NCBI GenBank assembly: GCA_034670405.1
Contig: JAXDDX010000181.1
Span: 682,001-746,000, forward strand
DNA length: 64,000 bases
Direction: 5' to 3'
From: Hoplostethus atlanticus
Taxonomy: Eukaryota > Chordata > Actinopteri > Trachichthyiformes > Trachichthyidae
Position numbers and translations under genes: made by a program. The notes under the pieces are model-generated. The model did no database searches and was not told the origin of the DNA. It was given only the letters and a program-made list of their open reading frames with translations. Shown piece after piece: positions 1-64,000 of the stretch (positions within the stretch are counted from its first letter, which is position 1; every line of letters begins with the position of its first letter).

Positions 1-215
1 TTCTCTCCACACAAGCTCTCGACTTTGATGTGACATTGCTTACAATAGAATGTAAAGCGCTCTGGGGACGTAGATGTCCATCAGTCTACCATGTTATTCT
101 ACACACATCCTACAAGTTCACATGAACATGTTTGTGTTGACCTACCATGGCAGGATGCGTAAGTCAGTTTCGTATGACTATGAGGTGGCGAAAAGACAGA
201 CATTCACATTTTAGC

Positions 216-258
216 CATTTAGCTGATGCTCTTATTCATATTGACTTACAATGAGTGC
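216..258. repeat. fragment of a common fish interspersed repeat
   Basis: The stretch 'gccatttagctgatgctctt' followed by 'ttgacttacaatgagtgcaa' is a diverged copy of the teleost repeat end that reads 'catttagcagacgctttta' plus 'caaagcgacttacaataagt'. Better copies lie near 18.6, 44.5 and 59.8 kb. This copy is short and old. Confidence 0.5.
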
Positions 259-878
259 AACAGTAGAATAAACTTAAATTCCCAGATCGCCAAAATGACA
301 AGAAACCAATAAATAGAAACATAGATGTGCCAGGAAAAGAAATAAGACAAAAAGAGCTAAGGAGAGAGAAGAGATTTTTCGAGAGCAGATGCGATTTCTT
401 GGGGAGAAGGTGATATGAGGCTTCACTGTAGCATCACTGGTAGTATGACAGTCCAAGACCAATAACTGTTCTGCAATTCTGCAACTTGGTCACTTTATCA
501 ATCAACAGTCATAATCTTTCCTCTCTCACATGCTTGTGAGGCAGCTAACAGATATTATTTATTATTTAAGTCAGCAAAATCCCTGCAGGTGGAAAAGAAA
601 TGTCTTGTTTGAAATCATGAGCTGAAATTCAATGATCAAGCGCTTGTCATTCAAGAGATTTAGGATGCATGAACCGGAAAACACGAACAGTGGAAAGTAG
701 CTGCCTGTTGACATCAATTCTGAGAATTAATGTGTCCCAACAAATCTTCTTGTTTTATTTCCGCCATCATGCAGTGCCTCCATAATGTGCTTTTAGTCAT
801 TAGGGCTGATACTTAGTGATTGACACCCAGTTAAAGTGCACCTTCAGTGCATCGCTTATCACGACCCACTCAGATGCA

Positions 879-904
879 CCACACACACACACACACACAC
901 ACAC
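879..904. repeat. (CA)n microsatellite
   Basis: An uninterrupted CA dinucleotide run, followed by an imperfect CA-rich tail to about 975. Confidence 0.9.
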
Positions 905-2533
905 GCATACGTGCACCCCCACACTCGCACACACATATTAATATTTACTCACTTAAACACACAAACACACACAGCCAAGCACCCACTCTCCCAAACCCCA
1001 ATGTGGGCATAAATTTATTCAGCTGTGACTTCAAAGACAAATAGCCAATAAAAGTGCCAGGGGTGTTCACACACACGTTTCTGGCACAATCAAATCAATT
1101 TCCTCTAAGTAGCCATAAACATGTTCTCTTTTAAAAGGTGTGAGAGGGGTCCCATTATCCCTGGGCCCCTGGCCTTCTTCTCCACCCCAGAGGCCTCTCT
1201 GCAGGGGTCAGCACCAAGGCCTAATCTGTCTCAGCCTGCCTGATCCATCTCTAGCGCTCAGACACAGAGAGATCAGTGCTTCAGCCACGTCCAAGCCTTC
1301 TGATCACAGGCCCATGTCCATTAATCAGTAGCAGGCAGGCCAGTGACAAAGAGATGGCCTGGCAGGGGGGTGAAGGTCCAGAGAGTTGCCCCTCTCCTGC
1401 CTCCAGGGCTCAGGCTGCCCTCCAGGCCTGCGGAGGGTTACATGGGGGAGCAGACAAGAGGCTCTGTTGTGATGGTGGCTGTTATTAATGGGAGCGATAG
1501 ACTTGGTAATTCATAGATTCAACAGAAAGATAAATACCCTATCTCTGTTACTCTCCTTCTGTGTCCTTCTTCAACTACCTCTGTATTTGCTCCATTGTAA
1601 TGCAGTTACTGTAGTGACTTCAAGGGGGGTGCTAAGACTACAATTACCCTGGATGTCCTTCCCATGGTGAATGATTGTGATTGTAATTGGCCATAACCAC
1701 TTTTTGCATTTAAACCCCATGTAAAGCAGTCTACCCCCACTTTGTAACCTCCTTGTTCTCTCTTCCTCCATCTTCACTGTCTGTTAAACCTCGGGCCCCC
1801 GGCTTACACTCATGGGACTTGACACTCAGCTCCTACAAATCCAGTTAATATTCAATGGCTCATTAAAGATTGATTGGGAGCTGTAAAAGGGAAAATCACA
1901 CACGTATAAGAACACCAAATCCTGCCTTTAGCTTGTAATTGTACTTTATGGAAGAGCTTTGGCCCTGCTGCTCCCCTGGTCCCAGTTAGTGAGGGTAAGG
2001 GATGTGTCGACCTGCGAGGTGGAGACTACGGCCTGGCCCAGGTCAACCCAGACCTACCCAAGCTATAAACACCAGGCCGGGGCAATCAGGTACAGGATTG
2101 CCCCCCTGAGAGAGCAGTTCATTTCTCCTGCTGAAATATTCAGCAGTCTGAGCATGCCCTAAGAGACTAGAAGTAGCAAATCTTAGACATAGCCCTGTAT
2201 CTATATGCTGGTAGAAGTAAACCCCTCCGCATCCCGGTCCAGATGAGTCCAGTTTTGTTGTTGATGAAACAAACTAGAGCTGCATTACTGCAAACATATA
2301 TGTTGGCATCATTGCAAAGATTGCCTGGTCCAATCTTCATTGGGGTTATCTGAATTATTCTTTAAAAAATCAATCAATTAATCAATCAATAAATAAAATT
2401 ATTATTTTTATATCATTTTTACAGGTTTATTATGTTCCAAAAAGACTGCTATAGGGATCCATGTAAAATGGGCTCTGTCTCTCTGACTCTGTCACTCTGT
2501 CTCGGTCTTTGTGTGTTTCTTTCACTCTCTGTT

Positions 2534-2536
<3 letters not shown>

Positions 2537-2577
<41 letters not shown>

Positions 2578-2612
2578 TCTCTCTCCTCTCCCTCTCTCTC
2601 TCTTTCTCTCTG
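2537..2612. repeat. (CT)n microsatellite
   Basis: A long CT-rich run with a few interruptions. It creates spurious Ser/Leu and Arg/Glu open frames on both strands. Confidence 0.9.
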
Positions 2613-3539
2613 ACCCTTGTCACCCTTCCAGTTTCCCAGGAGCCCCTGGCCTAGGCGACGGCACAAACACAATTTCCGTAATGTCATTTGCGGCATGGAT
2701 GAAGGAGAGAAAGTCCCGGCTGTCAAAACCACCTCAACACCGAACTGGGAAACACAACCTGACACATGACAGATTCTTAGGTTTGTACAAATGGACAGCT
2801 CCCCAACTCCCCTCCTCAGACCCTCAACCCCAACCCCCAACTCCCTCACCACCTCCCTCCGCCGCCCGTACCCACTACACCTTATTCCTCTCCCCTCTTA
2901 GTCCCCCACTCAACCTCTCTCAAACTGTCTCACACGCACACCCTTTCCCACCCCTTCACTCTCCCCTGTCTCTCTCTCTCCACTGTCAAATGGGCAGAAA
3001 TTACTGCATTATTAAGTGTGTGTGGAGGCCCAAGTCATCTCATCAAGTCTAATCAAGTCATGCTGTCACATGACTCCACCTCTTATGGACATGATGCACA
3101 AATATGGAGTCCTGAGTGACCTCTCCCCTGCTTGTTCTACATTCTTCTTCAATGTATCAAACAAATCAATCGTCTGTCAACCTGCAATGTTACATATTAT
3201 GTATGTTACATAGTTACATGTTGTATTACATATTGTATAAAGCTGCACATTAACAGAGATTTATTTTACAATTATGTTTTTATATTTGCCTTTATCCTTC
3301 ACAGTGTGTCCCCTTACTTCAGTTTATGCCTCTACCTCTGCCTGTTTGCTGGCATTGTAAAGAAAGGCAGGACCCTCTCAATCATCAGGCCAATCAATGG
3401 AGATGATTGGACCACTGAACAGGAACACACTGGGTTAACACCTCCAACCTGCGCTGCACCTGATGTGACCCACAGCCACCCAGAGTGTGCTCACATCCCA
3501 TTTGTCATGGCAGTTTTCCTGGAACAGGGGGATAAGATT

Positions 3540-3800
3540 GAGTAGGCAACCATGGAAATATGATTTCCAATACACATTGTTAACTCGCCGGGGGAAGGCT
3601 TTTGCCAAATTCCATCAAAGTGTGCAACTGTGTATTAAATGACTATCAGAAGGCCAGCCATCATTTTTCATGCCATAACCATGGTGTGCCCCCGGGCCAA
3701 CCACTTTACAATCACAAAGAAGGCCATTGCTATTGATCCGCTGTGCAAATGTGTTGACACTGGTTATTGATGGTGGCACAGACAAACAACAGGCAACACG
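3540..3800. promoter_or_regulatory. candidate conserved noncoding element
   Basis: No ORF is present. The block is free of simple repeats and dense in transcription-factor-like words: AACAATG-type and ACAAAG SOX cores ('cacaaagaaggccattgct'), two CCATGG boxes and several TGATGG/TTATTGAT homeobox-like words. This is how deeply conserved vertebrate enhancers usually read. The call rests on texture alone; no alignment was available. Confidence 0.3.
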
Positions 3801-6800
3801 GTCGGGAGTTTTTGAATGTGAAGTCGTGGTGAGTGTATGAAAGGGCTGTAAGGCACGTGCTAGGGGCTGCTAGGTTAATATAGCCACATGCTCTATGTAC
3901 AGATGGAGACGAGGCCTAGGAGTCACTTTCTTCCCACGCTACGACCAACGGTTTTTGCCTCTTTGCCGTAGCGATCCGTATGGAAGCAGGTGGGCGCGGG
4001 GCTGTGAGTGGGCGAGAGGGGGTCTCAGTGGGCGGCGGGTCATGGATCTGGGGTTGACGAAAACACCAGAATCTCCCACAGTAGATAATGGTTGCTGAAT
4101 GTGGTCCTCAGTGTGTAGGAAGAGAGCTGGTTAAACTTTAACCAGCCCCATCCTGTTCTCCACACCCTCCATCAGCCAGCCAGAGCCGGGGCCCAGCCCT
4201 ACAGCCCCTCCACCCCCACTGACCCCCACCCTGTTAGGGACAGAAGTGATGGATCGCCCCTGTCATTGTGCCCTGTGAGGGGACCGCGGCTAAGAGGGAC
4301 CCGGGCTCCTTGTTAATCTGACCCTCCGAGCCAGAGTGGACAACGCAACACATTATGACAACCCCCCTCCCAAAAACAAAAAGAGAACACATGGCATGTA
4401 ACTAAACTCACCCGCCTACATATAAGACCCGGCACTCTCCCCCTATTCCTTTTTATTCAGTCTATTTTCACCCCCAACCCTCATAAACCATTAGAGGAAT
4501 GCCTTAGAAGCTCGGTCTGCTTGGCGAGGAGTATAAAAAGAACAGAGAAAGTTGGAGAGAAAGAGAAAAATGAGAGGCGGGGGAGAGAGACGGCGAGCAG
4601 CTGTGTGGAGTGACAGGACGCGGCGCAGATGAGTAATGGCGCTGGACGAACTCGCGATATTGACGAGCGATCAGTCATATGCTGATGTTGTCTCCGCTCC
4701 ACCACGTGTTCACTTGCATAGGGTCTTGTAATATTACCACTGTTTTTCTCTCTTGATTATGAGGAAGTGATACATCAACCTGATAGGGGACATAAAGATG
4801 ATTCTAAGTGGTTCATATACACATTCAACATATATATAACACATCATTTCTTTTTTGTATTTATGATAATAAATAAAAAACATTTACCAATTCACAGGAT
4901 TGGATGTAACTTTCCCTCAAGAAGAGATCCAGTGAATTAGTAAGTATAGTTTATTTGAATTTCTCTTTGACGTCTTTAACAAATTAATAAAACAACAACA
5001 ACAACGCTGCATATGAACCTCTAATATAATTTTTTTTCTCCATGTGACTAAAACACGTTCTCACTACTTTAGCATCATAAAGTATTGATGACTTCTTCCC
5101 CCATTCTACAGGAGCATTTGTATATTAAAGAATGAAATGCTTGCCATTTGAATTAAAGTCAGTTCACAGATTATGACAAAAGAGAAAAAAATCAAGCTCA
5201 TTTGTAACGGCCCTCCCCTTCATTATTGTACGTTTCCCTTGGGGTGTGTTGGCAAAGTTAATTTTACTGGTTGGTTAAGGGAACAGGATGTCAAGCCCTC
5301 ACACGGAAATGTAATGATGCGAAGGACATGGGTCAAATTTACCATTTGTAGGGTAAAAATCTTGAATCTGTTCTTTTTCCCATCTGTGACAGTGGGGTCA
5401 GCTCCAACCATCTGGGTCTGGAGTGGAGACATGGGTTGTCAGTGGGCAACAGAGAGGGGGCCCCATATTGCCTGGGCCCAAGGGCTTGATCATGGATGGA
5501 CATGTGTGTGTGCATGCGCATGTGTGTGTGGGTGGAGGGATTGACACACACACGCTGCACCTCTTTCTCAGCTGACTCTGAGAATATGTTTGCGTGGGAC
5601 AAGTCCACCAAGACCCATCCATCAACCGGGTCCAAATACGCCCTGCGCCACTGTTGACACGAGGTTAACAACTTGACACTGACAGAGGTGGGCGCGGCCC
5701 GGGGCAGAATGGTTACCGAGACAGAGAGAGAGATGGATTGGAGCGTGATCGACATTCAATTTGAATTATTGCAAAATATTTCCATTTAGCTGAAAATTGA
5801 GTACATGATCAAGTCTACACGCTACAATTGAGAGTGACTTTCTTGTGTGTTGTACATGGACACGGTTTGAGAGGAAATCACACACAAATTGTATCCGTTT
5901 CCAGTGACTGTTCAGCATTTAATGGGGCAGAACTGAAAACAAACACTGGTGTATCTTCTCGTGACCTTGTCCTTGAGTATTACTCTGGCACTAAATAGAC
6001 AAGCGGGTCCACTAGCCAGAGATAAGTTCAGTTGAAATCTTTCATGGAAACATTAAACTTCCTTCCTCCCTGTAATCACTGTGCATTATCACACATTAAA
6101 CATACACTAATGTACTACTGATCAATGTTGTGGTAAGGCAACAACCAGAAAGTGATTAAAAACATTTAGGGAACAGTGATTATAACCTACTTTCTAGGCT
6201 ATGTGGGCAACAGAAACTGCACATAAAGTTGTAAATCAGAGTAAATAAACAGGTCAGGATGTCAGGAAGGTTCCCAGCCAATAGAAATAGAGAAGGTAAA
6301 TAAATCTGTGAGTGGCTGTGGCAGGGATGCAGGTAGAGGAAAGCACTAGGGAAATGTAGCATAATCTCAGCCTCAGCCATGTTATCAGCTGGGCTTTTTA
6401 ACACAGGGGCCAATTTAATTGCACTTAAAGCAGAATGGCAGAACATCAATCTTGATGAGTGGATCTGCATCACAGTTCTCCCTGGCCAATCTATCACCAT
6501 CCATGCCTCTGGGTAGCCTCCCCCTAACACACACTCACATGCCCATACTCCCTCCTCATCCCATCTGCACTTTCCCATCATGTGCTTTTTTAAAAATGTT
6601 TCATATGCGTTGTTTAAATGTTATGTTGGGGCACATTTGGGGAAAAACTATGATATAAAAGCAGGAACCGTGTTTCTCTAATCTTCTTCTATGCGTTGAG
6701 AGCCTGCTGGTGATGCCACCGCTCAGAGATAGAGCTGTTTTCACACTTGCCCTTGTAATGCCACAGCGCCGTGTGAAATCCTGTCCAGAAATGGCTCTGC

Positions 6801-8399
6801 TTTCGAAAATGGAAATGTTTACCCCTCTCCGAGAATCAACAGAACGTGCAGTGTCTCCTCAGTCTAACATGCAGTTTACTGCTGGACGACCATCCAGTAG
6901 GTGGATTCAATGAGTCACTGCTTCTGTGCAGTGTGTGTGTCTGCTAGTAGTATCTGCTAGTAAGACTTAGCCAAGTTATCTGATTCAGATTTCAGAATAT
7001 TTATCTGGAATCTGTTACTGAAAGATGTCAAACCCTTCACAATATCCCATTTGTTGATGAAGTAAATGTAGGGGAAGTAGACACAGGCATTAGGGCTTAA
7101 GCCAATAGTTCTGTGGTTAGAGAACGGTAACTACCTCCTGTGCCATAAGCATCTTGAACTCTTAGTGGCTATGGAACACTTAAATACAGAGAGTACTGGC
7201 TTCATCAAGGCCATAAAGTATAAAGAGGGCTTATCTAGCGGTGAAAGCTAGGGACAGAGCCTATGGAGGAGTAATGATCCCTTAATGTGGTGGCCTCACT
7301 CTCTCTCAACCTCTCACTCTTTCTGTCTCCCCCCTCCTCCCACTCCTGACTGCTACATTAGCAGGGATAATAAATGAGACTCTGGCATCACAAGCATAAA
7401 CTTTTCATGACCCACCTAACCAGCCTTATCAAATGTGGATGTGATTACCCCGCCAGGTGACAGATGGAGAGATGGATAGACAGAAATGGAGGAAGAGATG
7501 GAAGGCGGGGGGGGGGATGCAGATGCATATCTGGGCAACGACTTGATGGACACTTGGACATAACTAGAGGATTAGACATGAAAATTATTTAACATTATGT
7601 ACATGAAGGAATGATGAGCAGAGGAAAAGCGGGAAGCGGAAGTGTGAAAATAAAGGATGAGGAATGAAAAATGAGAGTAGAATGAGGGAGGTGAGGAGTG
7701 GGAGGATGGGAGTGTTTTGAGTGCTGCTCCGGTAAGCTGCGGTGAATGGGCTGGTAAGATGGAGTGGACAGGCTGTATGGACCTAGTTGAAAGGTTCCTT
7801 TATCCTCTACATGATAACTTTGATCCCCCCTGTTTCTACACACCAGTCAGCAATATTGTTAAGCAGCAGTGGGTTAATACTTTAACCAACTCCTGGTATG
7901 TAGACGAAGGGAGGAGTTGCTTCCAGCCCCCGTCTCTCCATCCCTCTTTATACTTTCAGTTTGCCCTGATGTTTTTATTGTTATGTTTTAGTTATTGTAT
8001 GTCATCACATACTGCATTATGACATCACAAGGGATGCAGTGTAAACATGTTGCACACTATCTGGCCACTTCAACGCCATCTCAAAGTTTGAGTACTGAAG
8101 AATAATTTTGCACTAGCCTGGACAGAAAAATATCTGAGACAGGCTAGGGGGCTTACGGACATTTCTATACATTACCATTACACAATATTAAAGGCTTAAA
8201 TATAATTGGCTTGAACTTGGTTTGGTTTTCATCCAGGTTGTTCCTCACTGTGCTGTTTTCTATACCTTGCTGCCAAAAGGCATACCTTCCCCACGACTTG
8301 TATTGCAGTGAAGGATTTTCCAAGTGCAAAACTCATGGTAACTACTGTGCCATGTTAGCTGTGTGACTGATAGTGTAGATGTGCGCTAAACACGTGTGA

Positions 8400-8535
8400 C
8401 ATGTAGCTTTTGTTCTGCCTCATTAACGAATGGGCCGAGTATGAAGAGATCAGATTAAAGGTAATTAAAATGACAAAAACACACCATCATTCCTAATGCA
8501 GCTATAATGACGGCCTAAATGTAGCTGAATGCCAG
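8400..8535. promoter_or_regulatory. candidate conserved noncoding element
   Basis: A non-coding block with clustered homeobox and TCF-like words ('gatcagattaaaggtaatta', 'aattaaaatgacaaaaacac', 'attaacgaatgg'). Its composition differs from the surrounding CT- and CA-rich DNA. This is inferred from motif density only. Confidence 0.25.
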
Positions 8536-10096
8536 CCCCCTCCACCTCCTTCTCTGCCTGTTCCTCCCTCCTCTCATCCCTCTCTTAGCTGTACTACAGA
8601 ATCATTAACCTGGCTCTGTGAGAAGGATGTGCTGATGGAACACTCTGCTATTGTGCTTCCTGTCATCTTCAGGAAATCAGGGCTTCCCCCTGCTGTCGAA
8701 GTAAAGCGCCACTAGGTGATGAGCGATGCCAACCTTTCTCTTCATTCATCTTTCGATTTTGTTCTTCTTTTCCTCTGTTTATCTTCTCTTTACGTCCATC
8801 TAAGTCATTCTTCAACAACTAAACAAAAATGTGTTTTTTAAAATATCCATTATTGCATAATGCAAGATACAGAGCAACTGAGACACAAGTACCTAAAAAT
8901 AATTATGGAAAACATATTTTGCTCTTTTACTCTATATAATGGTCATGAGAAAATCCCTCAAATCTCAATGGTGAAGTCATTTCCAGCCACCACCCACGCA
9001 CTAAATAAGACGCTAGGGTAAAAGACATCATATGTAGCATTTATATGTAGATATACGTATGTGTGTGTGTGTGTTTGTGTGTGTGCGTGTGTGTTCTTCT
9101 GTAAGTGATGGAGTGAGTTTCCTCTGTCATGAGCAGCATAGAGTTGACGCTTCCTTTACATGGCAGCTGCAAGGCTCCAGTGATGTATCAGAGTCAGCAG
9201 AAGCATTGATCAGAACCAGGGTTAATCATTGCTCCGGGAACCCAGAGGAGAGAGGCTGCCTGGGGAGAAGTAAGCTAGGCAAGTGGGCGGCTTCACCACA
9301 GGAGGCCTGGAGCTCTACAGTAGAGGAATGCTGGCAGGAAGACCTAACCACTTGTCTGTTGGTCTGTCTGTCTAGCTGTTACCAATAATGATTTCTGTAC
9401 AGGTTTCTATGTGTGTACTTGTGTTTTAGTGTGTGTGTGTATGGGCACCGGCAATGTTATCCCCTCAAATGGACGGACTTCTGAAATGTGTGCAATGCGA
9501 AGCCGGATCTGTGCGGTGTCTACTCAGCAGTACCCATTCACTCCCCTGAGCTAGGGAGTTAATAATTCAAAAGAGAACAGGGGAAAGAGGCCATGTGCCT
9601 GAGTGACAACACACACACACACACACACACAGAGAGAGGCAGAGATAGAGACCAGTAAAAGTAAGAAAAAGTGTGTGAGTGACTGTGAGATATAGGGAGG
9701 AGACCGATAGAGAGATGATGAGAAGAAAGAAACATTCCAGAGGACATTTCACTTAGTCGAAACATGATTGTCACGTGAAGTTGTGTATCATTCCTCACAC
9801 CACGGCTGACCAATGGTTGCCTGCATGATTTCCAGAAAGAGACAGACCACTTGGACTCTTCACCCGATTGCACTAGCAGCTAGCCTTTTCCTCCCTTCGG
9901 CTTTTCCCCTCTTCTCGTCCCCTGTCCTCCTCACCCCATCCTCTTCTCCTCTCACTAGCCGTCCCTTTGGGATGACTCTTCCCTGTGACCTGCCGTCACC
10001 ACCATCACTGTTGCCAACATCAAAGTCCAGGATGCTCTCTCCAAGAAATGCACATGAGAATATGAAGGAAGCACACATAAACGTACATATAAGTGC

Positions 10097-10099
<3 letters not shown>

Positions 10100-10174
<75 letters not shown>
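10100..10174. repeat. long (AC)n microsatellite
   Basis: About 37 uninterrupted AC units, the longest perfect dinucleotide run in the window and likely to be length-polymorphic. Confidence 0.95.
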
Positions 10175-10176
<2 letters not shown>

Positions 10177-10802
10177 ACATGCACAGATACTTGAAGGAAT
10201 GTCAGAAATGCTAGCAGGAAGGATAAGGGGCAATGGGAATACAAAGAGGTCCATCTCTTCAGAGGGGAGGAAAAACAGGGCAATAAAACCGTCATGTCAA
10301 ACCAAGAATTTGCTGATGGCACACATACATATACACAAGTTCAAAGAGACAAAAGAGAATCTGTCAAGCCGATAGAGCCATCACTCCCTCTTTTCATCCC
10401 TGGTTTTGTCCAGAGGCATCCCCCTTTCACCTCTCCTCTGCCCCTCCGACACTTGCCAGGCAAGGGAGTTGTTAATGTTTAGCTGGGCAGTGATGGCAGC
10501 ACTGACAGGACTCGTCTGTTTAAGAAGACAGGATGAGAGAGAGAGACAGCGCATCAAAGGATGCCACTTAGAGGTAAGGAGGGAGAGGGGTGGTGGAATG
10601 AGAAAAAAAAAAGGAAAACAGGAGGATGGAGGGACAGAAGAGGGACCCATCTTTCTTTACAAAGTGAAAGGTTACATCACCAAGGTGGGCTGTGAAATGA
10701 TGCTATTGTCATCTCCCCTCTTTCCATCCGCCCCTCCCTCCCTATCCACCTACACAGCCCCCATCTCCCCGCCCTACCACTCCCCCCCCCCCACCTCGTG
10801 CT

Positions 10803-10946
10803 TGTCAGCAGTTTGATTCAATACCTGCAGGTTAGTTACTCATTGAGCTGAGGAGGGACTGGAGCCAGTGGAGGTGTATGGATGGCTGTCTATGGGCAGC
10901 CAATGGGCAAGGCTGGTGGTGGGGGGCTGCCGTTTGATTGACAGAT
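10803..10946. promoter_or_regulatory. copy A of a duplicated noncoding block
   Basis: This block starts 'gtcagcagtttgattcaata' and ends 'gattgacagat'. It shares with a second block at 11710-11860 the same order of words: GTCAGCAGTTTGA, TACCTGC, GGTTA, a GGAGGT plus TATGG pair, and GATTGACAGAT. No ORF is present and it does not resemble a transposon end. It could be a duplicated enhancer module or an old, unrecognised repeat. Confidence 0.45.
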
Positions 10947-11709
10947 CTGCCTGCGTCGTCCATTCCCTCCTGTAAAGACACAAACAGTGCCCGGCTCGAC
11001 AAAGCACAGGAAGTGGAGGGAGGCAAATAGCTTTGAATGTGAATGGCACACTGCAGGGGCGGTTAATAATTGGGAAGCGTTGGACTATTAATCTGAGAGA
11101 CAAGACCTCGGAGACGTTGCCTCGGTTTGGGGAGCTATTTCTGTCAAGCAGCTGTAATAATGGCCTTCGATGAGATGACAACTGGATGTATACAGTTAAA
11201 AGATCTCATGATGGTTCCCCATACGCTATTCACAGAGATGTCATAACCACAATAAGAAATTACTTTGATAATGTCATTACTTTCAAGCCATGACAGACTT
11301 GACAGTATTCTTTGGACCTCTGGTGAAACATTAAGGCAGTGAATCAGGCCAAGGTCTATCAGGTTAGTAATCAATTCCATCCCTACATTTTGTGCTGCGT
11401 TTTGCCTTTTGCAATCAATGATTCATCAAGTCAATATTCTTCAATTGATAGATTCATGGCTAATTATTTATGGATAGGATTATTATTTTTATAATGCCGA
11501 CATAATAGTGTGTTGGGTTGTTTATCTGTGTGTGTGTGTGTATGCAAGTATGACCAAATATCGATGGGTGCGATGCTGTTTGCGGTGTTTCCCTCCATCT
11601 TTCCAGATGTGCCAGAAGTTAATGGAGAAGGTGCTTTGACTGCCGTGACAAGTTAAGTAGAGGGAGCGGGACCATTGTCTTCCAAATCAGCTGTCAGTGT
11701 GTTTCTGCT

Positions 11710-11860
11710 GTCAGCAGTTTGACTCACTACCTGCCTGGTTAATCATCGAGCCACTCGGAGCTGCGAGCCGCTCCAAGCTGCTCCGAGCTGCTGGAGGTTT
11801 ATGGCCCACCGTCACGGACCCCCATCATCGCCACAACAGGACAACACCTGATTGACAGAT
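11710..11860. promoter_or_regulatory. copy B of a duplicated noncoding block
   Basis: Second copy of the block at 10803-10946, in the same orientation and about 0.9 kb away. The two ends match best ('gtcagcagtttgactcacta' and 'gattgacagat'). The middle has diverged and includes short 'ctgcgagccgctccaagctg' type internal repeats. Confidence 0.45.
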
Positions 11861-12649
11861 TAGCAAGCACTGGCACTTTTTCAAAGAAAGAAGGGGGAAA
11901 AACAGGGTGGAGAGTAGTGATTGAAATTGAAGGAGAATAAAAGAGGAAGTGTGAGGGAGAGGAGGTGTGTGTTTGTGTGGGTAGGTAGGATGGCGGGATG
12001 AAGGGTAACAGGTTTGCCGTGTTATGTGGAGAAATATAAAGATCTAAGATGTCCTGTATATTCTAAAACATGTGCAAGCCGCTTCCTTTGTAAAGGTAAA
12101 GGAATGGGTCAGTGAAGTGTGAGAATTTACACGATTGTCTATATGTGAGTGCGTGTGTGTGTGTGTGTGTATCTGTGTGTCAGTGGGAGATAGCTGGGCA
12201 GATAAAAACATCAGTGTGACATTATAGGGAAGTACAGTGGACCATAGCTCTCTGACAGCCTCTAACCAGTCAAAGTCAGTTTGCGGTATATGACTACGTC
12301 CTCATCTGCTCTCATGACTGTGTAGCTATCAGACGAGACAAAAAAAAATCAAACAATGTCTTAATGGGAGTTAGTTTTCCCTTGGGCAGCACTGGAACGA
12401 GAGAGCAGGAGGAGAGAGAGGGGAGACAGTCTGACGGATAATGAGGATTCTTTTGAAAGTGAAATTGCCTCCCCTGTTGGACATTAAAGCTGTTGCAACC
12501 CCCATTTGTACCCCCCCCACCCACCCTTCTACCCTATCCCCACTCTAGTCCTCTCCCCCTCCTCTGATTCCCCCATGCACGCCCATTGAGGCTTGATTTC
12601 AAATGGAAAAATTAATGGGAGAATAATAGCCTTGGGCCTAGCTCTCTTC

Positions 12650-12753
12650 CACACACACACACACACACACACATCTTGGTCTATAGAAGTACTGAGAGGG
12701 GGAGTCAAATTTAGATCCATTCCCCTCACTTGGCCTGCTATTCCATTGTGACA

Positions 12754-12793
<40 letters not shown>

Positions 12794-12813
12794 TGTACAC
12801 ACAAACACACACA
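12650..12813. repeat. clustered (CA)n microsatellites
   Basis: Three CA runs within about 160 bp, separated by unique sequence and interrupted by AATGTA near 12792. Confidence 0.9.
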
Positions 12814-15800
12814 CACACCAGGGACCTTAACCCCCTTCATTTACACCTTAGAGGGCTTAACTTTCAAATATTAGTACAGTGGCTGTGCGGATTTCAAATA
12901 AATAAATAAATAAATGAGGAAGCAATGATTAGCAATTCCCCTGATAGTTGTATCGGTGTGTTTCATATTCATTTTCACTTCCAGGAGAATATTTCTGCAG
13001 AAACAGTGATTTTGAGAACTTTCCAAGCTTTTGGAGGGGCTCCTAAAAACTGGTGAGACTGGAGGAGTTTCCAGAATGTTCTTGCAACCGGAGTCAGGGA
13101 GTCTCAGCCACAGTTACACAGTAGCTGCAAGATCGCTTGAGTCTCCTTCTTGGATTTAGACAAAACAAATGAGTTTTCCTTTATACCAATAAATTGTAAG
13201 TACACACTATGGTACTAAAGACTAGAATACAGATACAATGTATCATCCTTATGTTTTTGAGTACCTCAGGCACATCTTGAGGGCACAAACATATACATGT
13301 ACACACAGACACACACACACACACACACAATGTGCAAAGGATGTGCAAGTTTCACTTAAGCTGATACAGGGCCAAGTTGGTTGCAGGCATTATTAAATCA
13401 AAGTTAAGACACATTGCTCTTAGGCTAGCAACACAAGAAGTGTGTGTGTCTGACTGGGGTAGGGGGTCGGCTGTTAAGAGTTTAAAAGCGGAAGAGGAGT
13501 CAGTGTAGAACCAGTATTGATGTCGGGGAAGCCCACTGGCACTTTCTGTTCAAACATTTGAGAGGACCGACCTGCCGAGCTGCAGCGCCCGGGTGGCAGA
13601 ATTCCTGCTCTTCCTGTTTCTCCTGACTTTGAGGAATTTTACGGTGAACAAACTCCCAATGCTCCTCTCACACGCCCCACACCTCACCGCAGATACCTGC
13701 CTCAGCAAAACTAGAAAGAGAGAGAGATAGACGAAGGGGGAGAACTTTCCAGGCACAGATATGTTTGAGGAGATTGTACCTCTTGTCACCCTTCCTGTAT
13801 ATCGCACATGATGTTTTAACGTCACAGACATACTTTATAAGTTAGATATTACTTGGATAGGATCAGGTGTGTAAAAGCTTCCTGGGTGGATATCAGTTAG
13901 TCCTCCTGGTCCATCCCAGAATGCAATATGCACCCACCACTATGCACTGTTGGATAGGAAAACCAGAAAGAAACCTTATGGGCCAGGTCCATTATTAACA
14001 GCTTCTCACACCAAAAATCATGTCAAAGAGAGAGGAGGGTGTGGGTTCTGCTGGACCCTGGCTCATGAATCACGGTGTACAATTTCAACAATATCAATAA
14101 ACAGCTGACTGAACTTATGCTGTGTTAATACAACATACCTACGACTCTTCTTTGGTCGTGATGGCCCAGACAACCTCTCAGGGGCACAAACCTACAAGTT
14201 TGGGGATTCTGAATTTCAATTTCAAATGAGATACCTTCATCAGAGGAAACCTGGGTGGAAGGAGAGGTTTACAATGCATTGAAGGGAAACAAAAGAAGGG
14301 TGGAAGCGTGTCTTGAGTGTAGACGGATGGTGCGACACACTTCTGAAACAAACCAAACGTCCCTTCGCCTCTCGCAGTGTGCCCATGGGCACGTGTAGCA
14401 TTAATTGCTGCCTCTACAGAGCCTGCAGACTCCACACACTATCTATCGCTCGCATCAAAGAAACCACACGTTGAACTTTATGAAATTTTTATTCAATGTG
14501 TTCACTTCTCTTCCCTTTTTCCTCTCTTTCTTCCTATTCCTATTCCCCACCTTGGCCCCCCTCTCCCTTTTTAGCTCCGCCACCAAACAGACAAGAAAGA
14601 CTTCTCTCTGCCATGTTTTCAGCTCCACTTCCTTCCTGCCCAGAAGCACTGGAGTATCTCGTTAGTTCTCTCACAGCTAACATCTCCTCTCCTCCATCTG
14701 CCAGGAGCAAAAACCTGATCGTGGAAAAAAAAAAAGAGAAGGAGAGGAAAGGGGGGACTACATCAAGAAGTTTGGTGGGCGAGACTCTGCAGAGACCTAG
14801 GTGAGAAACAGTAATATCACTTAATTACAGATACAAGAAGCACACAAAGGAAAGAGTAGAGATGAGAGGGTTTTCTCTCCCTGTGGACAATGTACACTGA
14901 AGGGCTTAGTTTCATCATGAACTTAAAACAGATACACCAAAAGCACATGGCAGGATCATTGTTAATATGATGTACCATTGCCCTGATTTGATTTGAACAA
15001 CGCTTTGAAGTGGGGTTACCTTATTTATTATGTTCCACAATAAGTTTTGTTCAGTGATCATCATAAAACAGACTTTAAGCCCGATGACAGCTGAACATAA
15101 TCAGAGTTTGGATTGATGCACCTTACACATTGCCTCCCCCCAAACTACTCTCTCTCTCTCTCTCACACACACACACTCACACACTCTCTGGTCATCCATC
15201 AGAGCAGTGAGTGTTGTTTCTTCCCCCACGCGTCTCATACACACAGGTATAAATCACTCAGCCTGATTTCTGGGGCCAGGGTTTAAATAATTAAAGAGCT
15301 TTAATTTATCAGGATTTAACACCCCAGACAGTAAGGCTGACAAAGGAGAATGAGAGATATATTGAGGAAGAAAAAAAACCCAGCAGCCATTACACACCAG
15401 AAACAAATGCAAAATTATTAGACATTTTATTGGAGAGAAAAAAACAAGACATATGCCACCAAGTGGCACCAAGGACCGTGTGAAAAGGCATTCAGGTTCA
15501 GGCCAGTGCTACTTCATCCGGGCGTGGATAATAAGAAGTAAATGCAACGAAGATGATTGTGAAGCTTTGTACTATATGAATGATTTATGACAATTACATG
15601 TCCTTTAATACATGGGAAATAAAATATCACTGACTTTTCAAAAATAACAACATAGATAAAATAATAAAAATCCACGTTAAAAAACAATTTGAAATAAAAA
15701 TACTTCCTAAAAATAAAATCAAGCAAAACGAAACTGTCCTGTCACCAAATTCCTGCCTACTCTACATGTTGCCAGTTATTCAAAGCATATAAAAAAACCC

Positions 15801-16439
15801 AATGTTGATATTTTCCCTCTGAACTTTTGGCAGCAATGTTGGCAAATGTGAAAGCCAGCAGAAGAGAATGGATGCTTTTTGAGAAGGGGCATCTGAAACA
15901 TAGTGTATGAGAAATACACGACAATAAGTAACATTAAAATCATATTTCAATGTCATCAACTATCTAATAGTACAGTTGTGATTATTCCATAAAAACGATG
16001 ACAAATGCCCCACTGAAAGATTAGTCTGTAAAGATCAGGGATATTTTTGTATGCTGCATTTTAACACAGGCCTGTTGAAAAAACCCAGGCTGAGGGACGA
16101 CACGTTGAGGGAAATACATTTATAGAATGAGATCTGTGTTGAAGTATGTCTTGCTACAGAGCCAGGAGGCCGCTGAGAGCCAGTGGCTGTGATGGATGAC
16201 CAGACAATGATGGAACTCTACTGCCCTCCTATGGCCTTGAAGATATAAATTGTAGCCACGTGACTGAGACTCATTGAACTGACCAATTACAACAACCTGT
16301 TGGCCTAATACTTACATCTTTTACTTAATCGGTTGAGATATTAGCCCTATGACCAGGTCAGGAACAAGATCTACCAGCAGGTACAAAGACATAAAGGGGG
16401 AAACATTAAAATAAAGCAAACAGCCATCTCAGGCTCTGA

Positions 16440-17191
16440 CGCTCATATTATTTATTTTTTCCAGTAGATATAGGACACGCACACGCACACACACACACGC
16501 ACACACACACACGCATACACACGCGCCCACACCCACAGCAGATAGAGAGCCTCCATCTGCATATTACTATGAACTACAAAAAAAAAAGAAAAAATTAAAA
16601 AAACTGCAGTGGCTCTTCCTTTTTGAGAGTAAACATGCAGAGTCGCTCATTTAAGTAGATTACTTTATATTTTTAACATTAATTAGCAAAGACTTCACTG
16701 GGTAAAGTTTGTGGATCGCTGGCAATAGTTAGCCACCTAGTGGTAGAACCCTCTTATAACATCAAGTATTGACAACAGTAGGAATTGAAACAACTTTGGA
16801 ATTTTTTGGCTATATGACACAATGCCATCAACAAATGAACAGCTCAAATAAACATGGTTTAGTGGATATTCAACAAGCTACCAAGTCTACAGGCTCCATT
16901 AGGGGGAAGATACAAGATTTTCACACCAGTAACACCATATCACTCCTAAATCAGAGGGCACATTATGCTTTGTTCATATTGCCCGATTAATTTTCTGAAT
17001 GATAATAAATCTCTAGAGTTAGATTCTAGGTTACAATACCAATTCCCTGTGAAACTGATTACCCATGGTTATATCAACATCCTTTTGATGGACATATAAT
17101 GATACAGTACTTCCCTCTGTCTTCCAAAGACACTACATCCCACACATCTTCCTTTACTCCCTTCCTCCTCTGCTGGATTGTTCTTCACATT
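16440..17191 (-). other. rnf114: probable rnf114 3' untranslated region
   Basis: Downstream of the rnf114 stop on the minus strand there is no other gene. An AATAAA (read on the minus strand) lies near 16450-16456, so the message could end about 0.75 kb after the stop. Earlier or later signals cannot be excluded without transcripts. Confidence 0.4.
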
Positions 17192-19671
<2,480 letters not shown>

Positions 19672-19689
19672 TTCTTTTCTTCGGAGTGT

Positions 19690-19770
19690 CAATCCCACAC
19701 CAACCGTAACGACGTCACTGGGTTTCTGGTTATTTTTTTTATCCACGAGGGTGGAGTTAAAGCTTACGAA
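19690..19770 (-). promoter_or_regulatory. rnf114: rnf114 proximal promoter or 5'UTR with CRE-like site
   Basis: Just upstream of the rnf114 start, the minus strand reads 'cccagtgacgtcgttacggt'. This contains TGACGTC, a CRE/ATF-type site, in a locally CpG-bearing stretch. Position and motif fit a housekeeping promoter; the transcription start is not known. Confidence 0.4.
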
Positions 19771-20554
19771 AGCTATGTAACAAATTTGACGGTCATAATA
19801 ATTTTTAAATCCAGTGATATATATATATATATATATATATAATAAAAAGGTGGGTAACATTTTAACTACAGTCAGTGATCACCGCAATACAAAATGCTCC
19901 CAAAAAAAACCCAGAACAAAATCTGAATAGTAGAAATGTGATTTATTTTCTTGAAAATACCTTATTTTAATAGCGTCATTCGCATAATTCTTGCTATGTA
20001 TGTATTAATTAAGAGTATACATAATATATGTATATATATATATATTTATATTTGGTAGGTTCACATCAAGGTGGGTACATTGGCTCCACTCACTGACCTA
20101 TATGCCGGATTCACAGGTGTTGGTTTTTATTTTTGATATTGTTGGGTATTATGAGAATGCCGTGCTATTCTTCAATCACTGCCGAATATTTTGATAAAGA
20201 GCTCTCTTACAATATACACACTAACCCTATCTTACAGCCAATGATGTTATGGTAAATGATGAACTCCAGTCAGTGCTATTCTGAAAATATAGCTGTTTAT
20301 ATGAATTAATAAAATTAATTGTTTGGATTGGTGTATTTGTCTTGAAAATACGTTTTTTCATGTAATTTTCTGTAATTTTTAATAATCATTATGACCCTAT
20401 TCATTCTGGTATACATTCAGAATTTCACATCGTTGTTTCTCTCTTTTTTGGTCAGATTAAAAGGTGGACCGACTCTTTTTGACAGATAAAACAATGGTTA
20501 CAAAGAGTTTTGGTGGGCTTACCCTCCACTGTGTCCTTGCTTACAACTCTCTCT

Positions 20555-20682
20555 CTCTCTCTCCGGTACTGCACGTGGGCCCCTGATGCTGATGAACTGT
20601 CAGAATTGTCCGCATGCGCGTTGAGATGATGGGAATTTCCAACAGCGGAGGTGTAGCTAGCCACGGCTAGCAGTACTTAAAG
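20555..20682 (+). promoter_or_regulatory. spata2: probable spata2 promoter and noncoding first exon
   Basis: The stretch contains 'tccgcatgcgcgttgagatg', an NRF1-like site (CGCATGCGC), followed by 'agtacttaaaggtaagaaat', a strong AAG|GTAAGA donor at 20682/20683. Possible acceptors of 5' exons follow at 21655 ('ctttacag') and 21777 ('cattacag'), both upstream of the coding start at 22255. SPATA2 in other vertebrates also has noncoding 5' sequence. The exon structure here is inferred. Confidence 0.4.
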
Positions 20683-22254
20683 GTAAGAAATGTTGTTGGT
20701 GGCGTTTTTGTTTTTTTAACAGTGTGTTTTTCCCAGCTAAAGCTGAATTGAACTTGACTGTGCAAGGGACACGCCACAGTGTCAGTATATGTTAACATGA
20801 TTGATACGAAATGCCGAAGATTTGTATCTGTGGATCGTCTTGCTAGCCTAACCAAACGTTAGCTAGCCAGCTGCGCTGAAATGGGCGTTCACTGCCTATG
20901 CTCAGTTGGGGGGGGGCGCATGTACCAGTATCATCACTGGGCGTTTGTCAGTTTTGAGATTGATGAAGCATTACACGCTATTCACATAATGCTTCCCTCG
21001 TCACCACAGGTGCCAATGGAAAGTTGAATCAGTTGCAGTTAATGCGCAATAGTAATGCAGGCTAATGTTGTTAGCTAGTGCATATTGCTTGCTAGCTCGC
21101 TAAACGGATGCTTGCTAAGGTTAATGTGTGAGCTAAGTAAGGAATAGCCAGCCAGCTAGTCAGGGAACGAAGAGCAGAACTCAATCCCCATCACGGATTG
21201 TTTTTGGTTCAGTAGAGCGTACAAGTAGCAGTGATTCGTGTTTCAATCTGCGTGCTTAACTTTGGCTAACGTTAGCTCATTCGAATCCACCCATAATTGC
21301 TGTAGTTTGAAACCCATGGCTTACACGCATATCTAGCGGTAGTTCGCTAGTTTATTGACGCAAACAATAACGTATGTCAGAAGGGTTTTTCTGTGAATAT
21401 CCAGCAAGGTTACTCTGTCCAGTCCAGAATGTGCGCCTTGTCAATCTATTGATTACTTACAGCATCATAGTGATAGTCATCTATCTAACCAAGTTTAGGC
21501 CTACACGCTCACAAAATCCCACGAAGAGCACAGACACACTTTCTCTCAAAGTAATTACGCCTGTGCCTGCACTCCCTTTCTACTCTCAAAACCACTGGAT
21601 TTAAATCATTGGGTTTGTGAATGGTACTGGTGCTAACCTTGCATTTTCTTTACAGACAGAATTAACACTGAAACAGTGGGAGGACATCTGGCCTGAGCTT
21701 TATATCTTACTACTGATGTGCGTGTGAGAGAGAGTGAGAGAATTTTATTTTCATATTGTTCTCCTCTGTCATTACAGCTTGGGGACGGCTCAGAAAAGTC
21801 AACCATCATGATCGTGCTTTCATGTGCTGAGTGACCTTGAACAAACTACATTTGGTGAAACTTCGGAAATGATGGTAGATGCCTAGATGCAACTCTTAAT
21901 TAACAAAGCGTGAAGTAACAGCCGCTGTTGACCTCATCTTGCACAACGTAGGCCTGTTTGCCTGGAGAACAAGTGCAGGCTTTGAGTCAATGAACAACCC
22001 AGAGATGCCCATAAGAAGGCATCCCTACAGGCTGCAGCCTAGCTACCCCAATTAAAAGCAGCAAACTGTTCAATTACGTCTTGTTGTTTAGAAGAAGATG
22101 TGTTGCTGATTGGATTAAAGACACATTCCTCTGCTCCCTCTATGATGGCAATGTAGAATGGTGCTTGAATGCAGCATCCTGGTGCAGGGCATGCTAAAAG
22201 GGGTGAGGCTCGCTGAGAAAGGTATCACGGCTGACTGATAGTCTGCTGCCGATA

Positions 22255-25230
22255 ATGGATGCTAAATTAAAAGAAGACCTATTCCGGAGGTATGTGGTGG
22301 CACTGGAGAGGCGGCTGGAGGACGGAGGGGGAAACACGGGAATAGGAGCTGCACAAGAGGGGGTCAAAGGTAGACACAAGGACAGTGAAGCCCTACTCTC
22401 CACAGCCACAGCTCTGCTAGGGGCCTACCAGCCAGATCCGGGACAGCGTTTCCGAATGGTGCGTTTCTATGAGGTGGTGGAGAATTCTCTGCGCTGCCAG
22501 AGAGGAGGCAACCTCAAGGGCCTGGAGAGGGCCTTCCACACCCTGGAAACTATCTGCACCAACCTCTTGCTCTTTCCCTGGAAGAAGGAGTTCAGATGTA
22601 TAAAGGTGGGTTTAGCTTGTTGTTTTCAGTGTTCAAAGCAATACTTCACTTTGTTGAATCATTTTTATTTTTCAAAAAGGTTAGTTATCACTGTCACACA
22701 TCAACCTCCTCCACTACTTTCCTTGCTAATGTTCATACACCACTGGCATTTCCAAATGTCTGTATTCCAAATTTCTGTATTATCAATTGTAAGTAGGCAA
22801 AATTACTTATTGAAAAATATGCTGGCAAATACAGGAAGCAAAATATGAATTGCATTGATCTGTTGTAGTTGGTACTTCACTGTGTTTAGGTTTACAATTT
22901 TAATACACCTGGAAGAATTGGGACAGTCAGTGTTGGTTGTTTGACTGCTCAGGGCATAAGTACAGACAGCTATAAAGGTTATACAACGGTGAATTATTGT
23001 GTTCAAGGTACACCCTATATAATTCAGATGTTATTACTATTAATTTTAGCAGACTAGATTTGTCAACATCAACAAGTACCTTAAGCTAGAAACAAGAGAG
23101 CCAAGACTCAGCAACAGGCAGAGTGGCAAACATGGCAGTAATCTCTCAGTCGTCTCAACAGATGAGACACTGCGCGTCATATGTTCAATACTGTTGACAA
23201 AAGCCTGAGATGCATTCAATAAAGCATGTCGGCAACAAGGTAAGCCAACATTTCTCAACACAAACATGTTTTATATTGGCCGTGAATGTACATTAGCACC
23301 ATTCAATCACCATCATTCCAGGTGATTCATTCACCATCATTATCATGATGCAAACAAACCAAGCTCCCCATTTAACACTTAACTGCAATTTCAACACTTT
23401 ATTTATCATAATATTTATTTGTATAGCACATTTCAAAATACAGTTGCAAATTAGTTTGTGAAGGAGTAAATAAAAACAGATAAAATCAACAATAAAAAGT
23501 AAAAAGCAATATAATCAAAGCAAGAAACATTGAAGCAAAGGAAGACTGTAAAAGCAACAGATAAAAGGGAACTAAGAAACAGAAAAAGCAGAGTTAAGGA
23601 GCATTACATAAAAGCAATTTTATATAAAAGTGAGTTTTAAGAAGTAATTTAAAGATGGTACTGACAGTGCCATCCTAAACTCCTCGGGCAGGTTGTGTGA
23701 AAGTCTAGGGGGGAGCTGTAGCACCTGGTGTTTCACTGGTGGAAAATGGGTACATTAAATATGAATCCATGTTTTTACTTTCTATTGCATTAGAGCACAA
23801 AGATTAAAAAAGACTTGACTTGAACTTTGCTTTCATTGATTCTAATTAATCCAATTCTATTTCAGACTTTCACTGGTCCATATGTGTACCATCTGCAGTC
23901 TGCCATTTCTGATGCTGAACTTCGATCTCTCATGCGCACCATTGGCTATTCCCGTGACCACGAGTCTCAGTTTCATTTGCGGGAGCATCCAGGGGGCACG
24001 AGCCACCTCCGCCAGTTGGCATTTGAGCTCTTTCTGGCTCAGGCAGAATGTCGTCTTTTGGGAGAGGTAGTGGCTCTGGCCCGCGGTTCGGCCTCAGAGA
24101 TGGAGGCCCTGGAACTCCGCAGAGGCTGCAGAGATGATGCAGCTGGCTGTGCTGAGGCACTCCGCAGAAGGGATAGCCTTGGGGCAGATATGGCTCGGCT
24201 GTCTGTGCGGCCGATGGATATAGAGAGGCCTCATCCTCACCACCTGAGGAGAGGGAGCCGACCATCTAAGTCTGTGGATGTTACAGATGGGGCTGGTCAC
24301 TGGCACGCTGCAGCAGTCAACAAACCTGTTCTGAAGGCCTCGCTGAGTCTGAGGAAGGAGCCGCTGTTTGTTGATGCGGAGGAGGATATGAAGGATGAGA
24401 TCATCAGGCCCAGCACCTCAGCGTCTCTTTTCTCTGTGGCAGCTCCACCTTCCTATAGCCCTGTTGCCGACTTCTTCCCAATTCAGTCACCTCCTCCGGC
24501 TGATGCTTATTCATCCTACCACCTGTCCTCTTTGGATGAGATTGACCTGTATACAGAGAGGGGTGGGGCTGGGCTAGGAGGAAGGCAGACGCCCTCTAGA
24601 CCTCCATCCAGAGAGCCTCGGGATGCAAGGGATGGGTGGTTGCTCAAAGCCCATGGTAGTGTGAAGTGTCAGGGTTGTGGCCTGGGCTGCTCCACTATGG
24701 CCTCCTGCCAGAGGTGTGACATGATCCTCTGTTCTTCCTGTCACGATGTGGACCCCTCCCCTTGCTGTGGCCTGCAGGATTACCACCCCAAATCCCCACG
24801 GCCCCTTGATGGATACATCCCTGTCAAGGAGAAGCTCTCTGTCTACTCTAATACTCATTCCCACTCCCACTCCCACCTCCACCCTCACCCCCTCACACTG
24901 ACCCACTCACACACTCATCCCCACCCTCACCCCCAGATGGTGGAGAAACCCCTTATGTCCACCAAGCTCTTTCCAAGCAAGTCTGTTGCCATGGCAGCAC
25001 CGATGGGAGGTAACAGCGAGCGAGTAAGCATAGGGGGATCGCGGTGTGGGTTTTGTAACAAGCCTAGTGCGTCACACACCTGTGTGAACTGCTCTAAGGT
25101 GTCATGTGACTCATGCATGGGCCTGTATGCGAAGGATGTTTGCACACGGAAAAATCCCCAGCACAGTTTTGTGCCCAACCATCAGCTCAACTTCAAATCC
25201 GGCACCATATCTCACCTGGTGTACCGATAA
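22255..25230 (+). CDS. spata2: SPATA2, CYLD-HOIP adaptor of the LUBAC pathway, two coding exons
   Basis: Coding exons are 22255-22605 (donor AAG|GTGGGT) and 23866-25230 (acceptor TTTCAG), in phase, giving 571 aa (human about 520). Known role of the family: the N-terminal PUB domain binds the CYLD deubiquitinase, and a short PIM motif binds the PUB domain of HOIP, bringing CYLD to TNF-receptor complexes. Seen here: a conserved N-terminal half (FYEVVENSLR, PWKKEFRCIKTFTGPYVY across the splice junction), ASLSLRKEP and DDEIIRP-type blocks, a PIM-like DEIDLYTE at 341-348, a Cys-rich finger at about 384-420, a second at about 510-537 (CGFCNKPSASHTC), and the family C-terminus SHLVYR. Residues about 448-475 are a His/Pro/Ser/Thr-rich tract that I do not recall from mammals. 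No break is visible. The gene is head-to-head with rnf114. Confidence 0.96.
23398..23740. repeat. degenerate interspersed repeat in spata2 intron
   Basis: Begins 'atttatttgtatagcacatt', a typical teleost retroposon end, and is A-rich through 23640. It closes with 'actcctcgggcaggttgtgt'. It looks like an old SINE or LINE 3' fragment in the intron between the two spata2 coding exons. The family is not certain. Confidence 0.4.
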
Positions 25231-28200
25231 GCCAGGCACACAGAATATCTCTTTCTCCCTTCTAGTCCCCTCCCTCGATTTCCAACGTAGTCTTGCACTA
25301 TCGCTTTAGCTATATTCCCTCCTTAAAACAACTTAAAACAACAATCTTCCCCTTTATCTGATACCCTCTTTTCTCTCTAACCCTCCCTTGAACTTTGTAC
25401 ATTTTCTCTTACTATAAGAAGTAGGGCCCTGGAATGCACATGCCACAGAGAGCCATATTGTCTGCCCATCTCTCTGCCTTGTACAAGTTCAGGCCTTTTA
25501 TCTATCTCCTCTTCCTTTACCCTGCTACCTGCTCTTGAGTAGTCATGTGATGTTGTAGCGCTCCCCAACCCCTCAAATCTTGTCCTCCTCAAAGGGAAAC
25601 TGGAGAAAAGAGCTTGATTCCTTCTCGTTTGAATGAAGTCCAAATGAGGATAAATACTCTACCTAACTTCTCAGCTAAGAATTCCTGTAAAATATATTTA
25701 TATATCTATATATATCTCTATATAGATATATATATGTATATGTGTGTAGAGAAAACCTCTGAACTTGCATTGTGACAAAGGAGATCTTTTTAAACTTGAA
25801 AAACAGTGGGGGAAAACAAAGCAGTAAACGTACACTGGAAGTCAATAGTATATATTTTTAATCTCTATTCTCTAGAACAATGTGAGACTGTTAAATGGGC
25901 ATGAGGTCTGGAATTGTGATTTTAGGTTATCAACGTATGTGTCTGTGGGGCTGGGGTGGGTGATATTTCAAAGGGACATATTGAGACAATGGTCAGATGC
26001 CATATCGTCTATTTAAAAGATAATGCCTTGTAAATTAACCCTCAATTGTTTCTGGTTATATGACTGAGGTTTAAATGCTGCTGTTGAATTGTGGACATTG
26101 GAGATGTGTGGTGTTGACTTCTTTCTGGTAAATAACCTGTTGAGTTGTGACAGTTCCAGGCCTCCCCTCCCCGTCCGTTACACTCCACTCCTCAAGCCTC
26201 CATGGTCCATGATGTAGTACCTTCTTACCACTCAGTGATCAGTTCCCTAGTCAGTGTCTCAGGTGGAGTCACAGGTAGTCTCACGCTGGGCCACAAAGTG
26301 TCAAATGATAGTGGTTGTTTACTTTGACAGTTTGCGAGCTTGCTGATTGGTTTTAGACAGCATTAAGGCCTATACTCTGACACAGTTTGTCTGTCTACCT
26401 CAAATGGCTTCAGCTTAATCACCCATTTTGACACCATGGTTTTAAACTAGCCCTGGAAACCTAAAAAGTATTGTATCTATTACATTACTCTTCTCATATG
26501 TATTGGCTGAATGGAAAATAAGATCCCCTCTTTTACTTTTGGACAATTGATTCAGTCAGTTCTAAATGTTAGCAGAGATCATTTACTTTGGGAAATCTGT
26601 GACATTGTATGTGACCCCTGGCTAGTAATATTACCAGTACTTAGCAGTGCACACAGACTCTCAGGGGCAAGGCCGGAAAACTGAAAGAGCAAATAAAGGG
26701 ATGAAGTGCCATTCAGGCTGATCATTATCTTGACAGCTGGTTTCAGATAGGGCATATACATTAGATTGTAGTGCAAGTGTGAAGTCATTTTTCCAAATTT
26801 TCTCATGAGAGGTGGTTTGGTGCATGTAGTTTGCCTTAGTTTTCACTACCATTTGTTATGGAAATTTAATTTAAATTATTGGTATACTTAAAGGGGCCTA
26901 GCTACTCAACTCAAACAACTCTGCTAACATTTAAAATTGATTGTTCTAAATTTAAGAGGGTACCTTTTAGTGATTATACTGTAAGTCGCCATGACAAAGG
27001 GGAAATAATGCAGTATATTGCATAGTCCATTGTCACCAAGGGCTAATTTTAAATCACTAAAGATTGCTGTGAGATGGGGTTATTTTGACAGACCACATAG
27101 GCTGCAGTAGCCTGTTTTGTTCTGGAAGGAATAACCTCTAAATGCCTTAAGTTTGTTCAGCTGTCTTATCCTAGAGAATTTTGAGTTTGTGGTGTCATTT
27201 AATTGTCATTTGATTTGTTTCATGTTTTAAGTTTATAGGATGAACTTGTTGATGTTGGTTTTTTGCTGTGTGCCCTTGCATTTTTGCCTACATGCACTGA
27301 ATACACAGCATGTCCCATGATAGTTAGGCATTCATTTCAGAGTAATTGAAAAATACAATTTAGTTTGGCTTAACCACATAGGGTTTCTTAGATGAAGCAT
27401 ATTGAACCATACATACTAAGAATTCTTCAGCAGTTCACAAATTGTAGGCCTAGATATATTTTTTCCTTTAGATATTACCTACACAGTTGTTTGCTTACTG
27501 GGGATAATGTCTATTCTAATACTTAATGCATTAGGTATGTATTTAGTTTTTTCCTTATATCACATAAACACACTTGCTTGATTACTACACACAGGAGATA
27601 GTCTTTTATCATATTTCCATTCTTTTTCTACCCTTCAAAACTCAGTTTAGTCATTGCTTTGTATGGAAAGTGTTCATGTTAAGAAAGAGACCAAGAAAAT
27701 ATGTTTTTGTGCAGATAAAGGGTTCTTTTAAGGGGATTTGAAAAATGTCATTGGGTCGGTTTTAGGAAGGCTTGAATATCACAAATGTCTTGAGTGACCT
27801 TAGGGAGGTGTGCAATTATTTTCTTTTTTTTTTTTTCTTACCTGTTTAAGCCTTTCTGAAATGGCCCAGAGTGTGAATATTGTATCACGATATATTTTAA
27901 TTGCTTGGTTCTGTTCATAGCAAATCATACCAGCAATGAAGACTATTTTGAGCCATGTTGCAAGAGTGATCATATTGCCAAATGAAGAACAAATATCTTA
28001 TTGGAATATAAAACAAAATCGTGTGGCCTGCCTGGATGAGCAGTTCATGTAACATAAGAAAAACTATGATTTAGCTCAAGCTTAGCCTTGTGTCTGTAGC
28101 TGTTGGCCTTTGAAGAAGCTTAGACTAAGAAAGAGAATACTCAACATAGACACCTACCCACACACCATGGGACATGGATTTGATTTGGTACAATGTCTGT

Positions 28201-28905
28201 AGTACTCATTGTATTTCAATAGACTGACTGTGTGTGTGTAGGCTACGACAAAGGGCTAACCGGTCTTCAGGGCTGCTACTAAGTTGGTGGGCACCGTTTA
28301 TCTTTTAGTGAACAACTGACCTGTCATGGGAAATGATATATATGGTATATCTGACATGGAGCTTACATTACATTCATCAGCAGATATGAATTACTGATGC
28401 TAGAACAACAAAAGAGCTATTTTTATTTTGTGTCATGGAATACATTGAGCCATTTGAACATGATCTGTTTTACACACACCAGACACACTCAAGTCATTGT
28501 GGAAGTCACTACTCCCTGTCTTTACCTCGTTGTGTGGTTATCTTACCGGTATAAACAGTGGTGGTGTAGTATGTATACCCCCCCACCCCCCCCATATTTC
28601 CCCAACCCTTTCTTGGCATGCTCTGTACTAGGCCCAAACCCATACCTTATCTCTCCTCAAACCTAAGTTTACCCTCCCCCATTGTCTCCCCTCTCTCCTC
28701 CCCCCTCCAACATGGCACTGAGGATCATTGCACAATGTCTATGTGAAGGGGTATAGACCCCACTTTCAATATGCGGGCATACGGGGGGAGGAAAGGGAAA
28801 ATAGCCAAAATTGTTAATTGGTAAAAAAATATAAATATATATATATATTGAAACGTAAATGAGATTTTTTAAAATAATTTCAAGAATAAACTTCTGGAAA
28901 AAAAT
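25231..28905 (+). other. spata2: probable long spata2 3' untranslated region
   Basis: No gene follows the spata2 stop for over 3.5 kb. The DNA is AT-rich and unique-looking, with an (AT)n patch near 25690-25745. An AATAAA near 28884 ('caagaataaacttctggaaa') followed by a T/G-rich stretch could be the poly(A) site, which would give a 3'UTR of about 3.7 kb. SPATA2 messages in other vertebrates also have long 3'UTRs. Shorter ends are possible. Confidence 0.35.
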
Positions 28906-31610
28906 GGTCCATTTCTGCGTTGATTTTTTTTGTTGATTGAAACTTGGAATTGAGTATATATCTTCTGTTTGCATGCTGCTTAGGCTACATACCCAGAGTC
29001 TATTTTTGAACTACTCATCAATAGTTGGTCTGTGTAACACAACTAAAGAGCAAAGGCCTAAACCAAAGGAGGTGTCCTTTAACCCACCCACCCATCACTT
29101 GTCTGAACAGCACTATGTGGAGCTAAAGGGCCTGCAGACCAATGGCTACCCATGCAATGAAGCATTTACATCAAGTAAGCCTGAAGAGAGTAGATATACT
29201 CAGAGTGGCACAGTAACACTATACAGACAAAATGTCACTGCATGTTCATTGTTTATGTGTAGTGCCCTACTAGGTGAGACATCGTGGGCCATCTGTTCTT
29301 GACTAGGAAGCCCACCTTTTTTCCTTAAGCAATCAGTGTTGTACACTTGCCAGCTTGTGCAGTGGGTGTTAAACATATCCAATGAAACTGGAGCTTTCTG
29401 AGGATGGTCCGTTGGGGCATGCAATGTTGAATACTGTAAAGATGGCAGTCCTCATGGACAATCTTACATATAACATTCACCATTCAATATGTTTCTGATA
29501 GAGACAAATGGGCAAAACTGTATACTGATGTTTGCTGCTATTTGTTAGGAGGAAATGTTTGCACCTGATCCAAGCTTTACCACAACACATTATCAGAGTG
29601 GGCAGGCTACCCAGCCCCACATGGATTGCCTTTTCTTATATGACCAGCAGATGGTGCTAACTACCCATATATGAGGCTGCATAAAGTAGACCATTGGTTT
29701 TGAAATCTACATAACCTTTTACTGGATATGAATCACATTAGAATGTCACTGCAGTCAGTACTTCAGCTGGGTTTACATGAATGTACCCTATGGTACTATA
29801 TGGGTGTGTTTTAAAATATTTAATGTTTTCTAAAAAATCAGTTTTGAATGACAGGCTTTTATAGATAAAGTCATCAATAGTAGTGGTTTATTTGGAGAAA
29901 ACCTTCTGCCAGTAGTTTTCAGATCCAAGCAGATGAGGCAGACAAAGATGCATGGCCGAACAAAGACACCGTAGAGATGTTAGGAAAAGGAAATGAGGAA
30001 ACTTGAAGCAGCCCATTATCTTTCCTCTGTGTGCAGCATGTTGTGCCCCTCTCTTCCCTGACACTGGCTGTGGCCATACATGGCATGCTTAAGGTAGACC
30101 AGGGTAAACATAAAAACCTTGTTGCTAAATGAAGACAGAGACAGGAGATTGTGTATAAAAGATGATTGGATTGACAAGTGTAAATAAAATAATATATCCT
30201 GTCTCTATTACTGTGTGATAGGATACACGTCTTGAATTTAGTCAAGACAGTTTAGTGACTTTGGCAGGTGGTACGGGGGCCAAATCAATTTTCACTAGGA
30301 GTCATCTGTTGTCCATTCCAATAGAGGCTCAGATGGAATTTCCTCTGTTAGTAGCAGCTTTACAGCTCAAACCTCATTTAGCTGTTAACTAAAATCAACA
30401 CGATAGGCCTCTCACCAATTGCCAGAGGATCATTTTGGAATGGACTCCGGCTCTGAAGAAACTCCCAAATAAGCTTAGGCTCTCCCTCCCTGGCACCTTT
30501 CAGTAGACTAAATACACAGCTCCCACTATCACACATACAATAGTCATCTGTTTCTGGACCAGCACCTGGCTGCATTAAAAAAAAAAGATCAGGTATGGGA
30601 TGGCTGTAGATGAGTTCATCCAAAGGGGGGGGAGTAGCAGAAATTAGCAATTAGACATAAGCAAGACCTCAGCAGTAAGTGAAATGCTGAGTATGTGAGT
30701 GCCAGCCAGCTCGCATCACTCCTCTCCTCTGGGAGATGTCAGAACTGTGCTGACAAACAGTCTTTACCAACCTGGAGGGATCCCAAGACACACTGGGTAA
30801 AGAACATTCACATTTAGCAGGGGAATAAGATAATGACTCACTACACAGTGCTTAGACTCGTATGGCCTCCATCAGCAGCATCAGTATTGTCATCTTGGTG
30901 AACGGCCCCGTTTAAGAGAGGCTTCCAGAGAACGTATTTTCTGGAAGAAACTAATTGTAGTGCAGCACACATTCAGATGACTGTGTGATGCAAGATGTAT
31001 CATAACATGCATGAAACAAATTAATTAATGCTGTGATGCTTTATTAGGCAGTATTTATAACAAGATACGTTTCGATGTCTTGGCCCATATCTGGCTCATT
31101 CTTTCCTTTATCAGATAGTCTCTGTATACTGATACTTTCCCATCAATGGACTTGTGTTGGAAGATTTGCGGCCTCAGTCATTAGCTGGCCGAGTTGAGGA
31201 CAGGATGAAGAATCGCCCTCATTTATCCCCAACATGGATGGTTAATGGATTAACTCTAGCATCACATGTCAGTCCTTACCCTCCTTGTGGGGAAATAACA
31301 GGATATATGGTGTGTACATGAATCCATCTAAAGGCAGCAAAGAATTGTGGCAGATGAGAAAGAGAGAGGGGTCAAAAAGTGAGTGAATTAAATAATGTAG
31401 GGAAGAGAAGAGAGGGTGAAGAGAAGAACTCTGACTCTTATTTTGGTGATTCAATCCCCCTCCCCACCCGCACACACCAACAATCTTATATAACCCTGCA
31501 CGTACACTCATACACTTCATACACACACACACACACACAACGCATGTGCGTGACAAGACGCACAAGTCTTATCTAACTCTTGTGTGGATGGGGTGAGCAG
31601 CCAAGGACAG

Positions 31611-31644
<34 letters not shown>

Positions 31645-32249
31645 GGGGGAAAGTTGACATTCTTTCTACTGAAGCACTGATTCTCAGAAAGTAATAGCAG
31701 ACTGGGGGACAATGAGAGAGAAGATAAGAGAGAAAGATTTTTTGTGAATCGAACTGTACACTGTGCCACTGTTACACAATGTAAGTATTGTCTGTGTAAT
31801 GTGTGTGTGAAGGGTGCTCAGTAATGAACCTGAGATGTGTTGTTTGTAGCCTCAGGACTCAGGACTCTTCTTCTTTGGAACGAAAGTGCAAATACAATAT
31901 TAAATTGTACTTTTGTGCTTTTGCAGAAAATGTTTTCACCTTCTGTTTTGTAGTTCATGTTGATGCTACAAAAGATGAGTTGAAGCTGTAACATCTGGAT
32001 TGTCTGTGAAGTGGCGTTAACCTGACAAATAAGAGATCTTCTAAGAGATTGGAGAACGAGGACTGTGTCTCCTCAAACCTCCTTTGCCACCCCTGCCTCT
32101 CTGTCAATAGCCAAAAGAACCAACTCTCCTCTGACAAGCTCCCCCATTGAACTGCATTCCTGGACAAAATGGTGAACTTGCGTCATCATGTACAAGGCCA
32201 ACTTTGTTAGTGTTCCTGTATGCCTGTTTAAGTGTAGAAGAAAAACAGG
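28906..32249. other. intergenic, no gene seen
   Basis: I see only short, unrelated open frames here, a GT microsatellite at about 31612-31641 and a CA run near 31520-31540. Nothing resembles an exon of a known family. Confidence 0.5.
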
Positions 32250-32257
32250 GAGAGAAG
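32250..32257. repeat. left 8-bp target duplication of the hAT element
   Basis: GAGAGAAG directly abuts the CAGTGGCGGCTG end. The identical octamer follows the right end at 38367-38374. Confidence 0.88.
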
Positions 32258-32704
32258 CAGTGGCGGCTGCTGCATTTTTCTCCAGGGGGGGCTATACCAA
32301 AAATCAAGCAAACATGTACTAAGTTATCATCAGTGTATTTAAATAAATGAAAAGGCCTTTATTTGTATTTGCTGAGCTGTAAAACATTTAACTGTAAAGT
32401 AACATGACAAGGAATCAGGTGTGGGCTGCTGATGAAAATGCATTCTCATCATCTTGCAGATGCCTCCTTGTTTTCGAAAAGGTCTGCAGTGGAAGGATCA
32501 GCCCCAATGGATCAGCCCCAAAACAAGACATTTCTGTAGGCAATATTGAGAGTTTTGTTCCAAAATGACAAAAAATGACATGCACACTTATAAAACGATT
32601 GATGGCACAAAATTAAAACAAAGAATAGTAGATCCCTTGGTTTATACAAATACACTTGTACAGATAGAATCCACAATGTATTTAGTTTAAATGTATTTAG
32701 TTTA

Positions 32705-32716
32705 AATTTATTTGTA
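32705..32716 (-). terminator. poly(A) signal of the 366-aa gene
   Basis: On the minus strand 'gtacaaataaatttaaacta' follows the stop by roughly 25 nt and contains AATAAA. This close spacing means a very short 3'UTR. Confidence 0.6.
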
Positions 32717-32737
32717 CATGACAATAAGCATAATGAT

Positions 32738-34003
32738 TCAAGTACGATTTGCATTAGAGGATTTGCTGTTCTTCTTTCGCCTGAAGAGACGGAAGAGCCA
32801 AGAGAAGCAGCCAGAATTCTTCCTCTCTTTCTTTGGTTTTGAAGCGGTGAGCTCAACGTTGGAACAATCAAGTCCTGCAGGGTCGAGCCCTTGGACGAAG
32901 TCTCCCTCCTCCTGTGCAGTGATACTGCTGTCAGGCCCAGCACAGAGCAAAGTAGTGACATTGTTTTTCTCATCACACTCAGGATTTGCATCTTCATGGA
33001 CACTTGTGGCACTTTCATCAATTGGATCACTGGCAGAAAACATGACTTTGTCTTCCTTGAGGACCACATGGTCTTGGCCCTCTTCCTCTTTTTCCAAGTC
33101 TGAGAGGAACTGCATTGAGTCAGAATCTGCTGTGACGACTGGCTCCCATGTATCAAGCTGGTTTATATACGGCCCACAGGGTGAAGAGCAGTCAACCACA
33201 AATCCAGATACATCAGATGAAGGAGCATAGAAGTACTTTTCACCAAGTACATTCTTGCAGTATTCATACACGTGGTCTTCTAGGTCACCAATGCAGGATT
33301 GCTGCAGCAGCCTCCCAATGAGCTCTATGGTCTCACTGGTTTGCGCCATGCTGAATGAAGCCTCAGCATCTCTGAGCAGGTTGGATGGACTCTCGGCGTC
33401 CTGGGCTGGATGGCTGCATGGTTCAGCATTTCCTGAAGTCTCGTCCTTAGCTACGAGAGGTACGTCTTCCTCTGCGCTGACTACTGGTTCCCAGATGACT
33501 CTCAGACTCTCAAGTCCACAGGTAGATCTTGAGCCTACGGTTGGCTGAGCAAATGGGGACAGGGCACAGTTGAGCTCAACAGCGTATTCAGAGATAGAGG
33601 CTGGAGCATAAGCGTATCGTCCCTCCCAATGGTCTTCAGCTGAGGTGGGCTGAGCAAATGGAGACAGGGCACAGTTGAGCTCAACAGCGTATCCAGAGAT
33701 AGAGGCTGGAGCGTAAGCATATCGTCTCTCCCCATGGTCGTTGGCTGGGATGTAAGCCATGAATTCGTCGTCATCACCTTTGAGGGCGTTGAGGCGAATG
33801 ACTTGATCCATCCACGCTGAAAGAATTGAGACAAGGTATGTCAGCATGTTAGCAAAAACATTTAGCTTCATCTTTTATCACACAGAGACAATTAACCAGA
33901 CAGTAAAGGAACTGGCTGGCAAGAATGTTTTAGGATAGTAGATCTGTTTAAAAAAGAAAAATACAAGTAGATTTGTCTTACCTGGACAGAAATTCTCCTC
34001 CAT
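32738..34003 (-). CDS. unrecognised 366-aa protein carried in the hAT element, two exons
   Basis: I do not recognise this family. Exon 1 (34003-33982) encodes MEENFCP and ends CCAG|GTAAGA. Exon 2 (33816-32738) starts after TTCTTTCAG in the matching phase, and the 1,079 bases stay open to the stop, giving 366 aa. The start MEENFCP avoids the upstream-of-acceptor ATG that an unspliced reading would use. Visible features are two nearly identical 35-residue repeats around 'RYAYAPASIS.YAVELN' and a diverged third ('KYFYAPSSDVSGFVVD'); two WEPVV(S/T)A motifs; an acidic middle (KEEEGQDHVVLKEDK); and a short basic and aromatic C-terminus (SGCFSWLFRLFRRKKNSKS) that could contact membranes or nucleic acid. 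There is no signal peptide. An AATAAA (minus strand) lies about 25 nt past the stop, so the transcription unit is compact. It lies on the same strand as the transposase remnant. It may be captured host DNA or an element-specific accessory gene. Confidence 0.72.
33543..33752. repeat. 105-bp in-frame tandem duplication
   Basis: 'ggctgagcaaatgg' starts at 33543 and again at 33648, and the two 105-bp units are nearly identical along their length. The period is exactly 35 codons, so the reading frame of the 366-aa gene is kept. Confidence 0.9.
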
Positions 34004-34099
34004 AATTGCTTTTGTTAAATGAATGCAATTATAACGGTTTGCTAACTAAGACAATGAAATCGCTGTTTCTTTCAGGTTGGTAGAGTGAAGTCTGAAGCT

Positions 34100-34190
34100 C
34101 TGAGTTTCATCTGGTGCCCATTGTGTCTCTCAGAATGTCATGATGTCACAGCCAATCTGAGCTCTCGGCACACATTTCATCACACCCAGA
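34100..34190 (-). promoter_or_regulatory. promoter motifs upstream of the 366-aa gene
   Basis: On the minus strand 'cagattggctgtgacatcat' combines an inverted CCAAT box (GATTGG) and a CRE/AP-1-like TGACATCA, about 150 nt upstream of the ATG. Paired CCAAT and CRE-like sites are common in proximal promoters. They suggest the gene carries its own promoter within the transposon. The transcription start is not known. Confidence 0.4.
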
Positions 34191-34344
34191 GTCAAATGGT
34201 CACTAATGAATAAATAAAAATACTAATAGATAAAAATAATCCCTAATAGAAAATGAGGGAAGCAAATATCAACAAAAAATAAACTAACAATACTAGCTGC
34301 TTTATTTTCTGCAGAAGCTGTAAAGGCTTACTCACCACTATGTC

Positions 34345-34350
34345 CATGAC
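34345..34350. repeat. left 6-bp target duplication of nested element
   Basis: CATGAC immediately precedes the TATGGGGG tip. The same hexamer follows the other tip at 37104-37109. Confidence 0.65.
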
Positions 34351-34837
34351 TATGGGGGCCCATATGTGACACTCAATAATCAATTGGTCAATAGATAAAT
34401 CAATTGATAAATCAATAATCAATCAATTAATAAATTAATAAATGTTCAAATACATGCATAAATAGATAAAACAATAGACAAATGAATCAACAATTTGACA
34501 ATCCAAAAATAAATTGATAAATGAAAGTATAGATGAACAAATTGAGAAAATAATATTTAATTCACCATTTGATAAATAAATTGATAATTACATTTTTAAT
34601 TGTTCTATTCTCTATTAATGCTTTACCTATTGATCAACTGATTATCTATTGAACTACTGTGTCAGGAGGTGGGACCCAAACTGCTGTCAATCATTTGATG
34701 TTACAGAAGCTGTCATTGGTCAAAGCTGTCTAGCTGTATCAGAGAGGGTCAAATGGTTTGATAATTTTCTGGGGTTTTTAGCTGCGACCAGCTGCAGCTC
34801 TATAGCTCGCTCTGTTGGTCGGTCGGCCGATCGGTGT

Positions 34838-35076
34838 TTATGCAGAGTTCTGCATGCACGCCGAGATGTGCATGCCCACCACAGAACATTGGCTTAACTA
34901 CAAGCCAACAGTCACTGGACGCTATAATGTTTTGTGAAGAGAATTCTTATTTTTATACTAGTACGAACCTTCACTGTTATTCATCAATTACGATATATAG
35001 TCACAAAACATTATAGCGTCCAGTCACCGCTGGCTTGTAGTTAAGTTCCGCGGTGCGCATGCAGAACTCGGCATAA
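34838..35076. mobile_element. 239-bp palindromic (MITE-like) element
   Basis: The left arm runs from 'ttatgcagagttctgcatgc' to 'cgctataatgttttgtga'. The right arm is its inverse, from 'tcacaaaacattatagcg' to 'gcatgcagaactcggcataa'. The arms are about 75-100 bp with a ~63-bp loop; the left arm has about 25 bp extra. It lies inside the larger nested element, making a third level of insertion or a hairpin belonging to that element. No clear target duplication is visible. Confidence 0.65.
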
Positions 35077-35619
35077 CACCTGACAACCGGAGTAGATGGT
35101 CGACTCTCGGTTGGCTGCTTTCCTTAGCAACCAAGATAAGTCAGCCATTGGCGTTTTATCAAGAAAAACTTCTCTCAAATTTAACATTGACCATGCAGAG
35201 CACTGAGCAAGTTCATATGTCAGTGTGTGAAGTGTAACCTTTCTGTAACCACCTTTGACCAATGACCAAAAGGGTCCAACTGCAGACCTCCTCAGGCCCC
35301 TCTCTCCCTGCTGGTCGGAGGAAGTATTGTATTTTCTTTCAGAAGTCAATTACCAGGTCATAGTTCACAAAATATATATATATGTGTATGAGTGACTTTT
35401 CAATCATTCCAAAATACGGGATAAGTATGAGCTCTGAAGCTCCACAAACTTCCATTACACTGAGTAATGGAAGTTATGTAAAACCTATCAGATTAAAACA
35501 TCACAGATTCCAGTGTAGCTGCAGGCGGTGATTGTAGGGGTCCAAGCACACCTTGAAAAAGAGAAAACATTCACAACACAGTAGGTAGGCTAATGGTTCC
35601 AAACAGTTTTATTCTATCA

Positions 35620-35901
35620 TTACATAACATCTATCTTCGTTTCTACATGTTTCCTAAAGCTTGCGCACACTGGAATGTCAACAGTGTCTCTGACTTCAGA
35701 CATGAGCAAATCACAGTCATCTTGACGTTCAAACTCAAACAAAAAATTCTCCATCAATTCCTGACGTTCTTCATCGTATGCTTCAAGCAGTTTTTCTTCG
35801 ACTTCCTTTTGATGTCTTGATCCCAACATGAGATAGGAAGGTTCATCTACTTTCCCTTTCAGCCGGTGGAGGTTGTTTCTCCCAGGATGTGCTCTTGCCA
35901 T
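35620..35901 (-). CDS. unrecognised 93-aa ORF in the nested element
   Basis: I do not recognise this protein. The ORF begins MARAHPGRNN in a strong context (ACCATGG), directly after a good acceptor ('gtttttgtcttgtag'), so an upstream 5' exon is likely. A possible donor, CCT|GTAAGT, lies near 36190 on the minus strand. The protein is charged and probably helical, with a Glu-rich middle (QKEVEEKLLEAYDEERQELM) and FEFERQDDCDLLMSEV. It has no signal peptide or zinc-binding pattern. The stop is followed within about 6 nt by AATAAA (minus strand 'tgatagaataaaactgtttg'), so the transcription unit is again very compact. It could be the last exon of a longer protein. Whether it belongs to the element or was captured is unknown. 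Confidence 0.5.
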   Translation of the reverse strand: MARAHPGRNNLHRLKGKVDEPSYLMLGSRHQKEVEEKLLEAYDEERQELMENFLFEFERQDDCDLLMSEVRDTVDIPVCASFRKHVETKIDVM

Positions 35902-37103
35902 GGTCTACAAGACAAAAACAGTTTAAAGTCCTCTTACAGTGATCCATAGAAACAGTTCTACAGCTCTAAACATTTGTCACCAACATGTTTTTTTTTCTTG
36001 ACTACAACATTTTCATGCAACCTTTTGCCTATGGAAAAACGCAAGGTCAACTGTAACCTGATTTGTGTTGCCATAGGCACAGTTTTCATAGAAGGTGCTA
36101 GAGACAGAGTAATACAGTACTGGTGAAGAGAAACATACCAATGTTGTTGCACACATTTGGACCATCTTTCCTCATTCTCTTCACTTACAGGTACATTGTG
36201 TCAGGCTGTTGCTTCCCTTGAAAAACATGAATAGTCATCTTAGAATTGCCTTAACCCAAGAAACAATATAAATAATCAACCATGGACAATTGCATAGGTA
36301 TACTACAGCTTATTACAATGCTTAACATTAGCTGAGGGTCACTACAAAAGTGTATTTTTAGATGAACAAAAGTCACAGGCTGTGCCATTGATCATAGAAA
36401 TCAAACATAATGCAGGCAAGCGGCACCCTATGACTCCGTCAGGATCCTACAACTAACCCCATTGTAAACTGCAAGCTAATGTTAGCTAACTCGCTAACCT
36501 CACTAACCTCTATGGGAAATTATAGTAGTAAGCTAATAGGCTTGCAGTCGGATCCGTACGTAAATGCATTTTCAACCACAAAGCGTTTATTCTGAATACA
36601 AATATGAACACATTATCAGCGTTATTGTAATATTTGATGACATAAAGTAGTATCGCCTCAAAATTGTTCAGAAACAGATTTTGGTGGACTGCTGAAGTGA
36701 AATAAGTGAAAGTTTACGCATTTGGGTCCCACCTGCTGACACAGTAGTTCAATAGATAATCAGTCCATCAATAGATAAAGCATCAATAGATAATACAACA
36801 ATCGAAAATGTAATTATCAAATTACTTTGCTATCGCATTATGAAAACATTTATTTTCAATTGCATTATCAATGTATTCATTAAACGAGGAATTAGTTATT
36901 CTTATCTAAATTTGTTCATCTATTTATACTTTCATTTATCAATTTATTTATTTATTTATTATCAAATTGTTGATTCATTTGTATTGTTTTATCTATTTAT
37001 GCATGTATTTGAACATTTATTAATTTATTGATTGATTATTGATTTATCAATTGATTTATCTATTGGCCAATTGATTATTGAGTGGCACATATGGGCTCCC
37101 ATA

Positions 37104-37109
37104 CATGAC
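37104..37109. repeat. right 6-bp target duplication of nested element
   Basis: CATGAC immediately follows the inverted tip CTCCCATA and is identical to 34345-34350. Confidence 0.65.
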
Positions 37110-37639
37110 TGCTCATCCATGAGCATTAAGAATCTAAGAGAACATAAGAGACAACATAGACAACAGAACAGACTAGTTATAGTGCATACATACAACATGG
37201 GTCTGGTCAGAGAGGCTGACTTAGACAGTTATGCGAATTTTCCAGGTTTCACAATCACAATTCTGCAATCCAAATTTCAGTCAGAAGTAAAATTAAAGAG
37301 ATTAAAAAATTTGTATTCACATTGCATCATAAACTTAAAATTACAACATTTGTTGTAATGAAACGTGCTTAAGGTAAGTTAAGGTACTTCAATTAGTGCA
37401 AATTCTTTATAATAATTATCTTTTATACTACAATATGTAATGGTGAAAGACTAAAGTAACCGAAAACACAAAACCCTGAGACAATGGCAGAAAATTATGA
37501 ACACAGTAAGTCCTAATAGAAAATAACATTTGAAATACCCAGTGCCATCAAAAAGCTGAGTGAACTGGCTCAAATCCATATGACTTTGCCACCTTGTGGC
37601 TTAAACTTTTTGTACATACATTTTTCTCAATGACTCTAT

Positions 37640-37998
37640 GGCACCACAGAACTTGACACAGTTTATTATTTTAGACAGGATGTGCCTGTTTTTGTCAACC
37701 TCTTCATTATGCTTACACATCCCTATCCTGTAGCCTTCATCAAGCTGAGCAGCTATGTTTACTTTCCCAAATATTTGCTTTTGTTTTTTCTGATATGTGG
37801 TTTAAATCATTCAAACCTGTCTGAATCCATGCTAGGTCTGAGACCTGTCGTTTGAAAAAGGATGCAGGGAAAGCAAAATAAAGCATTGGTGTCACTACAT
37901 ACAGTTAGCCAAGCCTTCCTACTAAACCAGCTCCTTGAAAACGACTGAGTATATTGTCTCATTCTGGCACATTTTATGTCAGATGTACCACGAGCCAC
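37640..37998 (-). pseudogene. hAT transposase N-terminal fragment, broken
   Basis: The minus strand encodes a TTF-type (ZMYM1-like) zinc-finger segment, 'SRKAWLTVCSDTNALFCFPC', matching the N-terminus of vertebrate hAT transposases. Homology continues as TGFNDLNHISEKTK in another frame and then NIAAQLDEGYRIG and HNEEVDKNRHILSKIINCVKFCGA in a further frame, so at least two frameshifts are present (near 37815 and 37745). Similarity stops abruptly after FCGA and the catalytic domain is absent. This supports the hAT assignment made from the terminal repeats and shows the copy is not autonomous. Confidence 0.8.
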
Positions 37999-38366
37999 TC
38001 GCTCTCTGCTGCCAACCAGTGGTTGGTGGTGTGTAAATCAGCAGCATTCAGATAATTGCTGTTGGCTCCTATCTCTTGTATTGAAGAGGAGTGAACTGCG
38101 CATGTACAACTTTTAACGAGAGTCAAAGATTCTTGCGCCCCAGGCTGGAAATACGTGACCTAGCAGTAACTTTAGACAACGTAGAACAATTTGAATCTAC
38201 ATTTTATTGCAGATTATACATTTTACTCACTAACTATATAATATTTACCTCGCTCATTTAAAAAAAAAAAATTCAAAGTAAATTTTAAAGTCTTATTCAA
38301 TGAAGTCTAGGATGTGGGGAGTGGTGGGGCGGCGCCCTAGTGCCCTCTATTGGACAGCCGCCACTG

Positions 38367-38374
38367 GAGAGAAG
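38367..38374. repeat. right 8-bp target duplication of the hAT element
   Basis: GAGAGAAG directly follows the CAGCCGCCACTG end and is identical to 32250-32257. Confidence 0.88.
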
Positions 38375-38382
38375 ACTCTTGG

Positions 38383-40132
38383 TTAAAGGTCCCATATTAT
38401 GGAAAACGGCTTATTCCTGGCGCTTATACATGTTCCACAGGAAATCATTTACCTAAGCAGCTGAGAAAATTTGAAATCTGGAAGTCAACCCGTTTTTCTG
38501 TATTTTCCTTTTTCCAAAAACGGTGCCAAAGATAGGAGAAAAACAGCCCGTTTCAGAAAGTAGCCCCCTTGGATGTCATAAGGGGCTAATCCAGCCCCTC
38601 TCAGAGCATGCCCACGCCCAGGTGAACAACCAATCCCATTTACGTCGTCGCAAAATGCAGCTCACGGCAGTGCCAAGCCGTTGCTTATGGTGCATTCCAT
38701 TGTACTCGAAATCGATTATTCCGAGTCGGTATTCCTAACTTCCAATCTAAATGTGTTCCAGTGCATCTGCTCGGGAAAACATAATCGCCCGCAGCAAACT
38801 CATGTTTGTATGGTAAGTCTCAGAATGTTACAAGCATCTAAACTCAACATCAACTACTACAGCGCCATTAGTGAATAGAATCGGCGCATATCACATTCGG
38901 ACGCCGTTTTTTCCGAGTACACTGGAATGCACCATTACTTTGTGAAGAGTGAAGCTAAAACATATCAGGAGATATATCAACTCCAGTTATTATTTTGTAG
39001 GATGCAGGCAGCAACATAGATCCCTGCACAGTCTCCCAACACGCGAAAATGCCAGGACAGAGTGGATTAATTTTATTTTTAACGGCAATGGCTACAGTTT
39101 TTTCTGTGTGTGATGATCACTCCTCAGACTGCTTGAGCAACGGCAGGATTAGCATCTAAATTGAAGCTTAAAGATGAAGCAATTCATAAGGTACGTGACC
39201 CATCTGCAAAATTGGAATCTGTAAGTGTCACCATGTTTTGATTTAATTTACCAAATTAGTCTGGTTAGTATATTCACCGCTGGTTAGCTAACGAGCTAGC
39301 GGGGCTAGCCACAGGCTTGTTGGGCGTGGAAGAAGTAAGAAAACTAAAGCTGGAGTCATTAAAAGTAAAGTAAAGTAAAAGTAAAGTTATTGGTTGGAGT
39401 CAGGACTCATCTTAAAGTTATTTGTTGGGACCAGTGTTTTATAAGTCTGTCGAACGTGTCCGGCCCGGTAAACTTTAGCCACCATTAGTACAATCGCGTT
39501 TGGTTGTTTGGCTGTGCTGTTTGGATGCAAATAGGTTGCATCCAATAATATATTGGTTAACTAGCTCAACAAAATTGTCAATCCTAGCTTGTCTGCAAGT
39601 TGTATTCAATAAGCTTATGGACATGAGCCATAAATAGACCGGCTACAGCAGAGAGTGTCGCTCACACACCCACATACACAAACACAAGGCACGAAAGTAC
39701 AGTATTACACAGAATTGTTATCATTGAGAAACTAAGTGGAACCGCCTCAGCTGCCTCTTCCCATTCTGGGTCAGACTCCGGCTCAAACATGTACGGTCTC
39801 AGTGTTGGTTCTGGAGCGGCCGCCATGGTTATGGTAGATTTCTGCATCAAGCTTATTTGTTTACCTTGAGCAGCATGAGCGCTCTGCTCTCCGCCTCCGC
39901 CAGGCGATTGCGTGGAGGTTGTATGTAATGAGCACTGCTCTGATTGGCCGCCTCACGCCTCGCTCCACGCCCTCAAAACAGCCTGTTCTTTACAATGGAG
40001 AAAATGAGAGACTGAAACACACACCACAGAAGCTGGTTTTAGGATTCTTTTTGATATAGACTTCACAAACGTCTTGTAAAGACCCCAGGAACAGTTTAAA
40101 TAGCCCAAAATGAGTACAATACTCCCCCTTTA
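38383..40132. mobile_element. TTAA-flanked non-autonomous DNA element (Kolobok-like)
   Basis: The left end reads 'ttaaaggtcccatattatgg' and the right end, inverted, 'ttaaagggggagtattgtac'. Both start at TTAA, the target duplicated by Kolobok and piggyBac elements; GGTCCCATATTATG ends are frequent in teleost repeats. The inverted match is only seven bases, so the two ends may come from related but different subfamilies. A Harbinger-type MITE sits inside (38688-38934). A short minus-strand ORF starting MAAAPEPTLRPYMFEPESDP (39826 downward) resembles a motif I associate with accessory ORFs of such elements. The left TTAA starts 9 bp from the end of the hAT target duplication. Confidence 0.5.
38688..38934. 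mobile_element. Harbinger-type MITE, 247 bp
   Basis: The terminal inverted repeats 'tggtgcattccattgtactc' and, from the other end, 'tggtgcattccagtgtactc' are flanked on both sides by TTA, the 3-bp duplication typical of PIF/Harbinger elements. There is no coding capacity. It is inserted in the TTAA-flanked element, so it is younger than that element. Confidence 0.75.
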
Positions 40133-40255
40133 AGAAACTCCAGCACTGGACCGTATACATTTGATGTACACTTAAGATAAGAATGCCTAGGTTGCTGCCA
40201 CTCAAATGAGTAAAAGTCAATTCAGCATTGATCAGGAAGAATTCTTTCAAAGTGT

Positions 40256-40620
40256 CATGGATCCTGGCAGCAGTTCTTCCTCATAGCCTGTCTCCCTGTC
40301 CCCACCCACCGACCTCGTTTCCCCCTCCTGCTTGTCACCTGTTCCTGTCCAGCCTATCAGAGGATTCACTCAATTCCAGCCTCCACACCTGAATGCAAAC
40401 TGTAATCAGCATTTAGTATAAGTAGAGACCTGTTCCTGCAATTCCCTGCCAGAACGTTTTAGCTTGCCTAGAAGTAATATCCTGAGTATCAGACCTGTTA
40501 TTTGCCAGCCTGTTTATTAACCTGTGCCTGTTTTCTGACCAGCCTTTTGCCTGCTCCCTACTGATCCTGTCTGCCTGCTCTCGACTCTGGCCTGCTTTCT
40601 CCTGACTACGTTTTTTCCTG
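40256..40620. mobile_element. possible solo LTR remnant (Ty3/gypsy-like), old
   Basis: A C/T-rich block with 'tagtataagtagagacctgt' (TATA-like) and repeated CCTG(T/C)CTGCCTGC words resembles the LTRs of fish gypsy-type elements. No internal coding region is attached. It looks like a decayed solo LTR. The assignment is tentative. Confidence 0.25.
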
Positions 40621-41784
40621 CAAAAGCATTCAAGCCAAAATGAATTATTTGATTTCTGCTCTAATGCTATTCATTGGTCAAAGATTATCTTGACCTGTAC
40701 CTTCGACCCTCTTGATCCCATCCCCTCAGCAGATTGCTGTTCTGATGCTTTTTCTGACTGCCATTATCAGCTCCTCTGTGACATCTGACATGGCTGCATA
40801 CCATTTGCCTTCACATCAGACAGATTGACTCCTTTTCTCAAGTAAACTACCTTTAACCTGTTTGATGTCAAAAACTAGAGACAAATATCGCTCCTCATTT
40901 CCAAAATATGTGCTCCCTCCAACCAACTTAGCCTCAATACCATAATGCGCACCCTAACCACAAATCTGCAGTTAACAGCGGTGATAGTACTGCAAGTATC
41001 ATATCTGTTGGTGCATGAATGAAAGAAAAGCTTCACTGTACACATCAATGTATGGTTGATTGTACAAATGTACGTGACTGCACACACGTGCACCCTTAAC
41101 ACCCTCATATTCTTTTTGATGCATCTGGTGCGACCCTGACTCCATCACACCTCCATTTCTCACCATGTCAGAATAGATTTAACAGTCAGAGATGCAGATT
41201 AGAGCAGGCAGAGCACACACCTACACACACACACACACAAATGCATAATGTATACTGTACAGACACAGAAATGCATACAGCCACACACACATACATCCAT
41301 ACACATCGGCATGCAGGCAGGCAGTCTCGGCATGCAGGCAGGCAGTCTCAGCCTGCTCTCCGCCATCATTAGGACTGACATGTCCCTGTCTGATCAACTC
41401 ATTGCCACTCATTTACTCAGGCAGCTCCCACGCAGCTCTCCCCCGGCCACTACGCTACAAGAAATAGAGGGAAGGGACCACATTTGCTGGATGATAGTAC
41501 AGTGGAGGATTTGGAAGGGCGCTTTAAGGATGTGCTATAAAGCTAATGTGATTAAAGATGAAACATATCAACAGAAACATAAACAGAAATAATAATTTGT
41601 AAAAAAGCTTTGTGGTTAAGTATGGTGGCAAACTGACATATTGTATGTGCTCAAAGTTTTAAACCTGATCTAGTGCCAGTTATCTTTATCTTAATCTCTG
41701 TGTCTGCATTTGATCCCTAACAACTGTCAGCAACCACGATACGATGCCAGAATAACAACAGCTCTAGGTCCGGTTGGCACGTAA

Positions 41785-42015
41785 AACATCGCCCTGCCTT
41801 CAGAGAATGACTGATGTTAATGCCATCGTATTGCATTTGAATTTTCATTAAGTTAGAGAAACGGCTTAGGAGCGAGGAAATTCAATCGCAAAAGGAGGGG
41901 CGCTGCTGCTCACATTTCACATTTGAATTACCATTTGAATTTTATTAACCACAACGCGGGACAAGTCGTTGAAAATGCAATGTCAAATGGCTTTTTCATT
42001 AACATTGTCAAATTG
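41785..42015. promoter_or_regulatory. candidate conserved noncoding element
   Basis: A non-coding, repeat-free block with many ATTTGAATT/ATTA words ('catttgaattttcattaagt', 'catttgaattaccatttgaa', 'ttcattaacattgtcaaatt') and an ATTGCAT octamer-like core. Its texture resembles an enhancer bound by POU and homeobox factors. This is inference without alignment. Confidence 0.3.
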
Positions 42016-44460
42016 TCATAGATTCCCCAAGGTATTCCCCAATTTCTTTCTCACTCTCTATTTCTTTTGTCCTGATGTATGCTTATTAGGCCATTCTCCT
42101 GTCTCTTAAAGGATTTGGATATCCTTTGTATATCATAATACATTACAAGTATTGGTGTGTGGTGTGTGCAACTACGGTGAGTTCTCTGGTTGTCACTGTT
42201 TTGTAGCATGGTAATTTATAGCACGCCATACAGTTCAGCAACCTTGTGTGTGTGAAAGAACTTGAGCGTTGACAGAGTTACCACTATATCCAAGGATGCC
42301 CTCGGATCAGGCTGTCCTTGCATGCATCGCCGGGGCGGAAATGACTGAATGAATCCAATGCCAGTGTTTCCATGCAAGTATTCTAGCGATAATATCATAG
42401 TCACAACAAAATATATCTTTCTGATGAGGCAATAGATGAAACTAGATGGCAACTGACCCCTGAAGATGATGAAAAGTTTCTCCCACCCATCCCCTATCTT
42501 TTCCTTCACATGCAGTCTACCCATGTTCCATGTCTCATGTTTGGGTGTGAGAGCTAAGATAAAGGTGAAGATGGATGTGTCCAGTGAAGGATAAGGAAAA
42601 GTCCAGATAAACTGTGCCTAGATGAGTGAATGGAGAGATTAGGGCCAGGTTGCCTCTCTACCATGGAGCTGGCTCACGCAGGAAGGTCCCTGGAGGCTGG
42701 CTTTATAGCAGCCTAAGGTGGAGAATATGTCCCTAGGCAGGAGATAAGCCCTGGACTGTATGACATCCCAACACCTCAGGCTTATCACCGCCCGAGGGAA
42801 TGTTGTTTCTGGAATGTAAGAAGGGAAGCAGCTGGCATTCATTGAGCTTTGGAGAAACATCTCTCATCATAATCATGAACAACTGTGACTGTTGCCCAAT
42901 TTGGGATCAGGGAAAGTACTTAAAGTAAAGGGATGAGGAGAGGAGTAGGGTGTGGTGATGAATGGAGATGAAGGTACCAGAGGAGATAAAGAGAGGAATA
43001 GACAGAGGAATAGTTTGGGCTGCTTTCTTGTGCATTATTTTGCAGTTGTATTTGAATAAAATGTCTGCCTCAAAAAGGATAACACAAAATGACCACAGTT
43101 GGGAGCTGCTGCATTCACTGAAAACAGAAGACAGGCCCATAGGTGAAAGAGAATCAAAGGTGGGTCATTTAGGAAATCAGGAGATGAGTCACCTCTGGCT
43201 AGACAGAGGGATGCTACACGTTGTGCACATTTAACTTTTATTACAAAAGCATGGTATAACACTGTAAGGATCAGAGGGTTCCTATAGCCTAACCCCTGAT
43301 AAACATCTATGCGATTGTGCTCATAGTACAAAGCCTTCTGAATACCAGCTATCATAAAACAGCTTATAAATGAATGACTTATTATGTATTTTAGCGTGTT
43401 TCTACTATAAAATGAGACAAAATATGCCTTATCAATCATAAGACCTTGAATTCCTATAAACCACAATGGTACTGCATAATTGAGAAGTTTATTCCATATA
43501 TCTTTCTAGCACATTTAATATGATTTTTACATTTTATTTCAGAGGCTTTTTCAGGAACACTTCAGGTACATTTTTGTCAAAGTCAATAAATGACTTTGAA
43601 TCACCACCATCATCATTCCCCACCTGTCACTGTCCATTCACCTGTCGCGATGCAGCACTGTGATGTGCTGTACTGTTCAGCGGAGGTGGAGGAGGAGGTG
43701 TCAAAGTGCTGGGAAATGTGTGAATGTTATTCAGATAGATGTTTCTGTTTGTGTAGATTATAATCATAAAAATCAATATCAATAGTGTAATGTTACAAAG
43801 AGATGAAGACTACGTAAGCCTAAAGACGGATTAATTCGGCTGTACTGACCTCCACAGGGTACAGGTCATTGAAGATATGGGTAAACCCCCCCCCCCCCAT
43901 GCTCACACACACTAGGATATGTTTTACATTTCCACAATTTCTTTTTGAAAAGATTACTTGCATGCACATGTATCTAATAACCCAATGAAGTGAAATTATA
44001 ATTAATAAATCACTGCTAGCAAGATATTTTCGCAGTTCCTACTTTCGTTTCTCATACTTATTATGTTCCCTCTTTTATTTATTTATTTCCTGTTTAATTT
44101 CTTATAACATGAGAGTGTAATCTATCTGTCGGGGACCTAAGCCAGACATTCTTTGCCCATGGGCAGAGTCACTGAAAACAAATAATTCCTTTAAAATGAC
44201 CGTGTGCTCGTCCTCACTCCCTCAGCCTGTATATGTTGAAGTAAATTGCACTTAATTTCCACCATAAATAAATGAATCTCTGGCAGGAATATAGAATTAC
44301 AGAATACACTGCCCTGTTCACCACCCACACCCACACAAATAGATTGGGAACATCATGAATCCAACCATTGTTGAAGTTATTATGAAAATACATTTTCTTT
44401 TTTGTTAGCTTTGGGCAAAAATGGACAAAATCATAACATTGACATGAGATGATGAAAAAA

Positions 44461-44700
44461 TTACTAATACATTACATTACATTACATTACAGTCATTTAG
44501 CAGACGCTTTTATCCAAAGCGACTTACAATAAGTGCATTCAACATAGACAAATGAGACAAATAAGTGAAGCAAATAAACTAGAGCTAAGACAAATAAGTG
44601 AAGCAAATAAACAAGTGCTAAGAGGAAGGGTCAGGGTAGTGTTTCTTGAAGAGGTGGGTTTTCAGCCTGTGGCTGAAACTGCGGCTGAGACAGCCTGTGC
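44461..44700 (+). repeat. fish interspersed repeat with (ATTAC)n end
   Basis: Starts with an (ACATT)n run, then 'agtcatttagcagacgcttt' and 'tatccaaagcgacttacaat', and continues with 'ataagtgaagcaaataaaca' and 'gctaagaggaagggtcaggg'. It contains a short internal duplication (GACAAATAAGTGAAGCAAATAAAC occurs twice, once diverged). It is the same family as the inverted copy at 18395-18637. The pentamer run marks a retroposon-like 3' end. Confidence 0.65.
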
Positions 44701-46224
44701 TATATTCAATATGTTGTATTTGTTCAGTGTATTGTTCAGCATGTTCTATTTGTTCTTTTTGTTATATTCTTAACTATTCCTATGCTGCTCTTTGCAGCTG
44801 CAATTACCCAGTCTCTCCCCACAGCAGTCATTACGTCTTATCTTATCGGACATACATAAGGATGAGCATGTCTTTTATGTCTTTGATCAGTGCCCCCTGA
44901 GGACTTTGGGGTGCACATTTTTCTCTGATGTTGCTGCAAAGTCTTATGATCTGTTATCAACCTCAACAAAGAATGTAGGCTGTGGGTTTCTTCATTGTTG
45001 GAATAATTATAGGTTCGCCCTTTCACCCATTTTACAAGGTCAGAATCTACATTAATGCAAACAATTATGTTAAAAGCCATGATAAAAGTAGATGCATGCT
45101 GTGATGTGTCATGCCTCACTTTATGATCTTTTATTTAAGTCATATGATGAGTTTGTGAAGAAGTATGCCTTCCTAACAAGGCATTCACAGTTCATAGTGA
45201 ATGTAAATTGCATATTGTTAGGTGTCATAAATCTCTCATGAACCATTTGATGTCACTTTGTATAATATGATGAGACCATGTGATTGCATGCTACTAAGAA
45301 TCCCACGGCTCGTAAAGTAATCTTTATATTTGATGATATACTTCTTGACAGACAGACACACAAGCACAGAAAGCTTTCTCACCTAAAGCAACTATAACAT
45401 GCTTTTAACAACCCTTCCACACACACACACAAACACACACACACAAATACATATTCATTCTTAGTACTTACAGTACTAAGGAACTGTACTAAGTACTAAG
45501 GAACTGTGTACTTTTGTTAACACATCCCACACTTATGCCACTTATGCCTAATAATGTATTGTAGTACTAGTAATGGAAGTAGTTATTTATATAGTATACG
45601 GTACCATATTGTAATTCTCCTCTGTTCCAGGCAGTATGGCCTGGCAGAGTGTGGATATTTGGGCAGATGGTGTTCAGTAGGGCTGTCTTGTGAAGGTGAG
45701 GCAACCAGATTATGTCCATCTGTAAGCGCTCCCTACTCGAAGTAAAATCTGCAGGATTAATGCAATAGGCCAGGTGTGCACGGGGCAAAATGAGAGAAGA
45801 AGCTGCAGAGCAGGTAGAAACAGCAGCAGCAGATATTGTACTATGTGTCCATGGAGTGGACAAGTGGGAAAAAACGAGTTTGCCCTTCTCAATCCGTTCA
45901 AGGTCAGAGATATGGTGCTGAAACGCATTTGGCCAAGATTCAAATTGATTACATCGTTTAGGGTTTGTATTGCACACAGGCCAATTATATAATAGTCATG
46001 GTTTAGAGTCTCATGATACATTATTGGTTCTATCATTTATTCATCCGTTGCTTATCCAATTGACCACAAATTTAAAAAGTGTGACTATTTGTTAATGGTC
46101 TATTAAACGCACTGGAACACATTATCCGAATGATCTATTTCTGATGGGTTAGCTGCCCTGTGGAACATCTTCTTAAGGTTGCAGATCAGGAGAAGTTTGT
46201 TCATGCTCTGCTGTAAAGAATAAA

Positions 46225-46290
46225 AGCAAGTGAACAGAAAGGAAGTGAACAGGAAGGAAGTGCACAGAAAGGAAGTCAACAGGAAGGCAA
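46225..46290. repeat. 15-bp minisatellite, about four units
   Basis: Units of the type TGAACAGRAAGGAAG repeat about four times with single substitutions. Confidence 0.75.
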
Positions 46291-49200
46291 TCACTCAATC
46301 ATGGAATCCTGATTCCGTTTATTTGTCATCTATTATATCCCTGAACTAAAGATATGTCCTTGGATAGACAACACTTTTCATACAATCCTCAACATTTTAT
46401 TGTAACAAATACAATTTAACATTGATGTAAACATGTTTTCACAGTGCATCAGAAACTTCACTGACAACAATGATAATTAGAATTTCAATAATAATTATAA
46501 TGTAATAACAATAATATTCAGAAAACGTATTTTTAGAGGTTTTCTTTATACAAACATATGCACAGCACATCACATTCAGCCTTCTTTTGTGTCTTTGAAA
46601 CTGGGTGAGAGGGGCAGCAAAACGTGTGTGTGTGCAGTTTACAAATCTCCTGAGGAAAGACTTTGCAAATATGGGGAAATATGGATAGGGAAATATGGAT
46701 TCCATACAAACATAAATACTTTTGCTGTCCTGCTGCATTGCAAAGATTCAAATTCTAGCTACGTCCTCCCAATCTCATTTAACTAAAATGACAGCGGATT
46801 AGCGCTGATGTATACAGAGGAGTTGATGTAGGATTTACTCAGCGTAGCCTTAGAGCATACTGTATGTGCATCATAATCCACTGAAACAATATGGCATTTC
46901 TGCTGATTCAGAGCTTTACCTCAAATGGGATTAATGAGATCTTTGTCATGTTTCCATGCTAGTTCTTGACAGGGAAGACTCAGTAGGTCAGGAGATTTAA
47001 GATGAGCTCAGTAAAAGGAAATGTTGATACCGTGCCTCATAGTGGTGGATTTTTTTTTCGATCTAAGTGGCCTGGGTAAGGGAAAATAGAGATTGCAAAT
47101 AAATGTGCAAAATATGAATTACACCCAGGTCCTCAGTCATGATTCACACACTTTTCTGACAGCATCGGCACTTTGATTTCTCAGTAATTAAGCTTGCTTA
47201 CAGTAAATTGCCTGTCTAAGCACTCGTAATCAAACACTTCACCTAATTTGGTTCCTTAATATTAAATAAATATATCTCCAATTCATATTCATCTGTGATG
47301 TAGCATAGATTTATAGCCACAGATACATGCTAAGTCTGTGGTTCCTTAGGAGGTGGAAACGGTCACCTTCATAGAAATTGCATAATAGAGCTTCATAGAT
47401 TATATTAGAGTTCCCAGCTGGCTCTGTCTCTATGGGACATGTATAAATGCTACACATAGCCACAATGTACTGTGCTTTTATGTGAAGTAATTGCATTTAG
47501 AAAGAGATTGAAGGAGTTCGATTTTATGAGAAAAGTGATTTTGATTAAAAATATCCCGGTCGATGATCACTTAAGCTAAGTAAAGGGGAAGTATCATCTT
47601 GTCCCACGCAGTTAAGTAAAGCATTAATCGATAATGGATTTCAACTCCTATGAGGGAAGACACAAAATCAGGAAGATGGTTTGCCCTGGAGCTGCATATT
47701 AAGTCACATTAATACAAACATTTTCCAATAAAATCCTAAAGAAACCCATCATCCCCATTTCAGGACACTGCATGGGGTTTCTCCATCCCCAAGCTACACA
47801 TCTAGACTGATATTTATGTCAATATATGATTTTTTCATTTGACATCTGTACATACACATATCTACATACATGCAAACCAATGTGAAATCCCTGACGTCTT
47901 ATACATATGTGCGCTGTTTGAATGGGAGAAGCCAGTGGAGATGATCCAGATGGGAATGGCTAGTAATATAGAACGTACACCTAGGTACTGTATAGTATAT
48001 GTTCCTTGAGTAGAACTGAATAGAAAAAAGAGACATCAGAAATTCACAGTTATGGTTCTTGGTTTGTATATCCATCTTGCCCCAGGACTCTGGGCTCAAC
48101 AAAGCCCATCCAACACAGGACTGGAAACCAAGTCTTTGATATGTAGAGTTTTTAAAATGCTAACCTGCATGTTGGTACAAAAATACTGGTTTCCAAAACA
48201 ATGACATTTTGATTTGGACAATGAGTGGAAGGTGAGTGTAACCTTTGGTACCAACATTACAGTCATGAAAATTCTTCCTCTGCCTCCATTGTATGTTGAT
48301 GTTGTCTTAAAGTCAGTGAAAAGGATGCTGCAATGATTTAGTATCAATATTTTCTGGAAGCAGTTGGTATCAAGGGCAGGATGGTGCCAGCTGCAGAGCA
48401 CATTACATGCGCTGATGTGATTGTTTTGCATGACTTGAAGCACATTTTTCAATGATTAATTTAAAGTATTGCACTTGAGCTAATGTGAGGGAATGAGATG
48501 CTGAACCACGAGGTGCTTCAATGCTATGCCATTTTGTGAAAACTGCATTAAGAAATTTGAAACCACATTTTTTTCTTGCTTAGAATGGAGTCAGGCAATG
48601 CTAATGAAAGGAATCATGAAATGCTAATGGAGAGTCATGGACGTCATTAATGTCAACCACGACATGCTCTTCAGCAGATCCAATTAATCTTGTCCACGGC
48701 AGGCCTTTTTTTCATTTACATTTGATGACCTATGCTGCCAGAGGGAACATGGAAAACTGCTTGTTGGACAAACACTGCAGTTCAGCTCAACTATGCTCAC
48801 TAGGCATTTTTCACCAGAACAACGTTGGCAGGTACTGAGGCAAAGCCTTGTGTCTCTCATGTTACAAATCCTTTCATTAAACAGCAAGCCCTCGCCTTTT
48901 CATGGCAAGAGTACTGAAGGAAAGGGGAGGTCATCCATGCATAGACAAAAAAGTGTATTTCTCCTGCTTCCACTCAATGTCTTGAGGCTTATTTCAGTTA
49001 TGTTTTTATTTGTGAGTCAGACCTGAAAGAAGATATACTGCAAGCTTCTCTCAGTATCCGCACACTTGCACTTCTGCCCATGAAAGCACAATATAGCATG
49101 TGCACAGAGGCACATTAGGAAACACACACATATATACAAATAAACCCACACAATCCCTCTCTCTCTCTCTCTCTGTCACACACACACACACACACACACA

Positions 49201-50637
49201 GGCTTTATTAAAGGCTGTCCAGGGGGGTGATTTCCCCCTACTCCAGGGCCCACTTTTTAGCAAGTGAAGCCCCTTTGATTGCACCACATAAGTTTCCTTG
49301 GAAATACAAAGAGTCAATATGTGAAATCAATTCTCGCTCTGCAGTTCGGCACCCTTGTCCACCATGTTTACAAAGGTCATCTATCTGTTTTTATCAATGT
49401 TGTAGAGGTAGTTGTTTAATACTGGAGTAGTAATTAATATGACTTTTCAGCTGATTGGCATTTTCATTCAGTAATTGTTTTTTTTGTTGCCTGGGTTTCA
49501 TGTCAGATGTCAGTTCTTCTGATGTCAGATTTCTCATTAGATCTTGGAGTTCAAAGTGTCTGTCACAATGTAGATAATACTGTAAAATGTAACGTGTGTT
49601 TTGTACAATTTAAACTTTGTTTTTATCATTGTATTATAGTCTTAATTAGACACTATACACTTTAGGCCATTGTATGATGGATCCTCAAACATCAGTGAAA
49701 TTGGTTAAGTGCTTATCTTGAATATTCTTGTGTTGAGGTCTGCTATATTGTTTCTACAATAGATCTACAATACATATTATTCAATGTTTGGGCCGAGATA
49801 AACACTGCCATCTCCTCACTGAACTGGGATCAACAGAACAACCCATGCGTTAAGTGTCCATGTTCTGTTTCCAGGGTCAATTTATTTATTTAACTGTGGG
49901 CTCACAAAACCAAATCCATCTGATACTTACTCAGTGCTCTTGGGGTTCAAGCTGTGCACCTGTTCGTCTTGTTCTTGCCTCCCCAGTATGCCCTTATGTG
50001 TAGCGATATGTAGAGGCTGTATCTTGTCAGTTAAACTAACGGCGGCTTTGAAACCCTGACTCGTCCACAGCAGTGAGGAGAGGACTTATTTCTGTATTAA
50101 TAACGGTGCCCCTTCGGACATCGAATTATAGAAATGCACAAATGAATACCCATCGAACAATATTTTCCTAGATAAAAGAGTAGGAAGTTTCAATATGAGC
50201 TCCTCCCTCTAATCCACCTTGAATGGAATCTGTGCACTCAAATAGATTCTCAGTCTCATGGCGTAATCTGGATCAGTCAGTCGTCAGATGGTTATCAGCT
50301 CTTGTTAATGAGTATCGATGAAATATTAATGTTCACTTCTGTGGTTGCATGTTGGCTGTCTAGCTTACTAAGATTTACACTCCTATATTGGCTTTTAACA
50401 TTGTAGTCATACGGTTCTTGGCAGTATCACGTATTTGAGGCATGAGGCATGAGTCTATTTGACTTTCAAAGTGATCAAGTGGTTTTTCCTTCTATCAATC
50501 TTGTCCTTTCCATTTCAATTACATTTTTCCTTTTTTTCCCCCTGACTTGCTATTAGTCTGTCTTTCAACCTTCTCCCTTGCTGTCTATTTCCCCAATCCC
50601 CCTTTGTCTCTGACCGTCTGACTGTGTTTGTGTCTCC

Positions 50638-53600
50638 CTAGAGGAAATCGCTCTGCATTTCATTGGAGAGCTGACTGGCAGCCACTTCGCCCTGCAATGA
50701 TCCTGTAAGTATTCTGGCAGTCTGCTGGGGGGTGTTGTCTGGGGAGTTTCCTCCTGTCTCAGGGCAAGGACAGTGCCTGCAGGTCCTGTGGCTCTCAGGC
50801 AGCCCGTTAGCCAGCCTTGTGGCCTTGCACTCTTCTTTGCGCTGAGACTGTGTGCAGGTTCCCTTCTGGGTGGCGCCGTCCTGACACAGACATGCACAGA
50901 GTGTCCTGCACTGGGCCATGTCCCGACACAGAGACTTGCGGAAATTGGGCTTGAAGACCAGATAGACAATGGGGTTGTAAAGGGTGGAGGACTTGGCAAA
51001 GATGGCTGCCAGGGCAAATGCCATGGGTGGTACATTGGATGGGTTACCAAACGCTGCCCACATGGACACAATAGCATATGGACTCCATGCTGTAAGGAAA
51101 CCGATGCACACTGCCACAGAGAGCTGAGGACACAACACACACAAACAGTTTTGTCAAGTAAACATTTATTAACTTAGGCGTATATAACTACCTTGAAAAG
51201 TGAGTATGTACATTTACCTTAACGATGAGTGCATGTGCATTGGTGATCTTGTTCTGCGGGGACATATGCTGTTGCACAGCCTGGCGGGAGCCTCGGACCG
51301 TCAGCAGGATGAAGGTGTAGGACAGAAAGATGATGGTGCAGGGCACAATATAGCAGAAGAAGAAGAGGCAGATGATGTAGCTCATAGCTGCAACGCTGTG
51401 GCTGGGTGCATGCCAGTTGATACAGCATGCTGTGCCGTAAGGCTCTGCCCCATACTCGCCCCAGCCCGACAGGGGACCCACAGCAAACACTGCAGCATAG
51501 CACCAGACCCCTGCAACCAGCAGGTAGGCGTGGCAGTACGAGAACTTGTTACCTGAGGAACAGGGTAACAGAGACAGAAGCACAGGAGGAGAGTTGGGGG
51601 AGAGATTACTGACAGATGAGGACATGGAGGAAGGATACAGAAACAACAGAATAGCAACAATATGCTACAGAAGCATATTGAGTCTGGTTACCTGATGCTG
51701 ATAATGGAGAGTGAGAGAAGAGGAGGAAGAGGAGGAAAGGAGGAGGAAGAAAGGGAGAGATAAAGTCCAATATAAGATGAATGGCATAGTTTAGAAATGT
51801 TCAGTAAGTAAGTACGGGAACTGGGAAAAGGAGATTGAATTGCAATCTAGAGGTAATTATCTTACTGTGGTGGTAGTGGCATGCATCACCATGCCTTCTA
51901 ACATGATCCTTGCAGGCATGCAATAAGCCAAGGATGGAAATTATGATAAATTCACAAGAACCTCCATTCCTGCCTATGCATATTTTGGCAATAATAATAA
52001 TAATATTTTATAGTGTGTTTGAAATATGTGTGGAATATTTCCAAACATTTTGTGGTTTGTTGCTATGAGTAATAATGTATCTGGAGCCTTTGCACATCAA
52101 ATGGCGGAATCACAGACACATAATCACTGTTCACATAATCAAGTTTTACCTCATTTTCCATGCAAAATTCAAAGGTTTGTTTTGATATGATTACTCATAG
52201 CACAGATGCTCTCCCTACTGTCAGCACTGAACACTCCTCAGAGAAATGGGAAGAAATTTTAAGCCTCTTTGTAAGCAAAATTGGAACGCAGATCACCCCA
52301 GCCGCTCAAGTTGCAGCTGTCTCCATACACTCCTCACTAGAATCTACCTGTGCCCTTGATAATCAGGCCACTAAATTGCTATCTTAACAATGACAAATTC
52401 ATCCTTAAGCACTTGCCTGGTCCCTGTCTAGTTTAAAAATGCTTTCTCTTGATTATTGGGCTGCCTCTTAAGAAACTTACTCTTGACACTCACTCCCTGA
52501 ACAATTACAGACTGATCTCTAAGCTACCCCCCCCCCCCCCCCCCCCCCCTTGCTTTGACAGTACATTGGGTGAAAGATGTGGGTATTATGATGTTTCTAG
52601 GACTGCTGTAACTTAAATGTTACACCGACCTTTTGGGAAATCGGCTAGTTGGTCAACTTACCTTTTACATGTTAATGTTATCAAGGGAGATACAACAATG
52701 ATAAATGCATTCCCTCGACAAAGAGTTGGTTCTTTGTATTGACAGCATTGCGATATGCAAGGAAGGCATGTCCATGGTAGAATTATGCCTAGTAACAGAT
52801 GCTTATTGGCTTGAATAGCACCCTACTGAAAATCACCAATGAGGGAAGCAGATCCAGACCCTGAATCACAATAATAATTCCTGAGGTTACCCCCAGGCTG
52901 CAGTATGAGAAGGCAGAAAATGGAAGGCTGATAAACTTCAAGTGGCTTACAATATTATAAAGGACTTAATGCTGGAATATCAGAAAGTGGTTAAGGACGA
53001 AACAGTGGTTTATTTCTCCGTCCTTATCTCGATTACCCGTCTTAACTCTAGGGTAGTGGTTCTCAATCCTGGTCCTCAGCTAGTTTTGGATCACACCAGG
53101 TAGTTAACTGCATTCATTGCGGTTCCTTTGGTGTAAATCAGTCCCTGATTAGATGGCTAGAATGAAAAATAGTAGAGCTCTGGGTCCCGAGGACTGGAAT
53201 TAAGACTCACTGCTCCAAGTTCCTTTTTAATGTTACTGACTGAATTTTTCTGTATTCTTTACCAAAACATAGAGGATACAAGAATCCAGATGTCACCCTC
53301 TATCTTTTACTGCTGGTAATTCTCCTGTTTTTAAACCATTTCTCCCTAGGTCCTAGAGGAGACCATGTCTTGCATGAAGTCCTCCACCTGTCTGTGTTAT
53401 TGTCCTCAGGACCAAGATTTGACGATATGATTGTTTAAAGATGGCTGAACTGGAATTTAGCTTGACCCTAAACCTGAAATTAAAAAAATATCAAATATTG
53501 ATTGAAACACCTAGAAATGCATCATTTGGTTGGATTTTATTTGACTCAATCATGAAGTCAAAGTAAATATAGCCAGTTTTCATTTTCTGTCCAGGTGGAG

Positions 53601-56600
53601 GCTTTAACGCCCACCCAGGAGCGAGTAGATGCTTCTGCTTCTTCGTTTTCTTTGCAGCAGACTAGATGGTTATATTGCTGCCCTCTACAGTAAGCCAAAG
53701 TCACTATAATGCTTCTGCTTCAGTGGGTGGTGCTAAACGTGGCTAGGGAAACACCCCTTCAACCTACCGAGCATTGCCTGAGCATAGAGAGAGAGGCCGT
53801 AAAGCAGTTCAAACAAAAGAAAAGCTGAATAAATGACAACCATCACATTAGAGATCCACAGCAAGCTATTCTTGTCTGAATTTAAATGAAGGGGCCAAAA
53901 CTCCCCTCGCCTTTTGAAGCCAAACCAGTCCTGGGAGACACCATCTCTTCTATTGCGTTCTACTGGCTGACTGCAGAACAACTTGAAACTCCACCCACCT
54001 CCACAAGTCAATACAATGAAGGCCCATCTTCGGTGTAAAATGTAAAATCAATACGTTTTCTCTACAAGGGTTTTTTATTCATTATGGTTGATTTTTTAAA
54101 TAATTGTGCCATTAAGAGGATATTTATGTGAATTCCCGTGCATGTTAGGGCTGTTTTGTGTTTTGTTTTGTTTATTTAGCATTTTGTCAGCCAGTGACTT
54201 AAGTTACCTCACATTACTATGCTTCAGATTTGATTTGCTTTTTGCTATCAACCCTTTTTCTTTTTTTTAAAGTGTGACTTCTTTAAATGGTCAGTACCTC
54301 ATTTTGCTCCCCTCCTTAAATGTGAATGTACTGCATTTATGACACTTATAATCATAGTTGCATGTTCAATGGTGGAACATTGGCTTGACATCACACTCAT
54401 GTGCCAGGCCATCTGTGAATGAACGGGTCCAGGACAGCCCTCAGCATCACTAACCTCTTAATTGATTTAGAGCGGGGCGCCTTCGCCGTGGAATCAGTGT
54501 GTGGGAAGACACAGGGAGCCTTATCTATAGTACCACACAGCCTCTGGCTGGGAGAGAGAGACAGACACAGAGACACAGAGAGAGAAAGAGAGAAAACTCA
54601 ACTGGATGAGTTTAGTAGAGTGGGCTGGTTAGCTATTACAGATGGCTTTTATCTGATGTGAGGTGTCCCTTCACTGATCAGACTTCCAGTGGCACTGGAT
54701 CTGACTGGAGCTTAGCGGATAAAACCAATTTCCTTATATTTGGAGAACTAGATTAAATTTCTAACAAATGCATAATGTGCCCTGGAAGTGGAAGCACCAG
54801 AATATTTTAGATAAAATAATTCAAACGTCTGGTGCAGATAAAATAACAAGCTACATAGAGTGCATAATGTACCATCCACATGGCATTGGCTGTACTCAGT
54901 GTACAGATTCAGTTTAGCAATAACTTTAGTTTAGTTGATACCCAAGAGGCAAAACAAGCCAGTCCATGAATCAGAATCAAATGGAAATGCTGACACCGAC
55001 TTTTTCTTTTTAACCCCAGTTACACAACTACGCTCACCATAACTAACTTCAATTTGATATATTGTCCTATTACTTACATACTGTAAGGCATGTGTGATTG
55101 AGGTCTACTTCAGGTCATTGGTGCCTGAAAATCCTCACAGTCAAGCACTTAACATGAAGATAAATTGTCCACATCGATTCTCTTGTCAGTTACCTTTAAA
55201 CCCTCTTTTGATTTGAAGCAAAACCCAGGTCCCCTCTGCTTCCTCTGCTATACACAACCCATCTCCCTCTTGCAATTAGACACTCCTGCTATTTTTTACC
55301 CAGAGAACCTCCTACTGAGGATCCATCAGCCTTGTCTTTTGCTCCCTTATGGGCTTCGATCCAACGTTCCAGGGATTCACAGGTTCATCAGCACTCAACA
55401 GCGGTGGTAAGAAGAAGCTAAGCTAAGCTAAGAAGCATTGTTAGATCCCTAACTTGCTAATTAATCTGTCAGCAAGTATTTAATTAAGAATAGCAATACC
55501 CAGGTGAAGTATGTGGACACCCCTTCTAATTAGTGGATTCAGCCACATTTCAGCCACACCCATTGCTGAAAGGTGTATAAAATCCAGCACACAGCCAGGC
55601 AATCTCCATAGACAAACACTGGCAGTAGAATGGGCCGCACTGAAGAGCTCAGTGACTTTCACCGTCACCTTTCCAACAAGTCAGTTAGTCAAATTTCTGC
55701 CTTGCTAGAGCTACCCCGGTCAACTGTAGGTGCTGTTATTGTGAAGTGGAAACGTCTAGGAGCAACAACAGCTCAGCGTGAAGTTGTAGGCCACAAGCTC
55801 ACAGAATGGGACTGCCGAGTGCTGAAGCACGTAGAAATTGTCTAAAACTTGCCTCTTGTCTCTAGGGCTTTTGCGTTGTCCATTATAGACTCTTCTCTTC
55901 CTCTGGTAAACAGAGGTCTTTAAAAACACAGTCTTGAATTCAATTACCTGTGCCTATTAGTGGCAACCATTCAGCCCACTGGGGTCTGGAACATAGAAAT
56001 CTAATTGGAAGCTGGTGCATTAAATCTTAGAGGGCCCATGAAGTTGGATAGCCCTCCAGATATAAACATAAATAAGTTATGCAATCACTGTAAACTGCTG
56101 CCAATTCCTAATTATTACACAAGGGATGTTTCTAAATTAATTCAGACTTTTCCAAGAGGTGCTCTGGCAAATGACAATTATTTCACTGGGGAAAAAACAA
56201 AACAACATTGTGATGGGTTTGACGAGCAAATTTAGCAGTGAGTGATCAATCTCGAAAGAAATCTGATCCCTAGGCATAATTGATGAAACTGTTCTCCCTG
56301 TACAATTGATATGTAGAGTTATGGCTCATGGGAGTGTCAGCATGAAATCAATATTGTAATAATTTGCATCATTTGAGTATTTTGTGCATTGAACTGTGTG
56401 TATGTGTTGCTTGGCAAGATTTGGTTCAGACACAAGCAGTCAGGTAAATAAATCCTCAATGGCCATGAGTGGCAAAAAGATGAATTTTGTAAAGTTTTGC
56501 AATCACAAAAACACATATAAGACACACACCCAAACAAGCACACACATGCACATGCTCAAGCAGGGCAAGAAGGGTCTCGTAAACGAAGCATCACAGATTC

Positions 56601-59600
56601 AATCTCCTCAACAGCCATGGTGTGTCCACCAGCAACCATGCATACTTGGGAAAAACACCAATCTTCTACCTGCTTAATCATTGTAACGTAATGCATTGTA
56701 ATGTATACACACATACACAGAAACACACACACATACACAACAGCTCTAAATTCTACAAAATGAAATCACCCTTACGTCCAACATCTTCTGTCATTCACTT
56801 TCAAGTGAAGATGGATTTTAGAGCTACGAGGGAGCAATATCTCAGGACCTACATTAATCTGATCTTAGACATGCCATAGCTCCTTGTGCTTTTGTGGGAG
56901 TAAGTAAATAAGAAAGAATGAGAGAAATGTTGAATCTCAATCTCAATCCTAATTTCCCATGATTAGCAGGCCCTCCTAATGCTTATCTCTAATATCAAAA
57001 TGCATATCCACAATCAGAGAGACTCTAATTACCCTACTCTGCCACCATTTGACCTGGCCTCTGAGCACCATCTCCCACTGAGGAACAGTTTTAGGTTGCT
57101 GAGTATGATATCACCCCACCCCACGTCTGCCTCCTGAGTTGAGCCCCTGATTGGCGGTCGGCCCATTCTGCGGTCAAAGGACAGCCAGAGCTAGGCTCTG
57201 TGCTCTTTATTTAACTCTCCATCTCCATCTGCTCCCAGCTCTCAGCCAAGGTTGGTAAACCCTCGCTTATCCCACAACAGAACGGATGGTCCTATCCTAC
57301 CCAACTGGGTGCTCTGATGAAAACCCTGACCAGATGGAGCAGCGCGGTACCAGACGCCTATGGCAGGGGCTACGGACTATAACCGACTACCAGGGCAGAC
57401 CCCCCGCAATTGTGAGTGCCGACGCATCCCTAGCGGACGACCTGAACTCATTTTATGCACGGTTTGAGGCTAGCAACAACAGCGCTAGCTCGCCGGCTAA
57501 CAACATCACTGTTAGCGCAGCCGAAGTGAGTTCTACCGCTGGGGATGAACACACGCTCTCTGTGACCGAGCACAGTGTGAGGAGGGCTCTGACGAGGGTG
57601 AACACCAGGAAAGCTGCTGGTCCAGATGGCATATCTGGGCGAGTACTGAAGACCTGTGCTAATCAGCTAGCTCCAGTGTTCACCACTATATTCAACATCT
57701 CCCTGGCTGAGTCTGTGGTCCCTGCCTGCTTCAAGAGATCCACTATTGTCCCTTTGCCCAAGAATGCTTCTCCAGCATGCTTGAATGATTATCGACCGGT
57801 GGCCCTCACCTCGGTGGTCATGAAATGCTTTGAGAGGCTGATAAAGGACTACATCTGCGCCTTCCTCCCTTGCTCCATGGACCCGCTGCAGTTTGCTTAT
57901 CGTCCAAACAGATCCACGGATGATGCTGTCTCCCAGGTACTGCACACCACACTCTCTCATCTGGACAGCCGGAAGGGGGGCTATGTGAGACTGCTGTTCA
58001 TTGATTATAGTTCAGCTTTCAATACCATAGTCCCCACCAGACTGGCTGGCAAGTTGATTGAGCTGGGACTGAACACCCCCCTGTGTGCCAGGATCCTGGA
58101 CTTCCTGACCGCCAGGCCCCAGGTGGTCAGGGTGGGCAGACACACCTCCAACCCCCTCACCCTGAACACAGGATCCCCCCAGGGTTGCGTCCTCAGCCCC
58201 CTACTGTACTCCCTGTACACACATGACTGTGTGGCCAGGTTCAGCTCCAACTCCATCATCAAGTTTGCGGATGACACAGTGGTGGTGGGCCTGATCTCCG
58301 ACAACGACGAGAAGGCCTACCTGGAGGAAGTTGCTGATCTGTCACTCTGGTGCCAGGACAACAGCCTCCTCTTGAATGTCACCAAAACTAAGGAGCTGAT
58401 TGTGGACTTTAGGAGGACACAACAACAGAGGACGTACTCACCATTGGGGATGAATGGGACTACTGTGGAGAGGGTGAGCAGGTATAAATACCTGGGAGTC
58501 CACATCACCGAAGATCTCACATGGTCCACACACACTGACACTCTGGTGAGAAAGGCGAGGCAGCGCCTTTACCACCTCAGGCAACTGAGGAAATTTAAAG
58601 TCTCCCGGAGGATCCTTCAGTCCTTCTACTCTGCAGCTGTAGAGAGCATCCTGACAGGAAGCATCACTGCCTGGTTTGGCAACAGCTCCGCTCAGGACAG
58701 GAAGGCTCTGCAGAGAGTAGTGCGTTCGGCTGAACACACTATTGGAACTACACTCCCCACCCTGCAGGACTTATACACCAGGAGGTGCAGAACCAGAGCC
58801 TGCAGGATCATGAAGGATCCTCACCACCCCAACAACGGACTGTTTCAGCTGCTGCGGTCAGGCAAGCGCCTCCGTAGTCATGCTGCCAAAACAGAGAGAC
58901 TGAGACGGAGTTTCTTTCCTCAGGCCATCAGGACTGTGAACTCTGACCTCACCAGGGCCCCCACCAAGACCCACACACTGCCCCTCTTATGCACACACAC
59001 ACACTCACACACTTAGGTAGCGACTACACATAATTTATATTATATTACATACATACGATTTCCCTTTTTTACTATATTTTTATTTCCAAAGTGCTCTTAC
59101 TGTAAATATTGTGTTGTTTTTTATATAGAGCTCTTACTGTAATATTGTAAATATTGTGTTGGTTTTTTATTGTAAATAGTGTGAACCTGTTATTTTGTTC
59201 TTTGCACATTTCTGTTGAGCATTGCCACTTTTTACATTTCACTGCACACCCCGTGTGTGTATGTGACAAATAAACTTCTTGAACTTGAACTTCTTGAACC
59301 TTCTGGAGGTCGTTAGCTCTGTAATGAATGTGGAAATTCCTAATGGCATCACTTTCTCGGGTGCCAAGGTCTTAGACATGAATGTTAATATCCCAGCTCT
59401 AATTGATCTATAGCCAAGTGTGCACCCAGTTATTACTATGTTGGCTCTAATGACACCAGACAATCTGAGAAACTGCACAATGACTTTGAGGTACTGACTA
59501 CGACTGTGGAGAGTCTTGGGAAGAACTGCATAGTGTCTGGCCTCATCCCAACTCATGGACATGAACAGGATACACATCCTGCCCTCTAGACACTATCTCA

Positions 59601-61194
59601 ACAAACCTTTTAAAAGAGGTCATTGAAACAGTTGGTCCAAACATTCTGGCAATTATAAACAGCTCCCTAACCACTGGCTCAGTCCCCACTTGTTTTAAAC
59701 ATGCTGCAATTCAACCACTCCTGAAAAAACCTAATCTGGATTCTTACTTTGAGCAAATATAGACCAATTTCCAAACTAGCTGGCTAGTTTTAGCTAAGGA
59801 GGTGGCCATAGAGTTGACCTTTACATTACAGTCATTTAGGAGACTCTTTCATCCAAAGCGACTTACAAAGGTGAAAGTTGACACTGTTGACCAAACTGTT
59901 TTACCTGGACGCCTTGAAGACTGGGTTGGCATCACTGACGGCGCCCTTAAATGGTTCCAATCATACCTGGCCAATAGAACTTTCTCTGCTGCGATAGCGA
60001 ATGCCTCGTCTTCCTCAGCTCATCTGTCATGTGATGTCCTCCAGGGGTCAGTTCTTGGCCCCTTGCTATATATGCTTCCCCTTGGTCATATTATTTGCAA
60101 ACACAGTATGTCCTTTGCTATGCAGATGATACCTATGCATGTGATTCCAACAGCTTTAACTCCTGCCTCTCAGATATCAAGTGCTGGATGTCCCAAAATT
60201 TCCTCCAATAAATCTGAGATTTTTCTGTTTTGTCCACCTGATTCCATCAAGCTGCTTCAGAGTTGTCTCTGTGGTCTGTCCCCCTATGTAAAGCCTGCTG
60301 CTAGAAATCTGGGTGTAGTATTTGACCTCTGCTTTGAGAACCAAATTTAGAGGGTTATTCAGTCCTGCTTCCTCCAAGTAAAAAACATTTCCAAAATTAG
60401 ATATTTTTTATCCTTTACTAACCTTTAGAAGGTTATCCATGCCTTCATCTCTTCTCATCCAGATTACTGTAACTCCCTCCCACTCTTCCCTCTAATGGTG
60501 CAATTAGTGCAAAATGCAGCTACTAGACTTTTAATCAATTCCAAGAGTCAAGATCATATTACGCCCAGTTTAGCCTCCATGGTTGCCTGTATGTTTTAGA
60601 ATTGTTTATACGATTTCACTGCTAAGGCACTTCATGGTCTGACCCCAACTAAATATCAGACCTTTTAATAACCCCTTATGACCCAGTGTGCAGCCTCAGA
60701 TCCTCATGGTGCCAAGGTCCAGGCTAAAGGCTCTTTATAATTGGCACTTGCATTCAGTCTTTATTCTTGCACCTGTATTTTTAATTTCCTTATTTTAAAT
60801 GTTTATACACCTTGAGTTCATTTATTCAGTTGTATTTAGTGAGTGCTAGTCTTCCTAGGGTCCACAGACATCCTATGGGCAGTGGAGTATCTAATCCACC
60901 TAACCTAACCTAATCCACCTTGGATGTACTTGAAATGTGGGAGGAAACCAGAGCAATTCCACTAAACTCAAGCAAGAAGGACATGGGTTTGATCCCTGGC
61001 AAATAATGAAATAAAACAAAATGTAAATTGAGGATGGGGGGGGGGGGGGTGGCTGGTTGTCTTACCATAGTTGGGGCAGCAGACCTTTAGCCAGCAGACG
61101 GAGGAGAGCACCGTGAGGTTGGTCAAACTGCATATGCCAAAGAGAACGCCACAGAACGCATAGACAGTACAGGTTGTCTGATTATACAGCCACC

Positions 61195-61234
<40 letters not shown>

Positions 61235-62217
61235 ATTAGCTATTTCATTCATTATCGATTAACATCCAGATATCAGAATAGGATTTCTCTGCCTGGTAGC
61301 AGCAAAATCTGACAGTGAATCCAATGATTAGCACCCAGCAGAAGAAACAAGACAGAAATGATCCATCCTTTCCATCACCCTCTTCCTCCTGCTTAAGACA
61401 CATTCTCTCTCTCACTACATTGAGCAATGATGCACCATGACACCATCACAGCGACTCTGACAGCAACTGATTGATCACATATGCTCAGAGGATCAGATGA
61501 TGGAAGAGACAAGGGATGAAGCAGCAAAGAAGAGAGAGCGAGAGTACCATGTGTCACCATATTCCCATATTGATCATTTTTAGTGTACTTCCTGTTTTTA
61601 TGGGTTCTTTTATGAAGACATTGCACTTCCCTGTAGAGCAGCAGACATGATTTCCTCCCTCGAATGCTTGTTTTTCCCCTCTTCCCCCATGAATATACTG
61701 AATGTGAAGATGGCATCAGCTATCACCATAGTAATAATTCAAAGCAGGACAGCATCTCCATTGTACACAAACAAATGTGGAAAGGAGAAGAGAGAAGAGG
61801 AAACATGAGTGCTCACTCACCTGTGAGTGAAGGCCGAAGGGATAGCCAGCGGGAAGAGGGTGATGGTCATGCTTAGGTCACTGATGGCCAGGTTAACCAC
61901 AAACAACTCTGCTGGCTTCAGGGAGGACTTCTTTCTATAGGCCACAAACAGCAGGATCCCGTTCCCCAGCAGAGACAGCACACCTGGCAGAGACGGCAAG
62001 AATTTAACAGTAACAGAGGAAGAAGTGTGGAGAAATGCAGAGACAAATAAGTGTTGTTGCATTTGAATACATATACATACAGTTGAATCTTTATAGTTAA
62101 AACTTTCAGCAAAAAAAAAAACCACTCACCAAAAATGGTATAGAGAGTCCCCATGAGAAAGTCATTGTTTTTGGATATTCTGGACACGAGCAAAAATGTT
62201 TCGGAGGCATTTCCCAT
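50638..62217 (-). CDS. OPN5-like (neuropsin-group) opsin, five coding exons
   Basis: Coding exons, in transcript order, are 62217-62130, 61983-61821, 61193-61066, 51552-51218 and 51123-50638. All have GT/AG sites and matching phases, giving 399 aa. The protein is a seven-helix light receptor. Seen: N-glycosylation site NAS at 3-5, GN at 36-37 in helix 1, NLAISD at 60-65, disulfide Cys C92 and C169, the E163 counterion equivalent of rhodopsin E181, retinal-binding lysine K282 in IFAKSSTLYNP, and NPIVY at 288-292. The long C-tail is Cys-, Ser- and Gln-rich. Phrases such as LKPAE, EPYGT and FLTAWSPYA.VSMWAAFG place it with OPN5 and its fish relatives (opn6 to opn9); I cannot choose among them. 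The E/DRY triplet is replaced by V-C-W (116-118). Intron 3 is 9.5 kb and full of transposons. No break is seen. Confidence 0.92.
52160..52526 (+). mobile_element. LINE (jockey superfamily) fragment
   Basis: The plus strand encodes 'SLFVSKIGTQITPAAQVAAV' and, in another frame just before a C-run, 'LDTHSLNNYRLISKLP', the conserved opening of non-LTR reverse transcriptases (NYRPIS). It is short and frameshifted, and probably from the same family as the remnant at 59292-60790. Confidence 0.55.
52527..52549. repeat. C23 homopolymer
   Basis: A run of 23 C residues cuts off the LINE fragment. Homopolymers of this length are also prone to assembly error. Confidence 0.9.
55505..55850 (+). mobile_element. 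Tc1-like transposon fragment with transposase N-terminus
   Basis: The ORF at 55630-55845 reads MGRTEELSDFHRHLSNKSVS, then ISALLELPRSTVGAVIVKWK. This is the paired-like helix-turn-helix DNA-binding region of Tc1 transposases. It ends after about 70 residues, before any DDE catalytic residue. The upstream noncoding part ('gtatgtggacacccc', 'tgctgaaaggtgtataaaat') is the usual 5' leader of this family. The element is truncated and inactive. Confidence 0.75.
57286..59016 (+). CDS. L2-type LINE reverse transcriptase ORF, uninterrupted
   Basis: A 576-aa open frame. The N-terminal ~15 residues probably come from flanking DNA; LINE similarity starts around 'RRLWQGLRTITDYQGRPP'. Domain order: KAAGPDGISG at about 105, the RT motif DYRPVALTS, the catalytic FIDYSSAFN at about 238-246, SPQGCVLSPLLY at about 296-307, the catalytic FADD box at 327-330, the thumb (YKYLGVHI), and a C-terminal region (SAAVESILTGSITAWFGN, ending in HTL repeats). 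The APE endonuclease domain that should precede it is absent. With no internal stop over 1.7 kb, the insertion is young. This is not a host gene. Confidence 0.85.
   Translation: MVLSYPTGCSDENPDQMEQRGTRRLWQGLRTITDYQGRPPAIVSADASLADDLNSFYARFEASNNSASSPANNITVSAAEVSSTAGDEHTLSVTEHSVRRALTRVNTRKAAGPDGISGRVLKTCANQLAPVFTTIFNISLAESVVPACFKRSTIVPLPKNASPACLNDYRPVALTSVVMKCFERLIKDYICAFLPCSMDPLQFAYRPNRSTDDAVSQVLHTTLSHLDSRKGGYVRLLFIDYSSAFNTIVPTRLAGKLIELGLNTPLCARILDFLTARPQVVRVGRHTSNPLTLNTGSPQGCVLSPLLYSLYTHDCVARFSSNSIIKFADDTVVVGLISDNDEKAYLEEVADLSLWCQDNSLLLNVTKTKELIVDFRRTQQQRTYSPLGMNGTTVERVSRYKYLGVHITEDLTWSTHTDTLVRKARQRLYHLRQLRKFKVSRRILQSFYSAAVESILTGSITAWFGNSSAQDRKALQRVVRSAEHTIGTTLPTLQDLYTRRCRTRACRIMKDPHHPNNGLFQLLRSGKRLRSHAAKTERLRRSFFPQAIRTVNSDLTRAPTKTHTLPLLCTHTHSHT
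57325..59300 (+). mobile_element. 5'-truncated L2-type LINE with GAACTT tail
   Basis: The element is recognised by its reverse-transcriptase ORF and by a 3' end reading 'cactgcacaccccgtgtgtg', then 'gtgacaaataaacttcttga' and a GAACTT-type repeated tail, as in fish L2 elements. The endonuclease and ORF1 are missing, so it was truncated at insertion, as LINEs often are. It lies antisense to the opsin gene in intron 3. It abuts an older LINE remnant at its 3' end. Confidence 0.8.
59292..60790 (+). mobile_element. old, broken LINE remnant (esterase-like and RT parts)
   Basis: 59430-59570 encodes fragments like NDTRQSEKLHNDFEVL and GKNCIVSGLIPTHG, typical of the esterase-like domain of ORF1 in CR1/L2-group LINEs. 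59600-60350 encodes RT pieces: VIETVGPNILAIINSSLTTG, GRLEDWVGITDGALKWFQSY, then LQGSVLGPLLY. Frames change repeatedly and stops are present. The central part of the element is missing. A fragment of the GCGACTTACA repeat sits at 59821-59871. It is much older than the adjacent L2 copy. Confidence 0.6.
59821..59871 (+). repeat. fragment of the GCGACTTACA interspersed repeat
   Basis: 'ttacattacagtcatttagg' followed by 'tccaaagcgacttacaaagg' matches the end of the repeats near 44.5 and 18.6 kb. It lies inside the old LINE remnant, so it inserted there after that LINE. Confidence 0.55.
61197..61234. repeat. (GA)n microsatellite at opsin intron 2 acceptor
   Basis: The GA run abuts the opsin exon 3 acceptor; on the minus strand it forms the CT-rich polypyrimidine tract. 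Length change here could affect splicing. Confidence 0.85.
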
Positions 62218-64000
62218 CTAGAAGCAGAATGGAGGGAGAATAGACACAGACAAGGAAATGAGAGAGGGGGGGGGGGGGGGGGGGCAGCGAGAGAGAGAGA
62301 AAGACAAGAGAGAGATACTTGTTAACTTGTGTTTTGGCCCTCTAGGGATTAAATTAAATACTTCTTTACAGATTTACATCTCTGGATGCCTGGGATAGGA
62401 CAAGACACAGTGATTCATGGATCAGACCCCAGCTACTGTTGCAATCCCCTAAAACCAAAGGTTTTGCTCCACTATCTCTCATTTGGATGAGAACCAACAC
62501 CATCCTCATCCAGCTTTCTGTGCTTCAGTTATGTGTTAAACTACTGTGTGTCTATGCTATAACACCTATGTCTTCATGCCTATATCTTTCATTACTGCTT
62601 CTGGGTTTGAAGGTCTGTTTAACACCCTCTCTCTGTCTCTGGCTAGTTTTCCCCCCTCTTCCCTATAAGCGATAACAAAGGCAGGGAGTTCATTTATATC
62701 TGCACCTCTTTCTCTTTTTCAATTTGGAAGCTACACAGTCTGTTATCAAGGAGTGGAGAAGAAGACTGTGAAATTGACTGTCTTCCTTACAATTTGGAAA
62801 ATTGGACATTGGAATCAAGAGCGTCTCTATTTGGACCGACTTGGATTGATTTTTCCTCCTAGAGGTCAGGTTAGAGGAAAACGGGCTTATCTGCATATAT
62901 ATGACATGCCAACATTCATCATCATAATCCCGGCAGGTTGTTCAAGCAATGTTTTTAGATTTATTTATGGAGATGATACAAAATAAAATACTCATAGGCT
63001 CTATATTTACTCAATGACTAAGGGGAAGTAAGAAACACGTCAAATCACCTGGGGCTGAGAGTGAAGCTTCTTTTGGAAAAATGCCTTTTACCATAAACTC
63101 AAGGGGTTATCTTCAAAAACAACCAGGGCAAAGAAATCCTTGTAATTCTCTGCGGTTGCCCTATTAGAATTCATGAGGCCTTTGTAAATGTAGCACACTT
63201 GTGCATGTGCAAGCAGGAATGTGAGTGCACGTGCACATGCCCGTGCGTGTGTGCGTGTATGCATGTAAACACTCAAATGCATGTGTGCGTGTGTGAGATT
63301 CAGATGTGCCAAGTGCATCTGTTACATGCAGTCACTGAGCGTCTGTTGTGAGAAGGGTGTTTGGTCATAAGCAACTGGCGTGTTCAGTTCAAGCGGAGCA
63401 TCGTTGAGAGCTGAGCTGATCTTGCTGCAAGGCTTTACACTTTTTAATGACTCCACACATTGTTTTATCACATCATTTTCATCACAGTGGGTATTGGCAA
63501 GCTTTCCCTAACCTACAATGCTCTTACATCTGTTTATAACAACATGTCACAGCTCTTGGATTGCAACAAGAAGTGGAGCTCAAACTAGTTTTTGTGTGAT
63601 TCTACAAATAAGAGTAGAGTGGATCTGGAGAGGAGAGAAGGGAAGAGAATATGTGGGTGGGCAGCCTACAGCAGTGCACTCGTAGAATCTTAGAAAGGTC
63701 TCTGGCACAGACAGAGGGATTTAGACCTGCACACTGAGATGATAGTGCTCGTCTGTCTGTCGGCCTACCTGTCTAACTCTTTACATTGCAATGTCAGGCA
63801 CAAAGGGCGAGGTGGATTAACTGTCTGTCTGAGAGGATGAAGGCGACAGGGAGACACTGAAAATGAGAGAGAGAGATGGAAGAGGAGAGGGAGACAAGGT
63901 GGCTGGGTAAGAGGAGAGGAGCCTTCGCCCACTCCATCACCCTGAGAAAACAAAAAGTGTAATAAGGAGTGAGAGAAAGTTATAAAGTGGCTGTCAGCCT
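62218..64000. other. upstream flank of the opsin gene
   Basis: No exon is recognised. There is a G19 run at 62266-62284, a degenerate GT/CA region near 63230-63300 and GA-rich DNA near 63860. The opsin promoter should lie in the first part, but I see no decisive motif. Confidence 0.45.

Follow-up and report, generated by a model that had tools for sequence, protein, structure and literature searches.

A probable Pack-hAT family with a two-exon passenger gene in the genome of Hoplostethus atlanticus

The studied window, a 64-kb stretch of the Hoplostethus atlanticus genome, contained a 6.1-kb insertion that is most probably (at a probability of roughly 0.8) an element of the Pack-hAT type, one member of a young hAT family that is multicopy and non-autonomous and that carries a complete passenger gene with two exons. 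As in other Pack-hATs, non-transposon coding sequence was located between transposon ends lacking a working transposase; the host derivation of the gene is putative. The insertion consisted of three layers: a hAT element whose ends are Tip100-like and whose transposase is truncated, a gene block of approximately 2.4 kb, and a nested 2.75-kb transposon. An earlier sequence-only reading had treated 32258..38366 as a single element, which was corrected, as positions 34351-37103 were found to be a second transposon. The following features were assigned (window coordinates):

32250..32257, 8-bp target-site duplication GAGAGAAG, left copy of a perfect pair
32258..32379, plus strand, hAT left end: 12-bp inverted repeat CAGTGGCGGCTG and subterminal sequence, common to the gene-less short elements
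32380..34350, minus strand, gene block, part 1, missing from the 1.1-1.3-kb gene-less elements
32738..33816, minus strand, exon 2 of the 366-codon gene, stop included
33817..33981, minus strand, intron of the 366-codon gene, 165 bp, GT-AG, both retained in 36 of 40 copies
33982..34003, minus strand, exon 1 of the 366-codon gene, ATG plus 19 nt
34345..34350, 6-bp duplication CATGAC of the nested transposon, left copy (7 bp with the following T included)
34351..37103, nested transposon, 2753 bp, ends TATGGG...CCCATA, imperfect inverted arms at 34351-34680 and 36721-37103
37104..37109, 6-bp duplication CATGAC of the nested transposon, right copy
37104..37344, minus strand, gene block, part 2 (5' gene flank), whose border with the hAT part is approximate in the window copy
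37345..38366, minus strand, right-hand part of the hAT element, comprising the broken transposase N-terminus and the right inverted repeat
37807..38037, minus strand, 76-aa open piece of the transposase remnant
38367..38374, 8-bp target-site duplication GAGAGAAG, right copy of a perfect pair

The inverted ends were exact: 32258-32269 reads CAGTGGCGGCTG (12 bp), and 38355-38366 is the perfect reverse complement of it. These were the sole two exact matches in the 64 kb, with approximately 0.008 expected (2 x 64000/4^12). Both the exact ends and the perfect 8-bp duplication (GAGAGAAG at 32250-32257 and 38367-38374) had been claimed from the letters alone and were confirmed, as was the broken transposase N-terminus, a frameshifted remnant located on the minus strand at about 37601-38037. 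The element thus displayed the 8-bp target-site duplication of the hAT superfamily, perfect in the window, and short terminal inverted repeats starting with CAG, while the transposase with its dimerisation domain was represented by an N-terminal remnant only. Non-autonomous hAT members without a transposase are known, and since no more than a remnant of it is present here, the element was filed only as such a non-autonomous member. Neither Pfam nor PDB returned a match to the remnant, the read-through piece included, and its identification as a putative hAT transposase is based on the end sequence, the 8-bp duplications and resemblance. The likeness to Tip100, another hAT element, is one of end similarity only: 8 of the 11 terminal bases of its ends (CAGGGGCGGAG) match those of the window element, and both generate an 8-bp duplication (PMC12511174). 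Tip100 is autonomous and encodes an 808-aa transposase, whereas the window element carries a remnant and cargo.

The 76-aa piece of the remnant matched at 95-100% at all 150 scored places (of 866 candidates), and the open frame was 76 aa long in the listed matches except four (79, 103, 128 and 211 aa). The decay of the remnant is therefore a family trait. No complete transposase, judged by open-frame length, was present among the 150 scored places, and no autonomous partner was recovered by this search (best 150 of 866 candidates). The 211-aa frame on C57, the one of these four that was fetched, was rejected as a partner, since the fetched sequence proved to be another remnant. L071, L063 and L067 were also rejected as longer relatives, with no longer transposase visible and copies that looked truncated.

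The passenger gene was located on the minus strand, as was the transposase remnant, and its two exons, of 366 codons plus a stop, were intact in the window copy. Exon 2 contained two 105-bp coding repeats (33539-33748), and an AATAAA was located approximately 25 bp past the stop. The two exons and the AATAAA could both be read, in agreement with the sequence-only reading. The 'promoter-like region' described there needed correction; the interval between the gene and the remnant is split by the nested insertion, and none of the four TATA or CCAAT words tested in a simple scan occurred in the 342 bp upstream of exon 1. The 366-aa protein yielded sub-threshold matches only in Pfam and no match in PDB or among viral contigs, and its AlphaFold single-sequence model (mean pLDDT of 34) was too low in confidence to use.

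The nested transposon, which is also multicopy in the genome, possessed arms of about 330-380 bp with about 77% identity and was situated in the 5' flank of the gene. Its target was read unbroken at 30 of the 38 other loci fetched, and its insertion into the window copy was a later event.

The outer parts of the window element matched at at least 39 other places in the genome (40 scored of 1331 candidates, window included). These matches came in pieces, typically element positions 1-2094 and 4884-6109. The protein of the 366-codon gene matched at at least 113 places (113 scored of 218 candidates). Both hAT ends were present at 20 of the 38 fetched loci and were verified around the gene at 21 places, window included. 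Window apart, the two-ended loci showed perfect 8-bp duplications in 15 cases, duplications with one mismatch in three and none in two. The two-ended copies were 2.4-3.6 kb long, except one of 5.2 kb, and the gene sequence was in identical order and orientation at all 20 loci. The mean identity among copies was 96.7%. The intron GT and AG were both kept in nearly all copies (36/40), which indicates that the family spread at the DNA level. The proposal of a hAT-type insertion that lacks a functional transposase and carries a spliced gene therefore held, and extended to a multicopy family whose members share these ends and have 8-bp duplications of their own. Whether such copies always contain the gene, as the sequence-only reading had asked, was answered in part: the gene is regular cargo, as the two-ended loci indicate, but gene-less relatives with identical ends (1.1-1.3 kb) were found at 17 of the 22 fetched right-end loci. 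The duplications at these 17 loci were perfect (10), with one mismatch (three), matching with a one-base offset (two) or lacking (two). The hAT parts were joined at one common junction in 16 of the 17 gene-less elements (L053 differs), and the junction of this short form showed a 2-bp microhomology (TG).

According to the preferred reading, a related autonomous hAT would have supplied the transposase in trans, moving the entire unit through a cut-and-paste mechanism, and the gene would be a passenger that spread in a recent burst. Less securely, the gene block of about 2.4 kb, with its 5' and 3' gene flanks, may have been fused between the hAT ends via template switching or repair. The gene was not exclusive to hAT, as some copies had another left flank or lacked hAT ends in the fetched stretch. 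The diverged relatives L047, L048 and L049 (main stretches 81-86% in DNA) lacked hAT ends over the fetched 3.5-4.0 kb, and in L047 and L049 the homology started some ten bases inward of the left hAT/gene junction. Because the 3' flank of these relatives is unlike the hAT left end, the left junction looks derived, and the hAT/gene junction appears to represent a derived fusion. Some gene-bearing copies combined the hAT right end with a different left flank, and simple capture is therefore insufficient as an explanation for them. No native source gene was found among the gene relatives looked at (L047, L048, L049 and L024); L024 (C25) was set aside for this role, its right flank being largely another repeat.

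It is possible, though considerably less probable, that the gene is an old and proper component of a hAT lineage and that the 1.2-kb gene-less elements derive from the gene-bearing form by internal deletion. In the right-end tree, 14 of the 17 gene-less copies grouped in an 18-member clade with a support of 0.92, the remaining nodes being weak, and the gene-bearing copies were not nested within the gene-less ones. Given this clustering, the short form may have arisen by deletion instead of having received the gene block. The gene-less copies were not basal, the TG microhomology fits a deletion, and the constant order and orientation of the gene is in line with such an origin. However, several observations argue against it: there are gene relatives that have different flanks and, in the fetched stretch, lack hAT ends; the left junction looks derived; no constraint was seen in replacement and silent changes; and none of the 150 scored places showed a complete transposase, by open-frame length.

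The gene was intact in 14 of the 40 copies and broken in 26, many by frameshift. That the protein aids the element (in transposition or escape from silencing) or the host, with selection keeping the frames open, is unlikely. The intact copies are consistent with such a role, as are the dN/dS values of 0.61 and 0.70 against two of the three diverged relatives and the scarcity of changes that create a stop among the codons tested (3 observed versus about 13 expected); this count excluded the codons of the repeats, which contain further stops. On the other hand, dN/dS was 1.05 for the third relative, the replacement and silent changes at singleton and shared sites were no different from the noncoding spectrum, there was no clear third-position excess, and most copies were broken. 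Preserved function of the gene is thus not supported. The open frame beside a decayed transposase had been taken as a hint of function or of recent capture; with neutral-looking changes, 26 of 40 copies broken and a decay that is family-wide, the hint of function was lost, and the frame is open in the window copy because the burst was recent, as the 96.7% identity indicates, and not because of selection. More doubtful still is a true accessory gene whose protein raised the spread of an otherwise dead hAT (e.g., by acting on transposase or silencing), with selection confined to a few source copies and hidden in the burst. The right-end tree, the differing left flanks, the scarce stops, the lack of a Pfam or PDB match to the transposase remnant, and a search that found neither partner nor source gene were counted against the preferred reading. 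A host gene lying by chance between unrelated hAT ends from two separate insertions, the outcome that the sequence-only reading had named as its refutation, has nothing beyond the interval size in its favour and was rejected as extremely improbable, given the 20 other loci with both ends and the perfect 8-bp duplications in the window and at 15 of them, where these ends enclose the same gene sequence.

Multicopy Pack-TIRs are described as rare in animals, with only four cases in 100 genomes (Tan et al. 2021, PMC8277862), which lists Pack-hAT-N8_XT among animal Pack-TIRs, proposes template switching and transposition for the multicopy cases, and describes one example with 291 bp of 5' UTR in three places. 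Like these, including Pack-hAT-N8_XT, the window family has hAT ends around non-transposon gene sequence and distinct duplications, and a fly Pack-TIR showed a 2-bp microhomology at one breakpoint, as at the short junction here. In contrast to them, the window family carries a whole spliced gene with flanks at 21 two-ended places, with gene matches at at least 113 places. Ssk-FB4 of Drosophila, present in four copies and termed a Pack-MULE, is accompanied by proteomics and signs of positive selection (PMC8277862). It resembles the window family as a near-complete gene moved repeatedly on a non-autonomous DNA transposon, but the window family has more copies and no selection signal. The texim genes of fish were captured and mobilised by a Helitron, and the role of the protein, for the element or as a passenger, is ambiguous (PMC4021074). 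In both cases a fish gene was mobilised by a DNA transposon; texim is an SGNH hydrolase on a Helitron, whereas the window cargo, on a hAT, encodes a protein with no above-threshold match in Pfam. Helitrons are not known to have inverted ends or target duplications. No report of the window hAT family was found among the matches listed for the open-access literature, where the Pack-TIR and texim precedents were found, and the family appears to be a large case of something already known, the carriage of foreign gene sequence by transposons.

The intact copies resemble small spliced genes and could be miscalled in annotation as a gene family expansion. A hAT family with a whole gene (intron, 3' processing signal and 5' flank) at tens of places would be a natural test of the effect of cargo on transposon spread, and would also test how new gene families get seeded.

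The hAT-type element at 32258-38366 carries the exact 12-bp inverted ends reported in the sequence-only reading, with no further exact match within the 64-kb window, and its flanking 8-bp duplication, GAGAGAAG, proved perfect. The two-exon ORF of 366 codons described there was confirmed on the minus strand, where an exon 1 of 22 nt is followed by a GT-AG intron of 165 bp and an exon 2 of 1079 nt; the expected poly(A) signal was located as AATAAA approximately 25 bp past the gene stop. A second transposon is nested in the window copy. The features inside the element were as follows:

33539-33748, two in-frame 105-bp coding repeats (35 aa) inside the mobile gene
34351-37103, nested transposon with TATGGG...CCCATA ends and the 6-bp duplication CATGAC on both sides
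35620-35904, minus strand, 94-aa open frame of the nested transposon, no Pfam match
37104-37130 and 34330-34344, minus strand, candidate upstream exon, split in the window copy by the nested element

In this mobile gene the 105-bp repeat forms a minisatellite within coding sequence, and its number differed among the gene copies (mostly 1, 2 or 3 units, with one partial copy, <1). Where the insertion site was uninterrupted in other copies, the minus strand was read by eye as ATGGATGAGCAGTCATGGACATGGTG followed by GTGAGT, possibly an upstream exon with a splice donor; its reading phase gave no direct fit to exon 2.

When the own genome (632.8 Mb) was searched with the whole interval, 40 of 1331 candidates were scored, including the window. 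The 38 fetched loci (L-numbers) scored in this search held 39 gene copies (L024 has two), or 40 with the window. The other places matched the outer interval in pieces, mostly positions 1-2094 and 4884-6109, and some matched only part of it. Both hAT ends were present in 20 of the 38 loci; gene order and orientation were constant across these 20, and the flanking 8-mers were identical in 15, differed by one mismatch in 3 and did not match in 2. The protein search returned 155 matched stretches at 113 scored places of 218 candidates, including copies without hAT ends. The mean identity over the gene region was 96.7% (36 copies), and the intron GT and AG were both retained in 36 of the 40 copies, window counted (among the 36, L039 has no bases after GT). 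We consider it probable, at roughly four in five, that the element belongs to a hAT family that is young and non-autonomous and has spread a complete gene as its passenger. On contig C201 there was a second gene cluster, in which 2.2 kb separates two of the copies.

The nested transposon has inverted, imperfect arms of ~330-380 bp that are ~77% alike, and its 6-bp duplication is reminiscent of the IS3EU superfamily, to which it may belong. Its unbroken target was readable in 30 of the 38 fetched loci; in the remaining 8, the target region was missing or too diverged. Other places lacked the middle of the interval, except that a few loci had weak or short matches to it (short ones in L024 and L027). 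The hAT element minus the nested transposon and one duplication amounts to ~3.35 kb, similar to its relatives, which measured 2.4-3.6 kb, with one of 5.2 kb. The nested transposon is itself multicopy, with its own relatives in the genome (40 scored of 421 candidates), and many genome matches spanned its interior only (positions ~1020-2302, window ~35370-36652), a pattern that would fit a third element nested within it. A separate insert akin to this interior occupies another site in L013 (~4330-5952), with CCTAGC on both flanks. A longer relative was noted at C17:73176-78869.

A 76-aa piece of the transposase remnant matched at all 150 scored places (866 candidates) with 95-100% identity, and the remnant open frame was 76 aa long in all listed matches except four, with 79, 103, 128 and 211 aa. 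Since the same 76-aa frame occurs across the family, transposase decay is a family trait, older than the window copy. The 211-aa frame, considered as a longer transposase, was rejected as another remnant. The remnant had no match in Pfam or PDB; its putative assignment as a hAT transposase is based on the element's ends and duplications and on resemblance to hAT proteins. The Tip100 ends, as printed in PMC12511174, agree with those of the window element in 8 of 11 bases.

A right-end-only search gave 777 candidates, of which 40 were scored; nine of these were the window or listed gene places, and 22 of the remaining 31 were fetched. At 17 of the 22 loci the element was complete, ~1.1-1.3 kb long and gene-less, with ~1.1 kb from the right side joined to ~120 bp from the left (46 bp at L053); L061 and L062 are apparently one insertion represented twice. 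The other five had no readable left end in the fetched stretch, and two of them (L052 and L054) have the gene-block junction. The hAT parts met at a single common point in 16 of the 17 gene-less elements, and in gene-bearing copies the 2.4-kb gene block occupies exactly that point, with microhomology of at most 2 bp. Either the gene was inserted into a short element, or deletion produced the short form. In the right-end tree (46 sequences, midpoint rooting), 14 of the 17 gene-less copies fell in one clade of 18 (support 0.92) that was not basal, and the other nodes were weakly supported; therefore, neither direction is favoured. Close to the gene-less element in L051 lies an open frame similar to that at window 57259-59016 (+), a 585-aa frame resembling, by eye, a LINE reverse transcriptase.

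At three loci (L047, L048 and L049), gene relatives with 81-86% DNA identity in their main stretches lacked hAT ends within the fetched 3.5-4.0 kb. In L047 and L049, homology begins at position 133 of the L009 element, on the gene side of the hAT/gene junction by some ten bases, with other sequence outside. Most L047-like sequence lies on contigs with high numbers, such as C569 (36 kb) and C388 (95 kb), and on C451 two gene-relative units are repeated 4.1 kb apart; L047 (C569), C451 and C388 are possible remains of the source locus. An alternative left flank of ~240 bp, common to some gene-block copies, gave matches longer than 100 bp to 13 gene places (40 scored of 51 candidates). It is partly present in the L047 group too, and the fetched loci L022, L023, L030 and L042 carry it and retain the hAT right end. 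The differing 3' flanks of L047, L049 and the alternative-flank copies support a secondary joining of the hAT left end to the 3' flank of the gene. The alternative flank starts near CAGTCTGATCCTAAATC in L022, L023, L024, L025, L030, L042 and L044, with differing neighbours. The flanks of L022 and L023 match by eye at 7 of 8 positions, a pattern that transposition from a cryptic end would give; in L022, this reading conflicts with shared GTCTG bases. The two tandem copies with open frames in L024, weighed as a candidate native gene, are bordered by another repeat.

Scored strictly, as having ATG, a complete exon 1, an unshifted frame and a single terminal stop, 14 of the 40 copies were intact and 26 were not; a looser reading gave about 16 intact. 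Variants were tested in 294 of the 366 codons, excluding repeat codons, and in 36 of the 40 copies, excluding four with missing exons. Among singletons, replacement changes numbered 122 (135.6 expected from the noncoding spectrum), silent ones 47 (40.8 expected) and stops 1 (5.9 expected); for shared variants the numbers were 65 (110.7), 21 (44.8) and 2 (7.1). Relative to silent changes, replacements were not significantly depleted in either class (singleton p = 0.09, shared p = 0.85). Shared changes were rarer in coding than in noncoding sequence at all three codon positions (~0.10 versus 0.16 per site), and 3 stop-creating changes were observed in the tested codons versus ~13 expected, which points toward some constraint. 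Further stops, outside that count, occur in the excluded repeat codons, and many copies are frameshifted. The dN/dS values against the three diverged relatives were 0.61, 0.70 and 1.05. Overall, the reading frame gives weak hints of constraint and no clear signal.

Among the listed matches from the open-access literature, there was no report of this hAT family. In fish, texim genes travel with a Helitron, according to PMC4021074. These and the animal Pack-TIR cases of Tan et al. 2021 (PMC8277862) are the same kind of event, and here the cargo and the copy number are larger. The family represents a known kind of event on an uncommon scale.
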